From Octadecabacter temperatus (GTDB taxonomy: Bacteria; Pseudomonadota; Alphaproteobacteria; Rhodobacterales; Rhodobacteraceae): 64,000 nucleotides of DNA. A program made the translations under genes and the position numbers. Below are positions 1 to 64,000 of this stretch, piece by piece (position 1 is the first letter of the stretch; each line of letters starts with the position of its first letter). The notes beneath the pieces are model-generated. The model had not been told where the DNA came from. It ran no database searches and saw only the letters and a list, made by a program, of their open reading frames with translations. Where the stretch lies: NCBI RefSeq assembly GCF_001187845.1, contig NZ_CP012160.1, forward strand, positions 310,001-374,000. Direction: 5' to 3'.

Positions 1-270
1 GAGTTCAGTCGTCTTTGCAACCACGTAATAGAAGACCGCTGGTGGCAGAATAAGAAGCAAAACCAAAACGATTGGAAGGTAAAAACCGTACATCGAGAAG
101 GCGAACGTAAAGACGAGTGGTGTCGAAACCATGCCGCCAAACACTCCAAAAACCAATGTAAGATAATACCGAACAAGCCCGTCTTGCGTACCGCGTAACG
201 CAGACATTACGCCTGCAAGTGCGAGCCCCAAGCAGGCGGCAGAGAGGGCAATGGTTCCATCAGTATGCAT
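1..270 (-). CDS. Partial integral membrane protein, possibly the N-terminal membrane domain of an AraC-type regulator
   Basis: The reading frame enters from the left edge and is open for 90 codons from an ATG at 270. The visible part is three hydrophobic segments, ending in a Pro-rich hydrophobic stretch (LLLILPPAVFYYVVAKTT). This pattern resembles the membrane N-terminus of AraC-family regulators that carry a seven-helix sensor domain, but the DNA-binding half would lie outside the window, so this is inference. The frame also stays open upstream of the ATG, and a TTG near 312 is another possible start. It is divergent from the next gene. Confidence 0.4.
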   Translation of the reverse strand, partial: MHTDGTIALSAACLGLALAGVMSALRGTQDGLVRYYLTLVFGVFGGMVSTPLVFTFAFSMYGFYLPIVLVLLLILPPAVFYYVVAKTTEL

Positions 271-442
271 TCCGATTGATAGGCTTAATCCGCGCCCCGC
301 TTCAACGCTCAAAAGCGCGTCACAAAATGACGAATGATTTGTACGCGCCGTCCCGCGCGGACGACACAGCGATTTTTTCGTTCCAAACAGAGTTCAGATT
401 TCACTGCCAACAAACGTTTGGCCACAACGGAAGAGAGCTCCA

Positions 443-1138
443 ATGTTTACTTTTGTCACGCTTACCACAATCGCCCACGTCGCATCCGGCGCAATCGCCG
501 TATTAATGGGGGCCATCGCACTTGCCGTCCGAAAAGGCGCAACGAACCACGTCAACGCAGGCCGCGTGTTTACCATTATGATGGGCCTTTCGTCATTTCT
601 CGGGGCAATACTCGGGCTGGTCAAATTCGAGACCTTCTTCATCACATTTCATGCAGGTGTCCTTGGGGTAACCCTTGTGCTGAGCGGGTGGTTGCTCGCA
701 CGGCGGCCTACCAAGCATCGCGGTACGATGTTCGTTTCAATTGCAGGTGTGAACCTTTTGAACACGGCAGGTCTGATCGCAGCCGGATCTTGTGCGCTGA
801 CCTTACCAGAGCAAACCTTGCGTGGATTTGCTGCTGCTGACTACTTCTTTCTAGCAGGCATGGCAGGCGTCGCGCTTATCAACGACATTGTCGCCCTCCT
901 GAAGAAGTCCCTGTCCAACAAGCACCGGATCGCTCAGCACGTTTGGCGCATGTGTCTCGGGTTTTTCATTGCTGCAGGGTCTGCTTTCACGGGACCAGGT
1001 GCAAAGGCATTCCCAGAGTTGGTGCGTAACAGTGGCGTTCTTTCACTGCCCGAACTGACAATCATGCTGCTTATGCTGTTTTGGCTCTTCCGCGTCTTGC
1101 GTGGGAAGGGGCCCCAAAAACACGTGCCGCAGGTCTGA
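443..1138 (+). CDS. DUF2306-like integral membrane protein
   Basis: A 231-residue protein made almost entirely of hydrophobic helices, about seven. The N-terminal pattern, with a His in the first helix (IAHVASGAIAVLMG) and NHVNAGRVF between helices 1 and 2, resembles the DUF2306 family of predicted membrane proteins, whose function is unknown. The start is an ATG behind a purine-rich ribosome site (GGAAGAGAG). It is followed after 91 bases by a MipA-type outer-membrane gene on the same strand and may be cotranscribed with it. The family call is from memory of the pattern, so it is moderate. Confidence 0.6.
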   Translation: MFTFVTLTTIAHVASGAIAVLMGAIALAVRKGATNHVNAGRVFTIMMGLSSFLGAILGLVKFETFFITFHAGVLGVTLVLSGWLLARRPTKHRGTMFVSIAGVNLLNTAGLIAAGSCALTLPEQTLRGFAAADYFFLAGMAGVALINDIVALLKKSLSNKHRIAQHVWRMCLGFFIAAGSAFTGPGAKAFPELVRNSGVLSLPELTIMLLMLFWLFRVLRGKGPQKHVPQV

Positions 1139-1229
1139 TGCCAAATAACATCACGTCGCTCCAACCAGAGCGGACACTCCAACAGTTTTCCAACACCGCG
1201 CAAGCACGCGCCTGAAGAAAGAGAATACT

Positions 1230-2060
1230 ATGAAAACGATCACGACATTTACCGCAACTCTGGTGCTAACTCTCCCCGCCAGCGTTTTCGCGCAAGACCG
1301 GTCCGAAGACACCTTTGCCGGGCACGATATTTTCTTTACCGTGTCGGGTGGCGTTATCTCTGCGCCGTCCTTCCTTGGTAGCAGCGAAACGTCGGTCTAC
1401 GCGATCCCGAACATCTCGGTCGCCATCGGGGATCGCCTGAATATCTCATTGCTCGAAGGGATCGAATATGATGTCTATAAAGAAGGCAACCTGACCGCGG
1501 GCGCGATTTTGACATATGATTTTGGCCGCGAAGATACCCCGTCAGACCATTCGCTGTTGCTATCCGATGTCGCAAGTTCAGAGATCACTGGGTTGGGAGG
1601 TATTGAAGAAACGGCCGAATTCGGGGGCTATATCGAATACACCTATGGAAACCTGCAAACCTCGGTTGAGGTGCGCAAAGGTGTTGATGGTGGTCACTCC
1701 GGTCTCGTTGGCGATGTTGACGTCACCTACAACGCCCCCGTCGAAATCCTTGGCAGGCAGTCCGTCATCTCATTCGGCTCGACGGCCAGTTTCTCGGATG
1801 ATAGCTATGCGAGCACGTTCTTTGATGTCTCTGCTGCACAATCGGCAGCATCCGGAATTAGTGAGTACGACGCCAACGGCGGTATCATTTCATACGGCTT
1901 GCACGCATCTGCCTATGTGCCTTTGAACGAGCACATCGCCCTTGTTGGCTTTGCCAAGTATGACCATCTCGCCGGAGACGTGCGCGATTCATCGATCGTG
2001 CAAGAGCGCGGGTCCGAGCAACAAACGACCGCTGGGCTTGTGCTCAATTACACCTTTTAA
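1230..2060 (+). CDS. MipA/OmpV family outer-membrane protein
   Basis: A 276-residue protein with a clear Sec signal peptide (about residues 1-21, cut after VFAQ). The mature part is rich in alternating beta strands and ends in Phe (LVLNYTF), the usual end of outer-membrane barrels. Repeated GGVISAPSFLGSS- and YDFGRED-like segments fit the MipA/OmpV family, seen as MltA-interacting scaffold proteins or porin-like barrels. The sequence does not show the substrate or role. A Shine-Dalgarno-like AGAAAGAGAA precedes the ATG. Family call is good; physiological role unknown. Confidence 0.75.
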   Translation: MKTITTFTATLVLTLPASVFAQDRSEDTFAGHDIFFTVSGGVISAPSFLGSSETSVYAIPNISVAIGDRLNISLLEGIEYDVYKEGNLTAGAILTYDFGREDTPSDHSLLLSDVASSEITGLGGIEETAEFGGYIEYTYGNLQTSVEVRKGVDGGHSGLVGDVDVTYNAPVEILGRQSVISFGSTASFSDDSYASTFFDVSAAQSAASGISEYDANGGIISYGLHASAYVPLNEHIALVGFAKYDHLAGDVRDSSIVQERGSEQQTTAGLVLNYTF

Positions 2061-2420
2061 CGCCGCGACAACCGTTAACGAAAAGAAGATCAGCATCTGG
2101 TCGTCGGTGCCCTCACGACCCTACGACGGTAGAGGGCCCGACGCGCCAATCGACGAGGAGGCAAGGCGAAGTTGACTTCAAACAAAGTTCGTTCCGAAAC
2201 ACACGGGGCGGAAATCGTTAAGTGTCCTCGGGCTTCAGTGTCAGTTACCCGCATTGATAAAGCGAAGCACCGGTGCGGCGTGTCGGGTGCAAGCCAGTTT
2301 GGCTCAGCCGATTAATAAGGGTGGTCGCACGAAAAGTGAAACGCATTGTTTCCAGTTTGGGGACAAAGTTTCGCCCCGTTTCCTTATTACACCTTCCGAA
2401 ACACCGTTCGGAGAGTACCT
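2061..2420. other. Intergenic stretch without a supported gene
   Basis: About 360 bases between the MipA gene and the fused membrane/spermidine synthase gene. Short frames here are poor in recognisable protein pattern. The frame of the downstream gene runs back to an ATG at 2346, but that start has no ribosome site. I see no tRNA, strong terminator or clear promoter. Confidence 0.5.
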
Positions 2421-4607
2421 ATGGTCGAAGCAAAAACGCATCTTGCTACAAAACCGCGCTGGCTGACGCCCGTGCTTTTCAGCACGACAATCTTCTTGTC
2501 TGCATCGTTGTTGTTTTTTGTTCAGCCCTTGTTCACGAAAATTGTGCTTCCGCATGTTGGTGGGGCGCCCGCTGTGTGGACAACGGCGATGTTGTTTTTC
2601 CAAACGGTCTTAATCGGCGGTTATCTGTATGCGCATTTGATAACGCGGTACTTGTCAGTTCGCGCACAGATCGCATTGCATTTGACGCTTTGGGCGCTTG
2701 CATTGTTTTTCCTGCCTCTGGCCGTAAGTGCTGGCTGGAGCTATGATGCTGAGCAGTCGACAGCGGGACAAACGCTTCTATTGTTCGCTGCGGGCGTTGG
2801 CCTTCCGTTCGCTGTCTTGTCGGCGAACGCGCCGCTTATTCAGACTTGGTATGCACGCACGGGTGGTTATTCAGCAGACGATCCGTATTTCCTTTATGGT
2901 GCATCTAACCTTGGCTCGTTGATTGCATTGCTGGGTTTTCCTTTGGTTGCCGAACCCTTGTTTGGGGCGACCCAAATCGGTTGGGGCTGGACGGTTGGGT
3001 TCTGGGCTTTAGGTGCACTGTTGCTCGCCTCGGGTTTAATGGCGCGCGGGCGACATGTTCGCACAGTTGCCCAAACGCAAACCCAGTCTGCGCCGAGCCT
3101 GAAAACACGCTTACTCTGGGCGCTTATTGCGTTTGTTCCCTCCTCTATGATGTTGGCGGTTACCACTAAACTTACGACCGACATCGGGTCCGTACCATTG
3201 ATCTGGGTGATCCCGCTTGCGCTTTTCTTGCTAACCTTTGTGATGGTTTTCACAAACCGGCCTGTCGCGTCTATGGCGACGCTCCGATTGGGTTACCTCA
3301 TTGGACTTGGCGTTCTGGCGGTGGTGTTCTCAAACTTGCTGGGCATTCATGTATCTGTCTGGTCCGCGGTTTTAACCGTCGTGGCTTTCTTTTTGACGGC
3401 GCTTTACGCGCATGCGCTACTTTATTCGGAACGCCCATCAGCCGAGCACCTGACGACGTTTTACGTGACCATGTCTGTTGGCGGCGCCTTTGGCGGTTTC
3501 TTCAATTCGATCATTGCACCCAGCCTGTTTAACGAACTGCATGAGGGTGCAATCACTGTGGCCGTTGCTGCGATACTTCTGCTGATCCGGGCAGTTCGCC
3601 CATCGCGGACGGCATTGTTTGGCGCGCTGGCTTTGGTCGTTGTGATACTGGCGAAAACAACGCTGATCAGCACTTTCGGGATTTTCGTTTTTGGCGCTAT
3701 CGCGATTGTCCTTTTCCTCGCGGTCGCGACCACAATCCGACACACCGAACATGCTCTTGCTTGGGTGATCGTAGGGTTTCTTGTCGCAGGGCAGGTGTTT
3801 GTTAATCACGGCACCCCGCTTCTTAGGGACCGTAGTTTCTTCGGGACACATAAGATCGTGGAGCAAGATGGTTTGCGCATCTATGGCAACGGCACCACAA
3901 CCCACGGTGCGCAGCGAATCGTTGATCTGACGGCTGACCGTCCCGAACCACAGCTCTATTATCATCGCAACGGTCCTATGGCGCAGGTTCTTACGTCTGC
4001 CAAAGCGGATGCTTCAGGGACTGTCGGCATCGTTGGGTTAGGAATTGGCGCATTGGCTTGCTATGGCCAACCCCATCAAGATTGGCATTTTTATGAAATC
4101 GACGCATTGGTTTCCGACATTGCCCATGATCCAAGTCATTTTACCTTCATGAGCCGTTGCGCTCCGGATGCACCGACCCACCTTGGCGATGCGCGTATGG
4201 TCCTAGCTGAACAGGATGGATTGAGCTTTGATATCCTTGTGATCGATGCCTATTCATCGGATTCCGTGCCCGTGCATTTGACGACAGTCGAAGCATTCGA
4301 AATTTACCTCGAACATCTCAACGACGACGGTGTGTTGGTTTTCCATATCTCCAACCGCTACTATGACATCAGCCGCCCACTGGGGCGTCTGGCCGAAACC
4401 TTGGGACTAGAGGCGCGCATTCAGGATTATACGGGTAACACTGCCGCGGATCCCGGCGATGTAGGGTCGCGCGTTGTTGTCCTTTCACGCCACAGTGAAG
4501 GTTTGGGTGATTTGAACGCCGATCCACGATGGACGCCTTTAGCATCTGATGGCGGCCGTGTCTGGACCGATGACTTTGCAAACGTTTTGGAAGTGCTGAA
4601 CCGCTGA
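2421..4607 (+). CDS. Fused membrane (MFS-like) / spermidine-synthase-like protein
   Basis: A 728-residue protein. Residues 1 to about 490 form some 12-14 hydrophobic helices. The C-terminal 220 residues have a Rossmann methyltransferase-like fold of the spermidine synthase family, with the glycine-rich motif GLGIGALACYG near 538-548, the acidic FYEID strand that would bind adenosyl ribose, and VIDAYSSDSVP. Such fusions are widespread in bacteria, but their substrate is not established, and I do not assert polyamine synthesis. I chose the ATG at 2421 because GGAGAG sits six bases before it; the frame also has an upstream ATG at 2346 with no ribosome site. Confidence 0.75.
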   Translation: MVEAKTHLATKPRWLTPVLFSTTIFLSASLLFFVQPLFTKIVLPHVGGAPAVWTTAMLFFQTVLIGGYLYAHLITRYLSVRAQIALHLTLWALALFFLPLAVSAGWSYDAEQSTAGQTLLLFAAGVGLPFAVLSANAPLIQTWYARTGGYSADDPYFLYGASNLGSLIALLGFPLVAEPLFGATQIGWGWTVGFWALGALLLASGLMARGRHVRTVAQTQTQSAPSLKTRLLWALIAFVPSSMMLAVTTKLTTDIGSVPLIWVIPLALFLLTFVMVFTNRPVASMATLRLGYLIGLGVLAVVFSNLLGIHVSVWSAVLTVVAFFLTALYAHALLYSERPSAEHLTTFYVTMSVGGAFGGFFNSIIAPSLFNELHEGAITVAVAAILLLIRAVRPSRTALFGALALVVVILAKTTLISTFGIFVFGAIAIVLFLAVATTIRHTEHALAWVIVGFLVAGQVFVNHGTPLLRDRSFFGTHKIVEQDGLRIYGNGTTTHGAQRIVDLTADRPEPQLYYHRNGPMAQVLTSAKADASGTVGIVGLGIGALACYGQPHQDWHFYEIDALVSDIAHDPSHFTFMSRCAPDAPTHLGDARMVLAEQDGLSFDILVIDAYSSDSVPVHLTTVEAFEIYLEHLNDDGVLVFHISNRYYDISRPLGRLAETLGLEARIQDYTGNTAADPGDVGSRVVVLSRHSEGLGDLNADPRWTPLASDGGRVWTDDFANVLEVLNR

Positions 4608-4612
4608 TTTAG

Positions 4613-4630
4613 CAAGGGTTTTCGCCCTTG
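4613..4630 (+). terminator. Weak hairpin after the spermidine-synthase-like gene
   Basis: CAAGGG / CCCTTG forms a 6-bp stem around TTTTCG, seven bases after the stop codon. No T-run follows, so termination is uncertain. Confidence 0.3.
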
Positions 4631-4828
4631 AATAAGAGGAATTGGCCAAAGAAGGTGAAACACATTTTCCGATTTGGAAACGGGATACGTGTCCGATCGA
4701 AATTGTGCAGGGAACCCAAGCCCGTAATTCAAGAAGCTGATAACCACATGGGTTTGACTGGTTTCTAATTGGTAGGTTCGTGCGTCCGGCTTGCTTCCAG
4801 ATCTTACCAAATGGCCTGACGACGGACA

Positions 4829-5058
4829 GAACTCGCTGGCCGCCTTGATCACAATGAAGGCAGGACTGCTGATCAGATCGTGCGCCTTCAAGATCCGATA
4901 CGTTGAAGCTTCTGATACAAAGTAGCTTTCCGTATCCACGAACGTCCCCGCCAGTTCTCCCGGAGACAGATCGGTCTCCTTCAACGCCAGTTTGACGACC
5001 TTGCGTCAGACCTCATCTGGAATGCGGTTCCACACGTGTTTGGGCTTGGGGGATCGAG
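4829..5058 (-). pseudogene. IS3-family transposase remnant (integrase-type)
   Basis: Read on the minus strand, the segment encodes KPKHVWNRIPDEV, an in-frame TGA at 5006-5008, then RKVVKLALKETDLSPGELAG and further to YRILKAHDLISSPAFIVIKA. This is the pattern of the helical region before the DDE domain in IS3-family OrfB transposases of alphaproteobacteria. The similarity stops near 4829, before the catalytic Asp, and the upstream part is lost near 5050-5058 at the junction with a phytase-like gene. It has a nonsense codon, lacks the DDE domain, and cannot be active. Bounds are approximate. Confidence 0.7.
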
Positions 5059-6344
5059 AAAATGAGCGTGACGAAGACCTTGGCGATGGCCGCGTCGGCC
5101 AGCTGCCTGCGGGTTCCGTCGTTATGGTTGATCTGACAGCCGGAGGCCTGATCGCGTGTGACACCGCCCGCATCGCTGATGTGACCGGCCTTGCCGATAT
5201 CGCGCCAGAAGATCCTGAGCCGGAATTCGTATCAATCAACGCGGAAAACGAAGTCGTCGTCACGATGCAGGAAAACAACTACATCGTTGTGCTGTCTTCC
5301 GCGGGCGAAGTGCTGAGCCACTTTTCCGCCGGTGAAGTGACGCTGGAAGGCGTTGATACAGAAGAAGAGGGCGCGTTGGTGTTCGACCAGACGATCACTG
5401 TCCCGCGCGAACCCGACAGCATCACATGGATCGACAACACCCATTTCGCCATGGCCAATGAGGGCGACATGGACGGCGGATCACGCGGCTGGACCATTTT
5501 CAGCCAAGACGGCGACGTTGTGTATGACAGCGGCGTATCCTTCGAACATGCGATCATTTCGCTAGGCCACTACCCAGAAGAACGCTCTGGCAACAAAGGC
5601 GTAGAACCCGAAAGCGTTACGTTTGATGTCTTTGGCGGCACGCCTTACGTCTTTGTCGGCGCGGAGCGATCCTCCATCGTGGGTGTCTATGACATCACCG
5701 ATCCCGCCGCCCCTGAATTGACCCAGCTCTTGCCATCGGGCATCGGGCCAGAGGGCTACGTGACAATCCCAGAACGCAATTTGCTGATCTCAGCCAACGA
5801 GGTCGATGATGCGGGCGCGCGCGCTCATGTCATGCTGTTTGAATACCAAGAGGCCGCGGCGACTTATCCGCATCTGACCTCGGTAGGTATGGATGAGTTG
5901 ACAGGCTGGGGTGCAATCTCTGGTCAGGTCATGGCCGACGACGGAACGATCTTCGCTGTGTCTGACAGCTTTTATGGCATGCAGCCCACGATCTTTCATA
6001 TCGACGTGTCGCAAACTCCGGCTCAGATCGTAGGCGCAATCCGCGTGACCCGCGAAGGTCAGCCTGCGCAGTTGATCGACATGGAAGGCATTGCGCTGGA
6101 CGGCGACGGCGGCTTCTGGATCGCCTCTGAGGGTCGCTCTGACCGCTTGGTGCCCCACGCGATTTATCACGTCAGTGCAGATGGCGCGATTGAGGATTAT
6201 ATCGCGCTGCCAAATGAATTGCTCGCCGTTGAACGCCGCTTTGGGTTTGAAGGTATCACGCGTGTGGATGACATGCTCTATGTCGCCGTGCAGCGCGAAA
6301 CGATTTTAATCTATCCATCACAGGCTTTGAAAGGAAGGATTTGA
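4992..6344 (+). pseudogene. Esterase-like-activity-of-phytase family protein, truncated at both ends
   Basis: From about 5053 the frame encodes a beta-propeller-like secreted-protein sequence (NERDEDLGDGRVGQ, later DMEGIALDGDGGFWIASEGR and RRFGFEGITRVDDMLYVAVQRE), typical of the phytase-like esterase family. Family members are usually much longer and begin with a signal peptide. Here there is none: the first 20 or so residues (TTG at 4992 or ATG at 5022) are read antisense across a transposase remnant. The family pattern also ends abruptly after VAVQRE near 6300, followed by a short unrelated tail. I read it as an internal fragment left by an IS-linked rearrangement, although a 450-codon frame stays open. 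Confidence 0.7.
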
Positions 6345-6793
6345 CACACGCTAATTCCGCACCCTGCAAGTTCCGCCCCCCAGCAGGGAAAGGGCAGTCT
6401 TGGTTACACGCGATTGCATAAGTCCGCCTCGTCCTGAGGTTGATCGTGGTGTCGTCGCGCGCTTTCTCTGTTTGTGGGCGTTTTGGCGCGGTATCGTCTT
6501 TTCCACTACTCAGAAGGGTTTTGATGGCGGCTGAGGCAATCTCTGGCCCGTCCCGTCGTTTTCGGAGTTAATTTCAAACCGAACAGAGCCCTTTACGTCT
6601 TCATGGCCGTGAACAGCTCTAAGTGCCTGTACTGCGAATTCGGCTTTCATTCGAAGCGCGCTGACAGCACCGTAAACGCCGCATGAGCGTAAGTACCGGT
6701 AATACCAAACAACTTGAAAACCGGTCATTCACGCGGATTGAAATGCGCAGCAGTGGGTGAACTTACAGGAATTCTCGCGACTGGCGCTCCAAT
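6345..6793. other. Intergenic stretch beside the phytase-like fragment
   Basis: About 450 bases with no gene I can support. A minus-strand frame of 72 codons at 6510-6728 contains a protein-like stretch (VQALRAVHGHEDVKGSVRF), but I recognise no family and see no good ribosome site. The region begins at the broken 3' end of the phytase-like gene, so it may be debris of the same rearrangement. Confidence 0.4.
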
Positions 6794-7819
6794 TCAAAGC
6801 GCTTGTTCATCTGTTCCAAAGAAGTGCAGATTCCCAGTCTCGAATTTCAGACCAACAGTCTGTCCCTCGATGTTTGGAAACGCTCCCGAGGTTCGCACAG
6901 TCAAAAGCCCAAGCGGCCCACAATCAATGTAGTGGAAAAAGTCTGCACCAAGGTATTCGCTGACCTGTACGACGCCATCACAGTGACCCGCGCCCTGATC
7001 GACCACACCAATATGTTCAGGCCGGATGCCAAGCTGCACTGCGCCGGGTTTGAGGTCTGGACGCCCCGTAAATCCGTCCGTAGTGCTGCAGGCGATCAGG
7101 TTCATTTTCGGACTACCGATAAATTGCGCCACAAACACGTTATCCGGCTTCTCATAGAGTTCACGTGGACTACCAACCTGCATGATCAAACCGTCTTTCA
7201 GAACGACAATCCGGTCCGCCAGTGTCATCGCTTCGACCTGATCATGAGTCACATAGACCATCGTCGTTTCAAGCGCTTTGTGCAGACGGGCAATTTCAAA
7301 CCGCATATCCACTCGCAAGGACGCATCAAGGTTGGAAAGCGGTTCGTCGAACAGGAAACCCTTTGGCTTGCGTACGATTGCACGGCCAATGGCGACGCGC
7401 TGGCGCTGACCGCCGGACAGGTCCTTAGGGCGGCGATCCATGTACGCATCAAGCTTCAAGATTTCTGCAGCGTTGTTAACTTTCTCCTCGATTTCGGCCT
7501 TTGGCGCGCCTGCGGTCTTAAGGGCGAAACCCACGTTGTCTTCGACGCTCATGTGCGGATAAAGCGCGTAGGACTGGAACACCATCGACAGCTCGCGCTC
7601 GGACGGGACTTTGTGAGTGACGTCATTTCCATCCAGCATGATCTGGCCGCGACTGGTTTCTTCCAATCCCGAGATCATGCGCAATAGTGTAGATTTGCCG
7701 CATCCCGATGGACCAACAAAAATGATCAATTCTCCGTCGAGAATATCAAGGTCAATGCCTTTGATTACTTGGACGTCGCCGAACCATTTTTCGACAGATT
7801 TGAGGCTGATAGAACCCAT
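6794..7819 (-). CDS. Sugar-type (CUT1/MsmK-UgpC-like) ABC transporter ATP-binding protein
   Basis: A 341-residue ATPase that would energise the two permeases encoded upstream. Walker A is GPSGCGKST (residues 36-44), the signature is LSGGQRQR (134-141), Walker B is FLFDEP (155-160), and the H-loop lies in [11 protein letters not shown]. The C-terminal 110 residues form the regulatory OB-fold (TOBE-like) domain typical of MalK/UgpC-type subunits (GIRPEHIGV). It is the last gene of the minus-strand operon, 22 bases after the GH63 hydrolase gene. The hydrolase and glycerate kinase neighbours suggest a glycosylglycerate as the cargo. Confidence 0.9.
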
Positions 7820-7841
7820 AATTTATATCCTTTGATTGGCC

Positions 7842-9116
7842 TCAGGCCACGCCTTCAAGCTTTGTTTCGTGTTGCCATGATAGCCAAACGGCCGCTGTCC
7901 ATGAAAAATTCGACCCAACGCAACCTTCGCCGGTCAATGGGTTGAAGCATTCCCAAAACCCCGACTTTTCAATCGCGCGGCACAGATCGTCTCGGACCTC
8001 TCTCGCCAGCTCTGCTTCACCTTGCTCAGCCAGCCCTTGGGCCGTCATGTAATTCATTTGCGGCCAGACAGGGCCACACCAATAACGCTGCGCCTCAAAA
8101 TCAGGCGAGTCCGGGTCCCAGCTGGGCAGCATGTAATCTACCTTGCTCGCAATCCGACGCAGGTTGTCCGCGGTGCGTGCCCGCTGGTGGGATGTTCCGC
8201 TGTCCGCATAAAAACACAATGCGCTGCAATTGCTGAACCCGGTTGAGAACGTACCGGTACGAATGTCGCGGGCGGTGAACGCACCGAGATCTTCGTTCCA
8301 CAGATAGTCGGTTGCGGCCTCGCCTTTGGCGATCCATGCAACGATCTGGTCACAGACCTGTGCAGGTTTGCCCATCTCTTTGGCCATCGCCAGTAAGTCT
8401 TTGTCAGCCCGCAGTAAAACGAAGTGAATGTTTGGGTCGGCCATCAAGAACGGCCCCTCGTCCGTCAAGCGACGCTGATCCCAATCGATGCTAACGCCAA
8501 AATGTACGATCGTTAGGTACTTGTCGTATTGTTCCTGCGTCGGGCGGTATTCTGGATTGATGTGTTTGTTGTCCATCCGCTGGTAGGGCGGCAAATCGGC
8601 AGCGATCTCCATCTGATCAAGACCGATGTTCCATTCGGGGCAATTGTCACGTCCCGTTTCCCACGGGTGGACCGTAGCGACGATGCCGTTCGCGGTCCGT
8701 GCATCGTGGAACCACTTGTGCCATGCGAAAATCGCATCGAACACTTCTGCCCGGCGAACTGCGCCACTTGGACCTTCGGTAATCTGGCGCACAACAGTCG
8801 CCAAAACAGGCGGCTGTGACACCCCTGTTGATGGGATCGTGCCGTGCGTTTTTCCCCAGCGAGAAGGGCCAGGAAAATAGTCAGGGTCATCGCTGCGAAA
8901 GATGATGCTGGGGATCATACCGTTCGGCCATTGGCCTTCGATCAAGGACGTGATTTCAGCCCATGCGCGATCCATATCGTAGGTCGCGATGCCAAGGGCA
9001 CAGAACGCAGAGTCCCAGTTCCATTGGTAGGGATAGAGCCCTGCCGTCGGGATCGTGAAACCGCCACGGTCATTCTTGGCAAGTGTATCGATAGCGAGTT
9101 GTTTGAGAGACATCAT
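7842..9116 (-). CDS. GH63 family glycoside hydrolase, probable mannosylglycerate/glucosylglycerate hydrolase
   Basis: A 424-residue cytosolic (alpha/alpha)6-barrel protein with no signal peptide, matching the length of the short bacterial GH63 enzymes that cleave mannosylglycerate or glucosylglycerate to hexose plus D-glycerate. Family-like segments are YPYQWNWDSAF (29-39), GQWPNGMIPSI, WETGRDNCPEW (152-162, Asp157 a candidate catalytic acid), QRYWCGPVWPQMNYM, and FWECFNP with FSWTAA near the C-terminus (Glu389 a candidate base). Trehalase-like or glucosidase activity is the alternative. The D-glycerate 2-kinase and mannose/lyxose isomerase genes nearby favour mannosylglycerate. Two adjacent ATG codons (9116, 9113) directly follow the permease stop. 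Confidence 0.75.
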   Translation of the reverse strand: MMSLKQLAIDTLAKNDRGGFTIPTAGLYPYQWNWDSAFCALGIATYDMDRAWAEITSLIEGQWPNGMIPSIIFRSDDPDYFPGPSRWGKTHGTIPSTGVSQPPVLATVVRQITEGPSGAVRRAEVFDAIFAWHKWFHDARTANGIVATVHPWETGRDNCPEWNIGLDQMEIAADLPPYQRMDNKHINPEYRPTQEQYDKYLTIVHFGVSIDWDQRRLTDEGPFLMADPNIHFVLLRADKDLLAMAKEMGKPAQVCDQIVAWIAKGEAATDYLWNEDLGAFTARDIRTGTFSTGFSNCSALCFYADSGTSHQRARTADNLRRIASKVDYMLPSWDPDSPDFEAQRYWCGPVWPQMNYMTAQGLAEQGEAELAREVRDDLCRAIEKSGFWECFNPLTGEGCVGSNFSWTAAVWLSWQHETKLEGVA

Positions 9117-10349
9117 TTAACCTTTCACGCTGCCAGCGGTAAGACCCGCGACAAGGAAGCGTTCAAACCATAAGAAAAGCGCCAAGACAGGAACTGTTGC
9201 GATTACGGCACCCGCCATAAGGTGCTGACGTGGAACCTCCGAGGAGTTCAGCTCAGCAATCCCGCGTGACAGAGTGTAAAGATCGACATTGTCGAGGAAC
9301 ATGAAAGCGAAGAGGAATTCGTTCCAAGCGATCATAAAGACATAGAGCGCGACGGATGCCATAGCAGGCAAAGCAAGCGGTAGGGTGATCTTTCGGATCA
9401 CATTTAAGCGGCTAAGCCCATCCATCAAACCAGCTTCTTCAAGCTCGGCAGGAATACCGCGAAAGTAGCCCTGAAGCATGTAAAGCGCGACAGGGATCGT
9501 CGTGGCCGGATAGACCAGCATCAGCCCCCAAAGCGTGTTGCGCATCCCAAGTTGGCTAAAAATCGCATAAAGCGGGATCACTAAAACGATCATCGGCACC
9601 ATATAAATCAACAAAATAGAGCGGCTCAGAAAATGTTGGCCCGGAAATTTCAGACGCGCCACAGCGTAGGCCCCCGGAACCGCAAAGAATAGCGTGATGA
9701 GGACGGTGACCACTGACACAAGTGCTGAGTTCATAAGATAGCTGCCGAAATGATACTGGGTGAACAGTTCAATGTAGCTGCGGAATAGCGCCGTGAATCC
9801 TTGTTCGAAATTGATCGAAAAATCGAGCGGGTTGGACAGCAACATTTGTTGGTTCTTCAGGCTCATCATCACCATGACAAAGAACGGAAGGGCGACGGCA
9901 ATGGTGAATGCGACGATGCCGAACCCCTTTACAAACCGCAGGCAGATGACCTCGACGTTATAGCGTCGTTCACGGCTGGGACCGAAACCTTTTGCTGTCG
10001 TGTTGATCGCGAATGTCACCAGCCAAGCCGTCACAACAACGGCAATTAGCTGACCAAACGAATAGGTCGACATCGCTAGGCCCAAAGGTTCGGCACCAGA
10101 GGTCACGGTTAGAACCAAGACGAAAATAAATGCGCTGAGCACACATATTCCCAATGTGCGTCTTTCGGGGGTGAACCCTGTCAGCACACCGGCGGTGACA
10201 AGCCCCGCAATGGCCCCAGCGGTAACTTGTGGCTGAAACAATTCACCAGAGATGAACAGCGCCAGAAGGGTAACCAGTATCGTGGCAATTGCCCCCCACA
10301 GTGCACCGAACAGCAAACAGAGGTAGAAGATATTCCCGAAACGGCTCAT
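9117..10349 (-). CDS. Sugar-type ABC transporter permease (MalG-like) with an N-terminal membrane extension
   Basis: A 410-residue inner-membrane protein. The C-terminal 275 residues are a standard binding-protein-dependent permease with the EAA loop (EAGLMDGLSRLNVIRKITLP) that docks the ATPase. The first 130 residues add about four hydrophobic segments (LFGALWGAIATILVTLLAL, GAIAGLVTAGVLTG and others), making it longer than the usual 280-residue MalG type. The start overlaps the upstream permease gene by four bases (ATGA), and its stop touches the hydrolase start, so the genes are probably translationally coupled. Confidence 0.85.
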   Translation of the reverse strand: MSRFGNIFYLCLLFGALWGAIATILVTLLALFISGELFQPQVTAGAIAGLVTAGVLTGFTPERRTLGICVLSAFIFVLVLTVTSGAEPLGLAMSTYSFGQLIAVVVTAWLVTFAINTTAKGFGPSRERRYNVEVICLRFVKGFGIVAFTIAVALPFFVMVMMSLKNQQMLLSNPLDFSINFEQGFTALFRSYIELFTQYHFGSYLMNSALVSVVTVLITLFFAVPGAYAVARLKFPGQHFLSRSILLIYMVPMIVLVIPLYAIFSQLGMRNTLWGLMLVYPATTIPVALYMLQGYFRGIPAELEEAGLMDGLSRLNVIRKITLPLALPAMASVALYVFMIAWNEFLFAFMFLDNVDLYTLSRGIAELNSSEVPRQHLMAGAVIATVPVLALFLWFERFLVAGLTAGSVKG

Positions 10350-11641
10350 GCGTCGTCCTCCGGTGAGAATTTGAAGAAGATCACTGAAAAGACCAGCAAG
10401 ATCAGGAACACGACCACCGCCACGGCGGCACCAGCACCAAGGTTGGACACAGCAAAGGCCTGTTCATAGACGTTTACCGTCAGGGTCCGCGTGCCAGCGG
10501 CACCACCCGTCAGTAGGAAGATGTCGTCGAACTTGTTAAACGTCCAGATGAAGCGCAGCAGGAACAAGACCGCCATAATGCCCGCCAGCTGCGGCAGCGA
10601 AATGAATCGGAATTGCTGGAGCGGTGTCGCGCCGTCGATTTCTGCGGCCTCGTAAATATCCGTGGACACCGACTGCATCCGCGCAAGGATGAACAGCATT
10701 GCCAGCGGAAAATAGCGCCAGATTTCAAAGATAATCACGACCGTAAGGGCGACGGGAAAATCAAACGACAACCCAAGGAACCGGATCTCTGCAACGCGCT
10801 GACCAAGGAAGTTGATTGGGCCGTCAATGACACCAAGTTGGATCAGCAGCGCGTTCAGCGTCCCACCAGGCCCCGGATCCAGCAGCAGCACCCAAGCGAG
10901 GGCGACAGCGATCACAGGGGCGACGTATGGGGACAGATATAGTCCCCGCAAGAAGCTGCGCCCACGGAATGTCATGTTCATCAACTGTGCCGCAAACAGG
11001 CCCATTACCAAGGCACCAATGGTGCCTGCGATAGTGTAATAGAGTGACGCCCAAAGTACCGGCCAAAAGTCAGACCCGTTGAAAACCTTTCGGAAATTAT
11101 CGAGCGTGAAATCATCGTTTATTAGAACGTTTTCGGGGTCAAACTCAAACGCGGCTTCGGTGTCTTTGACGTTGATGGGGGCGTCCAAGAAGGCCTGCGT
11201 TGCAGCGACGCGCACGATGACGTCTTCGCGTTTGCCCGCTTCGTAATCGCCGAGATCACAGGCCAAAACACTACCGTCCAAAGTACAGCGGTCATCGACG
11301 TTCAGAATGTCCAGTGTCGCTGGCAATTCATCGGTCATGAAGACTGCTGCTATGTCGCTTTGACGGGAGGAATTTCGGATCCGGTATCGGATATCGGCCT
11401 CGTCTCCCACGGCCTCAACGTCGCCCATTAGGCGTTCGTTCACGAGGATCGACGGCGCGCGCAGATCACCCAGCGTGACCGGCTTGAAGCTGATCCAGAC
11501 ATTGGCAAATAGGGGGAACAGGACAACGGACAACACGATTGCGAACGTCGGCAACAGCATCATATAGGCAAAACGCATTTCACGTTTGGCAAGCGGTCCT
11601 AAACCCTTGGGGGGCTGTGGCGGGCGATCATCCGACATCAT
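10346..11641 (-). CDS. Sugar-type ABC transporter permease (MalF-like) with a DUF11-like periplasmic insertion
   Basis: A 431-residue inner-membrane protein. The first helix (about 25-50) is followed by about 120 residues of soluble sequence (60-180) before the remaining helices; the EAA loop is AAEIDGATPLQQFRFISLP. The insert contains CTLDGSVLACDLGDYEAGK (Cys119, Cys128), a pattern like DUF11 beta-sandwich repeats, and would lie in the periplasm where the MalF P2 loop sits. It may help dock the binding protein. Two ATG codons (11641, 11638) are possible starts. A strong hairpin separates it from the binding-protein gene. Confidence 0.85.
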   Translation of the reverse strand: MMSDDRPPQPPKGLGPLAKREMRFAYMMLLPTFAIVLSVVLFPLFANVWISFKPVTLGDLRAPSILVNERLMGDVEAVGDEADIRYRIRNSSRQSDIAAVFMTDELPATLDILNVDDRCTLDGSVLACDLGDYEAGKREDVIVRVAATQAFLDAPINVKDTEAAFEFDPENVLINDDFTLDNFRKVFNGSDFWPVLWASLYYTIAGTIGALVMGLFAAQLMNMTFRGRSFLRGLYLSPYVAPVIAVALAWVLLLDPGPGGTLNALLIQLGVIDGPINFLGQRVAEIRFLGLSFDFPVALTVVIIFEIWRYFPLAMLFILARMQSVSTDIYEAAEIDGATPLQQFRFISLPQLAGIMAVLFLLRFIWTFNKFDDIFLLTGGAAGTRTLTVNVYEQAFAVSNLGAGAAVAVVVFLILLVFSVIFFKFSPEDDA

Positions 11642-11669
11642 CTAATCCAGATCATTAGGGGGGAAGGTC

Positions 11670-11695
11670 GGCGACGCGGAGGTTTCCGCGCCGCC
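11670..11695 (-). other. Intergenic hairpin between binding-protein and permease genes
   Basis: On the minus strand, an 11-bp stem (GGCGGCGCGGA / TCCGCGTCGCC, one G-U pair) closes an AACC loop. It lies just after the binding-protein stop and before the permease. No T-run follows, so it looks like an mRNA-stabilising or attenuating element, which would favour more binding protein than permease. Confidence 0.6.
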
Positions 11696-11707
11696 TGTTA
11701 GTATTGC

Positions 11708-13054
11708 TTACAGATCAAGAGCCATATGCTCTGCGACGATCTTGTCCGCAGCTTCCTGAACCGTAAGATCGCCATCTGTCATCTCACGAATAACGCGCGA
11801 CATAACTTGGGAGTTCACGATTTTGGACGCTGTGGCGAGTTGGCCGTCAGCCACACCCCAGCGGTCACCTACAGAGAGGCCTTCAACGATGTCGTCGATG
11901 ACGGACTGTGGGTAGATGTCACCCAGCGGCGCTTTGCGATCTACGCCAACGTCCAGGCCAGCCCAGGCCATCTCAAAGGATGTGTCGCCAGCTTCTGCGC
12001 CGCGACGTACCGGGAACTTGCCTTCCGGAGCCTGTGACAGCCACTGGCTGTAACCTTCGGACATAACGTATTCAACGAATTCCTGTGCAACGCTCGTGTT
12101 GGCGTCAGCAGAAATGCCGAGATAGCGCACGTCAGCATAGGCAGCGCCATCTGCATTGCCAGGGCCGGAAATCACGGTCGAGAAACCGGTCATTTCTGCC
12201 AAAGCAGTCGTCATAGGGTCATCGTCGATGGTGACTGGCGCACTGTCACGCAGGCCGCCAAGTTCGTCCAAAATAGATGGGGACCAGATCACCATTGCGG
12301 CTTTACCATCAAGGTACAGCTCACGGGACTGGGACCAGTACAAATCACCTTCGGGCGAGTTCGCAACGAGGTCTTGATAAAGCTCAAGAAGCTCAACCAG
12401 ATGCGTCGTGTCTTCGTTGATGGAACCGTCAGCGTTGACCGGTGAGTAGCCAGTAGCGAGCGAAAGGTGCTCGATCAACTGCATCATATAGCCTTCGTCA
12501 ATCTTAGTCGCGGCGACGAAGCCGTACATTTCAGGTGGGTTGTGCAGGGCTGTCATCGCGGCTTGCATGTCGTCAAAAGAAGACGGTGCTGCAAGACCGG
12601 CCGCTTCGAACAAGTCAGCGCGGTAAACAACAAGCTGGGTCCAGCCGTCGGATGGAACAGCTACGATTTCACCGTCAGACATAGCCATACCGACTGGGCC
12701 TTCAGCGAAGGTATCGACGCCTAAGTTGTCCATGACTTCGCTTGCAGCACCCGCATCCAGCAAACCGGCTTCGGAGTATGGCAGGATGTGGCTAACGGTC
12801 AGGTTGATGACGTCAGGCAGATCGCCAGCAGCAAACGCAGCAGTTGCGCGTGTCTGGATGTCGGATTCTTCGACTGGGATGATCTCAACTGTGTGGCCTG
12901 TTGCAGCCTCAAAGCCTGCAACCATTTCTTCCTGAACGGCGATACGCTCTGGCTGGACTTCCATTGTCCAGAACCGGATCGTGTCCGCATTTGCGGCACC
13001 CGTAAGAACGGTTGTGGCAAGTAAACCTGCCATTAGATGTGTAGTGCGTTTCAT
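11708..13054 (-). CDS. Extracellular solute-binding protein, sugar-type (family 1) ABC transporter
   Basis: A 448-residue periplasmic protein. Residues 1-23 are a Sec signal peptide ending TGAANA. The mature part follows the family 1 solute-binding pattern: IRFWTMEVQPERIAVQEEMV at the start, FAAGDLPDVINL, and YLDGKAAMVIW in the middle. It captures the substrate for the MalF/MalG/ATPase genes downstream. The start overlaps the lacI-type gene by four bases (ATGA), placing regulator and transporter in one transcript. Specificity cannot be read from sequence; the GH63 and glycerate kinase genes suggest a glycosylglycerate. Confidence 0.88.
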   Translation of the reverse strand: MKRTTHLMAGLLATTVLTGAANADTIRFWTMEVQPERIAVQEEMVAGFEAATGHTVEIIPVEESDIQTRATAAFAAGDLPDVINLTVSHILPYSEAGLLDAGAASEVMDNLGVDTFAEGPVGMAMSDGEIVAVPSDGWTQLVVYRADLFEAAGLAAPSSFDDMQAAMTALHNPPEMYGFVAATKIDEGYMMQLIEHLSLATGYSPVNADGSINEDTTHLVELLELYQDLVANSPEGDLYWSQSRELYLDGKAAMVIWSPSILDELGGLRDSAPVTIDDDPMTTALAEMTGFSTVISGPGNADGAAYADVRYLGISADANTSVAQEFVEYVMSEGYSQWLSQAPEGKFPVRRGAEAGDTSFEMAWAGLDVGVDRKAPLGDIYPQSVIDDIVEGLSVGDRWGVADGQLATASKIVNSQVMSRVIREMTDGDLTVQEAADKIVAEHMALDL

Positions 13055-14121
13055 TGAATTTCCTCCCGTTTTGAAACGTTTATTGGGCCCGCTACTCTCT
13101 CTAACGGTCCGTCGGTCTCGCGGCGCAGTAGTTGTGCACGCTGCAATTCTTGGTGTTTGATCGGATCATCGCCGTCGATGATCGCAAGCAACATGTCCCC
13201 CAATCTGCGCCCCGCATGTGCAAGCGGCTGCGCCATCGTCGTAAGTGGTGGATTGGTGTGAACGCCAAACTTGAGCCCATCATACCCAATCACAGAAATA
13301 TCCTTACCTGGCCGCATTCCGCGTGCTCGAATTGCGGCCAAAGCACCGATCGCCATCGAGTCCGTCACGCACACAATAGCTGTCGGCGGCTCTGGCAGAT
13401 CAAGCAACATCGAAGTGGCAATCTCGCCGCCATCATCACTGAGATCCGCGATCTGAATCAGGTCGGGATCGACGGGCAATCCGTTGGATTTGACCGCTTT
13501 GTTATAGCCGTTCAACCGGTCCTGCGTGAACTGGTATTGCAAAGGCGCACCGACAAAGGCAATGCGGCTGTGACCCAGTCCGACCAAGTGGTCAACGGAA
13601 GTGACAAAGGCATCTTCACCGTCCACATCAAACCACGCGTAATCGTCACTCGACCCCGTTCTACCGTGCACTACGAAAGGGCACTTCAGTCCCTGCAATA
13701 GGCGGATGCGCGGGTCATTTTTCAGCGGGCGTGACATCACAAGTCCCCCCACTCGACCAGAGCGAACCAAACGGTCGATCTGCGCTAGTTCATCCTTGGG
13801 TGAGTCTGCGTGAACCACGAGCACATCCCAATTCCGCATGCTCATTGCCTCGCCCAGCCCCTGCAAAAGCTGCGCCACGAACGTCTGCGCAATCGAATTA
13901 CTATGACGTGGCAAAACATAGCCGATGGTTTCAGGGGTGCCGATGGAAAGGCTGCGCGCAGTCTTGTTTGCACGATAGCCCAATTCATCCGCTGCGCGCT
14001 TCACTCGCTCGCGGGTTACTGGACTGATGTCGGCATAACCGTTCAATGCGCGGCTCACCGTCCCGACCGTTAGATCAAGGTGTGCTGCAAGTACTTTTAA
14101 GCTGACCGGCTTCCCAGACAT
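13051..14121 (-). CDS. LacI family transcriptional regulator of the glycosylglycerate-type cluster
   Basis: A 356-residue repressor. The N-terminal helix-turn-helix (VLAAHLDLTVGTVSRALNGY) is followed by the hinge helix (RANKTARSLSIG) and a periplasmic-binding-protein-like effector domain. It is the first gene of the minus-strand operon and faces the isomerase gene across a promoter region with two identical palindromes (CGAAACCGGTTTCG), which are the expected LacI-type operators. It therefore probably represses both divergent operons, and its own gene, until a sugar or glycosylglycerate effector binds. Confidence 0.9.
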   Translation of the reverse strand: MSGKPVSLKVLAAHLDLTVGTVSRALNGYADISPVTRERVKRAADELGYRANKTARSLSIGTPETIGYVLPRHSNSIAQTFVAQLLQGLGEAMSMRNWDVLVVHADSPKDELAQIDRLVRSGRVGGLVMSRPLKNDPRIRLLQGLKCPFVVHGRTGSSDDYAWFDVDGEDAFVTSVDHLVGLGHSRIAFVGAPLQYQFTQDRLNGYNKAVKSNGLPVDPDLIQIADLSDDGGEIATSMLLDLPEPPTAIVCVTDSMAIGALAAIRARGMRPGKDISVIGYDGLKFGVHTNPPLTTMAQPLAHAGRRLGDMLLAIIDGDDPIKHQELQRAQLLRRETDGPLERVAGPINVSKREEIQ

Positions 14122-14149
14122 CGATTCCCTCCCATTTCATCAACGCTAA

Positions 14150-14165
14150 CCGAAACCGGTTTCGG
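14150..14165. promoter_or_regulatory. Perfect LacI-type operator 1
   Basis: CCGAAACCGGTTTCGG is a perfect 16-bp palindrome with the central CG-free ACCGGT core usual for LacI-family sites. It lies 29 bases upstream of the lacI-type start codon, where it could autoregulate. Confidence 0.85.
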
Positions 14166-14173
14166 AAATCAAG

Positions 14174-14187
14174 CGAAACCGGTTTCG
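14174..14187. promoter_or_regulatory. Perfect LacI-type operator 2
   Basis: CGAAACCGGTTTCG repeats the core of operator 1 exactly, with dyad centres 23 bp apart, about two helical turns. It is closer to the isomerase gene and probably controls that promoter, or serves as the second half of a cooperative site. Confidence 0.85.
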
Positions 14188-14281
14188 GTGGGCGAATTTT
14201 AATTGTATGAAGAGATGTTGGAATCAGAAATTCGCGCTTTTCATCATAAAAATCACGCGCAAAAATACAGGAACGGGACAG

Positions 14282-14968
14282 ATGAAACGCTCACGCATAA
14301 ACGAAATCATCACTGAATCTAACGACATGATGCGCTCTTTCGGGTTTGTTCTGCCGCCCTGGGCCTACTGGACGCCGGAAGAATTTAAAGCGCGTTCTGG
14401 GGAGGCTGCGGCTGTAATCGCGGCCCGAAATGGCTGGGACATCACCGACTATGGAGACGGTGATTTCGACAAAATGGGGTTGTTCCTTTTCACCTTGCGA
14501 AACGGACGTTTGGCCGATCTGAAACGGGGAGGTGGAATGTGCTACGCGGAGAAACTACTTATTTCGAAGCAGGACCAACTTAGCCCGATGCACACCCACG
14601 TCATAAAGGCCGAAGACATCATCAACCGTGGTGGAGCTACGTTGGTGGTCGAACTTTTCGGCTCAGACTCGGATGGGGGATTCGACGAAACAGCCGGCGG
14701 TACGGTGTTCTGTGATGGGCTGCGTCGTGACTACGGTCCCGGCGAGAAACTGCGCCTTAAGCCTGGTGAAAGCGTCACCCTTATGCCAGGCGATTGGCAT
14801 GCATTTTGGGGCGATGGCGGCGATGTTCTGATTGGTGAGGTTTCCACGGTCAACGACGACGAAACCGACAACATCTTCCGGGATCCGATCGGTCGATTTG
14901 CCGAAATCGAAGAAGACGAAGCGCCCAAGCACTTGTTGGTTAGCGATTACCGAACTTGGCTGGTCTAA
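14282..14968 (+). CDS. D-lyxose/D-mannose ketol-isomerase family protein
   Basis: A 228-residue cupin enzyme. Metal-binding cupin residues are visible: LSPMHTHVIKAEDIINRGG carries the His-x-His and Glu, and LMPGDWHAFWG the later His. Length and order match bacterial D-lyxose isomerases, which also interconvert D-mannose and D-fructose. This would move hexose released by the hydrolase into fructose metabolism. I chose the ATG at 14282, after CAGGAACGGGA; the frame is open back to 14207, but that extension lacks family pattern. It is divergent from lacI and starts the plus-strand operon isomerase-GNAT-glycerate kinase. Confidence 0.8.
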   Translation: MKRSRINEIITESNDMMRSFGFVLPPWAYWTPEEFKARSGEAAAVIAARNGWDITDYGDGDFDKMGLFLFTLRNGRLADLKRGGGMCYAEKLLISKQDQLSPMHTHVIKAEDIINRGGATLVVELFGSDSDGGFDETAGGTVFCDGLRRDYGPGEKLRLKPGESVTLMPGDWHAFWGDGGDVLIGEVSTVNDDETDNIFRDPIGRFAEIEEDEAPKHLLVSDYRTWLV

Positions 14969-14971
14969 ACG

Positions 14972-15418
14972 ATGATTACTGATGCATCTCCTGAAAGCGG
15001 GTTTTCGAGCGATTTGGAAGCAGCTCTACTGGAGGATTTAAGGGCCTCGTCCGCTCAAACTCACAACGGTCGAGTTGACCTAGCGGTGCGAGATGATGAC
15101 GGAGCACTTCTGGCAGGACTGGCTGCAACCACGTCTTACGGCTGGCTACGAGTAAATATGTTATGGGTTTGCTCGGGTCATCGGCGTACAGGCTTGGGGC
15201 GGCAGTTGATGCAACGCGCATTCGAACAAAGTCTTCAAAAAGGATGCCATGCGACATGGCTAGAAACCTCAAACCCGCAGGCGCGGGACTTTTACAAAAG
15301 TTTGGAATTTGAAGTCTTTGCAGCGCTGACAAATGAAGCAAACGACGTGCCACAGGGACACACGCGTTGGTTCTTGCGCCGCAAACTGGGACCCTCGCTG
15401 TTCGGAGAAACATCATGA
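14972..15418 (+). CDS. GNAT family N-acetyltransferase
   Basis: A 148-residue protein with the acetyl-CoA-binding GNAT pattern: RVNMLWVCSGHRRTGLGRQL is strand 4 plus the pyrophosphate loop (R/Q-x-x-G-x-G/A type), followed by WLETSNPQARDFYKSLEF typical of motif B. It starts three bases after the isomerase stop and overlaps the glycerate kinase start by four bases, so it is translated from the same message. Its acceptor is unknown and its role in the pathway is not obvious. Confidence 0.8.
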   Translation: MITDASPESGFSSDLEAALLEDLRASSAQTHNGRVDLAVRDDDGALLAGLAATTSYGWLRVNMLWVCSGHRRTGLGRQLMQRAFEQSLQKGCHATWLETSNPQARDFYKSLEFEVFAALTNEANDVPQGHTRWFLRRKLGPSLFGETS

Positions 15419-16689
15419 CGGACCTTATCACCGCCGCGCGAACCTTCCTTGAAGGCCTGTTCGCCGAGGCTGTCGCCGTCGCCGACCCGATGCGCGTCGT
15501 TGCTGCGCATTTGCCCGCACGTCCGGAGGGGCGACTTGTGATCATCGGCGCTGGCAAAGCAAGTGCGCGCATGGCCGAAGCGGTCGAGGCTCATTATGGC
15601 CCCTGTGATGGGCTCGTTATCACACGATACGGGTATGAGCGGCCAACACAGGGTATCGAGATTGCGCAGGCATCTCATCCGGTTCCCGACACCGCGGGCG
15701 TCACCGCGACACGAAAAATGATCGATCTTGTGACAGGGCTCACACCCGACGATTTTGTCATCGCTCTCATATCTGGTGGCGGCTCCGCCCTGCTGTGCGC
15801 GCCCTCCGATGGGCTTACGCTCGACGACAAAATGGAGGTGAACCGCGCATTACTGGCGTCCGGCGCGCCGATCGACGAGATGAACATCGTGCGCAAACAT
15901 CTTAGCTTGATCAAAGGCGGCCAACTGGCTGCGGCATGCCACCCTGCCCAACAATTGACGCTGTTGATTTCAGACGTACCTGGCGATGATCCATGCCAGA
16001 TCGCGTCGGGCCCCACGGTTGGTGAAGAAAGCACCGCGCAAGATGCTCTTGCTATTCTCGATCAACGAGGCATTTCCCTGCCCTCTCATATCCGTAACTC
16101 AATCGCTGAAGCTTCTTCAGTTGTGCCACCAAACGATCCGCGCCTATCGCATGCCGATACAAGGATCATTGCAGCCCCTTCCCATTCTATCGCTGCCGCC
16201 GCAAAGCTGGCGAAGACTGCCGGATACGACGTACGTAATCTTGGCGACGCAATCGAGGGTGAGGCCCGTGACCTTGGCGCACAGCAAGCTGCACTCGCGT
16301 TGTCGCTTCAGGCCGAACTCAAGCCGAGCGATAAGCCCATTTTGTTGCTGTCTGGTGGTGAATGCACTGTAACCCGCCGCGGTGACGGCATTGGTGGCCC
16401 GAACGCGGAATTCGTGCTGTCAGCCGCAATCGTTCTGAATCGACAACAAAGCATCCACGTTCTTGCCTGCGATACCGACGGTGTCGACGGCGCCGCTGAG
16501 ATCGCTGGCGCTTATGCGGGTCCGGAAACGTTGTCGCTCGCCTTGCAAGTTGATCGCGACCCCGTGGCTGCGCTTAGCGAAAACGACGCCCATAGCTTTT
16601 TCGCATCTGTGAGGGGGCAGATCGTAACCGGACCGACCTTAACGAACGTCAACGATTTCAGAGCGATTCTGATCTTGCCACTAAGCTAA
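15415..16689 (+). CDS. Glycerate 2-kinase (MOFRL family, GckA/TtuD type)
   Basis: A 424-residue cytosolic enzyme phosphorylating D-glycerate to 2-phosphoglycerate, which enters lower glycolysis. Seen are IIGAGKASARMAEAVE (nucleotide loop), LISGGGSALLCAPSDGL, NIVRKHLSLIKGGQLA, and the C-terminal MOFRL segment LLLSGGECTVTRRG with CDTDGVDGAAE. I chose the ATG at 15415, which overlaps the GNAT stop (ATGA). It is the last gene of the plus-strand operon. In this context glycerate would come from hydrolysis of a glycosylglycerate. Confidence 0.9.
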   Translation: MTDLITAARTFLEGLFAEAVAVADPMRVVAAHLPARPEGRLVIIGAGKASARMAEAVEAHYGPCDGLVITRYGYERPTQGIEIAQASHPVPDTAGVTATRKMIDLVTGLTPDDFVIALISGGGSALLCAPSDGLTLDDKMEVNRALLASGAPIDEMNIVRKHLSLIKGGQLAAACHPAQQLTLLISDVPGDDPCQIASGPTVGEESTAQDALAILDQRGISLPSHIRNSIAEASSVVPPNDPRLSHADTRIIAAPSHSIAAAAKLAKTAGYDVRNLGDAIEGEARDLGAQQAALALSLQAELKPSDKPILLLSGGECTVTRRGDGIGGPNAEFVLSAAIVLNRQQSIHVLACDTDGVDGAAEIAGAYAGPETLSLALQVDRDPVAALSENDAHSFFASVRGQIVTGPTLTNVNDFRAILILPLS

Positions 16690-16780
16690 TTGGTAGTTGC
16701 ATTCTAAGTTGCATGAGTTGTGTTGCAGTAAGGAGTGTGCCGCAACAGCGGACGGATGCTGTTACAGCGAAATTGGAAAA

Positions 16781-16948
16781 CTAAGGTCGGTTTTGTCCGC
16801 ACTCTTTGAATTCGCCAACCTTTAACTTTTTCCGACAGCGGTAAAGGTCCGCAATTAAGGGCTGCGCCGCGGCATCGTCGGGATCAATCAATGTCCGGTT
16901 TGGGCCGTGAACTGGCATTTTCGGAGCAATCGTGTCTGGCTTGCTCAT
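16781..16948 (-). CDS. Possible small protein (55 residues), unrecognised
   Basis: An ATG at 16948, with AGGAG 14 bases upstream, opens a 55-codon frame ending in TAG. The product is hydrophilic and mixed in charge (LIDPDDAAAQPLIADLYRCR, then KKLKVGEFKECGQNRP) with two Cys. The composition looks protein-like rather than random, but I recognise no family. It lies in the otherwise empty stretch between glycerate kinase and tRNA-Gly, pointing away from the tRNA. Confidence 0.35.
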   Translation of the reverse strand: MSKPDTIAPKMPVHGPNRTLIDPDDAAAQPLIADLYRCRKKLKVGEFKECGQNRP

Positions 16949-16996
16949 TCTCGGTCTTGACGCTCCTACACCCTTGAAATATGCGTATTTCTGGTC

Positions 16997-17071
16997 GCGG
17001 GTGTTGTGTAATGGTTAAGACCCCAGTTTTCCAAACTGGAGATGGGGGTTCGATTCCCCCCACCCGCTCCA
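16997..17071 (+). tRNA. tRNA-Gly (anticodon UCC)
   Basis: GCGGGTG pairs with CACCCGC over seven base pairs. The anticodon arm is CCAGT-TTTCCAA-ACTGG with anticodon TCC, and the T arm contains GGTTCGATTCC. The 3' CCA is encoded. Total length with CCA is 75 bases. Confidence 0.97.
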
Positions 17072-17254
17072 ACCTTCCAAAAATCGAACATTCCAATTGC
17101 GTACCCCGACTTCTTTAGGGAACTCGACAGCACGCGTTGAGAAAAGTTCTTCATAGATTGTGATATTACGACGCATCCGAACGGTTGCTTGGTGTTGGGC
17201 GGTTGTGTGCTCTCGTAGTCACCATTAAGTCGTGTCCCTAACAAAGGATAAGCT

Positions 17255-19048
17255 ATGACCGACGCTCCAAGAAAAGCTGAAATGGAACGCGAACGCTCAA
17301 AGGAGATCGGCGCGCTAGCTGCGTTGTGGCCGTTCATGAAACCTTATGGGGTGTTGATCGCGCTTGCGGGCTTGGCGTTGGTGACAACGGCGATGATGTC
17401 CCTGATATTGCCGCTCGCGGTACGTCGGGTTGTCGACAATTTTGATATCGCAGAACCTGGTTTGCTGGACGGGTATTTCGCGGCAGCATTGGGCCTCGCG
17501 GCACTTTTGGCGGTTGGCACTGCGCTGCGCTATTACTTCGTGACCCGTTTGGGTGAACGCGTTGTGGCGGACATACGTGTGTCCGTTTTTGACCGCATGA
17601 TTTCAATGAGCCCTGCGTTTTTTGAACGGATCATGACGGGTGAAGTCCTAAGCCGGATTACCACGGACACCACGGTTATTCTTTCGGTTATCGGCAGTTC
17701 TGTTTCCGTCGCTTTGCGCAATGTTTTAATCTTGGTGGGGGGCATCGGGTTGATGCTGTTCACCTCTGTTAAGATGTCATTGATGGTGCTTTGGCCGATC
17801 CCGCTGATCGTGTTTCCGATCATCATTTTGGGACGCAAGGTTCGTCGTTTGAGTAAAGAGAACCAAGACTGGATCGCGCAGAGTTCTGGCGATGCGTCAG
17901 AGCAGCTGTTGAGTGCGCAGACGGTGCAAGCCTTTACACATGAAAGCCAAAGCCGCGGGAATTTCCATCGCGTCACGGAACACAGTTTTCAAGCGGCGCA
18001 AAAGCGTATCGCGACGCGGGCTATCCTGACCGCGATCGTTATTTTCCTCGCGTTCAGCGCGATTGTTGGTTTCCTTTGGATGGGCGCGGCTGACGTACGT
18101 GCGGGCAACATCACAGTCGGTGAATTGGTTCAGTTCATGATCTACACGATCATGGTCGCAGGCGCGGTTGGTGCATTGACCGAGATTTGGTCTGAACTGC
18201 AGCGTGCAGCCGGCGCAACGGAGCGACTGGTCGAGTTGCTCAAAACCCAAGACGCCGTGAGCGATCCTGCAAAAGCGCTTCCTGCTCCGGCAACGCGCCG
18301 TGGTGAGATCGCGTTTGAAGGCGTCGAATTCGCATATCCAGCGCGCCCAGGTGTGCAAGCACTGGACGGCGTTTCGTTTGCAGTTGAACCAGGTGAGACC
18401 GTCGCATTGGTTGGCCCGTCGGGTGCAGGTAAGACAACGATCATTCAATTGTTGTTGCGGTTCTATGACCCGAGTGTGGGCCGAGTAACCTTTGACGGTG
18501 ATGATTTGCGTGATCTGGATCGTTCGGATTTCCGCCGTCACATGGCGCTTGTGCCGCAAGACCCTGTTATATTCGCAGCATCCGCACGCGAGAACATCCG
18601 CTTTGGCCGTCCTGAAGCAACTGACGCTGAAGTCGAAGCGGCTGCAAAGGCTGCTGCTGCGCATGATTTCCTCACGGCACTTCCTGATGGGTACGACAGT
18701 TACGTCGGTGAACGCGGCGTGATGCTGTCTGGTGGGCAAAAGCAACGTATCGCGATCGCACGCGCCATTTTGCGTGACGCGCCTGTGTTGCTCCTTGATG
18801 AGGCGACGAGTGCGTTGGACGCTGAATCCGAACGGGCCGTGCAAAGCGCGGTTGATACGCTGTCCAAAGATCGCACAACCCTGATCGTGGCGCACCGTCT
18901 GGCGACTGTTAAAAAGGCTGATCGTATCATCGTTTTTGAAGCCGGAAAGATTGCAGCGATTGGCACCCATGATGACTTGGTTGCGCAAGGCGGGCTTTAT
19001 GCGCGACTTGCACGGCTGCAGTTCACGGATGGCGCGCAGGCGGATTAA
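17255..19048 (+). CDS. ABC exporter, fused transmembrane and ATPase domains (MsbA/lipid-exporter-like)
   Basis: A 597-residue half-transporter, expected to work as a dimer in the inner membrane. The N-terminal 320 residues form the type I exporter membrane domain, with about six helices. The ATPase has Walker A GPSGAGKTT (about 388-396), Q-loop LVPQDPVIF, signature LSGGQKQR (about 491) and Walker B LLLDEATSALD. It resembles multidrug/lipid exporters; cargo unknown. The gene follows tRNA-Gly by 180 bases and starts with ATG after AAAGGATAA. Confidence 0.9.
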   Translation: MTDAPRKAEMERERSKEIGALAALWPFMKPYGVLIALAGLALVTTAMMSLILPLAVRRVVDNFDIAEPGLLDGYFAAALGLAALLAVGTALRYYFVTRLGERVVADIRVSVFDRMISMSPAFFERIMTGEVLSRITTDTTVILSVIGSSVSVALRNVLILVGGIGLMLFTSVKMSLMVLWPIPLIVFPIIILGRKVRRLSKENQDWIAQSSGDASEQLLSAQTVQAFTHESQSRGNFHRVTEHSFQAAQKRIATRAILTAIVIFLAFSAIVGFLWMGAADVRAGNITVGELVQFMIYTIMVAGAVGALTEIWSELQRAAGATERLVELLKTQDAVSDPAKALPAPATRRGEIAFEGVEFAYPARPGVQALDGVSFAVEPGETVALVGPSGAGKTTIIQLLLRFYDPSVGRVTFDGDDLRDLDRSDFRRHMALVPQDPVIFAASARENIRFGRPEATDAEVEAAAKAAAAHDFLTALPDGYDSYVGERGVMLSGGQKQRIAIARAILRDAPVLLLDEATSALDAESERAVQSAVDTLSKDRTTLIVAHRLATVKKADRIIVFEAGKIAAIGTHDDLVAQGGLYARLARLQFTDGAQAD

Positions 19049-19122
19049 TTCCCCTTGAGCAAGTCCACCCGTAAGATCAGAACATCGCCATCACGAACGC
19101 CTATTCAAACAGGAGAACCGAG

Positions 19123-19533
19123 ATGGGGTTGTTTAATTTTTGGAAGAAGTCCGGCAAAGACGTTGCTGGTGAACCAACTGCAGAGGCACTGACAAAAGAG
19201 GTTGCTGACCTCGGTCTTGACGCTGAAGGCCTCGATATCTCTGTTGAAGGTGACAAAGTTAAGATTAAAGGCAAAGCGGTTTCAAAAGAAGCACGTGAAA
19301 AGATTATTCTAGCGGTTGGTAACGTTGAAGGCGTTGCTGAAGTTGAAGATGACAGCAACGACGGCGCTGTATTCCACACCGTTGAAAAAGGCGACAACCT
19401 GTCGGCCATTGCTAAGAAAACACTCGGTAGTGCGAACGCCTACATGAAAATTTTTGAAGCTAACAAGCCAATGCTTAGCCACCCTGACAAAATCTACCCA
19501 GGTCAAGTTTTGCGGATTCCGCAGGACGATTAA
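19123..19533 (+). CDS. lysM: BON-LysM domain protein, Kbp/YgaU-like
   Basis: A 136-residue soluble protein. A BON domain (about residues 20-80, with LDISVEGDKVKIKGKAVSKE) precedes a LysM domain (about 86-134, with HTVEKGDNLSAIAKKTLG and YPGQVLRIP). Order and length match Escherichia coli Kbp (YgaU), a cytoplasmic potassium-binding protein. No signal peptide is present, which fits a cytoplasmic role despite the LysM domain. It has its own ribosome site (GGAGAACCGAG) and is followed by a strong terminator, so it may be separately expressed. Confidence 0.85.
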   Translation: MGLFNFWKKSGKDVAGEPTAEALTKEVADLGLDAEGLDISVEGDKVKIKGKAVSKEAREKIILAVGNVEGVAEVEDDSNDGAVFHTVEKGDNLSAIAKKTLGSANAYMKIFEANKPMLSHPDKIYPGQVLRIPQDD

Positions 19534-19564
19534 GTCTAGTTTTAACGAGTTCTCTGTTTGCATT

Positions 19565-19598
19565 AGGGTCGCGCCAGAAATCTGGAGCGGCCCTTTTT
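19565..19598 (+). terminator. Rho-independent terminator after the LysM gene
   Basis: GGGTCGC-G-CCAGA pairs with TCTGG-A-GCGGCCC with one mismatch and one G-U pair, followed by TTTTT. Confidence 0.85.
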
Positions 19599-19697
19599 CG
19601 TAGCGTTAGTCTTGCGCGACGCGACAAACCACCACATCTTACTGAATAGGGAAAACTGCCCGCAAGGGTAGGGAAATTAATTCGGGAGGAGCGAGCG

Positions 19698-21602
19698 ATG
19701 ACGTTTGCATCTATGGCTGATCGCAATGCGATCGAAAACGAGATGACGTGGGAAGAGCGCGATGTTGCGCACTCTGTTTGGGCTCAGTTGGGCCGCAATT
19801 CTGTAAAGTTTCCAGATCGTGACGCGGTTACGTTTCAGATGTTCTCTGGTGAGAACGATCCGTTCGAAACACTGAATTGGTCCCAACTTCAGGGCAAAGT
19901 CGCGCAAACAGCAAATCTGTTTCGCGAACTAGGTGTGGGTTCGGATGATGTTGTCGCGTTCTTACTGCCGAATGCGATGGAAACAGTGCTGACGTATTTG
20001 GGCGGAACCGTTGCAGGCATCGTAAACCCGATTAACCCGCTGTTGGATGCTGACCAAATCGGCGCGATCCTGAAAGAAACCGGCGCTAAGGTTCTTGTGA
20101 CGCTCAAGGCGTTCCCGAAAACCGATGTCGCGCAAAAGGCAGCGGAAGCGGTGGACCATGCGCCGAACGTGAAGACCGTTGTTGAGGTTGATCTGCTGAA
20201 ATACATCGGCGGCTTCAAAAAGTTGATCGTTCCGCTGATCCGCCCAAAGGTGAAAGTGAACCACGGCGCGGCCATTATTGATTTCAATAAATCCATCGCC
20301 AAACAGCCAACCACGCTAACATTTGAGGACCCGACAGAAGACCGAGTTGCGGCCTATTTCCACACGGGTGGGACGACGGGCATGCCAAAGGTCGCCCAAC
20401 ACCGTAATTCTGGCATCATCTACAATTCGTGGCTTGGGGATCATCTGTTGTTTGAACCCGAAGACATCCTGATTTGCCCGCTGCCGTTGTTCCATGTGTT
20501 TGCGACCATCGTGTCGCTTGGTGCATCGCTTGGCTCTGGTGCGCATATCGTATTCCCAACGCCGCAAGGCTATCGCGGAGACGGGGTGTTCGATAATTTC
20601 TGGAAGCTGGTTGAGCGCCATAAGGTGACGTTCATGATCACAGTGCCGACAGCGATGTCAGCCTTGATGCAGCGCCCTGTGAACGCGGATATTTCGTCTC
20701 TGCGTTTGGCATTCTGTGGCTCTGCTCCATTGCCGCTTGAGCTGTACAAGAAGTTTGAAGCTGCAGCTGGCGTTACAATTTGCGAAGGCTACGGCCTGAC
20801 CGAAGCGACATGTCTCGTGTCGATCAACCCACCGACAGGCGATAAGAAAGTTGGCTCAATCGGGGTTCCGTTCCCGTATACGAATGTTCGTATGATTGAT
20901 GCATCAACGCACCGTGACGTCCCAACCGGTGAGATCGGTGAAATTTGCGTTGCGTCGCCAGGTGTCTATGACAACCACACCTATACCGAAGCCGCCAAAA
21001 ACGCGGACCTCTTCTATCCGGGTGAAGATTCGCCAATCGAAGATCCCGTGCAGTACCTGCGCACAGGCGATTTGGGGCGTATCGATGAGGATGGTTACCT
21101 GTGGATCACAGGGCGTGCGAAGGACTTGATCATTCGTGGCGGTCACAACATCGATCCCGCAGAAATCGAAGAAGCCCTCGCAGGACATGCACAGGTAGCG
21201 TTTGCAGGTGCAATTGGACAGCCGGACGCCCATGCGGGTGAAGTTCCTGCAGCTTTCGTTGAACTAACAGAAGGTGCGACGGTAACTGTCGAAGAGCTTA
21301 TGGAATTTGCCAAAAAGCACATTCACGAACGTGCAGCTTATCCAAAGCACCTTGAAATCATGGATGAGCTACCGAAAACGGCTGTTGGAAAAATCTTTAA
21401 GCCTGATCTGCGTAAGTCTTCTATCACACGGATTTATAATGCCGCATTGGATAAGGCCGGTGTTCCCGCTCAGGTGACGTCTGTTGTTGAGGACAAGAAG
21501 CTTGGCCTTGTTGCGCATGTTGCCAAGACAGGTGAAGCCAGTGATGAGCAAGTGAACGGTGTTATCGGTGCGTTTACCCGCCCTTGGGTCTGGGTTTCGT
21601 AA
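19698..21602 (+). CDS. AMP-forming acyl-CoA synthetase
   Basis: A 634-residue adenylate-forming enzyme activating a carboxylic acid with ATP and CoA. Motifs in order are YFHTGGTTGMPKVAQH (P-loop, from about residue 219), GYGLTEAT, YLRTGDLGRIDEDGYLWI and GRAKDLIIRGGHNIDP (hinge), then PKTAVGKIFKP with the catalytic Lys. It is longer than the usual 540-residue form, with extra residues at both ends (35 C-terminal residues after the lysine loop). Chain length of the substrate cannot be told. GGGAGGAGCGAG precedes the ATG. A terminator on each side makes it a single-gene unit. Confidence 0.88.
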   Translation: MTFASMADRNAIENEMTWEERDVAHSVWAQLGRNSVKFPDRDAVTFQMFSGENDPFETLNWSQLQGKVAQTANLFRELGVGSDDVVAFLLPNAMETVLTYLGGTVAGIVNPINPLLDADQIGAILKETGAKVLVTLKAFPKTDVAQKAAEAVDHAPNVKTVVEVDLLKYIGGFKKLIVPLIRPKVKVNHGAAIIDFNKSIAKQPTTLTFEDPTEDRVAAYFHTGGTTGMPKVAQHRNSGIIYNSWLGDHLLFEPEDILICPLPLFHVFATIVSLGASLGSGAHIVFPTPQGYRGDGVFDNFWKLVERHKVTFMITVPTAMSALMQRPVNADISSLRLAFCGSAPLPLELYKKFEAAAGVTICEGYGLTEATCLVSINPPTGDKKVGSIGVPFPYTNVRMIDASTHRDVPTGEIGEICVASPGVYDNHTYTEAAKNADLFYPGEDSPIEDPVQYLRTGDLGRIDEDGYLWITGRAKDLIIRGGHNIDPAEIEEALAGHAQVAFAGAIGQPDAHAGEVPAAFVELTEGATVTVEELMEFAKKHIHERAAYPKHLEIMDELPKTAVGKIFKPDLRKSSITRIYNAALDKAGVPAQVTSVVEDKKLGLVAHVAKTGEASDEQVNGVIGAFTRPWVWVS

Positions 21603-21623
21603 GTAAGATAAAGCGATGAAAAG

Positions 21624-21653
21624 AAGCGCCGCCCTTTCGGGGCGGCGCTTTTC
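21624..21653 (+). terminator. Rho-independent terminator after acyl-CoA synthetase
   Basis: AAGCGCCGCCC pairs perfectly with GGGCGGCGCTT around a TTTCG loop, followed by TTCGTTT. Confidence 0.88.
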
Positions 21654-21685
21654 GTTTATTCATCAGGTAACGAAAAGGAACCCTG

Positions 21686-22096
21686 ATGAATAATGAGCCC
21701 CATGCGATTGCTGTGATGGACGGCACATGCGCGCTTTGCGCGTTTGGCGCGAAGATGGTGCACCGGTTGGACAAGACCGGAACCATCAAGATCGCCCCAA
21801 TACAGGGTGAAGCCGGGACGGCATTGATGGTGGGGCACGGGCTTGATCCGCTTGATCCGGATTCATGGTTGTTCATCGAAGAAGATGGAACAGTCACACG
21901 CGACCTTGATGCCGTTATTCGACTGGGCCGTCGAACCGGTGGCATCGGGTGGCTTTTGGTTTGGTTCAAAGTTTTCCCAAAACCCGTTCGTGACTGGATG
22001 TACGCCCGCGTTGCGCGCAATAGGTATACGATGTTTGGTCGTGCGGAGATGTGCGAAATCCCAAACGCAGAACTTCAGGCGAGGTTGTTGCCATGA
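21686..22096 (+). CDS. DCC (DUF393) thiol-disulfide oxidoreductase family protein
   Basis: A 136-residue protein with the DxxCxxC active-site motif of the DCC family near its start (MDGTCALC, Asp12, Cys15, Cys18), a thioredoxin-like family of unknown substrate. The C-terminal half has a hydrophobic stretch (GGIGWLLVWFKVF) and a RNRYTMFG segment typical of the family. It overlaps the following saccharopine-dehydrogenase-like gene by four bases (ATGA), so the two are coupled and probably act together. Confidence 0.85.
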   Translation: MNNEPHAIAVMDGTCALCAFGAKMVHRLDKTGTIKIAPIQGEAGTALMVGHGLDPLDPDSWLFIEEDGTVTRDLDAVIRLGRRTGGIGWLLVWFKVFPKPVRDWMYARVARNRYTMFGRAEMCEIPNAELQARLLP

Positions 22097-23685
22097 AGGT
22101 GCTGGTTATTGGCGGTACCGGAATGTTCGGTTCGCGCCTATGTGAGCTTTTGGCGCGGGATGGGCATGACGTCACAATTGCCAGTCGGCGAAAGCCGGAT
22201 CCGATGAAAACACCTGAGCTTGCCAGTTTTGCCCATGTCGAATTTGACAGGAACGGGCCGCTTTCATCGTTTGACGACTATGATGTGATTGCTGATGCCG
22301 CGGGTCCGTTTCACGCTTATGGCGATGATCCATACCGTATCGCGAAAGCGGCAATTGAAGCTGGATCGCACTACTTTGATCTCTGCGACAATGCCGCGTT
22401 TTGTCAGGGGATCAATGTGCTCGAAGGTGCGGCAAAAACCGCAGGCGTTACCGTCGCCTCAGGCATGTCATCCGTTCCTGCCGTTTCTTCAGCGGCGGTT
22501 GAGGCACTCTGCGCTGGGCAAACGCCTTTGATGATCGAAACAGCGATCTTACCCGGTAACAAAGCGCCGCGTGGGCGAGCGGTCGTGGAAAGCATCCTCG
22601 ATCAAACCGGGCAAACTTACGTTGAACGTCTGGGTGGGCGCGATGTGCCGGTGCGCTCGTGGTCGGGATCTAAGACCTATGATCTTGGGGAATACAGGCG
22701 CCAAGGTTGGCGGATTGAAGTTCCCGACCAACGATTGTTCCCCGATCATTTCAACTGCCGAAGCGTTAGCTTTCGGGCGGGGCTTGAGCTTGGCATGATG
22801 CGGTATGGGCTCGGGGTGTTGTCGCTTGTCCGCAGCAAAATCGGCTTTGGCGTTCCGAACTGGTTCGTGTCTTTGATGATGCTTGGCGCAAAAGCGCTGG
22901 AACCGTTTGGGACAGATCGCGGAGCCATGGTTGTCGACGTGACACTTCCAAACGATGCGGGCTTCATTCGCAAGACATGGGTTATGCGGGCGGAAAACGG
23001 GGACGGCCCCTATACGCCCGCGATCGCGATCCGCGCAGCATGTCGTGACCTAGCCACCCTGAAATCCGGCGCAGGTCCAGCGTTGTCTTTGGTCGCACTA
23101 GATCAAATCGAAGCCTGCTTTGATGATCTCGACATCGAGACCGAACATACGCAACAGGATGCCATTCCGATATTTGAACAGGTTCTTGGTGCACAGTTTG
23201 ATACGTTGCCTGACGTTATATCGGCGACGCACAACGCAGTTACACCCCGCGCGTTCAAAGGCATGGCGAGCGTGACGCGCGGCACCGGGTTGCTTGCCCG
23301 CATCGGGGCGTTGTTGTTCGGGTTCCCGCCATCAGCGCAAAGTGTCGAAGTCGAAGTGGTGAAAACCCCTGATGGTCGCGGTGAAACATGGGTGCGCCGT
23401 TTCGGGACAAAGACTTTCAAATCTTTCCTGCGCCCAAGCGATAAAGGTATGACAGAGCGCTTCGGCGCGTTGACCTTTAACCTTGGTCTGCAAATTCAAG
23501 ACGGCACGCTGCATTTTCCTGTGACGGGTGGCCGCATCGGGTTCATCCCGATCCCGCGCTTTATGCTGCCGCAAAGCATCGCTTCGGAAGTCGACAAAGA
23601 CGGGCTGTTCCATTTCGATGTACTGTTGAAAGCCCCGACAGGCGCGACACTGATCCATTACAAAGGTTGGCTAAAGCCAGAGTAG
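22093..23685 (+). CDS. Saccharopine-dehydrogenase-like NAD(P)-binding protein with C-terminal DUF4166
   Basis: A 530-residue protein. The N-terminal Rossmann domain (VLVIGGTGMFGSRLCELLA) matches the saccharopine dehydrogenase/SDR-like group, with the FDLCDNAAFCQG and SGMSSVPAVSS segments found in it. The last 170 residues, after about 355 (FEQVLGAQFDTLPDVI to the end), look like the DUF4166 domain of unknown function. I chose the ATG at 22093, which overlaps the DCC stop; the frame is open 14 codons further up but without a ribosome site. Not expected to make lysine; substrate unknown. Confidence 0.75.
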   Translation: MKVLVIGGTGMFGSRLCELLARDGHDVTIASRRKPDPMKTPELASFAHVEFDRNGPLSSFDDYDVIADAAGPFHAYGDDPYRIAKAAIEAGSHYFDLCDNAAFCQGINVLEGAAKTAGVTVASGMSSVPAVSSAAVEALCAGQTPLMIETAILPGNKAPRGRAVVESILDQTGQTYVERLGGRDVPVRSWSGSKTYDLGEYRRQGWRIEVPDQRLFPDHFNCRSVSFRAGLELGMMRYGLGVLSLVRSKIGFGVPNWFVSLMMLGAKALEPFGTDRGAMVVDVTLPNDAGFIRKTWVMRAENGDGPYTPAIAIRAACRDLATLKSGAGPALSLVALDQIEACFDDLDIETEHTQQDAIPIFEQVLGAQFDTLPDVISATHNAVTPRAFKGMASVTRGTGLLARIGALLFGFPPSAQSVEVEVVKTPDGRGETWVRRFGTKTFKSFLRPSDKGMTERFGALTFNLGLQIQDGTLHFPVTGGRIGFIPIPRFMLPQSIASEVDKDGLFHFDVLLKAPTGATLIHYKGWLKPE

Positions 23686-24128
23686 TCGTTGATGAGGCGA
23701 CCATTCTCAAACTTCGCAACCTGTGGTTGGGGGTTTTTGAAAATAAACTTTGTGGAATCGGGGCAGAGACTTGCGCCAATGAATTGAGCTGTTGGCGTCC
23801 GGAGTGTGCAAAAAACGTCCCTATTGCAGCGCTCATCTGCCTGAAAAGTAAGCGACCTCCGTTAACTAAGGTTAGAAAATAGGCATTCCAGATTGATCTG
23901 ACGCAAATTGCGCCGCTTGACGTTGTCGTGCGGCTCTTGGGCGTAAAGGGTCCTGCTGTCCCCACAAACGGGGGCATGAGTGCCATGCAAGGGCGTGATC
24001 GTGGAAGAAAACAACCCTCGCATGGCTGCAACAAAAAGCTGCGGCTAGCCGGATACAACAGTTAACGCCTCATGAATAGGCGCAACGTTGATTTGGTATG
24101 TAGCGGCAAAAAACGGGGGACCGATCCT
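23686..24128. other. Intergenic region upstream of urtA
   Basis: About 440 bases holding the presumed urtA promoter. I see a short perfect dyad (CGCAAATTGCG, 23902-23912) and a small hairpin (CGCCT / AGGCG, 24066-24082) whose loop contains an in-frame ATG at 24072. No clear sigma-54 promoter with GG-N10-GC spacing was found. A 71-codon frame from 23667 shows no family pattern. Confidence 0.45.
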
Positions 24129-25418
24129 TTGAATACGTCCAAAAAACTTCTCTCTACTCTGTCGACAATTACTTTGATTGCTGCGGGTAGCAGCGCGATG
24201 GCGCAAGATTGCACCATCAAAGTGGGTGTTCTGCACTCGTTGTCCGGCACAATGGCGATTTCCGAAACAACACTGGCTGACACGATGCAAATGCTTGTCG
24301 CCACACAAAACGAAGCTGGCGGCGTGCTTGGCTGTGAGTTGGAAGCGGTCGTTGTTGACCCTGCATCCGATTGGCCGCTGTTCGCTGAAAAAGCACGTGA
24401 GCTGCTGACAGTTCACGAAGTTGATGTAATTTTTGGTAACTGGACGTCTGTTTCCCGTAAATCTGTTTTGCCTGTGATCGAAGAGCTGAACGGCCTTCTG
24501 TTCTACCCAGTCCAGTACGAAGGCGAAGAGTCTTCACGTAACGTGTTCTACACAGGAGCTGCGCCAAACCAGCAGGCGATCCCAGCGGTTGACTACTTCC
24601 TTGAAGAGCTTGGTGTTGAACAGTTCGCGCTGTTGGGAACTGACTATGTTTACCCACGTACGACCAACAACATTCTCGAAAGCTACCTGATCGAAAAAGG
24701 TATCGCGCCTGAGAATATCTTCGTGAACTACACACCATTCGGTCACTCTGACTGGGCAACGATTGTTGGTGACGTTGTGGCGCTCGGTGCTAACGGCAAC
24801 CAAGTTGGCGTTATCTCCACAATCAACGGTGACGCGAACGTAGGTTTCTACAAAGAATTGGCTGCTGCCGGCGTTTCCGCTGACGACATCCCAGTTGTCG
24901 CCTTCTCAGTTGGTGAAGAAGAGCTGTCTGGCTTTGACACATCCGAATTGGTTGGTCACTTGGCTGCATGGAACTACTTCATGTCTGCAGACACCGAAGC
25001 GAACACGCAGTTCATCGCTGATTGGCAAGCCTACACTGGCGACGACACACGCGTCACAAACGACCCAATGGAAGCCCACTACATCGGTTTCAACATGTGG
25101 GTGAACGCCGCTGAAGCTGCGGGTACCGTCGATGTCGACGCAGTTCGCACAGCAATGTACGGTCAGGAGTTCCCGAACCTGACAGGCGGCACAGCCGTTA
25201 TGTTGCCAAACCATCACCTGTCTAAGCCAGTTCTGATTGGTGAAATCACAGCGGACGGTCAGTTCGACATCATCAGCCAGACAAGCGAAGTTCCGGGCGA
25301 TGCATGGACAGACTTCTTGCCAGAATCTGCGGTTCTAACTTCTGATTGGAAAGACCTCGGTTGCGGCATGTACAACACTGAAACTGAAACATGCGTTCAG
25401 CTGACATCTAACTACTAA
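24129..25418 (+). CDS. urtA: Urea ABC transporter, substrate-binding protein
   Basis: A periplasmic amide-type binding protein of about 429 residues. After a signal peptide ending SSAMAQ, the mature start (CTIKVGVLHSLSGTMAISE) and the segments NGLLFYPVQYEGEESS and TNDPMEAHYIGFNMW match UrtA of high-affinity urea uptake. I prefer a TTG start at 24129, nine bases after GGGGGA, because it gives a normal-length signal peptide. An in-frame ATG at 24072 has no ribosome site, sits in a hairpin loop, and would add 19 residues. It is first of urtABCDE and is followed by a urease operon. Confidence 0.9.
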   Translation: MNTSKKLLSTLSTITLIAAGSSAMAQDCTIKVGVLHSLSGTMAISETTLADTMQMLVATQNEAGGVLGCELEAVVVDPASDWPLFAEKARELLTVHEVDVIFGNWTSVSRKSVLPVIEELNGLLFYPVQYEGEESSRNVFYTGAAPNQQAIPAVDYFLEELGVEQFALLGTDYVYPRTTNNILESYLIEKGIAPENIFVNYTPFGHSDWATIVGDVVALGANGNQVGVISTINGDANVGFYKELAAAGVSADDIPVVAFSVGEEELSGFDTSELVGHLAAWNYFMSADTEANTQFIADWQAYTGDDTRVTNDPMEAHYIGFNMWVNAAEAAGTVDVDAVRTAMYGQEFPNLTGGTAVMLPNHHLSKPVLIGEITADGQFDIISQTSEVPGDAWTDFLPESAVLTSDWKDLGCGMYNTETETCVQLTSNY

Positions 25419-25486
25419 GATGCATTCCGAGGTGGGCAGGGCACGTGCCTTGCCCACCTCAACTATTTTCAAAGAAAGAATACCCA

Positions 25487-27436
25487 ATGCTGCGCCTTCT
25501 CTTCGCGTGCCTATCGCTTTGTTTGGTGCTGGTTTTTGGCCAATCCGTCCAAGCGCAATCCCTGCAAGATGTCCTGCAAGACAACGCTGAAGCTGTCGCG
25601 AAACCTTCGCGCCGTACGGTGGATGATGTGATTGCAGCCTTGGTCGCTTCATCGGCCACTGGCATTCCTGATTTCCTAGAAGGATGGCGCGCCAAAGAGA
25701 TTTGGCAGCGCGACGCCGACGGTTTGTTTTTCCGCGCTGTAGAAGACGGGGATGGTTTGATCCTTACCGATCTGGACACCGCAGAGGTCACGACCGTTGC
25801 CGATGATGACGGATTTAGCCAAGCCAAACCCAATGCAGGCGTGCGCCGCGTGATCAGCAGCGCTTTGGTTCAGTTTCTGTTGTCCGATCCTGATATTACA
25901 CGCCGCCAATCTGCTCTCGACGCCATTGGTCGCGACCCGTCCGGCGATCAACTCGAGCCACTAAGGGCGAGCATCGATGGAGAGCCGGATGCAGAAATCC
26001 TCGCGCGTAAACAGCAGCTGGAACGGCAGCTGACGGCGCAATTTGATGAAGACCCAAGCGCAAGGGTCGCAGCCATCAACGATCTTTCTGGTGACGTAAG
26101 CGTAGAAGTGCGCGGCGTCGTGAGTCAAATTCTGACGACCCGCCAATTCGTTGCAAGCTCAATCCCTAACGAAATCAACGTTGCCCGTATCCTCGAGATT
26201 GGCGAGGACCTGACGGAAGATGAAGCATACCAGTTGCTGGTTGATGCGGACCTCGCGGATGCGACAGTCGCACCCGAAGATATCGTGACCGTTCTAACGG
26301 CGCAGGTTGTGGATGGGCATGTGGCCGGAGTTGATGTTTCGACCCTTGATACCGATGGGGCACGGGTTGCCGCCTATCAAACCTTGGCCGACCGCGGGGA
26401 TGCACCGCCATTTGTCACACCGGATGCGCAGGTTGCAGCTATGGCTGCACACACCTTTTATCTTGCCTATGTCGAACCCGATGCAACGATCACTGGCGCG
26501 GCCAAACAGGCACAGGACGCGATTTCGACGCAACTAGCAGTTGGGGAAACCCTCGATCTGACGCTTGATGGATTGTCGCTGGCATCGATCTACTTTCTCG
26601 CGGCGATTGGCCTTGCGATCACGTTTGGCGTCATGGGCGTTATCAACATGGCGCACGGCGAGTTCATTATGATGGGCGCCTATACCGGCTACGTCGTTCA
26701 GCAAATCGTTCCGGACTATACGTTGTCTATCATCATCGCGTTGCCCGCGGCATTTGCCGTTACCTTCGCCGCTGGTGTAGCAATGGAGCGATTGGTCATC
26801 CGTCATCTATACCACCGTCCGCTTGAAACGCTTCTGGCGACGTTCGGCATCGCGATTGTGTTGCAGCAATTGGCGAAGAACATCTTCGGGACGCAGGCGC
26901 GTCCGCTGACATCGCCGGATTGGTTGGCTGGGGCTTGGGTCGTGAATGACGTGATCCAGATCAGCTACATTCGCATCGCGATTTTCGTCCTCGCGTTGCT
27001 GTTCTTGGGCCTCATCCTGTTCATATTAAAACGCACACGATTGGGCCTAGAAGTCCGCGCTGTGACGCAAAACCCCGGCATGGCGGCAAGCATGGGTATC
27101 AACCCTGACCGCATCAACATGCTGACGTTCGGGCTTGGGTCTGGCATTGCGGGCATCGCGGGGGTCGCCATCGGGCTTTATGCCAAGGTGACCTCGGAAA
27201 TGGGCGCTGATTACATCGTCCAGTCCTTCATGACGGTTGTTGTCGGCGGCGTTGGTAACGTTTGGGGCACCCTTGCGGGGGCATCGTTGATCGGGTTCAC
27301 GCAAAAGGGGATTGAGTGGTTTAACCCTTCCAACACCTTGGCGGCGCAGACCTATATGATCTTGTTCGTAATTCTGTTCATTCAATTCCGACCCAAGGGC
27401 ATTGTCGCCCTTAAGGGTCGCGCGGCGGGGGATTGA
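25487..27436 (+). CDS. urtB: Urea ABC transporter, permease UrtB
   Basis: A 649-residue inner-membrane protein. Residues 1-22 are a signal peptide (ending VQAQS), then about 340 residues of soluble, probably periplasmic, helix-rich sequence, then the LivH-type permease with eight or so helices (AIGLAITFGVMGVINMAHGE is the family signature). The long N-terminal extension is usual for UrtB. I chose the ATG at 25487 after AAAGAAAGAA; an upstream in-frame ATG lacks a ribosome site. It lies 68 bases after urtA and five before urtC. Confidence 0.92.
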   Translation: MLRLLFACLSLCLVLVFGQSVQAQSLQDVLQDNAEAVAKPSRRTVDDVIAALVASSATGIPDFLEGWRAKEIWQRDADGLFFRAVEDGDGLILTDLDTAEVTTVADDDGFSQAKPNAGVRRVISSALVQFLLSDPDITRRQSALDAIGRDPSGDQLEPLRASIDGEPDAEILARKQQLERQLTAQFDEDPSARVAAINDLSGDVSVEVRGVVSQILTTRQFVASSIPNEINVARILEIGEDLTEDEAYQLLVDADLADATVAPEDIVTVLTAQVVDGHVAGVDVSTLDTDGARVAAYQTLADRGDAPPFVTPDAQVAAMAAHTFYLAYVEPDATITGAAKQAQDAISTQLAVGETLDLTLDGLSLASIYFLAAIGLAITFGVMGVINMAHGEFIMMGAYTGYVVQQIVPDYTLSIIIALPAAFAVTFAAGVAMERLVIRHLYHRPLETLLATFGIAIVLQQLAKNIFGTQARPLTSPDWLAGAWVVNDVIQISYIRIAIFVLALLFLGLILFILKRTRLGLEVRAVTQNPGMAASMGINPDRINMLTFGLGSGIAGIAGVAIGLYAKVTSEMGADYIVQSFMTVVVGGVGNVWGTLAGASLIGFTQKGIEWFNPSNTLAAQTYMILFVILFIQFRPKGIVALKGRAAGD

Positions 27437-27440
27437 GGAC

Positions 27441-28673
27441 ATGAAAAACACATTGATCGCTCGTAACCCGTCAATCCTTTGGTTCCTTTTGGCGCTGTCG
27501 GTATTCACGGTGTCCGTAACCGTGCTGAGCGAAGCAACTGGCTTTGGCTTAATCTCGACTTCGTTCCTCAAGACCCTCGGCAAGACGCTTTGCCTTTGTC
27601 TGGTCGCCATCGCGATGGACGTGGTTTGGGGATACTGCGGCATCCTTAGCCTTGGCCATTTCGCGTTCTTCGGCATCGGTGGCTACGCTATCGGCATGTG
27701 GTTGATGTATGCCCGCACCGAAGCCATCGTACAGACATCCCTGCAGGCATCAGTATTGCCCCCCACGCCGCAGGAGGTCACAGACGCAATCGGGAGCCAG
27801 ATTTTCGGCGTTGTCGGAAGCTCGGACTTTCCTGCGATATGGATGTTTTCGCACAGCTTACCGCTGCAGCTGCTTGCCGTTGTGTTGGTGCCAGGCTTGC
27901 TGGCCTTCGTTTTCGGTTGGTTGGCCTTTCGCAGCCGCGTCACAGGCGTCTACCTTTCGATCCTGACACAAGCGATGACCTTGGCGCTGTCGCTCTATTT
28001 GTTCCAAAACGACACGGGACTGCGCGGAAACAACGGGCTGTCAGGTTTGCAGAATATTCCGGGCCTTGAGGATCGCGGACAGGATATCGTCTCGCTTTGG
28101 TTCTTCTGGGCTTCGGCGCTGGCACTGGGATTGGGTTATGTTTTGTTCGCCTATGTCGTCTCAGGTAAGTTCGGATCGGTCATTCGCGCAATCCGCGACA
28201 ACGAAGCGCGCGTGCGTTTCCTTGGCTACCATGTTGAGCAGTACAAGCTGTTCGTCTTTACTCTCACGGCGATGGTTTCGGGCATCGCAGGCGCGCTGTA
28301 TTACCCCCAAGCGGGCATCATCAACCCCGCGGAAATTGCACCTATCGCATCTATTTATCTGGCGGTCTGGGTGGCGATTGGTGGGCGCGGTCGGCTTTAT
28401 GGTGCGGTGATTGGTGCGGCCTTGGTGTCGCTGTTGTCGTCATGGTTTACCGGCGGTTCCGCCCCCAACATCAACCTCGGGTTCTATGTGATTAAGTGGA
28501 CTGATTGGTGGCTGGTCTTGCTTGGTCTGTCCTTTGTATTGGTCACGCTGTTCTTCCCTAAAGGTATCGGTGGTGTGTTTGATGCCATTGCCAAGAAGAA
28601 GGACCCTGAAAGGCAGGGTGATTTCGGCCCCGATCAAGGTGCATGGCGCGACAAAGAAGGAGAGCCATCATGA
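27441..28673 (+). CDS. urtC: Urea ABC transporter, permease UrtC
   Basis: A 410-residue LivM-type permease with about ten membrane segments; GYCGILSLGHFAFFGIGGYA and GKFGSVIRAIRDNEARVRFL are the family signatures (the second is the ATPase-docking loop). It pairs with UrtB to form the channel. The ATG at 27441 follows GATTGAGGAC. It overlaps urtD by four bases (ATGA). Confidence 0.92.
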   Translation: MKNTLIARNPSILWFLLALSVFTVSVTVLSEATGFGLISTSFLKTLGKTLCLCLVAIAMDVVWGYCGILSLGHFAFFGIGGYAIGMWLMYARTEAIVQTSLQASVLPPTPQEVTDAIGSQIFGVVGSSDFPAIWMFSHSLPLQLLAVVLVPGLLAFVFGWLAFRSRVTGVYLSILTQAMTLALSLYLFQNDTGLRGNNGLSGLQNIPGLEDRGQDIVSLWFFWASALALGLGYVLFAYVVSGKFGSVIRAIRDNEARVRFLGYHVEQYKLFVFTLTAMVSGIAGALYYPQAGIINPAEIAPIASIYLAVWVAIGGRGRLYGAVIGAALVSLLSSWFTGGSAPNINLGFYVIKWTDWWLVLLGLSFVLVTLFFPKGIGGVFDAIAKKKDPERQGDFGPDQGAWRDKEGEPS

Positions 28674-29410
28674 GCACGCTTTTGGAAGTTTCCGGCGTTT
28701 CAGTCACCTTCGATGGGTTTCGCGCGATCAACAATCTGTCAATCCAAATTGCGGAACCTGAACTGCGTGCCGTAATTGGCCCCAATGGGGCAGGCAAAAC
28801 CACGTTCATGGATATCGTCACGGGTAAAACGCGCCCTGATGAAGGGCGGGTCATCTTTGGCGAAAAATCGGTGTCGTTGTTAGGCATGACCGAAAGCCAG
28901 ATCGCCCAAGCGGGTGTCGGGCGCAAGTTTCAAAAGCCAACCGTGTTTGAAGCTCAGACCGTTCATGAAAACATTGTTATGGCACTGCGCAACAAGCGCG
29001 GACCGTTGGATGTTTTGTTCGGCGGAAAGGCCACGAACCGTGAGGCCCGCGTTCGTGAGATAAGCGATGAAATCGGCCTAACGGATGCGTTGGACCAGCA
29101 ATCAGGCGCGCTGAGCCACGGTCAGAAACAGTGGCTCGAGATCGGAATGCTGCTTGCGCAGGATCCGCGTCTGTTGCTTGTCGATGAACCCGCCGCAGGG
29201 ATGACACCGGCGGAACGCGAACACACGACCGACTTGTTGGTGCGCGCCGCCAAGACCCGCGCCGTGGTCGTGGTTGAGCACGATATGGAATTCGTGCGCC
29301 GCTTGAACTGCAAGGTCACAGTTCTTCACGAAGGCTCGGTTCTGGCCGAGGGCAGTTTGGATCACGTAACGAAAAACAAGGACGTCGTTGACGTCTATTT
29401 GGGGCGCTAA
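28670..29410 (+). CDS. urtD: Urea ABC transporter, ATP-binding protein UrtD
   Basis: A 246-residue LivG-type ATPase: Walker A GPNGAGKTT, the family variant signature LSHGQKQWLEIGMLLAQ and Walker B LLLVDEPAAGMT. The LSHGQ replacement of the usual LSGGQ is normal for UrtD. The ATG overlaps the urtC stop and follows AAGAAGGAGAG; the frame also reads upstream to 28643. Confidence 0.92.
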   Translation: MSTLLEVSGVSVTFDGFRAINNLSIQIAEPELRAVIGPNGAGKTTFMDIVTGKTRPDEGRVIFGEKSVSLLGMTESQIAQAGVGRKFQKPTVFEAQTVHENIVMALRNKRGPLDVLFGGKATNREARVREISDEIGLTDALDQQSGALSHGQKQWLEIGMLLAQDPRLLLVDEPAAGMTPAEREHTTDLLVRAAKTRAVVVVEHDMEFVRRLNCKVTVLHEGSVLAEGSLDHVTKNKDVVDVYLGR

Positions 29411-29413
29411 AGC

Positions 29414-30109
29414 ATGTTGGATGTCACAGACCTAACGTTGAAATACGGACAAAGCCAAATCTTGAACGGGATCAATCTGACCGCGAAAAAAGGTGAAATC
29501 ACCGCTGTGATGGGGACAAACGGGGTTGGCAAAACATCGCTTTTGAAAGCCATCGCGGGCCGCCACCCGATCGCGTCAGGGTCGATTGCGTTGAACGGTT
29601 CGCTGATTGAGAAACACTCGGCTGTCAACGCAGCTAGGGCAGGGATCGCCTATGTCCCACAAGGTCGCGAAGTGTTCCCGATGATGACCGTGACTGAAAA
29701 CCTAGAAACTGGGTTTGCCTGTCTTGATGGGCGCGCTCACAACGTTCCCGATCACATCTACGAGCTGTTCCCAGTGTTGCATGAAATGTCTGCGCGGCGC
29801 GGGGGCGATCTTTCCGGGGGACAGCAACAGCAACTCGCAATTGCGCGGGCATTGATCACCAAACCGTCTGTGCTGCTGCTTGATGAACCCACGGAAGGTA
29901 TCCAGCCCAACATCATCCAACACATCGGTGACGTGATTGCAAAGCTGCGCGATCAAGGTGAGATCGCGATCGTGTTGGTCGAGCAGTTCTTCGATTTCGC
30001 GTTTGAACTTGGGGATCAGTTCGTAACGATGAACCGCGGTTCGGTTACGCTCGATGCGCCGTCCAAGGATGTTGAGCGAGAAAAACTGCTGGGCCTCGTG
30101 TCAGTCTAG
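29414..30109 (+). CDS. urtE: Urea ABC transporter, ATP-binding protein UrtE
   Basis: A 231-residue LivF-type ATPase with Walker [10 protein letters not shown], signature [15 protein letters not shown] and Walker [13 protein letters not shown]. It starts three bases after urtD and completes the urt operon. Its last nine bases overlap the 3' end of ureG on the other strand, so the two operons are convergent without any spacer or terminator. Confidence 0.92.
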
Positions 30110-30721
30110 CGTCAGTCCGCCGATGTTTGAGATCAACTGCAGCACATCGTTGACCCCTTGATCATTGCGCAGTGAGCAAAACACGAAGGGACGATCGCCG
30201 CGTATACGTTTCGCGTCGCGCTCCATCACGTCCAAAGACGCGCCAACATGCGGCGCGAGGTCGGTTTTATTGATCACAAGAATGTCCGACTTGGTGATTG
30301 CAGGCCCACCCTTGCGCGGAATTTCTTCGCCGGCGGCTACGTCGATCACATAGATCGTGAGGTCGGCCAACTCGGGACTGAACGTCGCGGATAAATTGTC
30401 CCCGCCGCTTTCGATCATCGCAACTTCCAGATCGTCGTGGCGGGTTCGCATTTCGGCGATGGCCGCCAGATTGATAGACGCGTCTTCGCGGATTGCGGTG
30501 TGGGGGCAGCCACCCGTTTCGACACCAATAACCCGATCTTGTGGCAAGATTTGCATCCGCATCAAGGCTTCTGCGTCTTCTTGCGTGTAGATGTCATTGG
30601 TGATGACCCCAATCGAAAGCTTGGGGTGCAAAGCACGCGCCAATGCCGCCGTCAGTGTTGTTTTGCCAGCGCCAACCGGTCCGCCAATACCAATGCGCAA
30701 TGGACCATTGTTCTGTGTCAT
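30101..30721 (-). CDS. ureG: Urease accessory GTPase UreG
   Basis: A 206-residue SIMIBI GTPase delivering nickel to urease. P-loop [10 protein letters not shown] is at 13-22, the metal-binding CPH motif ([11 protein letters not shown]) at 72-74, and the GTP-specificity NKTD sits in [15 protein letters not shown]. Length is usual. It overlaps ureF by four bases and ends inside the urtE 3' end. It is the last gene of the urease operon. Confidence 0.95.
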
Positions 30722-31365
30722 GAGCGAAAAATCCTAGGCTGCAAAGTTTCATGTCGCATTGCTGCGATGTCCGACAAGAACGCGGTGCTTTGTAAGTCAT
30801 CAAGACTGGAAAGTGCCGTGTCGTCTGCGATTTCGGTGCATACGGGCGCAAGGGCTGCAAGCACGGCTTGGCCTTCGGTTTGCCCGAGTGGGACGGCGCG
30901 AACGGATGCGGACACCAAGTTGCTGACAAAGGCGTGCAGATACATCGACGCCGTCAATGTCGGGTCAAGGTTCAAACGTGCAGCCGCTGCACCAACGGCG
31001 ACCGGAAACAAGTGCTCAGGCGCGTCGACATCCCAAATGTCGGCTACGGTTTTGGTGAACGCCGCACCCTGCCGCTCGCTTTCCATTCGTCGCTCGGCAG
31101 AGGATGAATTGGCGACGCCATGTGCATTGACCATGTCCAATGCCTCACGATCTGCACAGCCGTAAGCGGCCCGCAACAAGATACAGTCGTTGCGTCCACT
31201 TCCATTGCGCAGCACATCCGTAAGCCAATCCTGCATTTCGCCAGCGGTGCCGATTACGCCGTCCGCAATCGCCATTTCAAGACCATGGGAATAGGCGAAC
31301 GCCCCGACAGGAAAACTGGGGGAGAGCCATTGCGCCAAAGTAAGGATATCGCCGTTAGTGGTCAT
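30718..31365 (-). CDS. ureF: Urease accessory protein UreF
   Basis: A 215-residue all-helical protein: [20 protein letters not shown] near the N-terminus is the UreF signature, and the family segment [14 protein letters not shown] follows in the middle. It joins UreD/H and UreG in the nickel-insertion complex. Its start overlaps ureE by eleven bases and its stop overlaps ureG by four. Confidence 0.93.
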
Positions 31366-31822
31366 GTGCTGTCGCTACATGTTCATGACTGTGGGTGCGC
31401 CCGTGCCCGTACGCGCCGCCTTCGGGTGTGAAGGGCTGGACAACTGGCTGCACGGTCGCGCCGAGGTGCTCAAGCATGTGACCGATGACGGGATCAGCCT
31501 GTATCAGTAAGTGATCTGGCTCAATCTGGCAGGGCGTGTGGCGATTGCCAATGTGCCACGCCAGCTGGGTCAAGTTGCCTGTGATGCGTAGCAGGTTTTC
31601 GTCAGCGGCCAAAACCTCAACCAATTGTCCGTCGGAAAGCACGAACGCGTCCCCTTGGTTCAAGGACGTGGTACTTTCAAGATCAACAAGGAACTTCCCG
31701 CCGTCATCTGTCGTCAACATCTTGCGACGTAAGAACCGGTCGTCATAGGTTAACGTACAACGGCCAAACGGAGCCGTGGCATGTGCATGCCGTTTGACAG
31801 TTTGTGCAGTTAAGTCAGCCAT
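31355..31822 (-). CDS. ureE: Urease accessory metallochaperone UreE
   Basis: A 155-residue nickel chaperone. The N-terminal peptide-binding domain has LVDLESTTSLNQGDAFVLSD, and the metal domain has QLAWHIGNRHTPCQIEPDHL with the conserved His. The C-terminus is a His-rich tail ([18 protein letters not shown]). It lies nine bases downstream of an unrecognised secreted-protein gene that separates it from ureC. Confidence 0.93.
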   Translation of the reverse strand: MADLTAQTVKRHAHATAPFGRCTLTYDDRFLRRKMLTTDDGGKFLVDLESTTSLNQGDAFVLSDGQLVEVLAADENLLRITGNLTQLAWHIGNRHTPCQIEPDHLLIQADPVIGHMLEHLGATVQPVVQPFTPEGGAYGHGRTHSHEHVATAHDH

Positions 31823-31831
31823 TCGCGCGCC

Positions 31832-32443
31832 TCATTCAGCCCGAACAGAAACGAAAGTGTAATCGTCCCTGCCGTCGGGATCGGAGTAGGCTGTCAGGAT
31901 GGCTGTCTCGAGATCTGGAAAATAAAGCATTTCTTCGGTGTGGTTGTAGTCACTGTTGGTGTATTTTGCGGTCACTGGGATCGCGTCCAACGTACAATTG
32001 CCAAACTGGACGCTGGTCAAAGCCCCCCAACGGTGACGCACGTTTTCAACCTGTGTTTCGCCCATTTGGATTTGTGTCGTCCGCGCTGACCATGATCCAC
32101 CCGCGATAGGGGCGGGCATGTCGGCAATCGGCATCTCAAAAACAAATTGCCAAAGTGAATCTGGGATGACCCGCCCATTCTCGATTGAACTCAGCTGAAG
32201 CACGTGAATGCCATGAACCACGTAGTTGAGACTTTCATCGCCGTCATAGAAAGTGGTTTGCTGAACCGCCCCGTTGGACGCCATGCTGTGAATTTCGTAG
32301 TCACCGTTGTCTTGGTCAAAACGTATGCCATCCCCGTCCAGCATTGCCGCTGTTGGGCAACTGGATTGCGCGATTGCACCGATTGGGGTCAGCAAAAGGC
32401 TTGCGAGAAAGGTCATGCAAAGGGGTTTTGAAACTTGGATCAT
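31832..32443 (-). CDS. Unrecognised secreted protein encoded within the urease operon
   Basis: A 203-residue protein with a Sec signal peptide (about 1-27, cut after AIAQ) and a beta-rich, acidic mature part with two Cys (in SSCPTAAM and FGNCTLDAI), which could form a disulfide. I recognise no family. It sits between ureC (10 bases) and ureE (nine bases), so it is almost certainly in the same transcript. I chose the ATG at 32443: it starts the signal peptide and avoids overlapping ureC; the frame remains open up to 32560. Expected in the periplasm, though urease is cytoplasmic, so its role is unclear. Confidence 0.7.
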   Translation of the reverse strand: MIQVSKPLCMTFLASLLLTPIGAIAQSSCPTAAMLDGDGIRFDQDNGDYEIHSMASNGAVQQTTFYDGDESLNYVVHGIHVLQLSSIENGRVIPDSLWQFVFEMPIADMPAPIAGGSWSARTTQIQMGETQVENVRHRWGALTSVQFGNCTLDAIPVTAKYTNSDYNHTEEMLYFPDLETAILTAYSDPDGRDDYTFVSVRAE

Positions 32444-32453
32444 TTTTGACCTC

Positions 32454-34163
32454 TCAGAACATAAAGTAACGTTGCGCCATGGGTAGCACATCCGCTGGTT
32501 GGCAGGTGAGCAATTCGCCGTCCGCGCGAACCTCATAGGTTTCTGGATCGACTTCAACACTAGGCGTCGCGTCGTTCAGCACCATGTCTGACTTACCGAT
32601 GGTTCGTGTGTTCTTCACCGCGACGGTCTGCTTTGCGAGGCCAAGAGTCTCACGCAGGCCTGCGTCTTGTGCAACACCGGATACAAAGCTGACTGAGGTA
32701 TGTTGTTGCGCGCTGCCATACTGGCCAAACATCGGCCGAGTATAGACGGGTTGTGGCGTCGGAATAGACGCATTCGGGTCACCCATTTGCGCCACAACAA
32801 TCGAACCCGCCATCAGTACCATTTCGGGTTTCACCCCAAAGAATGCCGTGTCCCAAAGCACGAGATCAGCACGTTTTCCGACAGAGATATCACCGATCAC
32901 ATGTCCCACACCCTGCGCGATGGCGGGGTTGATCGTGTACTTCGCGATGTAGCGGCGCACGCGCATGTTGTCGTTGTCACCCGTTTCGTCTGTCAATGCG
33001 CCGCGTTGCTTTTTCATTTTGTCGGCGGTTTGCCATGTGCGGATCAAGACTTCTCCGACGCGACCCATAGCCTGACTGTCAGACGCGATGATCGAAAACG
33101 CACCGATGTCGTGCAAGATGTCTTCGGCTGCGATGGTTTCACGGCGAATACGGCTTTCGGCGAACGCGATGTCTTCGGGGATCGATTTGTCGAGGTGGTG
33201 GCACACCATCAACATATCGAGGTGTTCTTCCAACGTGTTCACCGTGAAGGGGCGCGTTGGGTTGGTCGAACTTGGTATGACATTGTCATGCCCGCAAATC
33301 TTGATGATGTCTGGGGCATGGCCGCCGCCTGCGCCTTCAGTATGGAAAGCGTGGATCGTGCGGCCTTTCATGGCGCCAACGGTGTGTTCGACAAAGCCGG
33401 ATTCATTTAGCGTGTCCGTGTGGATCATCACCTGCACATCAAGATCATCGGCAACGCCAAGGCAGCAATCAATCGCGGCAGGGGTGGTGCCCCAGTCTTC
33501 GTGCAGTTTCAGCGCACAAGCACCGGCTTGAACCATCTCAACCAGGGCGTCTGGTTGGCTGGCGTTGCCTTTGCCGGACAGGCCGATGTTCATGGTGATC
33601 CCGTCAAAGGACTGCAACATCCGCCCGATATGCCAAGGGCCCGGCGTGCAGGTCGTGGCCAATGTCCCGTGCGCGGGCCCAGTGCCGCCGCCAAAACAAG
33701 TGGTGACACCGGAATGCAGGGAGTCTTCCATCTGTTGTGGGCAAATAAAGTGGATGTGGCTGTCGACACCGCCCGCCGTCAGAATGCGGCCTTCACCTGC
33801 GATAATCTCTGTCCCTGGTCCGATGATAATATCGACACCGGATTGCGTGTCGGGGTTGCCAGCTTTGCCGATGGCGTGGATGAGGCCGTCTTTCAGCGCA
33901 ACGTCCGCTTTGTAGATGCCAGAATGGTCCACGATCAGCGCATTGGTGATGACCGTATCCACAGCACCACCAGCGCGGGTGACTTGGGATTGGCCCATTC
34001 CGTCGCGGATCACCTTGCCGCCGCCGAACTTCACCTCTTCACCGTAGGTGGTGAGGTCGCGTTCAACTTCGATGATCAGATCGGTATCAGCCAGACGAAC
34101 TTTGTCACCTGTAGTGGGGCCGAACATGGCGGCATATTGAGCGCGGGGGATTTCACGAGGCAT
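32454..34163 (-). CDS. ureC: Urease subunit alpha (catalytic)
   Basis: A 569-residue catalytic subunit hydrolysing urea to ammonia and carbamate, with a dinickel site. Ligands and active-site residues are seen at His136 and His138 ([10 protein letters not shown]), the carbamylated Lys219 ([11 protein letters not shown]), His248 (MIHTDTLNE), His274, and the flap Cys321-His322 ([13 protein letters not shown]). Length is that of the family. It directly abuts the ureB stop and is followed after 10 bases by the secreted-protein gene rather than ureE. Confidence 0.96.
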
Positions 34164-34469
34164 CTATAGGTCTCCCATTATTTCTTGGTTGAAACCAAAG
34201 ATTTTACGATCGCCCCCAAAGGGGATCAGTTGCACGTCGCGACGCTGGCCTGGTTCAAACCGCACGGCGGTTCCAGCTGCGATGTCTAAACGCATGCCGC
34301 GGGCCGCAGTTCGATCAAAATCCAACGCTGGGTTGGTTTCCGCGAAATGGTAATGACTGCCGACCTGCACAGGGCGGTCGCCGGTGTTGGCTACGTTAAG
34401 CGTGATCGCCTCTGCACCCTCATTCAGGGTCAACGGCGTATCGGCTGGGAAAAGCTCTCCGGGGATCAT
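34164..34469 (-). CDS. ureB: Urease subunit beta
   Basis: A 101-residue structural subunit with the family segments [20 protein letters not shown] and [17 protein letters not shown]. It follows ureA by nine bases and its stop touches the ureC start codon. Separate ureA and ureB genes are the usual bacterial arrangement. Confidence 0.95.
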
Positions 34470-34478
34470 GGCGTTCTC

Positions 34479-34781
34479 CTACCTAATCGGGTTGTGGACG
34501 GTGACGAGCTTGGTGCCGTCTGGAAAGGTCGCTTCGACTTGCACGTCGTGTATCATCTCGGGGATGCCTTCCATGCATTGATCGCGGGTGACGACTAAAC
34601 CGCCCGCTTCCATCATATCCGCGACAGAGCGCCCGTCGCGCGCGCCCTCAACCACGGTGTCTGTGATTAGGGCAATCGCTTCAGGATGGTTTAGCTTAAC
34701 GCCGCGCGCCAAACGTTTGCGGGCGACCTCGGCGGCCATAGCGATGAGGAGTTTGTCTTTTTCTCGCGGGGTAAGTTGCAT
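34479..34781 (-). CDS. ureA: Urease subunit gamma
   Basis: A 100-residue structural subunit beginning [13 protein letters not shown], with [20 protein letters not shown] and [20 protein letters not shown], the conserved family pattern. It starts three bases after the ureD stop. Confidence 0.96.
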
Positions 34782-34784
34782 GGC

Positions 34785-35600
34785 TTAAAGCCTCCATGAC
34801 ACGGGGAGAGGGGATTGGTTCAAGTGTTCAAGTACGGGGATAAGAGTTCGGCGAAGTTCATAGCTGTCGGCGGCAAGCATGCGGATCACGAGGATGTCGT
34901 CACCCAACAGGCTCGCACCGGCAGTGTCGGGCAGCATGCCTCGGGTTTTGTCCAACTGTTGCGCCGCATCAGGCGAAACCATGACGACACTGCACATCGC
35001 ACCCGCACCGCCAGCAATTGCTGCACTGTTCAATTTGGTGTCTGCATCGCCAACAAGATCGATGCCATCGACATAGACCGGAATGCTATTTCTCATGATC
35101 TTGATGCGGTCGTGAAAACGCACGTCTTGCAATGTTTCGCCCATCGCGGCGCGACCAAAGACGACCGGTTCGACCATAAGCAAGCGTGCGGATGGGGCGA
35201 GTTCGATATCCAAACGGCGTTGAAGGTTGCAGCGCTCAAACAGAATAAGCTCTTGTGGGAACCAGCGAAGTTGAGCGCCGTTACCGACCTTAAGCGTCGT
35301 GGTTAGTTTTCCAACTTCATCGGGTTGCGCGCGGTAGGCCCGTTCAGCTGCCTGCGTTGTGATCGTAAGCGACGCGTTTTCTGCCGCGGCCAAATCAAGA
35401 TCAAAGCGATCACCACCCGTTATTCCGCCGGATGTGTTGACGATAACTGCTTCGACATCGGTCGTGAGGGAGCGTGGGAAAACCAACCGCAGAGAACCCG
35501 ATTGGCGCAACGCCTTGATGCGCGAACGCGTGCCGTCCGAAGCCACGCTAACGGAAGCTGCCCCGACTGAACGAGGTTGCGCAGCCGCCGCCGTGCGCAA
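34785..35600 (-). CDS. ureD: Urease accessory protein UreD
   Basis: A roughly 271-residue nickel-insertion scaffold protein, first of the urease operon. The segments AVIVNTSGGITGGDRFDLDL and ERAYRAQPDE near residues 50-95 and FGRAAMGE in the middle are family signatures. No ATG is available near the 5' end; the best start is TTG at 35600, with a CTG upstream as alternative and a TAG closing the frame 36 bases further up. The gene faces a 320-base region ending at tRNA-Thr, which must hold the urease promoter. Confidence 0.9.
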   Translation of the reverse strand: MRTAAAAQPRSVGAASVSVASDGTRSRIKALRQSGSLRLVFPRSLTTDVEAVIVNTSGGITGGDRFDLDLAAAENASLTITTQAAERAYRAQPDEVGKLTTTLKVGNGAQLRWFPQELILFERCNLQRRLDIELAPSARLLMVEPVVFGRAAMGETLQDVRFHDRIKIMRNSIPVYVDGIDLVGDADTKLNSAAIAGGAGAMCSVVMVSPDAAQQLDKTRGMLPDTAGASLLGDDILVIRMLAADSYELRRTLIPVLEHLNQSPLPVSWRL

Positions 35601-35924
35601 AGTTATTGGAGTAGATTGGTTGATGTTCAGTTCCCGCCGCTAAGACCACGCTGCAATCCATCATGGACTCGCGCTACCAGAAAGGACTGTAGGTATTTGA
35701 GTCGAGCCTCAAGGTATCGTGATTAATAATTGGGCGAAAACTGCAGCATTGGATTAAAAAGTACGCAGAAATAAAACTGCTGTTTGGCTACGCTAAAACC
35801 CTGAATCGATCAGTTAATGTAGCGCATTTGATTGCCGGCTGCTTGCGTGAATGGCGGTTGAAAGCGCTGCGAGAATGCTTGCGCGCGTTCATTGTGTCGA
35901 ACGCATCAAAGACTTGGGGGATAA
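35601..35924. other. Intergenic region upstream of ureD
   Basis: About 320 bases, AT-richer than the flanking genes, with the urease promoter expected on the minus strand. I see no gene, no clear nitrogen-regulated sigma-54 promoter and no strong repeat. Confidence 0.45.
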
Positions 35925-35999
35925 TGGTGCTGCTAGGGAGAATTGAACTCCCGACCTCGTCATTACCAATGACGCGCTCTACCACTGAGCTACAGCAGC
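35925..35999 (-). tRNA. tRNA-Thr (anticodon GGU)
   Basis: On the minus strand GCTGCTG pairs with TAGCAGC (one G-U). The anticodon arm is CGTCA-TTGGTAA-TGACG with anticodon GGT; the T arm has GTTCAATTC. The 3' CCA is encoded, giving 75 bases. Confidence 0.96.
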
Positions 36000-36085
36000 A
36001 ACCGATGGAGCGCGAAGTAGACGTAAATTGGTGTTTCCGCAAGCCCTGACTGGACGGTTTTTACGCGTTCAGGTAACAGGTTCCC

Positions 36086-36235
36086 ATGAACAACAAATCG
36101 CCATCCAAGACACCCCAAACGCGCGAAGACCGGCTAAAGGCCGCGTTGAAGGCAAACCTTGGACGTCGTAAGGTGCAAGCACGCGCGAAAGCGTCAAAAG
36201 AAGCGGGCGAAAAAGCCCCCAGTGAGAAAGAGTAA
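36086..36235 (+). CDS. Small basic protein (49 residues) preceding murA
   Basis: ATG at 36086, with AGGTAACAGG as ribosome site, opens a 49-codon frame that ends five bases before murA. The product is very rich in Lys, Arg, Ala and Glu ([20 protein letters not shown], then [18 protein letters not shown]) and likely forms one amphipathic helix with disordered ends. There is no Cys, Trp or hydrophobic segment. Placement suggests cotranscription with murA. A similar short Lys-rich protein upstream of murA is familiar from related genomes, but its function is unknown. Confidence 0.7.
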
Positions 36236-36240
36236 CAGGC

Positions 36241-37512
36241 ATGGATTCCATCGTAGTACGAGGCGGCAAGTCGCTGTCAGGGCAAATTGAAATCGCGGGC
36301 GCAAAGAACGCGGCGTTGACACTGATGCCAGCCACGTTGCTCAGTGATGAACCGTTAACGCTGACGAACACCCCACGCCTAAGCGACATCAAAACGATGA
36401 CGTTGCTTCTGGAATCTTTGGGCGCAGAGATTTCTTCGCTGCAAGACGGCAAGGTTCAAACCATGTCTTGTCACGGTTCGATCAACACCACCGCGGACTA
36501 CGACATCGTGCGTAAGATGCGCGCGTCCAACCTTGTGCTTGGGCCGCTTTTGGCGCGTGAAGGCCATGCAATTGTATCGCTTCCGGGTGGTTGCGCGATT
36601 GGTGCGCGTCCGATGGATATTCACACGGATGGTCTGGCCAAGATGGGCGCTCAGATTGATTTGAAAGACGGCTACCTTCACGCGAAAGCGGATGGTGGTA
36701 AGCTTAAAGGCGCTGTGATTGATTTCCCATTCGCCTCAGTTGGTGCAACCGAGAACATCATGATGGCCGCGACACTGGCCAAAGGCACGACCGTCATCAA
36801 CAACGCCGCGCGTGAGCCTGAGATCGTCGATTTGGCGGACTGCCTGCGCAAAATGGGCGCACAGATTGAAGGTGACGGAACACCGAGCATCACAATCCAA
36901 GGCGTTGATCGTCTGCACGGTGCGACGCACCCTGTTGTTACAGACCGCATTGAACTTGGTACTTACATGCTTGCCCCTGTCATTGCGGGTGGTGAAGTTG
37001 AGTGCCTTGGTGGCAAACTGTCATTGGTTGGCGCGTTTTGTGAAAAGCTGGATGCGGCGGGCGTGTCCGTGGAAGAAACTAAGACCGGTCTGAAAGTGAA
37101 GCTAAAGGGTGATCGCCCGAAGGCAGTGGATGTGACAACTGAGCCATTTCCAGGGTTCCCAACAGATTTGCAGGCGCAGATGATGGCGATGCTTTGCTTT
37201 GCCGAAGGCACGTCCGTGCTGGAAGAAAAGATTTTCGAGAACCGCTTTATGCATGCGCCAGAGCTGGAACGAATGGGTGCAAACATTGAAGTACACGGCG
37301 GCACGGCCACGGTAACGGGCGTTGATAAGATGAAGGGTGCACCTGTTATGGCGACTGACCTTCGGGCGTCTGTGTCCCTGATTTTGGCGGGTCTTCGTGC
37401 AGAAGGTGAAACGCAAGTGAACCGCGTTTACCACCTTGATCGCGGGTATGAGGACGTTGCGGGCAAGCTTGGCAAAGTTGGCGCAGACATTGAACGGGTC
37501 GCAGGACGGTGA
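36241..37512 (+). CDS. murA: UDP-N-acetylglucosamine 1-carboxyvinyltransferase
   Basis: A 423-residue cytosolic enzyme of the first committed step of peptidoglycan synthesis: phosphoenolpyruvate plus UDP-GlcNAc. The active-site Cys is Cys118 in [15 protein letters not shown], the fosfomycin-sensitive form. [20 protein letters not shown] at the N-terminus and [12 protein letters not shown] with the C-terminal RAGASLI-like segment ([13 protein letters not shown]) match the family. It overlaps the next gene by four bases (GTGA). Confidence 0.96.
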
Positions 37513-37985
37513 GTGACGCAACCTTCGAAGAAGGCGCGGAAAAGCCGCTACGCCTAAAGGCGCTCGACGTCGAAGATCTGGGCGTGTTGTCTGGCTTTAT
37601 TCAGGACGCGGTTTTTCCGGGTTCTGAAATGAAGTGGGACCGCAATGCGCGCCGTTTCGGGTTGTTGTTGAACCGTTTCCGCTGGGAAGACGCAAGCCAC
37701 GCAGAGACCCGCAAGCGTGCATACGAGCGGGTGCAGTCCGTATTGGCAGTTGAAGACGTTGTGCGTGTGCAGACCCAAGGTGTGGATGCACGTGACAGCG
37801 ACATGATTTTGTCAGTACTGGCTGTGACGTTTGAGGCGGGTGAAGATGGTGGTGGCCATGTGATGCTGACCTTGGCAGGTGATGGTGCCATCCGTGTTGA
37901 GGTCGAAGCGCTTGAGGTTGTGTTGAAAGATGTGACGAGGCCCTATGTGGCACCGTCAAAAGCGAAACCAGAACATCCGGAGTAA
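37509..37985 (+). CDS. DUF2948 family protein
   Basis: A 158-residue soluble protein of unknown function, restricted in my experience to alphaproteobacteria and usually beside murA or hisD. Pattern: [20 protein letters not shown] near the start and a conserved [20 protein letters not shown] core. It starts at a GTG that overlaps the murA stop, so it is coupled to murA. Confidence 0.8.
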
Positions 37986-38000
37986 ACGCGTGCCGCGAGC

Positions 38001-38038
38001 GGGGAGGGGGCCAGCCCCCGTCGCCAAGGCGACTCCCC
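38001..38038. repeat. Three-way-junction palindromic element between DUF2948 and hisD
   Basis: An outer stem GGGGA/TCCCC encloses two small hairpins: GGGGG-CCAG-CCCCC and GTCGCC-AA-GGCGAC. It is followed by GGGATATTTATG. GC-rich intergenic palindromes ending in GGGATATTTA are a familiar kind of dispersed repeat in Rhodobacteraceae. Only one copy is seen here. Confidence 0.55.
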
Positions 38039-38112
38039 TGGGATATTTATGAGACAAAGACAAACATGAAAGCCGCTGAGCGAGAGATGTTTGCAAATAG
38101 GATAACTGAGTT

Positions 38113-39417
38113 ATGCCGCAGTTTTTGAGCACAACGGATGATGGATTTGAGGTCTCGTTTCAGGCGTTGCTTGGGGCGAAGCGTGAAGATAGCCCTGATG
38201 TGGACGCCGTCGTCGCAGATATTATTGCAGATGTTCGGGCGCGCGGGGACGCGGCGGTGCTGGAACTAACGGCTAAGTTTGATCGTCTTGAGTTGGATGC
38301 AGCAGGGTTGCGGTTTTCTTCGGCTGAGATTGATGAATATTGCGCTCAGGTCAGTGCAGAAGATCGCGAAGCACTCGAACTCGCGGCGGAGCGTATTCGT
38401 GCGTACCACGCGCGGCAAATGCCTCAGGATGAGTTTTGGGAAGATGATGCGGGCGCGTCGCTTGGCTGGCGTTGGACGGCGGTTTCAGCGGCGGGGCTGT
38501 ATGTTCCCGGTGGGATTGCGACCTATCCGAGTTCTGTTTTGATGAATGCGATTCCAGCGAAAGTTGCCGGTGTGGGACGCTTGGCGATGGTTGTTCCGAC
38601 GCCAGACGGTGCGGTGAACCCACTTGTCCTGCTGGCGGCGCGTATTTCCGGTGTAGATGAAGTTTACCGTATCGGTGGTGCGCAAGCGGTGGCCGCGTTG
38701 GCATATGGCACAGAAACGATTGCGCCAGTTGATAAGATCACGGGGCCGGGCAATGCATTCGTGGCTGCGGCCAAACGGCGCGTTTTTGGCAAGGTCGGGA
38801 TCGACATGATCGCGGGGCCGTCTGAAATTTTGGTGATCGCGGATAAGAACAATGATCCCGACTGGATCGCGTTGGATTTGCTGTCTCAGGCAGAACATGA
38901 CGAAAGCGCACAGTCCATTTTGATCACGGATGACGCCGCATTCGGGTTGGCCGTGGCAGACGCCGTTGAAGTGCGACTGCAAACGTTGGAGCGCCGCGCT
39001 GTTGCCGGCCCGAGTTGGCGTGATTTCGGGGCGATCATCACGGTTCAAAATATGGATGAAGCGGTTGTTTTATCAGACAGAATCGCGCCTGAGCACTTGG
39101 AACTTTGCGTTGAAGATGCCGACGATTTGGCTGCGAAAGTCACCCATGCGGGGGCGATTTTCATTGGGGCTTGGACGCCCGAAGCGATCGGTGATTACGT
39201 TGGTGGGCCGAACCACGTTCTACCGACTGCGCGGTCTGCTCGGTTCTCAAGCGGGCTTTCGGTGATGGATTTCTTGAAACGAACAACGCTTGCGCGGATG
39301 ACGCCAGAGGCATTGAATGCGATTGGTCCCGCTGCGGAACGGCTTGCCATTTCGGAAAGTTTGCAGGCACATGGGCTGAGCGTGCGTGCGCGGCTTGATA
39401 AGTTGAATAGGGACTAA
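38113..39417 (+). CDS. hisD: Histidinol dehydrogenase
   Basis: A 434-residue enzyme oxidising L-histidinol to L-histidine in two NAD-dependent steps. Family segments are AGLYVPGGIATYPSSVLMN, ITGPGNAFVAAAKR, DMIAGPSEILVIAD, and LLSQAEHDESAQ carrying the zinc-binding Gln and His, plus GGPNHVLPT. It is separate from other his genes here, as is common in this group. The following gene starts four bases after its stop. A 20-codon frame upstream (from 38068) contains no His run, so no attenuator leader is suggested. Confidence 0.96.
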   Translation: MPQFLSTTDDGFEVSFQALLGAKREDSPDVDAVVADIIADVRARGDAAVLELTAKFDRLELDAAGLRFSSAEIDEYCAQVSAEDREALELAAERIRAYHARQMPQDEFWEDDAGASLGWRWTAVSAAGLYVPGGIATYPSSVLMNAIPAKVAGVGRLAMVVPTPDGAVNPLVLLAARISGVDEVYRIGGAQAVAALAYGTETIAPVDKITGPGNAFVAAAKRRVFGKVGIDMIAGPSEILVIADKNNDPDWIALDLLSQAEHDESAQSILITDDAAFGLAVADAVEVRLQTLERRAVAGPSWRDFGAIITVQNMDEAVVLSDRIAPEHLELCVEDADDLAAKVTHAGAIFIGAWTPEAIGDYVGGPNHVLPTARSARFSSGLSVMDFLKRTTLARMTPEALNAIGPAAERLAISESLQAHGLSVRARLDKLNRD

Positions 39418-39421
39418 GGTT

Positions 39422-39901
39422 TTGGCGAAGATTATTCATATTGATCTGGACGACAGCGCGCTGCCGCCGCCGACCGCCGAGATTGAACAGGAACGCAGGG
39501 TCGCAATGTTCGATCTGCTGGAAGACAACTCGTTTGTTTTGCCGGATCGTGACGGAAAGTCCCCTCCGGTTGGCCCATACCGTCTTGGGCTGTCGATTCG
39601 CCAAAAACGGCTCGTGTTTGAAATTGTGACAGAAAAGGGCGAGGCTGCTGGCGAGTTTCATCTGTCGCTTGGGCCGTTTCGCCAAGTGGTTAAAGATTAC
39701 TTCCAGATTTGCGAAAGCTACTTTGACGCCGTGAAAACCGCAGCACCCAGCCAGATCGAGACAATTGATATGGCGCGGCGTGGCATCCACGATGAAGGCG
39801 CGCGCATTTTGCAGGAACGTCTCGATGGCAAAGCCGAAGTGGATTACGATACTGCGAGACGCCTGTTCACCCTTATATGCGTCTTGCACTTCGGAGGTTG
39901 A
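39422..39901 (+). CDS. UPF0262 family protein
   Basis: A 159-residue soluble protein of unknown function, well conserved in alphaproteobacteria: IHIDLDDSALPPPTAEIEQE at the N-terminus, EFHLSLGPFRQVVKDYFQIC in the middle and EVDYDTARRLFTLICVLHFG at the end. The start is TTG, four bases after hisD. It lies in its usual order before the phosphatase and infA. Confidence 0.88.
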   Translation: MAKIIHIDLDDSALPPPTAEIEQERRVAMFDLLEDNSFVLPDRDGKSPPVGPYRLGLSIRQKRLVFEIVTEKGEAAGEFHLSLGPFRQVVKDYFQICESYFDAVKTAAPSQIETIDMARRGIHDEGARILQERLDGKAEVDYDTARRLFTLICVLHFGG

Positions 39902-39903
39902 TT

Positions 39904-40362
39904 TTGAGCGAGCTTCCACAATCCATTCTGTTTTGTTGTGACCACAATTCCGTGCGGTCGCCAATGGCAGAAGGGTTGTCGAAAAAGCTATATGGAACAG
40001 ATATTTATCTGCAATCCGCTGGTGTGAAGTCTGACTTGGATATCGACGGTTTTGCCGTGTCAGTTTGCGAGGAGATGGGCATAGAGTTGTCGCGTCATCG
40101 CAGCCGTTCTTTCGACGAGATGGAGCAATGGGGGGATGACTTGTCCTCCTTTGATCTGATTGTTGCTCTTTCACCCGCGAGCCAACGTCGCGCGCTGGAA
40201 TTGACCCGCCATTCCCATTTAGAAGTCGAATACTGGCCGATTATGGACCCGACTGGGCTGGGCGAAAGCCGCGAGGACCGTCTTGTCTATTACCGCCAAG
40301 CGCGAGATCAAATTCGTGCAAAGTTGATTGAACGCTTCGGCCAAGGAACGACCGCAAGCTAA
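39904..40362 (+). CDS. Low-molecular-weight protein-tyrosine-phosphatase-like protein
   Basis: A 152-residue enzyme with the P-loop C-x5-R near the start (Cys12 to Arg18 in CCDHNSVRS) and a later Asp-Pro (WPIMDPTG) as candidate general acid. Members include tyrosine phosphatases and arsenate reductases; the lack of an arsenic-gene context favours phosphatase. I chose the TTG at 39904 because GGAGG lies six bases upstream; an ATG at 39877 lacks a site and overlaps the UPF0262 gene. Confidence 0.8.
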
Positions 40363-40483
40363 CTTTAGCGCGTTAAAACAGCCACCACTGGGCGGCTTTA
40401 ATAGATTATCCCTTGAAACTGCGCCGCTTAGGGCGCATTTACCCGCTGTCCGCATTATCGCGGACGTTTCTAATGGAGAGAAC

Positions 40484-40702
40484 ATGGCCAAGGAAGAACT
40501 GCTCGAATTTCCAGGCGTCGTAAAAGAACTCTTGCCGAACGCGACATTCCTGGTCGAGCTGGAAAACGGCCATACGATCATCGCGCACACGGCAGGCAAG
40601 ATGCGGAAAAACCGCATTCGTGTTCTGGCAGGCGACAAAGTACAGGTCGAAATGACCCCGTATGATTTGACCAAGGGTCGGATCAACTACCGCTTTAAAT
40701 AA
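40484..40702 (+). CDS. infA: Translation initiation factor IF-1
   Basis: A 72-residue S1-type OB-fold protein that binds the ribosomal A site during initiation. The pattern [39 protein letters not shown] and [13 protein letters not shown] is the conserved full-length protein. GGAGAGAAC precedes the ATG; the frame runs on upstream to 40328 but only through unrelated sequence. Confidence 0.97.
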
Positions 40703-40708
40703 TCGACC

Positions 40709-41278
40709 ATGAGGTTGGTTCTAGGCTCCGGTTCCCCACGGCGGTTGGAGCTGTTGGCGCAGCTTGGGCTGACGCCAGATGACGTACGTGCACCTGATAT
40801 CAACGAAGACCCGATTGGCGCCGAAAAGCCGCGCGATTATGTGCGGCGTATGGCGCGCCAAAAGGCAGAAGCGTCGACCTGCGCGGACGATGAAGTCGTG
40901 CTATGTGCCGACACCACAGTTGCGGTTGGGCGACGTATTCTAGGCAAGCCCGCTGATGCGGCAGAGGCGGAAGTATTTCTGCGCCTTATGTCTGGCCGAC
41001 GCCATAAGGTGATCACAGCGATTTCGGTGAAGACTCCGAACGGCGTGCGCGTGAAAGACGTGGTGACAGACGTTAAGATGAAACGGCTGAGTGACGCCGA
41101 AATTGTGGGCTACATCGCAACGGATGACTGGCGCGGCAAGGCAGGTGGCTATGCAATCCAAGGGCCAGCCAGCGCGTTCATTCCGTGGATTGCCGGATCT
41201 TATTCCGCTGTGGTCGGGCTGCCGTTGGCCGAAACTGCGAACCTATTGCAATCATCAGGATTGGAGATTTGGAAATGA
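40709..41278 (+). CDS. maf: Maf-type nucleoside triphosphate pyrophosphatase
   Basis: A 189-residue house-cleaning enzyme hydrolysing non-canonical or modified NTPs. The Maf motif [16 protein letters not shown] is at the N-terminus, [22 protein letters not shown] in the middle, and [16 protein letters not shown] near the end. It starts six bases after infA and overlaps the RNase gene by four bases. Confidence 0.93.
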
Positions 41279-42303
41279 AAGGACGCATGATCGTTCTGGA
41301 CCACGTCGCTGGCCGCGAGGCTGCCGCGTTATTGGTTGATGGAAAACTCCAAGACTTGATGATCGATGACGACGAAGCACCGCGCCCCGGCGCGATTTTT
41401 CGTGCGATTTGTGATCGTCCGCTAAAAGGGCAGGGCGGCATGATGCTGAAACTACCTGAGGGTGAGACGGCGTTCTTGCGTCAAGGTAAAGGTCTTGCAC
41501 CGGGGCAGGCGATTTTGGTGCAAGTCACGGGCTATGCGGATGGCGGGAAAGCGATTCCCGTGACGGATCGTGTGCTGTTCAAATCCCGCTACGCCATCGT
41601 GACGCCCGGAAAGCTTGGCATCAATGTCAGCCGGTCCATCAAAGATGACGACGTGCGCGAACGTGTCTTGGCATGCGCCCATGAAGAAGGCGTGAGCGAA
41701 GGTTTCGGCCTGATCCTGCGTTCGTCCTGCGAAGGCGGGTCCGATGAGGACATCATTGAAGACATTGCCGCAATGGACGCTATGGCGAACGCCATAATGG
41801 CTGATAAAGACGGTGTCGCCGAGGCGCTGACTGATGGCGATGGCCCGCACGCCCTTGCATGGCGTGAATGGGTCGAGCCTGCGACTATTGTAACTGAGAC
41901 TGGTGGTTTCGAAGACCAAGGCGTGCTGGATCAAATGGCAACGCTTTCCAGCCCGCGTGTTAGCCTAGAAGCATCTGCGTTTATGTACGTCGAACCTACG
42001 CGCGCGCTTGTCGCCGTTGACGTGAACACGGGTGGGGACACGTCGCCAGCATCGACGCTGAAGGCGAACTTGGCTGCCTGTAAGGCATTGCCACGCGCGC
42101 TTCGCCTGCGCGGGCTTGGTGGGCAGATCGTGATTGATTTAGCGCCAATGTCCAAAGCACACCGTAAACAAATCGAATCCACCCTACGTGGTGCGTTTCG
42201 TGAAGACACCATTGATACCGCGCTCGTCGGTTGGACGCCGCTTGGCCACTTTGAACTGCAGCGCAAACGTGAACGACTGCCAACCCCACTTGGGCTTGTC
42301 TAA
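41275..42303 (+). CDS. Ribonuclease E/G family protein, short form
   Basis: A 342-residue protein with the RNase E/G catalytic core: metal-binding Asp residues are seen in [16 protein letters not shown] and in [11 protein letters not shown]. It is much shorter than E. coli RNase G (about 490) or RNase E. The N-terminus resembles only part of an S1 region, and the C-terminal zinc-link and tail are absent. Short forms of this type next to maf and yacG recur in related genomes. The ATG overlaps the maf stop and follows AGGATTGGAGATT. Confidence 0.85.
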
Positions 42304-42500
42304 TGGCGTGTCCGATCTGCGATAAAGACACGAACCCAGCGTTCCGCCCATTTTGCTCAAAGCGGTGCGCGGATGTTGATTTGGCAAAATGGCTCGGTGG
42401 CGGCTACGCGATTCCAAGCAATGATCCCGATGATATCGATGAGCTGGAAGACGCGCTGGAGAAGGCGAAACAAGATCCAGAATTGCCACGCCCGTCCTAA
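42303..42500 (+). CDS. yacG: DNA gyrase inhibitor YacG (zinc-binding)
   Basis: A 65-residue zinc protein with CPICDKD (CxxC) and FCSKRCADVDLAKWL (CxxxC), the four-Cys site and the family's DL..WL segment. It binds and inhibits DNA gyrase in E. coli. The start overlaps the RNase gene stop by one base, and a terminator follows. Confidence 0.93.
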   Translation: MACPICDKDTNPAFRPFCSKRCADVDLAKWLGGGYAIPSNDPDDIDELEDALEKAKQDPELPRPS

Positions 42501-42576
42501 CTCACCCAAGTGATTTCATCGATTTGAAAGAAGGGTCTGGACAGTCCCTTGCACCCCGCCTAAAACGCCCTCACCC

Positions 42577-42593
42577 AAGGGGTTCGCCCCTTT
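42577..42593 (+). terminator. Terminator after the infA-maf-RNase-yacG operon
   Basis: AAGGGG-TTCG-CCCCTT forms a 6-bp stem with the stable TTCG tetraloop, followed by a short T-rich run. It lies between yacG and tRNA-Phe. Confidence 0.65.
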
Positions 42594-42597
42594 CCGT

Positions 42598-42672
42598 GCC
42601 CGGGTAGCTCAGGGGTAGAGCAGTGGATTGAAAATCCTCGTGTCGGTGGTTCGATTCCGCCCCTGGGCACCA
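42598..42672 (+). tRNA. tRNA-Phe (anticodon GAA)
   Basis: GCCCGGG pairs with CCTGGGC (one G-U). Anticodon loop TTGAAAA gives GAA, and the T arm is GGTTCGATTCC. CCA is encoded, giving 75 bases. The T-T mismatch in the anticodon stem is usual for this tRNA in alphaproteobacteria. Confidence 0.97.
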
Positions 42673-42862
42673 CTACTTTTCCTGAATTGTATTTCCTTTT
42701 GCTTGAGCGCGGCTTTGTTGGCTGCCGTTTTCGAGCGTTGATGGCACTCGTTCCAGTCGTAGAGGCGAATTGTCACTCCTGCGCCGTATGCGATGGTATA
42801 CTGTCGACCTTTCCGACACGTTCAGCTATGAAGCGCTCAAATCCAATCCAAAGGGGAATCCC

Positions 42863-45052
42863 ATGTCCGATATCATCTACACCAAGGTGGACGAAGCGCC
42901 TGAATTGGCCTCTGCATCTTTCCTGCCGATCATTCAGAAATTCGCAGCCGCTGCGGGCGTTTCCGTTGGAACAAAAGACATCAGCCTTGCAGGCCGCGTT
43001 TTGGCGACTTTCCCTGAGAACCTGACCAAAGAACAGTTTCAGGCCGACGATCTGGCCGAGCTGGGCCGCTTGGTTAAGACACCAGAAGCCAACGTCATCA
43101 AGCTGCCGAACATCTCTGCATCTGTTCCACAGTTGAAAGCGGCAATCGCGGAACTTCAGGCAAACGGATTTAACGTTCCTGACTACCCTGACGCACCAAC
43201 GACTGACGCAGAAAAAGACGTGCAGGCACGCTACGATGGCATGAAAGGTTCCGCTGTGAACCCTGTGCTTCGCGAAGGTAACTCTGACCGTCGTGCTGCA
43301 AAGGCTGTTAAAAGCTTCGCCCAAAACAACCCACACCGCATGGGTGACTGGGCGGCTGACAGCAAAACCAAAGTCTCCTCTATGGCTGGCAACGATTTCT
43401 TCTCAAACGAGGTGTCTGCGACACTTGCTAAAGAAACGACTGCCAAGATCGTTCTGGAAACCGCATCAGGCGAGACAGTGTTGAAAGAGGGTCTCACTTA
43501 CCCAGCTGGCACGGTGGTTGACGCAACATTCATGAGCGCGAAAGCACTGAACGCGTTTCTTGCCGAGCAGATCGAAGAAACCAAAGCCGAAGGCACGCTG
43601 TTCTCGTTGCACATGAAGGCGACGATGATGAAGGTTTCTGACCCGATCATCTTTGGTCACGCAGTGAAAGCCTTCCTCGCGCCCGTGTTTGAAAAGCATG
43701 GCGCGGCCTTGGCTGATCTGGGTGTGAACCCGAACGCGGGTCTCGGCGATTTGCTTGCACGTGTTGAAGGCAATGCAGCGATCAAAGCTGATATCGATGC
43801 CTGCATGGCATCCCGCCCACCGATGTACATGGTTGATTCCGACAAAGGCATCACCAACCTGCACGTTTCATCCGACGTCATTATCGATGCATCCATGCCT
43901 GCACTTATCCGCGCTGGCGGTAAGGGTTGGGGCCCAGATGGCAAAGAAGGTGACAGCAACTGCGTCATTCCTGACAACTCATACGCACCCGTTTATGATG
44001 AAACGATCAAGTTCTTCAAAGAAAACGGCAAGCTGAACCCGGCTACTGCTGGCACTGTTCAGAACATCGGTCTGATGGCGCAAAAAGCGGAAGAGTACGG
44101 CTCGCACCCGACGACGTTTGAAATGCCAGAAGCCGGCACCGTTAAGATGATCCTTGATGACGGAACTGTTCTGCACGAGCATAAGGTTGAAGCGAACGAC
44201 ATCTGGCGTTCCGCGTCTGCACGCAAAGCACCGATTGAAGACTGGGTGAACCTTGCGATTGATCGCCAGAAGGCGGAAGGCTGTGAAGCGATTTTCTGGC
44301 TCGACGCGAACCGTGCGCACGATGCTGAACTTATCAAATATGTTACGCCGATCCTTGAGGCCAAAGGCGTTGCAGACAAGTTCACCATCATGGCACCGCG
44401 CGAAGCGACACGCGCATCCTTTGAAACGATCACAGCGGGTAACAACTCAATCGCGATCACAGGCAACGTTCTGCGCGACTACCTGACTGACCTGTTCCCG
44501 ATCCTTGAATTGGCGACGTCAGCGAAGATGCTGTCGATCGTTAAGCTGATGAACGGTGGCGGTTTGTTTGAAACTGGCGCTGGTGGTTCTGCACCAAAGC
44601 ACGTTCAGCAGTTGGTCGAAGAAAACCACCTGCGTTGGGACAGCCTTGGCGAATTCTGCGCGTTGGGTGAAAGCCTGCAGTTCCTTGCAAACGCAAAGGG
44701 CAACGAGCAAGCCCGCGTTCTGGGCCAAGCGGTTGATACTGCGACCCAAGGCATTTTGGATCACAGTCGTTCACCATCCCGTAAAGTTGGTGAACCAGAC
44801 AACCGCGATAGCCACTACTGGTTCGCACGTTACTGGGCAGAAGCATTGGCCGCGCAATCGGATGATGCAGCACTTGCCGCACACTTTGCCCCAGTTGCTG
44901 AAGCGCTTGCAGGCAACGAGGCCGCAATCCTTGCCGAGCTTGCAGTAGTTCAAGGACCAGCGGTTGAATTGGGTGGATATTACAAAACGGATGCTGCCAA
45001 AACTGACGCGGTGATGCGCCCGTCTAAGACGTTTAACAGCATTATTGGCTAA
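42863..45052 (+). CDS. NADP-dependent isocitrate dehydrogenase, monomeric type
   Basis: A 729-residue cytosolic enzyme converting isocitrate to 2-oxoglutarate with NADPH. Size and segments ([60 protein letters not shown]) are those of the monomeric class, unrelated in length to the 400-residue dimeric form. AAAGGGGAATCCC precedes the ATG at 42863; the upstream extension of the frame has no family pattern. A good terminator follows, so it is probably monocistronic. Confidence 0.94.
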
Positions 45053-45069
45053 TGGGCGAATGAACTAGA

Positions 45070-45107
45070 AAGGGCCGTGCTTCCTTACGGGACGCGCGGC
45101 CTTTTTT
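45070..45107 (+). terminator. Rho-independent terminator after isocitrate dehydrogenase
   Basis: AGGGCCGTGC pairs with GCGCGGCCTT (G-U pairs included) around a 13-base loop, followed by TTTTTT. It may also serve hemN, which ends just beyond on the other strand. Confidence 0.82.
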
Positions 45108-45116
45108 GTTTCCGAA

Positions 45117-46472
45117 TTAGATGGCTGATGAATGCGCGACTTCGGTGCTGGAAAACGTATCAACGGAATTGGCAATGATACGCACCAATGGCTTCGCCCA
45201 ACCGTTCATTTGAAGACCATTCTTGCTGATATGGAACGCGTCCGAATAGCGCTGCATGAGCATCACGCTGATCGCGCGAATAAACGTGGCCTGTTCTGGG
45301 AATTCAGCGTTCAAGGCACTGTTGTCCAAAGCGAAGCGACATAAAAGGTCTTCAACAACCTTGGAAATAACCCCGTCACAGACGGTGAGTTTATACCCTT
45401 TATGGGCGGCCATTTGGTTTTGGTTGATCCGGTCTTGATAGGCCGAGGTCGCGACTGCGTTTTGTAGAAAACCCTGTTTGAACTTTGAGATCGCCGAAGC
45501 ACCAAACCCGATCAAAGTTTCGCACTGATCGTCCGTGTAGCCCTGAAAATTCCGACGTACGCAGCCTTCGTTCTGGGCGATTGCCAGTTTGTCGGTGGGA
45601 AGGGCGAAGTGATCGATCCCAATGGCATCATACCCTTGATTGACCAGTGTTTTCTGCGCCAGCATCGCGAGTTCAAAGCGCACTTCATTGTCTGGCAGGT
45701 CGTCTGATTTTATTAATACCTGACGTTTAGACATCCAAGGTACATGTGCATATCCGTAAATAGCCAATCGATCAGGCTTCATTGCGATGACGTGGTCCAA
45801 AGTTTCCTTGAAGCTTTCCATCGTCTGATGGGGCAGGCCGTAAAGCAAATCGAGATTAAAGGCCGCCACGCCACGCGCACGCAAGAAATCGATGACATGG
45901 TGGGTTTGTTCAAGTGATTGCGAGCGCCCGATCGCGTCCTGCACAACAGGTGCAAAGTCTTGCACGCCAAGGCTAACCCGATTGAGGCCGAAGTTAACGA
46001 GTGTCTCAAGCAACTGATCTGAGGCTTCTGTCGGATCGACTTCGACCGAAAATTCGAAGTCATCTGTTTTGGTGAAAGCACTAAAAACCTCGCTTAGAAG
46101 CAAAGACATCGTTTTGACCGACAAGATTGTTGGTGTCCCACCACCCAGATGAAGACGCGCCATGCTTACGCCCTTGGGTAGGGCGGCACGTACGGCGCGA
46201 ATTTCCGAACGTAGAAATTCAACGTATGCATCAACCGGGCGCAGCGTTTTCGTACCTTGGGTTCGACACGCGCAGAACCAGCACAAACGTTTGCAAAACG
46301 GGATGTGAATATAAACGGATATGCCTTCTTCGCCGGAAACGGCGCTCAGCCAATCTACCTGTTTGTCGTGACCAACGCCGTTTTCGAAGTGGTTTGCAGG
46401 CGGGTAGCTAGTGTAGCGCGGCACCTTTGCGTCAAATAGTCCGTGGGCGCGAAGTTGATCAATGTTTTTCAT
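45117..46472 (-). CDS. hemN: Oxygen-independent coproporphyrinogen III oxidase (radical SAM)
   Basis: A 451-residue enzyme of anaerobic haem synthesis, forming protoporphyrinogen IX. The 4Fe-4S radical SAM cluster motif CxxxCxxC is Cys60, Cys64 and Cys67 (HIPFCKRLCWFCACR); the SAM glycine-rich segment RLHLGGGTPTIL follows. The ATG at 46472 has no Shine-Dalgarno sequence. A perfect FNR box (46507-46520) is centred exactly 41.5 bases upstream of the A of the ATG, which suggests FnrL activation of a leaderless or nearly leaderless mRNA. It is divergent from fnrL. Confidence 0.93.
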   Translation of the reverse strand: MKNIDQLRAHGLFDAKVPRYTSYPPANHFENGVGHDKQVDWLSAVSGEEGISVYIHIPFCKRLCWFCACRTQGTKTLRPVDAYVEFLRSEIRAVRAALPKGVSMARLHLGGGTPTILSVKTMSLLLSEVFSAFTKTDDFEFSVEVDPTEASDQLLETLVNFGLNRVSLGVQDFAPVVQDAIGRSQSLEQTHHVIDFLRARGVAAFNLDLLYGLPHQTMESFKETLDHVIAMKPDRLAIYGYAHVPWMSKRQVLIKSDDLPDNEVRFELAMLAQKTLVNQGYDAIGIDHFALPTDKLAIAQNEGCVRRNFQGYTDDQCETLIGFGASAISKFKQGFLQNAVATSAYQDRINQNQMAAHKGYKLTVCDGVISKVVEDLLCRFALDNSALNAEFPEQATFIRAISVMLMQRYSDAFHISKNGLQMNGWAKPLVRIIANSVDTFSSTEVAHSSAI

Positions 46473-46506
46473 GAGCGTACTAAGGATGTGAAAAGGCGAA
46501 TTTGCC

Positions 46507-46520
46507 TTGATACAGATCAA
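46507..46520. promoter_or_regulatory. FNR box between hemN and fnrL
   Basis: TTGAT-ACAG-ATCAA, a perfect FNR/FnrL consensus. It is centred 41.5 bases from the hemN start codon and covers bases 7-20 upstream of the fnrL ATG, so it could activate hemN and repress fnrL itself. Confidence 0.88.
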
Positions 46521-46526
46521 AGAATC

Positions 46527-47276
46527 ATGAGCTTACCTAAGAAAATGAACATTCCGTTGGTCGCGCCGATCAAATGTAGCCAATGCCCGATCCGGCATCG
46601 GGCTGTTTGTGCGCGTTGTGATGATGATGAGCTTCTGCTTCTTGAAAGCATGAAAACCTACCGGAGTTTTGCGGCGGGTGACGTTATCTTGTGGCGTGGC
46701 GAACCTCTTGAGTTTGTTGCGTCCGTAGTTTCCGGCGTTGCGACCCTATCCAAAACGATGGAAGACGGGCGTACCCAAATGGTTGGCTTGTTGCTCCCAT
46801 CGGATTTCATTGGCCGTCCGGGCAGAGAGCAGATCGATTTTGATGTTACTGCAACTGTTGATGTGACGCTGTGCTGTTTTGATCGCGCGCGGTTTGAGAA
46901 ATTGGTTAACGAAACGCCCCACATTGCCCAGCGCCTAATGGAATTGGCTTTGGACGAGCTTGATGCGGCACGTGACTGGATGTTGTTGCTGGGCCGCAAA
47001 ACTGCCCGAGAAAAGATCGCGACCTTTATTGAAATGCTCGCGCGGCGCTCAAGCCATGGACTGGACGGAAGCAGCGATGTCATCGACCTTCATATGACGC
47101 GCGATCAGATCGCAAACTACCTTGGCCTGACGTTAGAAACGGTAAGCCGCCAGTTTAGCGCGCTTAAGAAAGACGGCGTTATTGGTTTCACGGATAGAAA
47201 GCACTTTACCGTAGAAGACATGGCCGCCCTGCAAGAAGAGACGGGCGACGATGCAGATGGCGGCGTCGTTTATTAA
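46527..47276 (+). CDS. fnrL: FnrL, oxygen-sensing CRP/FNR family regulator
   Basis: A 249-residue regulator with an N-terminal 4Fe-4S sensor of four Cys, CxxCx7CxxC at Cys17, 20, 28 and 31 (IKCSQCPIRHRAVCARC), a cyclic-nucleotide-like domain, and a C-terminal helix-turn-helix with ETVSRQFSALKKDGVI, the E-x-x-S-R of FNR DNA recognition. Cluster loss by oxygen is expected to inactivate it. I chose the ATG at 46527; a second ATG at 46545 also fits. It is flanked by FNR boxes and stands between hemN and ccoNOQP, the classical FnrL neighbourhood. Confidence 0.94.
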   Translation: MSLPKKMNIPLVAPIKCSQCPIRHRAVCARCDDDELLLLESMKTYRSFAAGDVILWRGEPLEFVASVVSGVATLSKTMEDGRTQMVGLLLPSDFIGRPGREQIDFDVTATVDVTLCCFDRARFEKLVNETPHIAQRLMELALDELDAARDWMLLLGRKTAREKIATFIEMLARRSSHGLDGSSDVIDLHMTRDQIANYLGLTLETVSRQFSALKKDGVIGFTDRKHFTVEDMAALQEETGDDADGGVVY

Positions 47277-47301
47277 CGCATCTAGCCATTTTCACGTTTG
47301 C

Positions 47302-47315
47302 TTGATTTAGATCAA
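47302..47315 (+). promoter_or_regulatory. FNR box upstream of ccoN
   Basis: TTGAT-TTAG-ATCAA. A class II site would put the transcript start near 47350, with TCTAAA (47337-47342) as a fair -10 element, and a leader of about 46 bases before ccoN. Confidence 0.88.
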
Positions 47316-47395
47316 AGAGCACTTAAGTAAGCACGTTCTAAAAGACCCTAACCATCGGGGGCATTTTGCCTCTAATTCGTTGTTAGGGATTCTCT

Positions 47396-49012
47396 ATGAA
47401 CTATTTGAAGCTCGTTATTCTCGGCCTTGTCACGCTCTTTGCCGCTATCGCGACGAACTGGGCCCATGACTTGGCTTATCAGGTTCATGCGCTGCTGATT
47501 ATGCTTGTGGCAGCCGGTATGTTTATCTGGGTGCTTCGGCGCACTGATGAACCACCAAAAGTTGACAGTCCCTCGGCGGTCTATTTTGACGGGGTCATCC
47601 GGGCTGGCGTTATCGCGACGGCATTTTGGGGCATCGCAGGGTTCTTGGTCGGTACATTTATTGCCTTCCAGCTGGCGTTTCCCGCACTGAACTTCGAATT
47701 TCTTCAGGGTTTCGGCAACTTTGGCCGCCTACGCCCGCTGCACACCAGTGCGGTGATTTTTGCGTTTGGTGGTAACGCCTTGATCGCGACGTCCTTCTAC
47801 GTCGTTCAGCGCACAAGCGCTGTTCGTCTTTGGGGTGGTAACACAGCATGGTTCGTCTTCTGGGGTTACCAGTTGTTCATCGTGTTGGCCGCAACTGGCT
47901 ACCTGATGGGTGCCACGCAATCTAAAGAATACGCAGAGCCTGAGTGGTACGTTGATATCTGGCTGACCATCGTTTGGGTAACCTACCTTGCCGTCTACCT
48001 CGGCACGATCGTGAAGCGCCGCGAAAAGCATATCTATGTGGCCAACTGGTTCTTCCTGAGCTTCATCATTACCGTGGCGATGCTGCACTTGGTCAACAAC
48101 CTATCCATTCCGGTGTCCATCTGGGGTAGCAAATCTGTGCAGGTCTTCTCTGGCGTGCAAGACGCAATGACCCAGTGGTGGTACGGCCATAACGCCGTTG
48201 GTTTCTTCCTGACTGCGGGCTTCCTTGGCATGATGTACTACTTCGTGCCAAAGCAGGCTGGCCGTCCGGTTTATTCCTACAAACTGTCGATCATCCACTT
48301 CTGGGCGCTGATCTTCCTTTATATCTGGGCTGGTCCACACCACTTGCACTACACCGCGTTGCCTGATTGGGCGTCTACGCTTGGTATGGTGTTCTCCATC
48401 GTCCTTTGGATGCCGAGCTGGGGTGGTATGATCAACGGTCTGATGACGCTGCAAGGCGCGTGGGACAAGTTGCGCACCGATCCAATCATGCGGATGTTCG
48501 TTCTGTCCCTTGGTTTCTACGGCATGTCCACATTCGAGGGCCCGATGATGTCGATCCGTGCAGTGAACTCGCTGAGCCACTACACCGACTGGACTATTGG
48601 TCACGTACACTCCGGCGCACTTGGCTGGAACGGCATGATCACATTCGGCGCAATCTACTTCCTGACACCAAAACTTTGGGGCCGTGAAAAGATGTATTCG
48701 ATGTCCGCAATCAACTGGCACTTCTGGCTCGCGACACTGGGCATCGTTCTTTACGCCTCAAGCATGTGGGTCACTGGTATCATGGAAGGTTTGATGTGGC
48801 GCGAGGTCGATGACCAAGGCTTCCTCGTCAACTCCTTCGCAGACACCGTATCGGCTAAGTTTCCGATGTATGTGGTCCGCGGTCTGGGTGGCGTAATGTT
48901 CCTCTCTGGTGCGCTGATTATGTGCTGGAACATGTGGATGACAATTCGTGGGGCGAAACCGGCAACGGTTTCCCTCCCATCCGCCAAATCTAACGCCGTT
49001 CCGGCTGAATAA
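47396..49012 (+). CDS. ccoN: Cytochrome cbb3 oxidase subunit I
   Basis: A 538-residue membrane protein with about 12-14 helices holding haem b and the high-spin haem/Cu site where oxygen is reduced. His ligands are visible in [28 protein letters not shown] (the Cu/Tyr region) and [13 protein letters not shown]. The family segments [11 protein letters not shown] and TDWTIGH carry later His. First gene of ccoNOQP; its ribosome site GTTAGGGATTCT precedes the ATG. Confidence 0.96.
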
Positions 49013-49023
49013 GGAGCCGACAA

Positions 49024-49749
49024 ATGGGTATCTTAGAAAAACACGCCATCCTCGAAAAAAGCCCGACATTGCTTTTCGCATTCTCACTTGTCGTGGTCAC
49101 CATCGGGGGCATTGTTGAAATTGCACCTTTGTTCTGGCTTGAAAACACAATCGAGGAAGTAGAGGGCGTTCGCCCGTACACCCCGCTTGAGCTGACAGGC
49201 CGCGACATCTACGTGCGCGAAGGTTGCTATGTTTGCCACAGCCAGATGATCCGCCCGATGCGCGACGAAGTTGAGCGTTACGGTCACTACTCACTGGCGG
49301 CCGAAAGCATGTACGACCATCCGTTCCAGTGGGGGTCCAAACGTACCGGACCTGACTTGGCGCGTGTCGGTCAGCGTTACTCGGATGCTTGGCATGTAGA
49401 CCACCTTGTGGATCCTCAGTCCGTTGTTCCAGAAAGCATCATGCCGAAATACGGCTTCCTCTTGAACACTGAGATCGAGGGTGAGCACATTGAAGCATTG
49501 CTGAGAACGCACCGTTTTGTCGGAGTTCCGTACTCTGACGAGGATATTGAGCAAGCCAGCGCGGACTTTATGGTTCAGGTTGACCCGTTCGGCGATTGGG
49601 ATGGCCTTCTTGAACGCTATCCAGGTGCGGCTGTGTCCAACTTTGACGGCCAACCGGAATTGACCGAAATGGACGCATTGATCGCCTACTTGCAGGTCTT
49701 GGGCACCATGGTCGACTTCTCAACCTTCACTCCAGACGCAAGCCGATAG
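49024..49749 (+). CDS. ccoO: Cytochrome cbb3 oxidase subunit II (mono-haem)
   Basis: A 241-residue protein with one N-terminal membrane anchor and a periplasmic cytochrome c domain. The haem motif is CYVCH (Cys68, Cys71, His72, in [14 protein letters not shown]); the axial Met is in SIMPKYGFL. It passes electrons from CcoP to CcoN. It follows ccoN by 11 bases with AAGGAGCC as ribosome site. Confidence 0.95.
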
Positions 49750-49758
49750 GGGGAGAGC

Positions 49759-49992
49759 ATGGAAACCTACACCTTTATGCGTGAACTCGCGGACAGCTGG
49801 GTCTTGCTGGCAATGTTCGGCTTCTTCCTTGGAGCTGCCGCTTGGGCTTTCTTGCCGAGCCAAAAAAACGCGCGCGAGGACGCAAGCCTCATTCCGTTTC
49901 GCAATGAGAATGGACCAAAGGCAAACGGCGCAGACGACCTGAGTGCCGACGAGAAAAAGAGTATCCAATTGAAAGGGCTTGATAATGTCTGA
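49759..49992 (+). CDS. ccoQ: Cytochrome cbb3 oxidase subunit IV (CcoQ/FixQ)
   Basis: A 77-residue single-helix subunit. The helix (residues 12-33) is followed by a hydrophilic tail with PSQKNAREDASLIPF. CcoQ is thought to stabilise the complex. It overlaps ccoP by eight bases. Confidence 0.88.
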   Translation: METYTFMRELADSWVLLAMFGFFLGAAAWAFLPSQKNAREDASLIPFRNENGPKANGADDLSADEKKSIQLKGLDNV

Positions 49993-50848
49993 ACGCAAAA
50001 TTGACGACGAAACCGGCGTTGAGACAACTGGCCATAGCTGGGACGGTATCGAAGAGCTGAACAACCCGCTGCCACGTTGGTGGCTCTGGACGCTTTATGC
50101 CTGCATCGTTTGGGCAATGTGTTACACGATTGCCTACCCTGCATGGCCGATGATTTCAGGCGCGACGCAGGGCATGTTGGGGTTTTCAACCCGTGGGCAA
50201 GTTGCCGCTGATATCGTTGATCACGAAGCAAAAAACGAAGCGCTTGTTGCTGAGTTGGTTGCGGCCGATCTTACGACCCTTCCGCCGTCCAGTGACTTGC
50301 ATCGTTACGCGGTGGCACGTGGTGGGTCGGTCTTCCGCGCGCAATGTAGCCAGTGTCATGGTTCTGGTGCTGCTGGCGCTGTCGGATATCCGAACCTATT
50401 GGACAACGATTGGCTCTGGGGTGGGGATATCGAAAACATCTCTGCAACGATTACGCACGGTGTTCGCAATGACACGGATCTTGATGCGCGTTATTCCGAG
50501 ATGCCTGCTTACGGTGATATTTTCGCAGAAGAAGAAATCGAAGCGGTTGTCGAGTTTGTCGCAAGCCTGTCGTCGACCGAGTTTGACACGGATCTTGCGC
50601 AAGTTGGTTCCGAATTGTTCTTGGACAACTGCGCAGCATGTCACGGCGACGAAGGCCTTGGTGACCAAATGCTTGGTGCACCAAACCTCGCCGATGCGAT
50701 TTGGCTTTACGGCGGTGATCGCGACACCCTCGCTGAGACTGTAACCAACGCACGCTTCGGTGTGATGCCTGCATGGGGCCAACGTCTGAGCGATGTCGAT
50801 GTCCGTGCCGTGTCTGTTTACGTTCACGCCCTTGGTGGCGGCGAGTAG
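49985..50848 (+). CDS. ccoP: Cytochrome cbb3 oxidase subunit III (di-haem)
   Basis: A 287-residue subunit with an N-terminal hydrophobic pair (about 31-58) and two cytochrome c domains: haem motifs CSQCH (121-125) and CAACH (216-220). It receives electrons from cytochrome c or the bc1 complex. The segment DGIEELNNPLPRWW is the family signature before the first helix. The ATG at 49985 lies inside ccoQ; a TTG two codons earlier is also in frame. Confidence 0.95.
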   Translation: MSERKIDDETGVETTGHSWDGIEELNNPLPRWWLWTLYACIVWAMCYTIAYPAWPMISGATQGMLGFSTRGQVAADIVDHEAKNEALVAELVAADLTTLPPSSDLHRYAVARGGSVFRAQCSQCHGSGAAGAVGYPNLLDNDWLWGGDIENISATITHGVRNDTDLDARYSEMPAYGDIFAEEEIEAVVEFVASLSSTEFDTDLAQVGSELFLDNCAACHGDEGLGDQMLGAPNLADAIWLYGGDRDTLAETVTNARFGVMPAWGQRLSDVDVRAVSVYVHALGGGE

Positions 50849-50948
50849 CCAGCGCTTTATCTGAATATAGGCCATCCAATCTGCGAAGGTTGGGTGGCTT
50901 ATCTCATTCGAAAGCTTTCGAGTGAATTTTTTTTGGCGTTGGCGTTGG

Positions 50949-50962
50949 TTGATGCAGATCAA
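50949..50962 (+). promoter_or_regulatory. FNR box upstream of ccoG
   Basis: TTGAT-GCAG-ATCAA, perfect consensus. A class II arrangement would place the transcript start near 50997, with TACTAA (50985-50990) as -10, about 20 bases before ccoG. This gives ccoGHIS its own oxygen-controlled promoter. Confidence 0.88.
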
Positions 50963-51016
50963 AGCCGCCGTTCGTATGCGGCGGTACTAAACTGGTGTCG
51001 CCACAGGAATCAGTAA

Positions 51017-52423
51017 ATGTCAGACCGCCCACTTTACGCCCCACAAGAACCGATCTTCCCGCGTCGGGTCTCCGGAAAGTTTCGGAACCTGAAATGGGTG
51101 ATCATGGCCGTCACATTGGGGATTTATTACCTCACACCATGGATCCGTTGGGATCGTGGGCCAAATCTTCCTGACCAAGCGGTTCTGGTTGATATGGCGA
51201 GCCGCCGTTTTTACTTCTTCTGGATCGAAATTTGGCCGCATGAATTCTATTTCGTCGCGGGCCTCCTCATTATGGCAGGCTTGGGGCTGTTTCTATTTAC
51301 CTCGGCCCTTGGTCGCGTTTGGTGTGGCTATACTTGCCCGCAAACTGTTTGGACCGATCTTTTCATTCTCGTTGAACGTTGGATCGAAGGCGATCGAAAC
51401 GCACGTGTGCGTCTTTACCGTGGAAAATGGGATGTCCGTAAATGGCGCCTGCGCCTGACGAAGTGGTTTACTTGGCTGCTGATCGCCATCGCCACTGGCG
51501 GGGCTTGGGTGTTCTACTTCACTGACGCACCAACGCTTCTCGTAAACCTGTTGAACTTCACCGCACACCCTGCGGCTTACATGACGATTGCCGCTTTGAC
51601 GGCCACGACATTCGTGTTCGGTGGCTTCATGCGAGAGCAAGTGTGTATCTATATGTGTCCTTGGCCGCGCATTCAGGCCGCCATGATGGACCCGGATACG
51701 ATTACTGTGGCCTACCGCGAATGGCGCGGTGAGGAGCGCGGCAAGAAGCACGAAAACAAGTCGGGCGATTGTATCGATTGCATGGCCTGTGTGAACGTTT
51801 GCCCAATGGGTATCGACATCCGCGATGGGCAGCAGATGGAATGCATCACTTGCGCGTTATGCATTGATGCCTGTGACGATGTCATGGACAAAATCGGCAA
51901 GCCGCGTGGCTTGATTGACTACATCGCCTTGTCTGATGAACCTGCTGAACGCGCAGGCGAGCCACCTGCGCCACTTCTGAAAAAGATTTTGCGCCCACGC
52001 ACAATTATCTACACCGCAATCTGGTCGGCGATCGGCCTTGCGCTTCTTTATGCGCTGTTTGTTCGCTCTGATATTGAGCTGACTGTCAGCCCCGTGCGCA
52101 ACCCGACCTATGTTCTGCAACCTGACGGTGCCGTTCGTAACATTTACGATGTTCGCTTGCGCAACAAAGCTGGGGACGATCGTGTCTTCCACATCAGCCT
52201 CACCAGTGATGAAATTTTACGGATTGAGCTTGAGGGCCGTGGTGGCCAGCGCAACTTGGTTGTTCCGGCTGATACGACCATCCTGCAACGGGTCTATGTA
52301 ACGGCAAGACCGCAAGACCCTGCTTCATCTACCGACACCACCGCGCTGCGGCTTTGGGTCGAAGACGTTGACGCCGACATTCGCGCCAGCCAATCTACGA
52401 CCTTCAACGGAAGGGTTCAGTAA
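51017..52423 (+). CDS. ccoG: Cytochrome c oxidase accessory protein CcoG (FixG), ferredoxin-like
   Basis: A 468-residue membrane protein with about five helices and a cytoplasmic two-cluster 4Fe-4S domain (GDCIDCMACVNVCPMGIDI and MECITCALCIDACDD, around residues 250-290). CcoG acts in copper delivery to the cbb3 site, with copper(II) reduction proposed. Early Cys pairs (VWCGYTCPQTVW and YMCPWPRIQAAMMD) are also conserved. It starts 54 bases after the FNR box and overlaps ccoH by one base. Confidence 0.94.
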   Translation: MSDRPLYAPQEPIFPRRVSGKFRNLKWVIMAVTLGIYYLTPWIRWDRGPNLPDQAVLVDMASRRFYFFWIEIWPHEFYFVAGLLIMAGLGLFLFTSALGRVWCGYTCPQTVWTDLFILVERWIEGDRNARVRLYRGKWDVRKWRLRLTKWFTWLLIAIATGGAWVFYFTDAPTLLVNLLNFTAHPAAYMTIAALTATTFVFGGFMREQVCIYMCPWPRIQAAMMDPDTITVAYREWRGEERGKKHENKSGDCIDCMACVNVCPMGIDIRDGQQMECITCALCIDACDDVMDKIGKPRGLIDYIALSDEPAERAGEPPAPLLKKILRPRTIIYTAIWSAIGLALLYALFVRSDIELTVSPVRNPTYVLQPDGAVRNIYDVRLRNKAGDDRVFHISLTSDEILRIELEGRGGQRNLVVPADTTILQRVYVTARPQDPASSTDTTALRLWVEDVDADIRASQSTTFNGRVQ

Positions 52424-52872
52424 TGACTGAGATCAAAGGCTGGCATGTGCTTGCAGGCTTCGGCGCTGCATTCGGCATCATTATCGCCGTAAACCTCACA
52501 TTGGCGTATCAAGCGGTTCGTACATTCCCTGGTTTGGAAGTCAAAAACTCCTACGTCGCTGGTCAAGTGTTTGACGAGAATCGTGCTGCCCAAGAGGCCC
52601 TCGGTTGGGACGTCACCGCAGAACTGGATGGCGACAACCTATCTTTGGTGATCCTTGAGAACGGGACACCAATCTCGCCCGAAATCGAGCAAGCTACATT
52701 TGGCCGTGCAACCCACGTGGGTCAGGACCAAATTCCTGACTTTGTTTTCGATGGTGATGCCCTGCGCGCAGTAATTGAAGGTGGTGATGGCAACTGGAAC
52801 CTGCGTCTGAAAGCGCGTTCCGCAGATGGCACACTGTTTGAACAACGCATCATCGTACGGGTCGTGTCATGA
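52423..52872 (+). CDS. ccoH: FixH family protein CcoH
   Basis: A 149-residue protein with one N-terminal helix (about 7-29) and a periplasmic beta-rich domain, beginning IKGWHVLAGFGAAFG and continuing VFDENRAAQEALGWDVTAEL. CcoH is a cbb3 assembly factor. Overlaps ccoG by one base and ccoI by four. Confidence 0.88.
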   Translation: MTEIKGWHVLAGFGAAFGIIIAVNLTLAYQAVRTFPGLEVKNSYVAGQVFDENRAAQEALGWDVTAELDGDNLSLVILENGTPISPEIEQATFGRATHVGQDQIPDFVFDGDALRAVIEGGDGNWNLRLKARSADGTLFEQRIIVRVVS

Positions 52873-54986
52873 TTTCTGCATGCCCAGCTTGCTCCGCGGT
52901 TCCACTCGCAGAAGAGGTCGCAGCTGGACCGGGCGTGCAATATTCCCTGCCGACAATTCACTGCGCTGCCTGCATCGGCAAAATCGAACGCGGGTTAAGT
53001 CAGGTTTCTGGCGTGCGTTCGGTACGGGTTAACCTGTCTTTGAAACGGTTGACTGTTGAGGGCTCCGTTGACCCGAGCCTAATCGAAAAGGAATTGGCGA
53101 ATTTAGGTTTTGAAGCCTATCCGCTGGACCTTCAGGCGCTCACTGCCGCGCGTGACGATATTGGGCGCACGTTGCTGGTGCGACTTGCGGTCGCCGGTTT
53201 TGCCATGATGAACGTCATGTTGCTGTCGGTTGCGGTTTGGTCCGGCGCAAGTGACGCGACCCGCGATCTGTTCCATTTAATTTCGGCGATGATCGCTTTG
53301 CCTGTCGTCGCTTATTCCGGGCAGCCGTTCTTTCAAAATGCGTGGTCCGCGCTGCGGGTGAAACGCCTGAACATGGACGTTCCTATTTCGCTGGCGATTT
53401 TGCTGGCTGCTGGGATGTCGCTGTTTGAAACCTTGAACGGCGGTGTGCACGCATATTTTGACGCCGCGCTGTCGCTTACGTTCTTCCTGTTGATCGGCCG
53501 TTACATGGATCACCAGACTCGCTCTGCGGCACGGTCCGCGGCTAAGGAACTGACAGCGCTGGAAGTCCAAACCGCGGAACGCATCACACCGAGCGGAACC
53601 CAAACCGTTAGCACCATGAGCCTCAACATCGGGGATGCAATTCTGGTCCCATCTGGCGCGCGTGTCCCAGTTGATGGGGTTCTGACATCGCCAAAGGCGT
53701 TGATGGATCGCGCACTTTTGACCGGTGAAAGTGCCGCTGTTTCTGTGCAAAGCGGAGACGCATTGCAAGCTGGTGAAATCAACCTCAGCGGCCCATTCAA
53801 AATCCGTGCGACTGCCGTGGGTGAGGACACATCGTTGCGCCGCATGGCCTCGCTGATTGAGACTGCCGAGAATGGCCGCAACAGCTACACCGCATTGGCT
53901 GATCGCGCGGCGCAAATTTACGCGCCTGCCGTTCACCTGCTTTCATTCATCGCGTTCCTTGGTTGGGCCTTCGCAACCGGCGATATTCGCCATGCTCTAA
54001 ACATTGCGATTGCAGTTCTGATCATCACATGTCCCTGTGCGCTTGGGCTTGCGGTTCCGGCTGTCTCAACCGCTGCTGTCAGCCGTTTGTTTTCCGCAGG
54101 TTTCCTAGTGAAGCACACCACCGCGCTTGAGCGTCTGGCCGAGGTTGATCACATCGTGTTCGATAAAACCGGAACGCTCACCACGCCCGCGCTCGTCGGG
54201 CTTGATGGACTTAGTGACGCTAAGAAATCTATTGCCAAAGCGCTCGCACAGTCATCGCACCATCCGTTGTCAAAGGCGCTTACTGTTGGGCTGCCAGACG
54301 TTCTGCCAGCCTCACTTGTCGATATCGAAGAAATCGCAGGGCAGGGTGTTGAAGGCAAATTCGATGGCCAACCTGTACGGCTTGGCCGAGGCGAATGGTT
54401 AGGTGCTGATTTTACAGGATTGGGTATCAAAGTTGGAACTGCACACGCCGTTCAAATCGAAGCACAAGATCACGTTCGGGAAGGTGTCGAAGACGCGCTG
54501 GAAGGTTTGAACCTCCCTTGCGAGATTATCACAGGCGATGCAAAGAAACCTGCAACCCAATTGGCAGAACAACTGTCCCTTCCCGTAACCTATCAAGCAC
54601 GCCCAGAAGACAAATTGATGCGTCTTAATGCATTGGCCGATCAAGGGCACAATGTCTTGATGGTTGGTGATGGGTTGAATGACACTGCCGCGCTGGCGTC
54701 CGCGCATGCTTCGATCGCACCGTCTTCCGCACTCGAAGCATCACGCAACGCTGCCGATGTGGTAGCTCTGCGTGAGACATTTGCAGACCTGCCGCTGGTG
54801 CTGGCCGTCGCTAAAGCGACCCGCAAGCTGTCTACCCAAAACTTCGCCATCGCTGCTGTCTACAACATGATCGCGGTTCCAATTGCTTTGGCAGGCTTCG
54901 CGACCCCATTGGCTGCGGCCCTTGCAATGTCGGTGTCGTCAATTACCGTGTTGCTCAATTCCCAAAGGATGAGGTTCGTGCGATGA
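52869..54986 (+). CDS. ccoI: Copper-translocating P-type ATPase CcoI (FixI)
   Basis: A 705-residue P1B-type ATPase feeding copper into cbb3 oxidase. In order: an N-terminal metal-binding domain with CAAC (Cys32-Cys35), the helix pair, ALMDRALLTGESAAV (TGE, actuator), the CPC membrane metal site (Cys388-Pro-Cys390), the phosphorylation loop DKTGTLT (from about residue 432), SSHHPLS, and the hinge VGDGLNDTAAL. The ATG overlaps ccoH and its end overlaps ccoS by four bases. Confidence 0.95.
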   Translation: MISACPACSAVPLAEEVAAGPGVQYSLPTIHCAACIGKIERGLSQVSGVRSVRVNLSLKRLTVEGSVDPSLIEKELANLGFEAYPLDLQALTAARDDIGRTLLVRLAVAGFAMMNVMLLSVAVWSGASDATRDLFHLISAMIALPVVAYSGQPFFQNAWSALRVKRLNMDVPISLAILLAAGMSLFETLNGGVHAYFDAALSLTFFLLIGRYMDHQTRSAARSAAKELTALEVQTAERITPSGTQTVSTMSLNIGDAILVPSGARVPVDGVLTSPKALMDRALLTGESAAVSVQSGDALQAGEINLSGPFKIRATAVGEDTSLRRMASLIETAENGRNSYTALADRAAQIYAPAVHLLSFIAFLGWAFATGDIRHALNIAIAVLIITCPCALGLAVPAVSTAAVSRLFSAGFLVKHTTALERLAEVDHIVFDKTGTLTTPALVGLDGLSDAKKSIAKALAQSSHHPLSKALTVGLPDVLPASLVDIEEIAGQGVEGKFDGQPVRLGRGEWLGADFTGLGIKVGTAHAVQIEAQDHVREGVEDALEGLNLPCEIITGDAKKPATQLAEQLSLPVTYQARPEDKLMRLNALADQGHNVLMVGDGLNDTAALASAHASIAPSSALEASRNAADVVALRETFADLPLVLAVAKATRKLSTQNFAIAAVYNMIAVPIALAGFATPLAAALAMSVSSITVLLNSQRMRFVR

Positions 54987-55123
54987 ATGTGCTTGTGATT
55001 TTGATCCCCGTTTCCCTGATTTTGGGTGCAATCGGGCTTACGGCCTTCCTTTGGACTGTACGTTCCGATCAGTACGACGACGACAAAGGCAACGCTGCCC
55101 GTATCTTGCTGGATGATGATTAG
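54983..55123 (+). CDS. ccoS: Cytochrome cbb3 oxidase assembly protein CcoS
   Basis: A 46-residue protein: one N-terminal membrane helix (MNVLVILIPVSLILGAIGL) then FLWTVRSDQYDDDKGNAARI and an acidic end. This is the CcoS/FixS family, needed for cofactor insertion into cbb3. ATG overlaps the ccoI stop (ATGA). It ends the operon 18 bases from the convergent sit genes, with no terminator seen. Confidence 0.9.
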   Translation: MNVLVILIPVSLILGAIGLTAFLWTVRSDQYDDDKGNAARILLDDD

Positions 55124-55141
55124 GTTCTGTTAACGTTTTTA

Positions 55142-55975
55142 TTAGACGCTCTGCGCTTCGCGGGATTTGTTGCGGATTGTCCGGTAAACAAAAGCCGCGA
55201 TGAACAACGCTGTCAGCGTTAGGATTACAGTCGGACCAGGGTCAGAACCGATAAAGAAGCTCAGATAAACACCGATAACCAGTGAAGCCGTTGAGACGAC
55301 GACGGCGATGATCAGCATGTGCTTGAATTGCCGCGTGATGAGAAATGCGATGGCCCCCGGTGCAATCAGCAAGCCAATCGCGAGGATGAGGCCGACAGCC
55401 TTTAGCGTGGCGACGATCGTGAGCGATAGGATGGTCAGCAGGCCGTAATGGAGCAGCTTAGTGGGCAGTCCAATGGCACGTGCTTGGGCAGGATCAAATG
55501 CATGCAACAACAGGTCTTTCCAGCCAATAAGCAGCGCAGCGCAAACGATCACGCCAATCACCCCAGAGGTCCAAAGATCTCCCGAGGTGACGCCCAGCAT
55601 GTTGCCGAACAGGATGTGGTCCAAATGCACATTGGTCTCGATCTTTGTGTACAAAACCAGCCCAAAACCAAACATGCCAGAGAACACAACGCCCATGACA
55701 GTGTCTTGGCGAACGCGGCTGTTCGCGTCGAGGTAGCCGGTAAGCAGAGAACAGACCATACCGGCAATGAACGCCCCGATGATCAACGGAATGCCAACGA
55801 TGTAGGCCAGAACCACGCCAGGTAGAACGGCGTGTGAAACCGCGTCCCCCATCAACGACCAGCCCTTGAGGACGAGGAAACAGCTGAGCAATGCCGTCGG
55901 CGGGCCTATCAGAAGCGCGATGTAAAAAGCGCCATGCATAAAAGGGAATTGAAACGGGAGGAGGAGTTCGCTCAT
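55142..55975 (-). CDS. sitD: Metal ABC transporter permease, SitD-like
   Basis: A 277-residue ABC-3 family permease with about eight helices. Family segments are LLSCFLVLKGWSLMGDAVSHAVLPG and PTKLLHYGLLTILSLTIVAT. It pairs with the upstream SitC-like permease. I chose the ATG at 55975, which overlaps that gene by four bases (ATGA) and follows GGGAGGAGGAGTT; the frame continues up to 56071 without pattern. Last gene of the operon. Confidence 0.88.
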   Translation of the reverse strand: MSELLLPFQFPFMHGAFYIALLIGPPTALLSCFLVLKGWSLMGDAVSHAVLPGVVLAYIVGIPLIIGAFIAGMVCSLLTGYLDANSRVRQDTVMGVVFSGMFGFGLVLYTKIETNVHLDHILFGNMLGVTSGDLWTSGVIGVIVCAALLIGWKDLLLHAFDPAQARAIGLPTKLLHYGLLTILSLTIVATLKAVGLILAIGLLIAPGAIAFLITRQFKHMLIIAVVVSTASLVIGVYLSFFIGSDPGPTVILTLTALFIAAFVYRTIRNKSREAQSV

Positions 55976-56823
55976 GCCCTCAACGCCTCCGCTGCGCGAC
56001 GACGGTTCGCAATAAGCCCGTGCTTGGGTGCGAAGAAAAACGCCAGCACGAACAGCGTCGTTTGCAGGCAAATGATGACGCCACCCGTCGCGCCGTTCAG
56101 GAAGTAGGAAATGTACGCGCCTACGAAGCTTGAAAGAGATCCAATGGCAACTGAGATGACTAGCAGTCGTGGAAAGCGGTCGGTCAGCAAATAGGCTGTC
56201 GCGCCCGGTGTGATGACCATCGCGATGACAAGGAAGGCCCCAACTGTTTGTAGCGCGGCAACGCAGGCTGCGGAAAGCAGGACGAAGAACATGAACCGCA
56301 AACGGTCAGGGCGCAATCCGATTGAGCGCGCGTGGTTCTCATCGAAAAACGCAACCATAAGGTCTTTCCATTTCACCAAAAGCACCGCGAGGCAGACGAT
56401 GCCGATGATCGCCAGTTGGATCGTGTCGGATGGCGTAATGGCGAGGATGTTGCCGAGGATGATGGTTTGTACGTCGACCGCGACAGGGGAGACGGAAACC
56501 ATGAACAGGCCAAGTCCGAAGAAACTGGTGAAGATTAGGCCAATGATGGCGTCTTCCTTCAGCCCCGTCCGTTGGTTGAGGAACAACATAGCTGAAGCAG
56601 CTAGACCGCCAGAAAGAAACGCACCAAGCGCGAAGGGAAGGCCAAGCATATACGCCCCGGCAACGCCTGGAACGATGGAATGGGACAACGCGTCCCCGAT
56701 CAGCGACCATCCCTTCAGCATCAGATAGCAGGACAAAAATGCGCAGACGGCCCCGACAAGCGCGGACACGAACATCGCGTTGAGCATGAACGTATACGTG
56801 AAGGGTTCTAGCCAGTAGGTCAT
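55972..56823 (-). CDS. sitC: Metal ABC transporter permease, SitC-like
   Basis: A 283-residue ABC-3 family permease with about eight helices: [20 protein letters not shown] and [20 protein letters not shown] match the family. Both permeases are paralogous, sharing the GWSL-GDA-SH loop. It overlaps sitB and sitD by four bases each. Confidence 0.9.
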
Positions 56824-57716
56824 TTTCCGTCCTGCTCTGGGCGGGTTTTTGTTTTGTCGTCGTAAATAACGAACGGGCGTTCATCGTCCGTAAGGATGGT
56901 AACTTTGCGTTCGTCATCATCGTCGTGCAGATCATCACCACCCAAAACGAAGTGGCGCAACACGCCCCCAAACGCGGCCTCAAGATTGTCTTTGGTAAAG
57001 ACTTCTTCGGTAGGTCCAAAGTTCAATACGGTCGCCTTGACCAGCACTGTTTGGTCGCAAAATTCGGGAACCGACCCAAGGTTATGGGTGGAAACCAGCA
57101 TGACGCGACCCTCGTCGCGCAGCTCACGCAGAAGGGTGATGATGGCTTCTTCGGTCTGCACGTCAACGCCTGTAAAAGGTTCATCCAGAAGGATTACTTG
57201 GCCGTTTTGGGCAAGCGCGCGAGCAAGAAAGACGCGCTTGCGCTGCCCGCCAGAAAGCTCTCCAATTTGGCGGTCCGCAAAGTCGGTCATGCCGACGCGT
57301 TCCAACGCATTTGCAACGGCTTCATGGTCGGCGGCCTTGGGGCGGCGTAGCATTCCCATATGCCCGTAGCGCCCCATCATCACGACATCTTCGACGAGAA
57401 CCGGAAAAGACCAATCGACCTCTTCGGCCTGCGGAACATAGGCGACAATGCCGGCTTTGATGGCTTGTTGAACGGTTTGCCCCAACACGCCGATTTCACC
57501 GGCTGCGGCGGGTAAGAATCCCATGATTGCTTTGAAAAGTGTCGACTTCCCAGCACCGTTCACCCCAACCAACGCCGCGATTGTACCGCGTGGGATTGCG
57601 AAGCTCGCATCCTTCAACGCAGTCACACCATTGCGGTAGGTGACGGTCAGCCCATCGGCATAAAGCCCGGCTTGGTTTTTTGACGTCTGGTGCGCGGCTG
57701 GGGGTGGTAAATTCAT
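56820..57716 (-). CDS. sitB: Metal ABC transporter ATP-binding protein, SitB-like
   Basis: A 298-residue ATPase: Walker [10 protein letters not shown], signature [17 protein letters not shown] and Walker [13 protein letters not shown]. The C-terminal 60 residues are rich in Asp, Glu and His ([16 protein letters not shown]), as is common in Mn/Zn/Fe importers. It overlaps sitA and sitC by four bases. Confidence 0.92.
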
Positions 57717-58630
57717 TCAGTCAGCCCCGCAACGATCGTTTCCGTCGTGACGCGCAGCAGGTCGAGGTAGGTCGGCACAGGGCCATCTTCCAACGACAGC
57801 GAGTCCACATACAGCACACCGCCGTAGGTTGCGCCAGTTTCGCGGGCGACCTGTTCGGCAGGGTCTGTGTTTACGGTGCTTTCACAGAACACTGCACGCA
57901 CGTTGTTTTCGCGAACGGTATCAATGACGCTGCGCACTTGTTGCGGCGTGCCTGTTTGGTCCGCGTTCATCGGCCACAGGTAGGCTTCTTTCAATCCGAA
58001 ATCGCGCGCGAGGTAGCTGAACGCCCCTTCGCAGGTCACCAGCCAGCGTTCGCTTTCGGGAACGGACAGGATCTGTTCGCGCAGGGGCGCAATTGCGGCT
58101 GTAATCTCGGCCTTATAGGCCGTCGCGTTTGCAGCGTAGATTTCTGCATTGTCTGGGTCATGATCGGACATGGCAGCCTGAATATTGTCGATATAGACCA
58201 GCGCGTTATCAAGGCTCATCCACGCGTGGGGGTTCGGCAGGCCCTCGTAGCTACCCGCCGCAATCGACATTGTCTCGATCCCTTCAGAAATCGTCGCAGA
58301 GGGGACTTCGTCGATGTTGCCGATGAATTGTTCGAACCACAGCTCAAGGTTCATGCCGTTCCAAAGGATCAAGTCCGCGCCAGAAGCACGAACAAGGTCG
58401 CGGGGCGTTGGTTGGTATCCGTGAATTTCCGCGCCAGCGCGGGTGATGGATTCAACTGTGGCAGCATCTCCAGCAACGTTGCGGGCCATGTCGGCGATAA
58501 CCGTGAAGGTCGTAACCACTTTGAATTCGGCGTTTTCCGCGGCTGGATTAAGTGCTGAGCGTCCGAAGATGACGGCAGCGACCAAGCCCAAAATAAGAAC
58601 CGCAGTAATAATGATGGAACGTGTCGACAT
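57713..58630 (-). CDS. sitA: Metal ABC transporter substrate-binding protein, SitA-like (Mn/Fe)
   Basis: A 305-residue cluster A-I binding protein. An N-terminal hydrophobic segment (about 5-25) is a signal peptide or anchor. Metal ligands expected from the family are His in [15 protein letters not shown], His in [10 protein letters not shown], Glu in [13 protein letters not shown] and Asp in GVLYVDSLS. The Glu in the third position and the absence of a His-rich zinc loop favour Mn/Fe (SitA/MntC type) over zinc. I chose the ATG at 58630; the frame reads up to 58765 through unlikely sequence. First gene of the operon. Confidence 0.88.
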
Positions 58631-58691
58631 GCTTGGGACTCCAATGGATTTCCACTGAGTTATGGGCGCTGCGGACGGGAAGTCAATGTAG

Positions 58692-58708
58692 TTGCGAATT
58701 ATTCGCAA
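58692..58708. promoter_or_regulatory. Fur-family-like palindrome upstream of sitA
   Basis: TTGCGAAT-T-ATTCGCAA is a perfect 8+1+8 dyad, 62-78 bases upstream of the sitA ATG. Its placement and A/T-rich core fit a Fur/Mur-type metal repressor site, but which member binds cannot be read from sequence. Confidence 0.65.
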
Positions 58709-58720
58709 TAAAAGAAGGGA

Positions 58721-58737
58721 GGGGGGGGGGGGGGGGG
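58721..58737 (+). repeat. Homopolymer of 17 G between puuD and the sit promoter
   Basis: An unbroken run of 17 G follows GGGA, immediately next to the puuD stop codon and 13 bases from the sit palindrome. It may vary in length by slippage, or be an assembly uncertainty. Confidence 0.85.
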
Positions 58738-59973
58738 TTAGAAGGTTTCCGCGTTTTTGTACCAACGCACGATCGCGGCGCGGTCCTCGTTCGACATCAT
58801 CGTAACGTTCGCAGGGGGCATGGCGTGGCTTACACCCGCTTGAATATAGATCGCCCGTGCGTTTCTGGCGATGTCAGCAGGGGTGTCCAGAAGCACACCT
58901 TTGGGTGCCCAAAGCATGCTGTCAGAATAAAATGGATCACGGGAATGGCACATGGAACATCGCCCCATGACGATATCATGGGCATCCTCAAACCCGTCCG
59001 CCTGAGCGAATGTTTCCTCATATGGTGTGAGCGCGCGTGCTTCGGCGTCTTCATAACTTTCCCACATGTTCGCCGTGGACAGCCATGCAATCACGATCAT
59101 CAGCAGCACCGTTACAGCCCATGTCCAATGCGGGCCTTTGCCCGTTTTGTGCATGGTGTTGAAGTAATGACGGATCGTAACGCCAGTCAGGAAGATCAGC
59201 GATGCGATGATCCATGAATACTGCGTCGCGAACGACAGGGGGTAGTGATTGGACAGCATCAAGAAGATGACTGGCAAGGTAAGATAGTTGTTGTGCGTGC
59301 TGCGCAGCTTAGCGATTTTACCGTACTTGGCATCGGGCGTGCGGCCGTCTTGCAGGTCTTTCACAACGATGCGTTGGTTCGGCATGATAATGAAGAACAC
59401 GTTTGCTGTCATGATCGTCGCAGTGAATGCACCAAGGTGCAGCATCGCAGCGCGGCCCGTGAAAACTTGATTATAGCCGTATGACATAACCACAAGAATG
59501 GCGAACAACAGCAGCATCAGTGTCGTTGGGCTTTCACCTAGTTTGGATTTGCACAAGAAATCGTAAAGCAGCCAGCCAATCGTTAACGACAATGCGGAAA
59601 TGGCGATGCCCTGCCAAAGCGCAAGATCGGCTTTCGCGGCGTCGATCAAATACAGCTCACCACCAACCCAATAGATGATCATCAAAAGCGCAGCACCGGA
59701 CAACCACGTCGAATAGCTTTGCCATTTGTGCCACGTCAGGTGTTCTGGCAGGCGCGCAGGTGCCACGAGGTACTTGGTCGTGTGATAGAACCCGCCACCG
59801 TGGACTTCCCATTCCTCACCGGACGCGCCTTCTGGCATGTCGTCAGCGCTCTTCAACATCAGGTCCAGCGCGATGAAATAAAACGAGGCGCCAATCCATG
59901 CCATCGCGGTAATGACATGCACCCAGCGCACGGCGAAGGCAGTCCATTCCCAAAGAATTAGTGCATCAAACAT
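58738..59973 (-). CDS. puuD: Urate hydroxylase PuuD (membrane, cytochrome c-linked)
   Basis: A 411-residue membrane protein starting with EWTAFAVRWVHVITAMAWIG, with about seven to nine helices carrying His residues likely to bind haem b, and a C-terminal cytochrome c domain with CSMCH (in MGRCSMCHSRDPFYS). PuuD oxidises urate to 5-hydroxyisourate with electrons going to respiration rather than to O2 as in soluble uricase. It is divergent from the LysR gene and from uraH/puuE, and its message ends in a 17-C run just after the stop. Confidence 0.88.
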   Translation of the reverse strand: MFDALILWEWTAFAVRWVHVITAMAWIGASFYFIALDLMLKSADDMPEGASGEEWEVHGGGFYHTTKYLVAPARLPEHLTWHKWQSYSTWLSGAALLMIIYWVGGELYLIDAAKADLALWQGIAISALSLTIGWLLYDFLCKSKLGESPTTLMLLLFAILVVMSYGYNQVFTGRAAMLHLGAFTATIMTANVFFIIMPNQRIVVKDLQDGRTPDAKYGKIAKLRSTHNNYLTLPVIFLMLSNHYPLSFATQYSWIIASLIFLTGVTIRHYFNTMHKTGKGPHWTWAVTVLLMIVIAWLSTANMWESYEDAEARALTPYEETFAQADGFEDAHDIVMGRCSMCHSRDPFYSDSMLWAPKGVLLDTPADIARNARAIYIQAGVSHAMPPANVTMMSNEDRAAIVRWYKNAETF

Positions 59974-60078
59974 GGCGCGGTTCCGTCCTTGTGTCCTATC
60001 GTTATGTCCAACCTATCTTTAGCGGCTTTGTTTTGCTATTCCGAAGTAACACGTCGCTCTATCAAGAAATGCAAAACA

Positions 60079-61011
60079 ATGTCCTATCTCGACAACATCC
60101 GCACCTTCGTACGCGTTTACGAGCTTGGAAGCATGTCTTCTGCGGGCCGCGACTTACGCATTTCCCCCGCAGTTACGTCTTCGCGGATTTCGTCGCTTGA
60201 AGAACATCTGAACGTGCGCCTGTTTCAACGCACCACTCGTAGCCTAACTGCGACGGAGCAGGGGCGCGCGTTTTATACGGGTGCAACCGCGGTGCTTGAA
60301 GCCGTTGATGCAGCTGAAGGGCAAGTCGCTGGGATCACGGATAATCCGAAGGGGTCACTTTATGTGGCTGCCCCGTTGGGCGTGGGGCGGCGTTTGCTTG
60401 CGCCGCTGGTGCCGGAATTCGTCCGGGACTATCCGTTGATTGATATTCGGCTTCGTTTGACGGACCGGAAGGTCGACCTCACGACCGAAGGCCTCGATAT
60501 TTCGTTCTTTCTCGGGGAACCAGCGGACAGCAATCTGCGTATTAAGCCGATCGCGGATTGCACCCGTGTCTTAGTGGCCGCGCCCGACTACATCGCCAAA
60601 CGCGGCAACCCCATCGATGGTCAGGCGCTCATCGATGATGGACACAATTGTCTGAACTTGCGCTACCCAGGTGCGCCGGAATTCCAATGGCGCTTGCAAA
60701 CCGCCGACGGCCCAAAGCGCTTTCGCGTGTCAGGGCGCTATGAGTGTGATGATGGCGATGTGTTAACAGATTGGGCGCTCGCTGGGGAGGGCATCGCGCT
60801 TAAGCCTGTGTTTGAGGTGGCCGAGCATTTGAATGCTGGGCGCTTGGTGCCGGTTGCGGAAAAGACGCCACCGATGCCCATTCAAATGGCGTGTTTGTAC
60901 ACACACCGTCGCCGCCAAGACCCGAAGACGCGATTGTTCATGGAATTCATGACCACGCGGATCGGTGCGGCAATGAACACCGCCCAAGAAAGCGTTCAGC
61001 TACCGCGGTAG
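60079..61011 (+). CDS. LysR family transcriptional regulator
   Basis: A 310-residue regulator with an N-terminal winged helix-turn-helix (NIRTFVRVYELGSMSSAGRD then ISPAVTSSRISSLEEHLNVR) and an effector domain from about 90. It stands between puuD and uraH and probably controls urate catabolism; effector unknown. I chose the ATG at 60079, which begins the family domain; the frame is open to 59989. Its last 16 bases overlap the uraH 3' end on the other strand. Confidence 0.85.
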   Translation: MSYLDNIRTFVRVYELGSMSSAGRDLRISPAVTSSRISSLEEHLNVRLFQRTTRSLTATEQGRAFYTGATAVLEAVDAAEGQVAGITDNPKGSLYVAAPLGVGRRLLAPLVPEFVRDYPLIDIRLRLTDRKVDLTTEGLDISFFLGEPADSNLRIKPIADCTRVLVAAPDYIAKRGNPIDGQALIDDGHNCLNLRYPGAPEFQWRLQTADGPKRFRVSGRYECDDGDVLTDWALAGEGIALKPVFEVAEHLNAGRLVPVAEKTPPMPIQMACLYTHRRRQDPKTRLFMEFMTTRIGAAMNTAQESVQLPR

Positions 61012-61352
61012 GTTGAATAGCCGAATGGCGATAGCAAAAGTGGCACGTGGTAATGGGCCGCCGCATCGTCCATGCCAAAACGTAGTGGGATTTCATCAAG
61101 GAACTTAGTGTCACCCGACGCTTGGCCGTTGGCCTCTAGATATGCGCCGCAGAAGAACACCAGTTCGTAGGTGCCTGTCTTGAATTTTTCGGCGGGTAGG
61201 ATCGGGCTGTCAGTCCGGCCGTCATCGTTCGTGACAGTCTCAGCGATCTTCGTGTGGGAACTGCCGCTCACGCGATACAGCGCGATTTTGATTCCTTGCG
61301 CGGGAACGCCGCGTGCCGTGTCGAGAACATGGGTCGTCAGATAACCAGACAT
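60996..61352 (-). CDS. uraH: 5-Hydroxyisourate hydrolase
   Basis: A 118-residue transthyretin-like enzyme hydrolysing 5-hydroxyisourate to OHCU. N-terminal THVLDTARGVPA, a central FFCGAYLEANGQ, HYHVPLLLSPFGYSTYRGS at the end; the terminal YRGS is diagnostic for the hydrolase as against hormone-binding transthyretin. Full length. It is divergent from the PuuE gene, with 142 bases between, and overlaps the LysR 3' end. Confidence 0.94.
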   Translation of the reverse strand: MSGYLTTHVLDTARGVPAQGIKIALYRVSGSSHTKIAETVTNDDGRTDSPILPAEKFKTGTYELVFFCGAYLEANGQASGDTKFLDEIPLRFGMDDAAAHYHVPLLLSPFGYSTYRGS

Positions 61353-61494
61353 AAAGGGCCTCCTTTTTCATCATCCTATCTGCGTGTTGTTCACACGCAA
61401 CGCAAACACGGGTCACGAAAGAGTCTTTCAAGAATTCCCTGTAAATGCCGCAGGATATTTTAGGTTACCATATCGTTAAGATTTAGGGACAAGA

Positions 61495-62901
61495 ATGACA
61501 GATAGAAACGCCTACCCCCGCGACCTTACAGGTTACGGCGCGACACCACCCGCAGCCAATTGGCCGGATGATGCCCGTATCGCGGTGCAAATTGTCCTGA
61601 ATTATGAAGAAGGTGGCGAGAACAATATCCTCCACGGGGACGCCGCGTCTGAGGCGTTTTTGTCCGAAATCGTCGGTGCGGCTGCATGGCCAGATCAACG
61701 CCATGCAAACATGGAATCGATTTACGAATATGGTGCGCGCGCAGGTTTCTGGCGGTTACACCGGATCCTGAACCATTTACCCGTAACGGTTTACGGTGTT
61801 GCAACGGCGCTTGCGCGTGCACCCGAGCAGGTCAAAGCGATGCTTGAGGCAGGCTGGGAAGTCGCGTCGCACGGTTTGAAATGGGTCGAACACAAAGACA
61901 TGCCCGAGGTCGACGAACGTGCCCAAATAGCCGAGGCCGTACAGTTGCATACCGAAGTGACGGGCTCCCGCCCACGTGGATGGTACACGGGTCGCTCAAG
62001 CGAAAATACGATCCGTCTGGCCGCTGAAGAAGGTGGGTTTAAATACATCGCGGACAGTTATGCGGATGACGTTCCCTACTGGCTAGAATTCGGCGATCAC
62101 GACCAGTTAATTGTACCGTACACGCTTGATTGCAACGACATGCGGTTTGCCACGCCACAGGGGTTCAACTCTGGTACGCAGTTTTTCGATTATCTGAAGG
62201 CCACGTTCGACGTGCTTTATGCGGAAGGCGGACGGATGATGTCGCTGGGTCTTCATTGCCGTCTCGTGGGGCGTCCGGGCCGCGCGCAGGCGCTGCAGGA
62301 CTTTATCGCCTACGCCAATAGCTTTGATGGCGTTTGGTTCGCGACCCGTGAAGAAATTGCCGACCATTGGGCCGCGCAAAACCCGGCCAAACGTTGGGAT
62401 CGCCCAAGCCAGATGAAAGAGGCTGACTTTGTGTCGACCTTTGGTAGCATCTTTGAACATTCTCCTTGGATCGCGGAACGCGCCTATGCGCTGGGCCTTG
62501 GTGTTACTCACGACAGTGCAACAGGGGTTCACTCAGCACTTTGCAGAATTTTCCGCAGTGCCAGCCGTGATGAACGCCTCAGCGTATTGATCGCGCACCC
62601 TGATTTAGCGGGTAGGCTTGCCGCCGCCGGTCGCCTTACCGCTGAAAGCACGTCTGAGCAGGCGGGTGTTGGGTTGGATGCGTTGACGGACGGTGAACGC
62701 GAAACGTTTCAGGCGCTCAACACGCAGTACGTTGAAAAGCATGGTTTCCCTTTCATCATCGCTGTGCGTGACAACGACAAAGCCAGCATCTTGGCCGCGT
62801 TCTACACCCGCATTGGACATGATACCGAAACTGAATTTGCGACCGCGTGCGCGCAGGTTGAACGTATTGCCGAACACCGTTTGATGGATCATTTCACATG
62901 A
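61495..62901 (+). CDS. puuE: Fused allantoinase PuuE / OHCU decarboxylase
   Basis: A 468-residue bifunctional protein. Residues 1 to about 300 are the polysaccharide-deacetylase-type allantoinase PuuE (LNYEEGGENNILHGD at the start, EVASHGLKWVEHKD and RGWYTGRSSENTIRL in the core, with the HGLKW His likely active). Residues about 310-468 form the OHCU decarboxylase domain (LSVLIAHPDLAGRLAAAG with the HP motif, TQYVEKHGFPFIIAVRDN). It would make S-allantoin from OHCU and open it to allantoate. ATG follows ATTTAGGGACAAGA. It overlaps allA by four bases. Confidence 0.92.
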   Translation: MTDRNAYPRDLTGYGATPPAANWPDDARIAVQIVLNYEEGGENNILHGDAASEAFLSEIVGAAAWPDQRHANMESIYEYGARAGFWRLHRILNHLPVTVYGVATALARAPEQVKAMLEAGWEVASHGLKWVEHKDMPEVDERAQIAEAVQLHTEVTGSRPRGWYTGRSSENTIRLAAEEGGFKYIADSYADDVPYWLEFGDHDQLIVPYTLDCNDMRFATPQGFNSGTQFFDYLKATFDVLYAEGGRMMSLGLHCRLVGRPGRAQALQDFIAYANSFDGVWFATREEIADHWAAQNPAKRWDRPSQMKEADFVSTFGSIFEHSPWIAERAYALGLGVTHDSATGVHSALCRIFRSASRDERLSVLIAHPDLAGRLAAAGRLTAESTSEQAGVGLDALTDGERETFQALNTQYVEKHGFPFIIAVRDNDKASILAAFYTRIGHDTETEFATACAQVERIAEHRLMDHFT

Positions 62902-63425
62902 ACCAAATTCGCGTCGAACCCCTTACGGCTGATGCCTTCGCCCCGTTTGGCGATGTGTTGGATTGCACTGGGACGGCCGATAAGATCATCAACCAAGGTC
63001 TGTGCGGACGGTTTCATGATCGCGCGCAAATAGATGTTGCGGACGGCAGGGCGGGCATCAGCCTGTTCAACGCGCAACCGCGTAGCTTGCCGTACACATT
63101 AGACATGATGGAGCGCCATCCTAATGGCAGCCAAGCATTCATCCCGATGACCGAGCATCCATTCTTGGTTATCGTAGCACATGACGCTGGCGGTAAGCCT
63201 GCCACCCCGCGTGCGTTCACAACGACGTCGGGGCAGGCGATCAACTATCATAAAAACACATGGCATGGGGTGCTGACGCCGCTGCACGCGCCCGGACTGT
63301 TTGCCGTCGTTGACCGCATCGGGGCCGGCGACAACCTAGAAGAACACTGGTTCGACGAAGCATTCATCATCGAGCCCGCACAACACGACCAAAAGCCCGC
63401 ACAAGACGGGCCAATCAGAACTTAA
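62898..63425 (+). CDS. allA: Ureidoglycolate lyase
   Basis: A 175-residue enzyme splitting ureidoglycolate to glyoxylate and urea. Family segments are EPLTADAFAPFGDVLD, MMERHPNGSQAFIPM, and YHKNTWHGVLTPLHAP. The urea product fits the urea transport and urease operons elsewhere in the window. The ATG overlaps the PuuE-UraD stop. Confidence 0.93.
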   Translation: MNQIRVEPLTADAFAPFGDVLDCTGTADKIINQGLCGRFHDRAQIDVADGRAGISLFNAQPRSLPYTLDMMERHPNGSQAFIPMTEHPFLVIVAHDAGGKPATPRAFTTTSGQAINYHKNTWHGVLTPLHAPGLFAVVDRIGAGDNLEEHWFDEAFIIEPAQHDQKPAQDGPIRT

Positions 63426-63448
63426 GGGAAAAACAAGGGATAATGACA

Positions 63449-64000
63449 ATGACAGATACTTCTTATTCGGACCCAAATGTCACGCCGCCATTGGCGCAAG
63501 CCGTGCCGCTGGGTCTTCAACATGTGCTGGCGATGTTCGCCTCAAATGTGACACCATCCATTATCGTTGCGGGGGCCGCTGGTCTTGCGTTCGGTGGGCC
63601 AGAGCAAATTTACTTGATCCAAATGGCGATGCTGTTTGCGGGTATCGCGACTCTGTTTCAAACTGTGGGCATCGGCCCGATCGGTGCGCGCTTGCCCATA
63701 ATGCAGGGTACGTCTTTTGCGTTCGTTGGTGTCCTTGCCGGCATCGCCGCGACAATGGGTCTAAGCGTTGCTTTGACCGCTTGCATCATCGGTGGTGTCA
63801 TCCACTTCCTTCTCGGCGCAGTGATTAAAAACATTCGCTTCTTGTTTCCACCGCTTGTGACGGGCCTCGTGATTTTGGCGATTGGTCTCTACCTTATTCC
63901 TGTTGCGATCAAATACGCAGCTGGCGGCGCGGCAGACTTCCAGATGGCGGCTGAAAGCTTTGGTTCCCTCAAGCACTGGTCTGTTGCGTTGACTGTGATT
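63449..64000 (+). CDS. Purine/urate permease (NCS2 / xanthine-uracil family), cut by the window end
   Basis: The first 184 codons of a membrane transporter. LGLQHVLAMFASNVTPSIIV carries the QH motif of NCS2 nucleobase symporters, and LPIMQGTSFAFVG is a family signature. Presence beside puuD-uraH-puuE-allA suggests urate or xanthine as substrate. Of two in-frame ATG codons, I prefer the second (63449), eight bases after AAGGGA; the first (63443) is only two bases from it. The 3' end lies beyond 64000. Confidence 0.88.
   Translation, partial: MTDTSYSDPNVTPPLAQAVPLGLQHVLAMFASNVTPSIIVAGAAGLAFGGPEQIYLIQMAMLFAGIATLFQTVGIGPIGARLPIMQGTSFAFVGVLAGIAATMGLSVALTACIIGGVIHFLLGAVIKNIRFLFPPLVTGLVILAIGLYLIPVAIKYAAGGAADFQMAAESFGSLKHWSVALTVI

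Follow-up and report, generated by a model that had tools for sequence, protein, structure and literature searches.

A putative island for the import and catabolism of α-glycosylglycerates, probably chiefly mannosylglycerate, in Octadecabacter temperatus

The window analysed here, a 64,000-nucleotide stretch of the Octadecabacter temperatus genome, contains nine genes at positions 6794–16689 that probably form an inducible island for the import and catabolism of α-glycosylglycerates, chiefly mannosylglycerate (digeneaside), a sugar-acid osmolyte of red algae. Judged from sequence, there is good support for a role in glycosylglycerate catabolism; mannosylglycerate has the stronger case as substrate, and glucosylglycerate is a possible second one. 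An earlier note on this DNA had proposed such an island, and its account is largely right. The nine genes are split between two divergent operons flanking two perfect palindromic operators, as follows:

6794–7819, minus strand: ABC transporter ATPase of the MalK/UgpC type (ABC_tran, 117 bits; TOBE_2, 38 bits; NF008653, 437.9 bits against a cut-off of 432)
7842–9116, minus strand: predicted GH63 (MGH1-like) glycosylglycerate hydrolase (PF22422, 394 bits against a cut-off of 27)
9117–10349, minus strand: ABC permease of the MalG type (profile match)
10346–11641, minus strand: ABC permease of the MalF/UgpA type (profile match)
11670–11695, minus strand: hairpin between the permease and binding-protein genes (folding of the 66-nt gap)
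11708–13054, minus strand: periplasmic solute-binding protein (profile match; best solved relative, YcjN)
13051–14121, minus strand: LacI-family regulator (profile matches)
14151–14164, no strand: putative operator 1, CGAAACCGGTTTCG (perfect palindrome)
14174–14187, no strand: putative operator 2, CGAAACCGGTTTCG (perfect palindrome, 23 bp from operator 1)
14282–14968, plus strand: D-lyxose/D-mannose isomerase, ATG at 14282, predicted to convert mannose to fructose (PF07385, 336 bits against 20.8)
14972–15418, plus strand: GNAT-family acetyltransferase (profile match)
15415–16689, plus strand: MOFRL/DUF4147 glycerate 2-kinase (280 and 108 bits)

Every gene that the earlier note had named was present with a strong family match; the GNAT gene was overlooked there. 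Neighbouring genes inside both operons overlap or are separated by at most 22 nt, and the GNAT gene itself starts 3 nt past the isomerase gene and overlaps the start of the kinase gene. The exception is the 66-nt gap after the binding-protein gene, which contains a strong hairpin; the gap has a folding energy of −24.5 kcal/mol (z −4.38) and was equalled in stability by 0 of 200 shuffles.

The operators that the note had described as shared by the divergent operons correspond to the two CGAAACCGGTTTCG copies, and no other perfect copies were found in the 3.26-Mb genome. A looser pattern, CGAAANCGNTTTCG, occurred at 5 genome sites, and its reversed control at 0. Three additional operator-like sites were considered as a regulon in a hunt for the hexose kinase; their centres are asymmetric or changed and no sugar gene was seen when the surrounding ORFs were assessed by eye, and these sites are therefore regarded as chance occurrences. 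The CG-centred palindrome is conserved at the putative regulated promoter in relatives, with CCGAAANCGNTTTCGG present in 59 of 182 loci, including 40 of the best 80 of 517 candidates. The regulator belongs to the LacI family and would repress both operons from the tandem operator pair as long as neither the solute nor a product of it is present.

The match of the hydrolase to PF22422 spans the whole profile (residues 1–356 of 356), which places it in the GH63 MGH1-like family. Its nearest solved enzyme is the mannosylglycerate hydrolase (MgH) of Thermus thermophilus (2z07 and 4wva-c; 346 bits for 2z07/4wva), compared with 191–198 bits for the glucosylglycerate hydrolase of Mycolicibacterium hassiacum (MhGgH), and its score against the NCBIfam glucosylglycerate hydrolase model NF047898 was below the cut-off (298 versus 550 bits). 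Alignment to MhGgH (Asp182/Glu419) assigned the catalytic acid to Asp157 and the base to Glu389. The substrate residues of MhGgH, including the direct glycerate contacts Tyr36, Trp40, Tyr88, Arg216, and Tyr375, were named previously (PMC6608630). All 5 direct glycerate contacts are identical in the window hydrolase, as are Trp42, Asp43, Phe89, Gln115, Trp177, Gly180, Asp182, Tyr222, Trp376, Trp381, Glu419, and Trp436 (MhGgH numbering). The mapped substrate contacts are thus kept with 2 exceptions: (i) Gln434, which contacts glucose in MhGgH (PMC6608630) and was used here as a marker of mycobacterial-type glucosylglycerate hydrolases, is replaced by Phe404, and Phe also occupies this position in the Thermus enzyme and in 108 of 108 grouped homologues; and (ii) His78, counted among the substrate-binding loop residues in the same study and retained in Thermus MgH, is replaced by Ser70, a substitution shared by 18 of 18 near and 7 of 18 mid-distance relatives at a position whose defining status is not established. 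The window hydrolase resembles both enzymes in family and catalytic pair and the Thermus enzyme also in length; its sequence has diverged from that of Thermus MgH, which was compared as a protein, and its gene lies in an ABC-import operon.

Nearly all named homologue records are labelled “hypothetical”, “MGH1-like”, or “trehalase family”, and the database name “trehalase family glycosidase” would make this an operon for trehalose or another α-glucoside. Besides such names, that reading draws on a weak trehalase Pfam match (22.9 bits versus 21), to be set against the 394 bits of the MGH1 match, the retention of the 5 direct glycerate contacts, and the glycerate kinases linked to the hydrolase on a Loktanella and a Deinococcus plasmid; we consider it very improbable.

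The binding protein, 2 permeases, and MalK-type ATPase together make up a MalFGK-type sugar ABC importer. The MalG-type permease has approximately 140 extra N-terminal residues, with no Pfam match above cut-off in that region, and the MalF/UgpA-type permease has a β-sandwich domain (residues ~61–170) inserted behind the first transmembrane helix. The binding protein and transporter would import the intact solute, and the cytoplasmic GH63 enzyme would split mannosylglycerate into mannose and D-glycerate. The isomerase would then convert mannose to fructose, to be phosphorylated by a kinase encoded elsewhere, and the MOFRL kinase would turn D-glycerate into 2-phosphoglycerate; both halves of the solute would enter central metabolism. 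The isomerase matches PF07385 well above threshold and falls under the cut-off of the NCBIfam equivalog NF051472 (233.5 versus 350 bits). Similarly, the kinase has both the DUF4147 (280 bits) and MOFRL (108 bits) domains, with 2b8n as the nearest solved structure, and falls under 2 NCBIfam equivalog cut-offs (NF041176, 213 versus 550; NF040791, 169 versus 670). A GNAT gene occupies the same slot between isomerase and kinase in 3 other loci (L020, L127, and L130). The isomerase–kinase pair was also found without a nearby hydrolase (L131–L134, and a second host copy adjoining a KDO-transferase gene); therefore, the pair has other uses.

As the earlier note had stated, no hexose or fructose kinase is encoded within the island. 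The host has 6 PfkB genes, and fructokinase was the top match for C1:828613–829491 alone (111 bits versus a cut-off of 450); this gene, with no sugar gene among its 4 scanned neighbours, is a weak candidate for the missing fructokinase, and the other 5 were set aside on a top match to another family. A phosphomannose route was rejected, as the host had no match to 2 models of type I phosphomannose isomerase (PMI). Nor did it match the models, one each, of the mannosyl- and glucosyl-phosphoglycerate synthases MpgS and GpgS that were used to look for its own synthesis of the solutes.

Among 295 sampled genomes of the family, hydrolase homologues were found in 92 and the isomerase, a common gene, in 153. 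The two genes lie within 12 kb of each other in at least 12 of the 92 genomes, against about 0.43 expected, a figure that treats the genes as placed at random in a 3.8-Mb genome and takes no account of kinship; the 12-kb pair counts were drawn from 93 hydrolase matches and from the 150 isomerase and 87 glycerate-kinase matches listed, and are lower bounds. Among the best 80 of 517 candidate loci, a sample that leaves distant relatives outside, the isomerase is present in 23, including 15 of the 19 whose hydrolase is at least 65% identical. Linkage to the isomerase changed at least 15 times on a tree of 112 loci, a count that includes loci fetched because the isomerase is adjacent and is more biased than the 12/92 and 23/80 figures; the placement of 2 reference sequences on long branches is unsure, and a few loci carry identical proteins (L013/L014 and L018/L137). 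Neighbouring genes were called by crude ORF heuristics, with the hydrolase ORF lost in 9 of 81 loci, and family scans were run on chosen representatives. In 3 loci (L054, L055, and L073) the lyxose/mannose isomerase is replaced by an AGE-family isomerase; the top NCBIfam match of the L054 protein is D-mannose isomerase (198 versus a cut-off of 600), and the other two were assigned by similarity to it.

The active-site residues were rejected as a decisive test between the two solutes, because the Thermus and Selaginella MgH enzymes are about equally efficient in cleaving either one (PMC6608630, Discussion). Mannosylglycerate is preferred because the closest enzyme of solved structure is Thermus MgH, most substrate contacts are kept, two unrelated mannose isomerase families are recurrently linked to the hydrolase, and no type I PMI was found with the models used. 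The earlier note, which had rightly flagged the substrate as an inference, is supported on these grounds.

Glucosylglycerate is made by marine picocyanobacteria, and it could instead be the physiological substrate, with the isomerase a bystander or acting on something else. The dual specificity of the MgH enzymes (PMC6608630) would allow this; a glucosyl-3-phosphoglycerate synthase-type (GpgS-type) gene and an MPGP-family phosphatase gene lie beside the operon in L073, with members of the same two gene clusters beside L051; the nearest solved binding protein is E. coli YcjN, and E. coli YcjM is a glucosylglycerate phosphorylase according to a table in PMC8950772; and 80 of the 92 family genomes have no isomerase within 12 kb among the matches listed. 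Such an explanation is nevertheless unlikely, since a mannose isomerase is needless for glucose, the isomerase accompanies the hydrolase in 15 of 19 loci of the window clade, an AGE isomerase stands in for it in 3 others, and Phe replaces Gln434. Alternatively, the system could import a range of glycosylglycerates, the isomerase and kinase acting on whichever of the products require them. This reading would fit the same dual specificity (PMC6608630) and the finding that operator and operon are shared by loci that have the isomerase and loci that lack it. The isomerase is tightly coupled in the window clade, which makes this reading quite unlikely, and it overlaps the mannosylglycerate reading, differing by a weaker preference.

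The earlier note had proposed conservation beside glycerate kinases as a check, and the outcome was mixed. Of the best 80 loci out of 517 candidates, 5 have an adjacent glycerate kinase; the 19 nearest have none, though 4 of these lie on contigs that stop too early to judge. The kinase does adjoin in other Rhodobacterales and on a Loktanella plasmid, and on a Deinococcus plasmid the hydrolase is followed by a DUF4147 protein. In 4 Opitutales loci, the hydrolase adjoins MpgS- and MpgP-type genes (one of each was family-scanned), and in a Meiothermus relative it adjoins a sugar phosphorylase. Within the genus, G145 was the one other genome sampled, and both hydrolase and isomerase are missing from it. 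Some Litoreibacter loci have neighbours of the 2-hydroxyacid dehydrogenase and tricarballylate types, which were taken as unrelated.

Escherichia coli mngAB likewise serves the use of mannosylglycerate as a carbon source, but there the solute enters through a phosphotransferase system and is cleaved as its 6-phosphate by a mannosidase. The likeness of the binding protein to E. coli YcjN (8vqk, 93 bits) is one of sequence only; ycjN and ycjM presumably lie in one cluster. YcjM, as listed in the PMC8950772 table, is also a glycosylglycerate enzyme but acts by phosphorolysis, whereas hydrolysis is predicted for the window. Digeneaside genes were reported for Zobellia galactanivorans (Barbeyron 2016, as cited in PMC8072126), and PMC6298971 includes digeneaside among possible PUL substrates; Zobellia, likened here by these descriptions only, belongs to the Flavobacteria and is proposed to use the same algal solute. 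In the literature consulted, no description of this gene arrangement in alphaproteobacteria was found; its parts are already known.

In L127 and L130 the whole enzyme set is lined up with a different ABC system, and so is the set without GNAT on the Loktanella plasmid. A tentative extension is that the hydrolase, mannose isomerase, GNAT, and glycerate kinase form a portable cassette joined independently to at least 2 ABC importers in alphaproteobacteria, that mannose enters as fructose in hosts without type I PMI, and that the GNAT protein may carry out an unrecognised chemical step of the pathway. If the proposed role is correct, a widespread gene set, whose hydrolase has homologues in 92 of the 295 genomes sampled from the family, would gain a concrete substrate class, and the fate of a red-algal osmolyte could be traced by genes and tested in cultivable bacteria. 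A marine red-algal niche may be surmised for the island; distant homologues are, however, common on plasmids of Rhizobium, which account for 71 of 102 plasmid records, so that the niche may also be a non-marine one.

The island at 6794–16689 comprises nine close-packed genes, which family profile matches in the window place in two divergent operons:

Leftward operon, minus strand: LacI regulator, binding protein, two permeases, GH63 hydrolase and ATPase (family matches)
Rightward operon, plus strand: D-lyxose/D-mannose isomerase, GNAT acetyltransferase and MOFRL glycerate 2-kinase (family matches)
14972–15418, plus strand: GNAT acetyltransferase, between the isomerase and the kinase

All the genes that an earlier note had named in this island are present with family matches, but its list omitted the GNAT acetyltransferase. 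The hexose kinase that it described as lacking is indeed not encoded within the island; the host genome has six PfkB genes, one of which is weakly fructokinase-like. Within the operons, neighboring genes overlap or are separated by at most 22 nt; the one exception is a gap of 66 nt downstream of the gene for the binding protein. This gap contains a strong hairpin (11670–11695), which perhaps sets the mRNA level of the binding protein above that of the permeases. For the isomerase, 14282, the point where the family match begins, is a more likely start than 14207.

Comparison with solved structures gave 346 bits for the window hydrolase against the Thermus thermophilus mannosylglycerate hydrolase and 191–198 bits against the mycobacterial glucosylglycerate hydrolase; the NCBIfam cut-off for glucosylglycerate hydrolase was not reached (298 vs 550). 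In an alignment of the window hydrolase, 111 homologous ORFs and the two reference enzymes, the window hydrolase was read at the positions named in PMC6608630, which is numbered on the Mycolicibacterium hassiacum enzyme. (i) The catalytic pair and 15 further contacts named there are identical in the window hydrolase; (ii) the position of Gln434, described there as a glucose contact, is Phe in the window hydrolase, the Thermus enzyme, and 108/108 grouped homologues; (iii) the position of His78, counted there among the residues of the substrate-binding loop, is Ser (residue 70) in the window hydrolase and in all 18 grouped near relatives, and His in the Thermus enzyme and the other homologue groups, except for 7 of 18 mid-distance and 1 of 30 far sequences; and (iv) several residues lining the entrance tunnel vary. 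As aligned, these predicted active-site residues fix the substrate class of the hydrolase and not the sugar, because, according to the same paper, the Thermus and Selaginella enzymes split mannosylglycerate and glucosylglycerate with similar efficiency.

The sugar identity was argued from gene linkage. Among 295 sampled Rhodobacteraceae genomes, hydrolase homologues were found in 92 and isomerase homologues in 153, the latter in at least 68 of the 92 genomes with the hydrolase vs at most 85 of the 203 without it (Fisher p = 3.6e-7, kinship ignored). The two genes are no more than 12 kb apart in at least 12 of the 92 genomes, with ~0.43 expected under random placement, and seven of these linked genomes have them 15–36 bp apart. 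The isomerase is linked in 23 of 80 loci (the best 80 of 517 candidates) and in 15 of 19 loci at ≥65% hydrolase identity, one of the four misses being a 4.2-kb contig. Its position varies (divergent, after the ATPase, or directly after the hydrolase), and the linkage changed at least 15 times on the tree. In three loci fetched from other genomes (L054, L055, and L073), an AGE-family protein stands in place of the D-lyxose/D-mannose isomerase; the top NCBIfam match of the L054 copy was D-mannose isomerase (198 bits, cut-off 600). Because two unrelated isomerase families can make fructose from mannose, the linkage points to mannose as the probable sugar product. In the host genome, neither of two models for phosphomannose isomerase type I matched (controls match in 2/14 and 7/14 genomes), nor did one model each for mannosyl-3-phosphoglycerate synthase (1/14) and glucosyl-3-phosphoglycerate synthase (3/14, none above the cut-off), which fits a scavenger shifting mannose to fructose.

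Glycosylglycerate catabolism, as the earlier note had read the island, is thus supported by the match to the Thermus enzyme, the kept contacts, and the isomerase linkage; mannosylglycerate is the likely substrate and glucosylglycerate a possible additional one. Glucosyl-3-phosphoglycerate synthase-type and MPGP-family genes adjoin the import operon at L073:695–2801 (assigned by family scan) and L051:4796–6865 (assigned by cluster membership), suggesting that some relatives may make and recycle glucosylglycerate.

The weakest leg of the earlier note's case is the glycerate kinase, which is found next to the hydrolase repeatedly but in a minority of loci. The window kinase carries both domains of the MOFRL glycerate 2-kinase family. 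A kinase adjoins the hydrolase locus in 5 of the best 80 of 517 candidate loci, lies within 12 kb of the hydrolase in 7 of the 92 family genomes among the matches listed, and stands beside it in none of the 19 nearest loci, of which four (L002, L004, L013, and L019) are on contigs that end too early to tell. The kinase may act from another locus, since a homologue occurs in 277 of the 295 genomes. Isomerase–kinase pairs were also found without a nearby hydrolase (L131–L134 included); a second host pair (L118:8017–9981; kinase 72% and isomerase 81% identical) has no hydrolase and adjoins a KDO-transferase gene. GNAT at the isomerase–kinase junction recurs in L020, L127, and L130, and in a set of 112 loci, which includes loci fetched for isomerase adjacency, GNAT occurs in 10, of which 8 also have the isomerase.

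The divergent intergenic region contains two perfect palindromes 23 bp apart, the only perfect copies in a scan of the host genome. Of 182 fetched loci, 59 contain the sequence CCGAAANCGNTTTCGG (two of these being copies of the window's site), as do 40 of the best 80 of 517 candidates. In all seven aligned divergent regions, the window's among them, such a palindrome lies between the LacI and isomerase genes; none was found in loci of a second operon type. LacI would bind these palindromes and repress the operons until an inducer is present. Six loci (L056, L060, L062, L063, L066, and L073) encode a ~609-residue protein that lies upstream of LacI on the other strand and whose L063 copy (L063:3040–4869) has no Pfam or NCBIfam match.

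In the second operon type (L126–L130 and others), a hydrolase 38–41% identical to that of the window accompanies a different ABC system (permeases 26–35% and ATPase 38–44% identical); in L127 and L130, the hydrolase, isomerase, GNAT, and kinase genes form a single row. An annotated example on a Loktanella salsilacus plasmid encodes LacI, binding protein, permeases, ATPase, hydrolase ("trehalase family glycosidase"), isomerase ("D-lyxose/D-mannose family sugar isomerase"), and kinase ("glycerate kinase"), with no GNAT. Rhodobacteraceae SC52 has the isomerase similarly placed, with no kinase annotated beside it, and Marinovum algicola has an equal-length, differently named gene at that position. 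A Ruegeria conchae plasmid carries the first-type gene order with neither isomerase nor kinase. Downstream of the hydrolase, Deinococcus peraridilitoris encodes a DUF4147 protein and a ROK-family protein, and Meiothermus a sugar phosphorylase.

The earlier note had also proposed a marine niche trait. The trait is patchy, because G145, the one further genome of the same genus as the host in the sample, has neither hydrolase nor isomerase; and the wider hydrolase family is not restricted to the sea, because Rhizobium accounts for 71 of the 102 plasmid records that carry a homologue (<60% identical in every case). These two results make the niche less secure, and the His78-to-Ser change leaves one residue without an explanation, but none of them alters the substrate class. 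The idea of digeneaside (mannosylglycerate) breakdown is already known: degradation genes are reported for Zobellia galactanivorans and Maribacter (PMC8072126), and digeneaside is listed as a possible substrate in North Sea flavobacteria (PMC6298971). Literature searches, with matches mostly at listing level, returned no alphaproteobacterial ABC version and no paper combining "mannosylglycerate" with "lyxose isomerase"; with "glycerate kinase", the sole match was a Lactiplantibacillus genome paper.

The MalF-like permease has an extra domain inserted after the first helix (residues ~61–170, 11132–11461), predicted with high confidence to be a β-sandwich (pLDDT block means 87–94 for residues 61–170; whole model 68). 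It gave a sub-threshold match to DUF11 (17.9 vs 24.6 bits), and two cysteines are invariant in 35/35 aligned sequences. In fold comparison of the whole model, ABC sugar permeases ranked best and single β-domains lower. The second-type permeases (~280 residues) have no room for this domain, which, as a guess, might dock the binding protein. The second permease of the window has ~140 additional N-terminal residues (9915–10349), which have no Pfam match above the cut-off and are apparently membrane-spanning.
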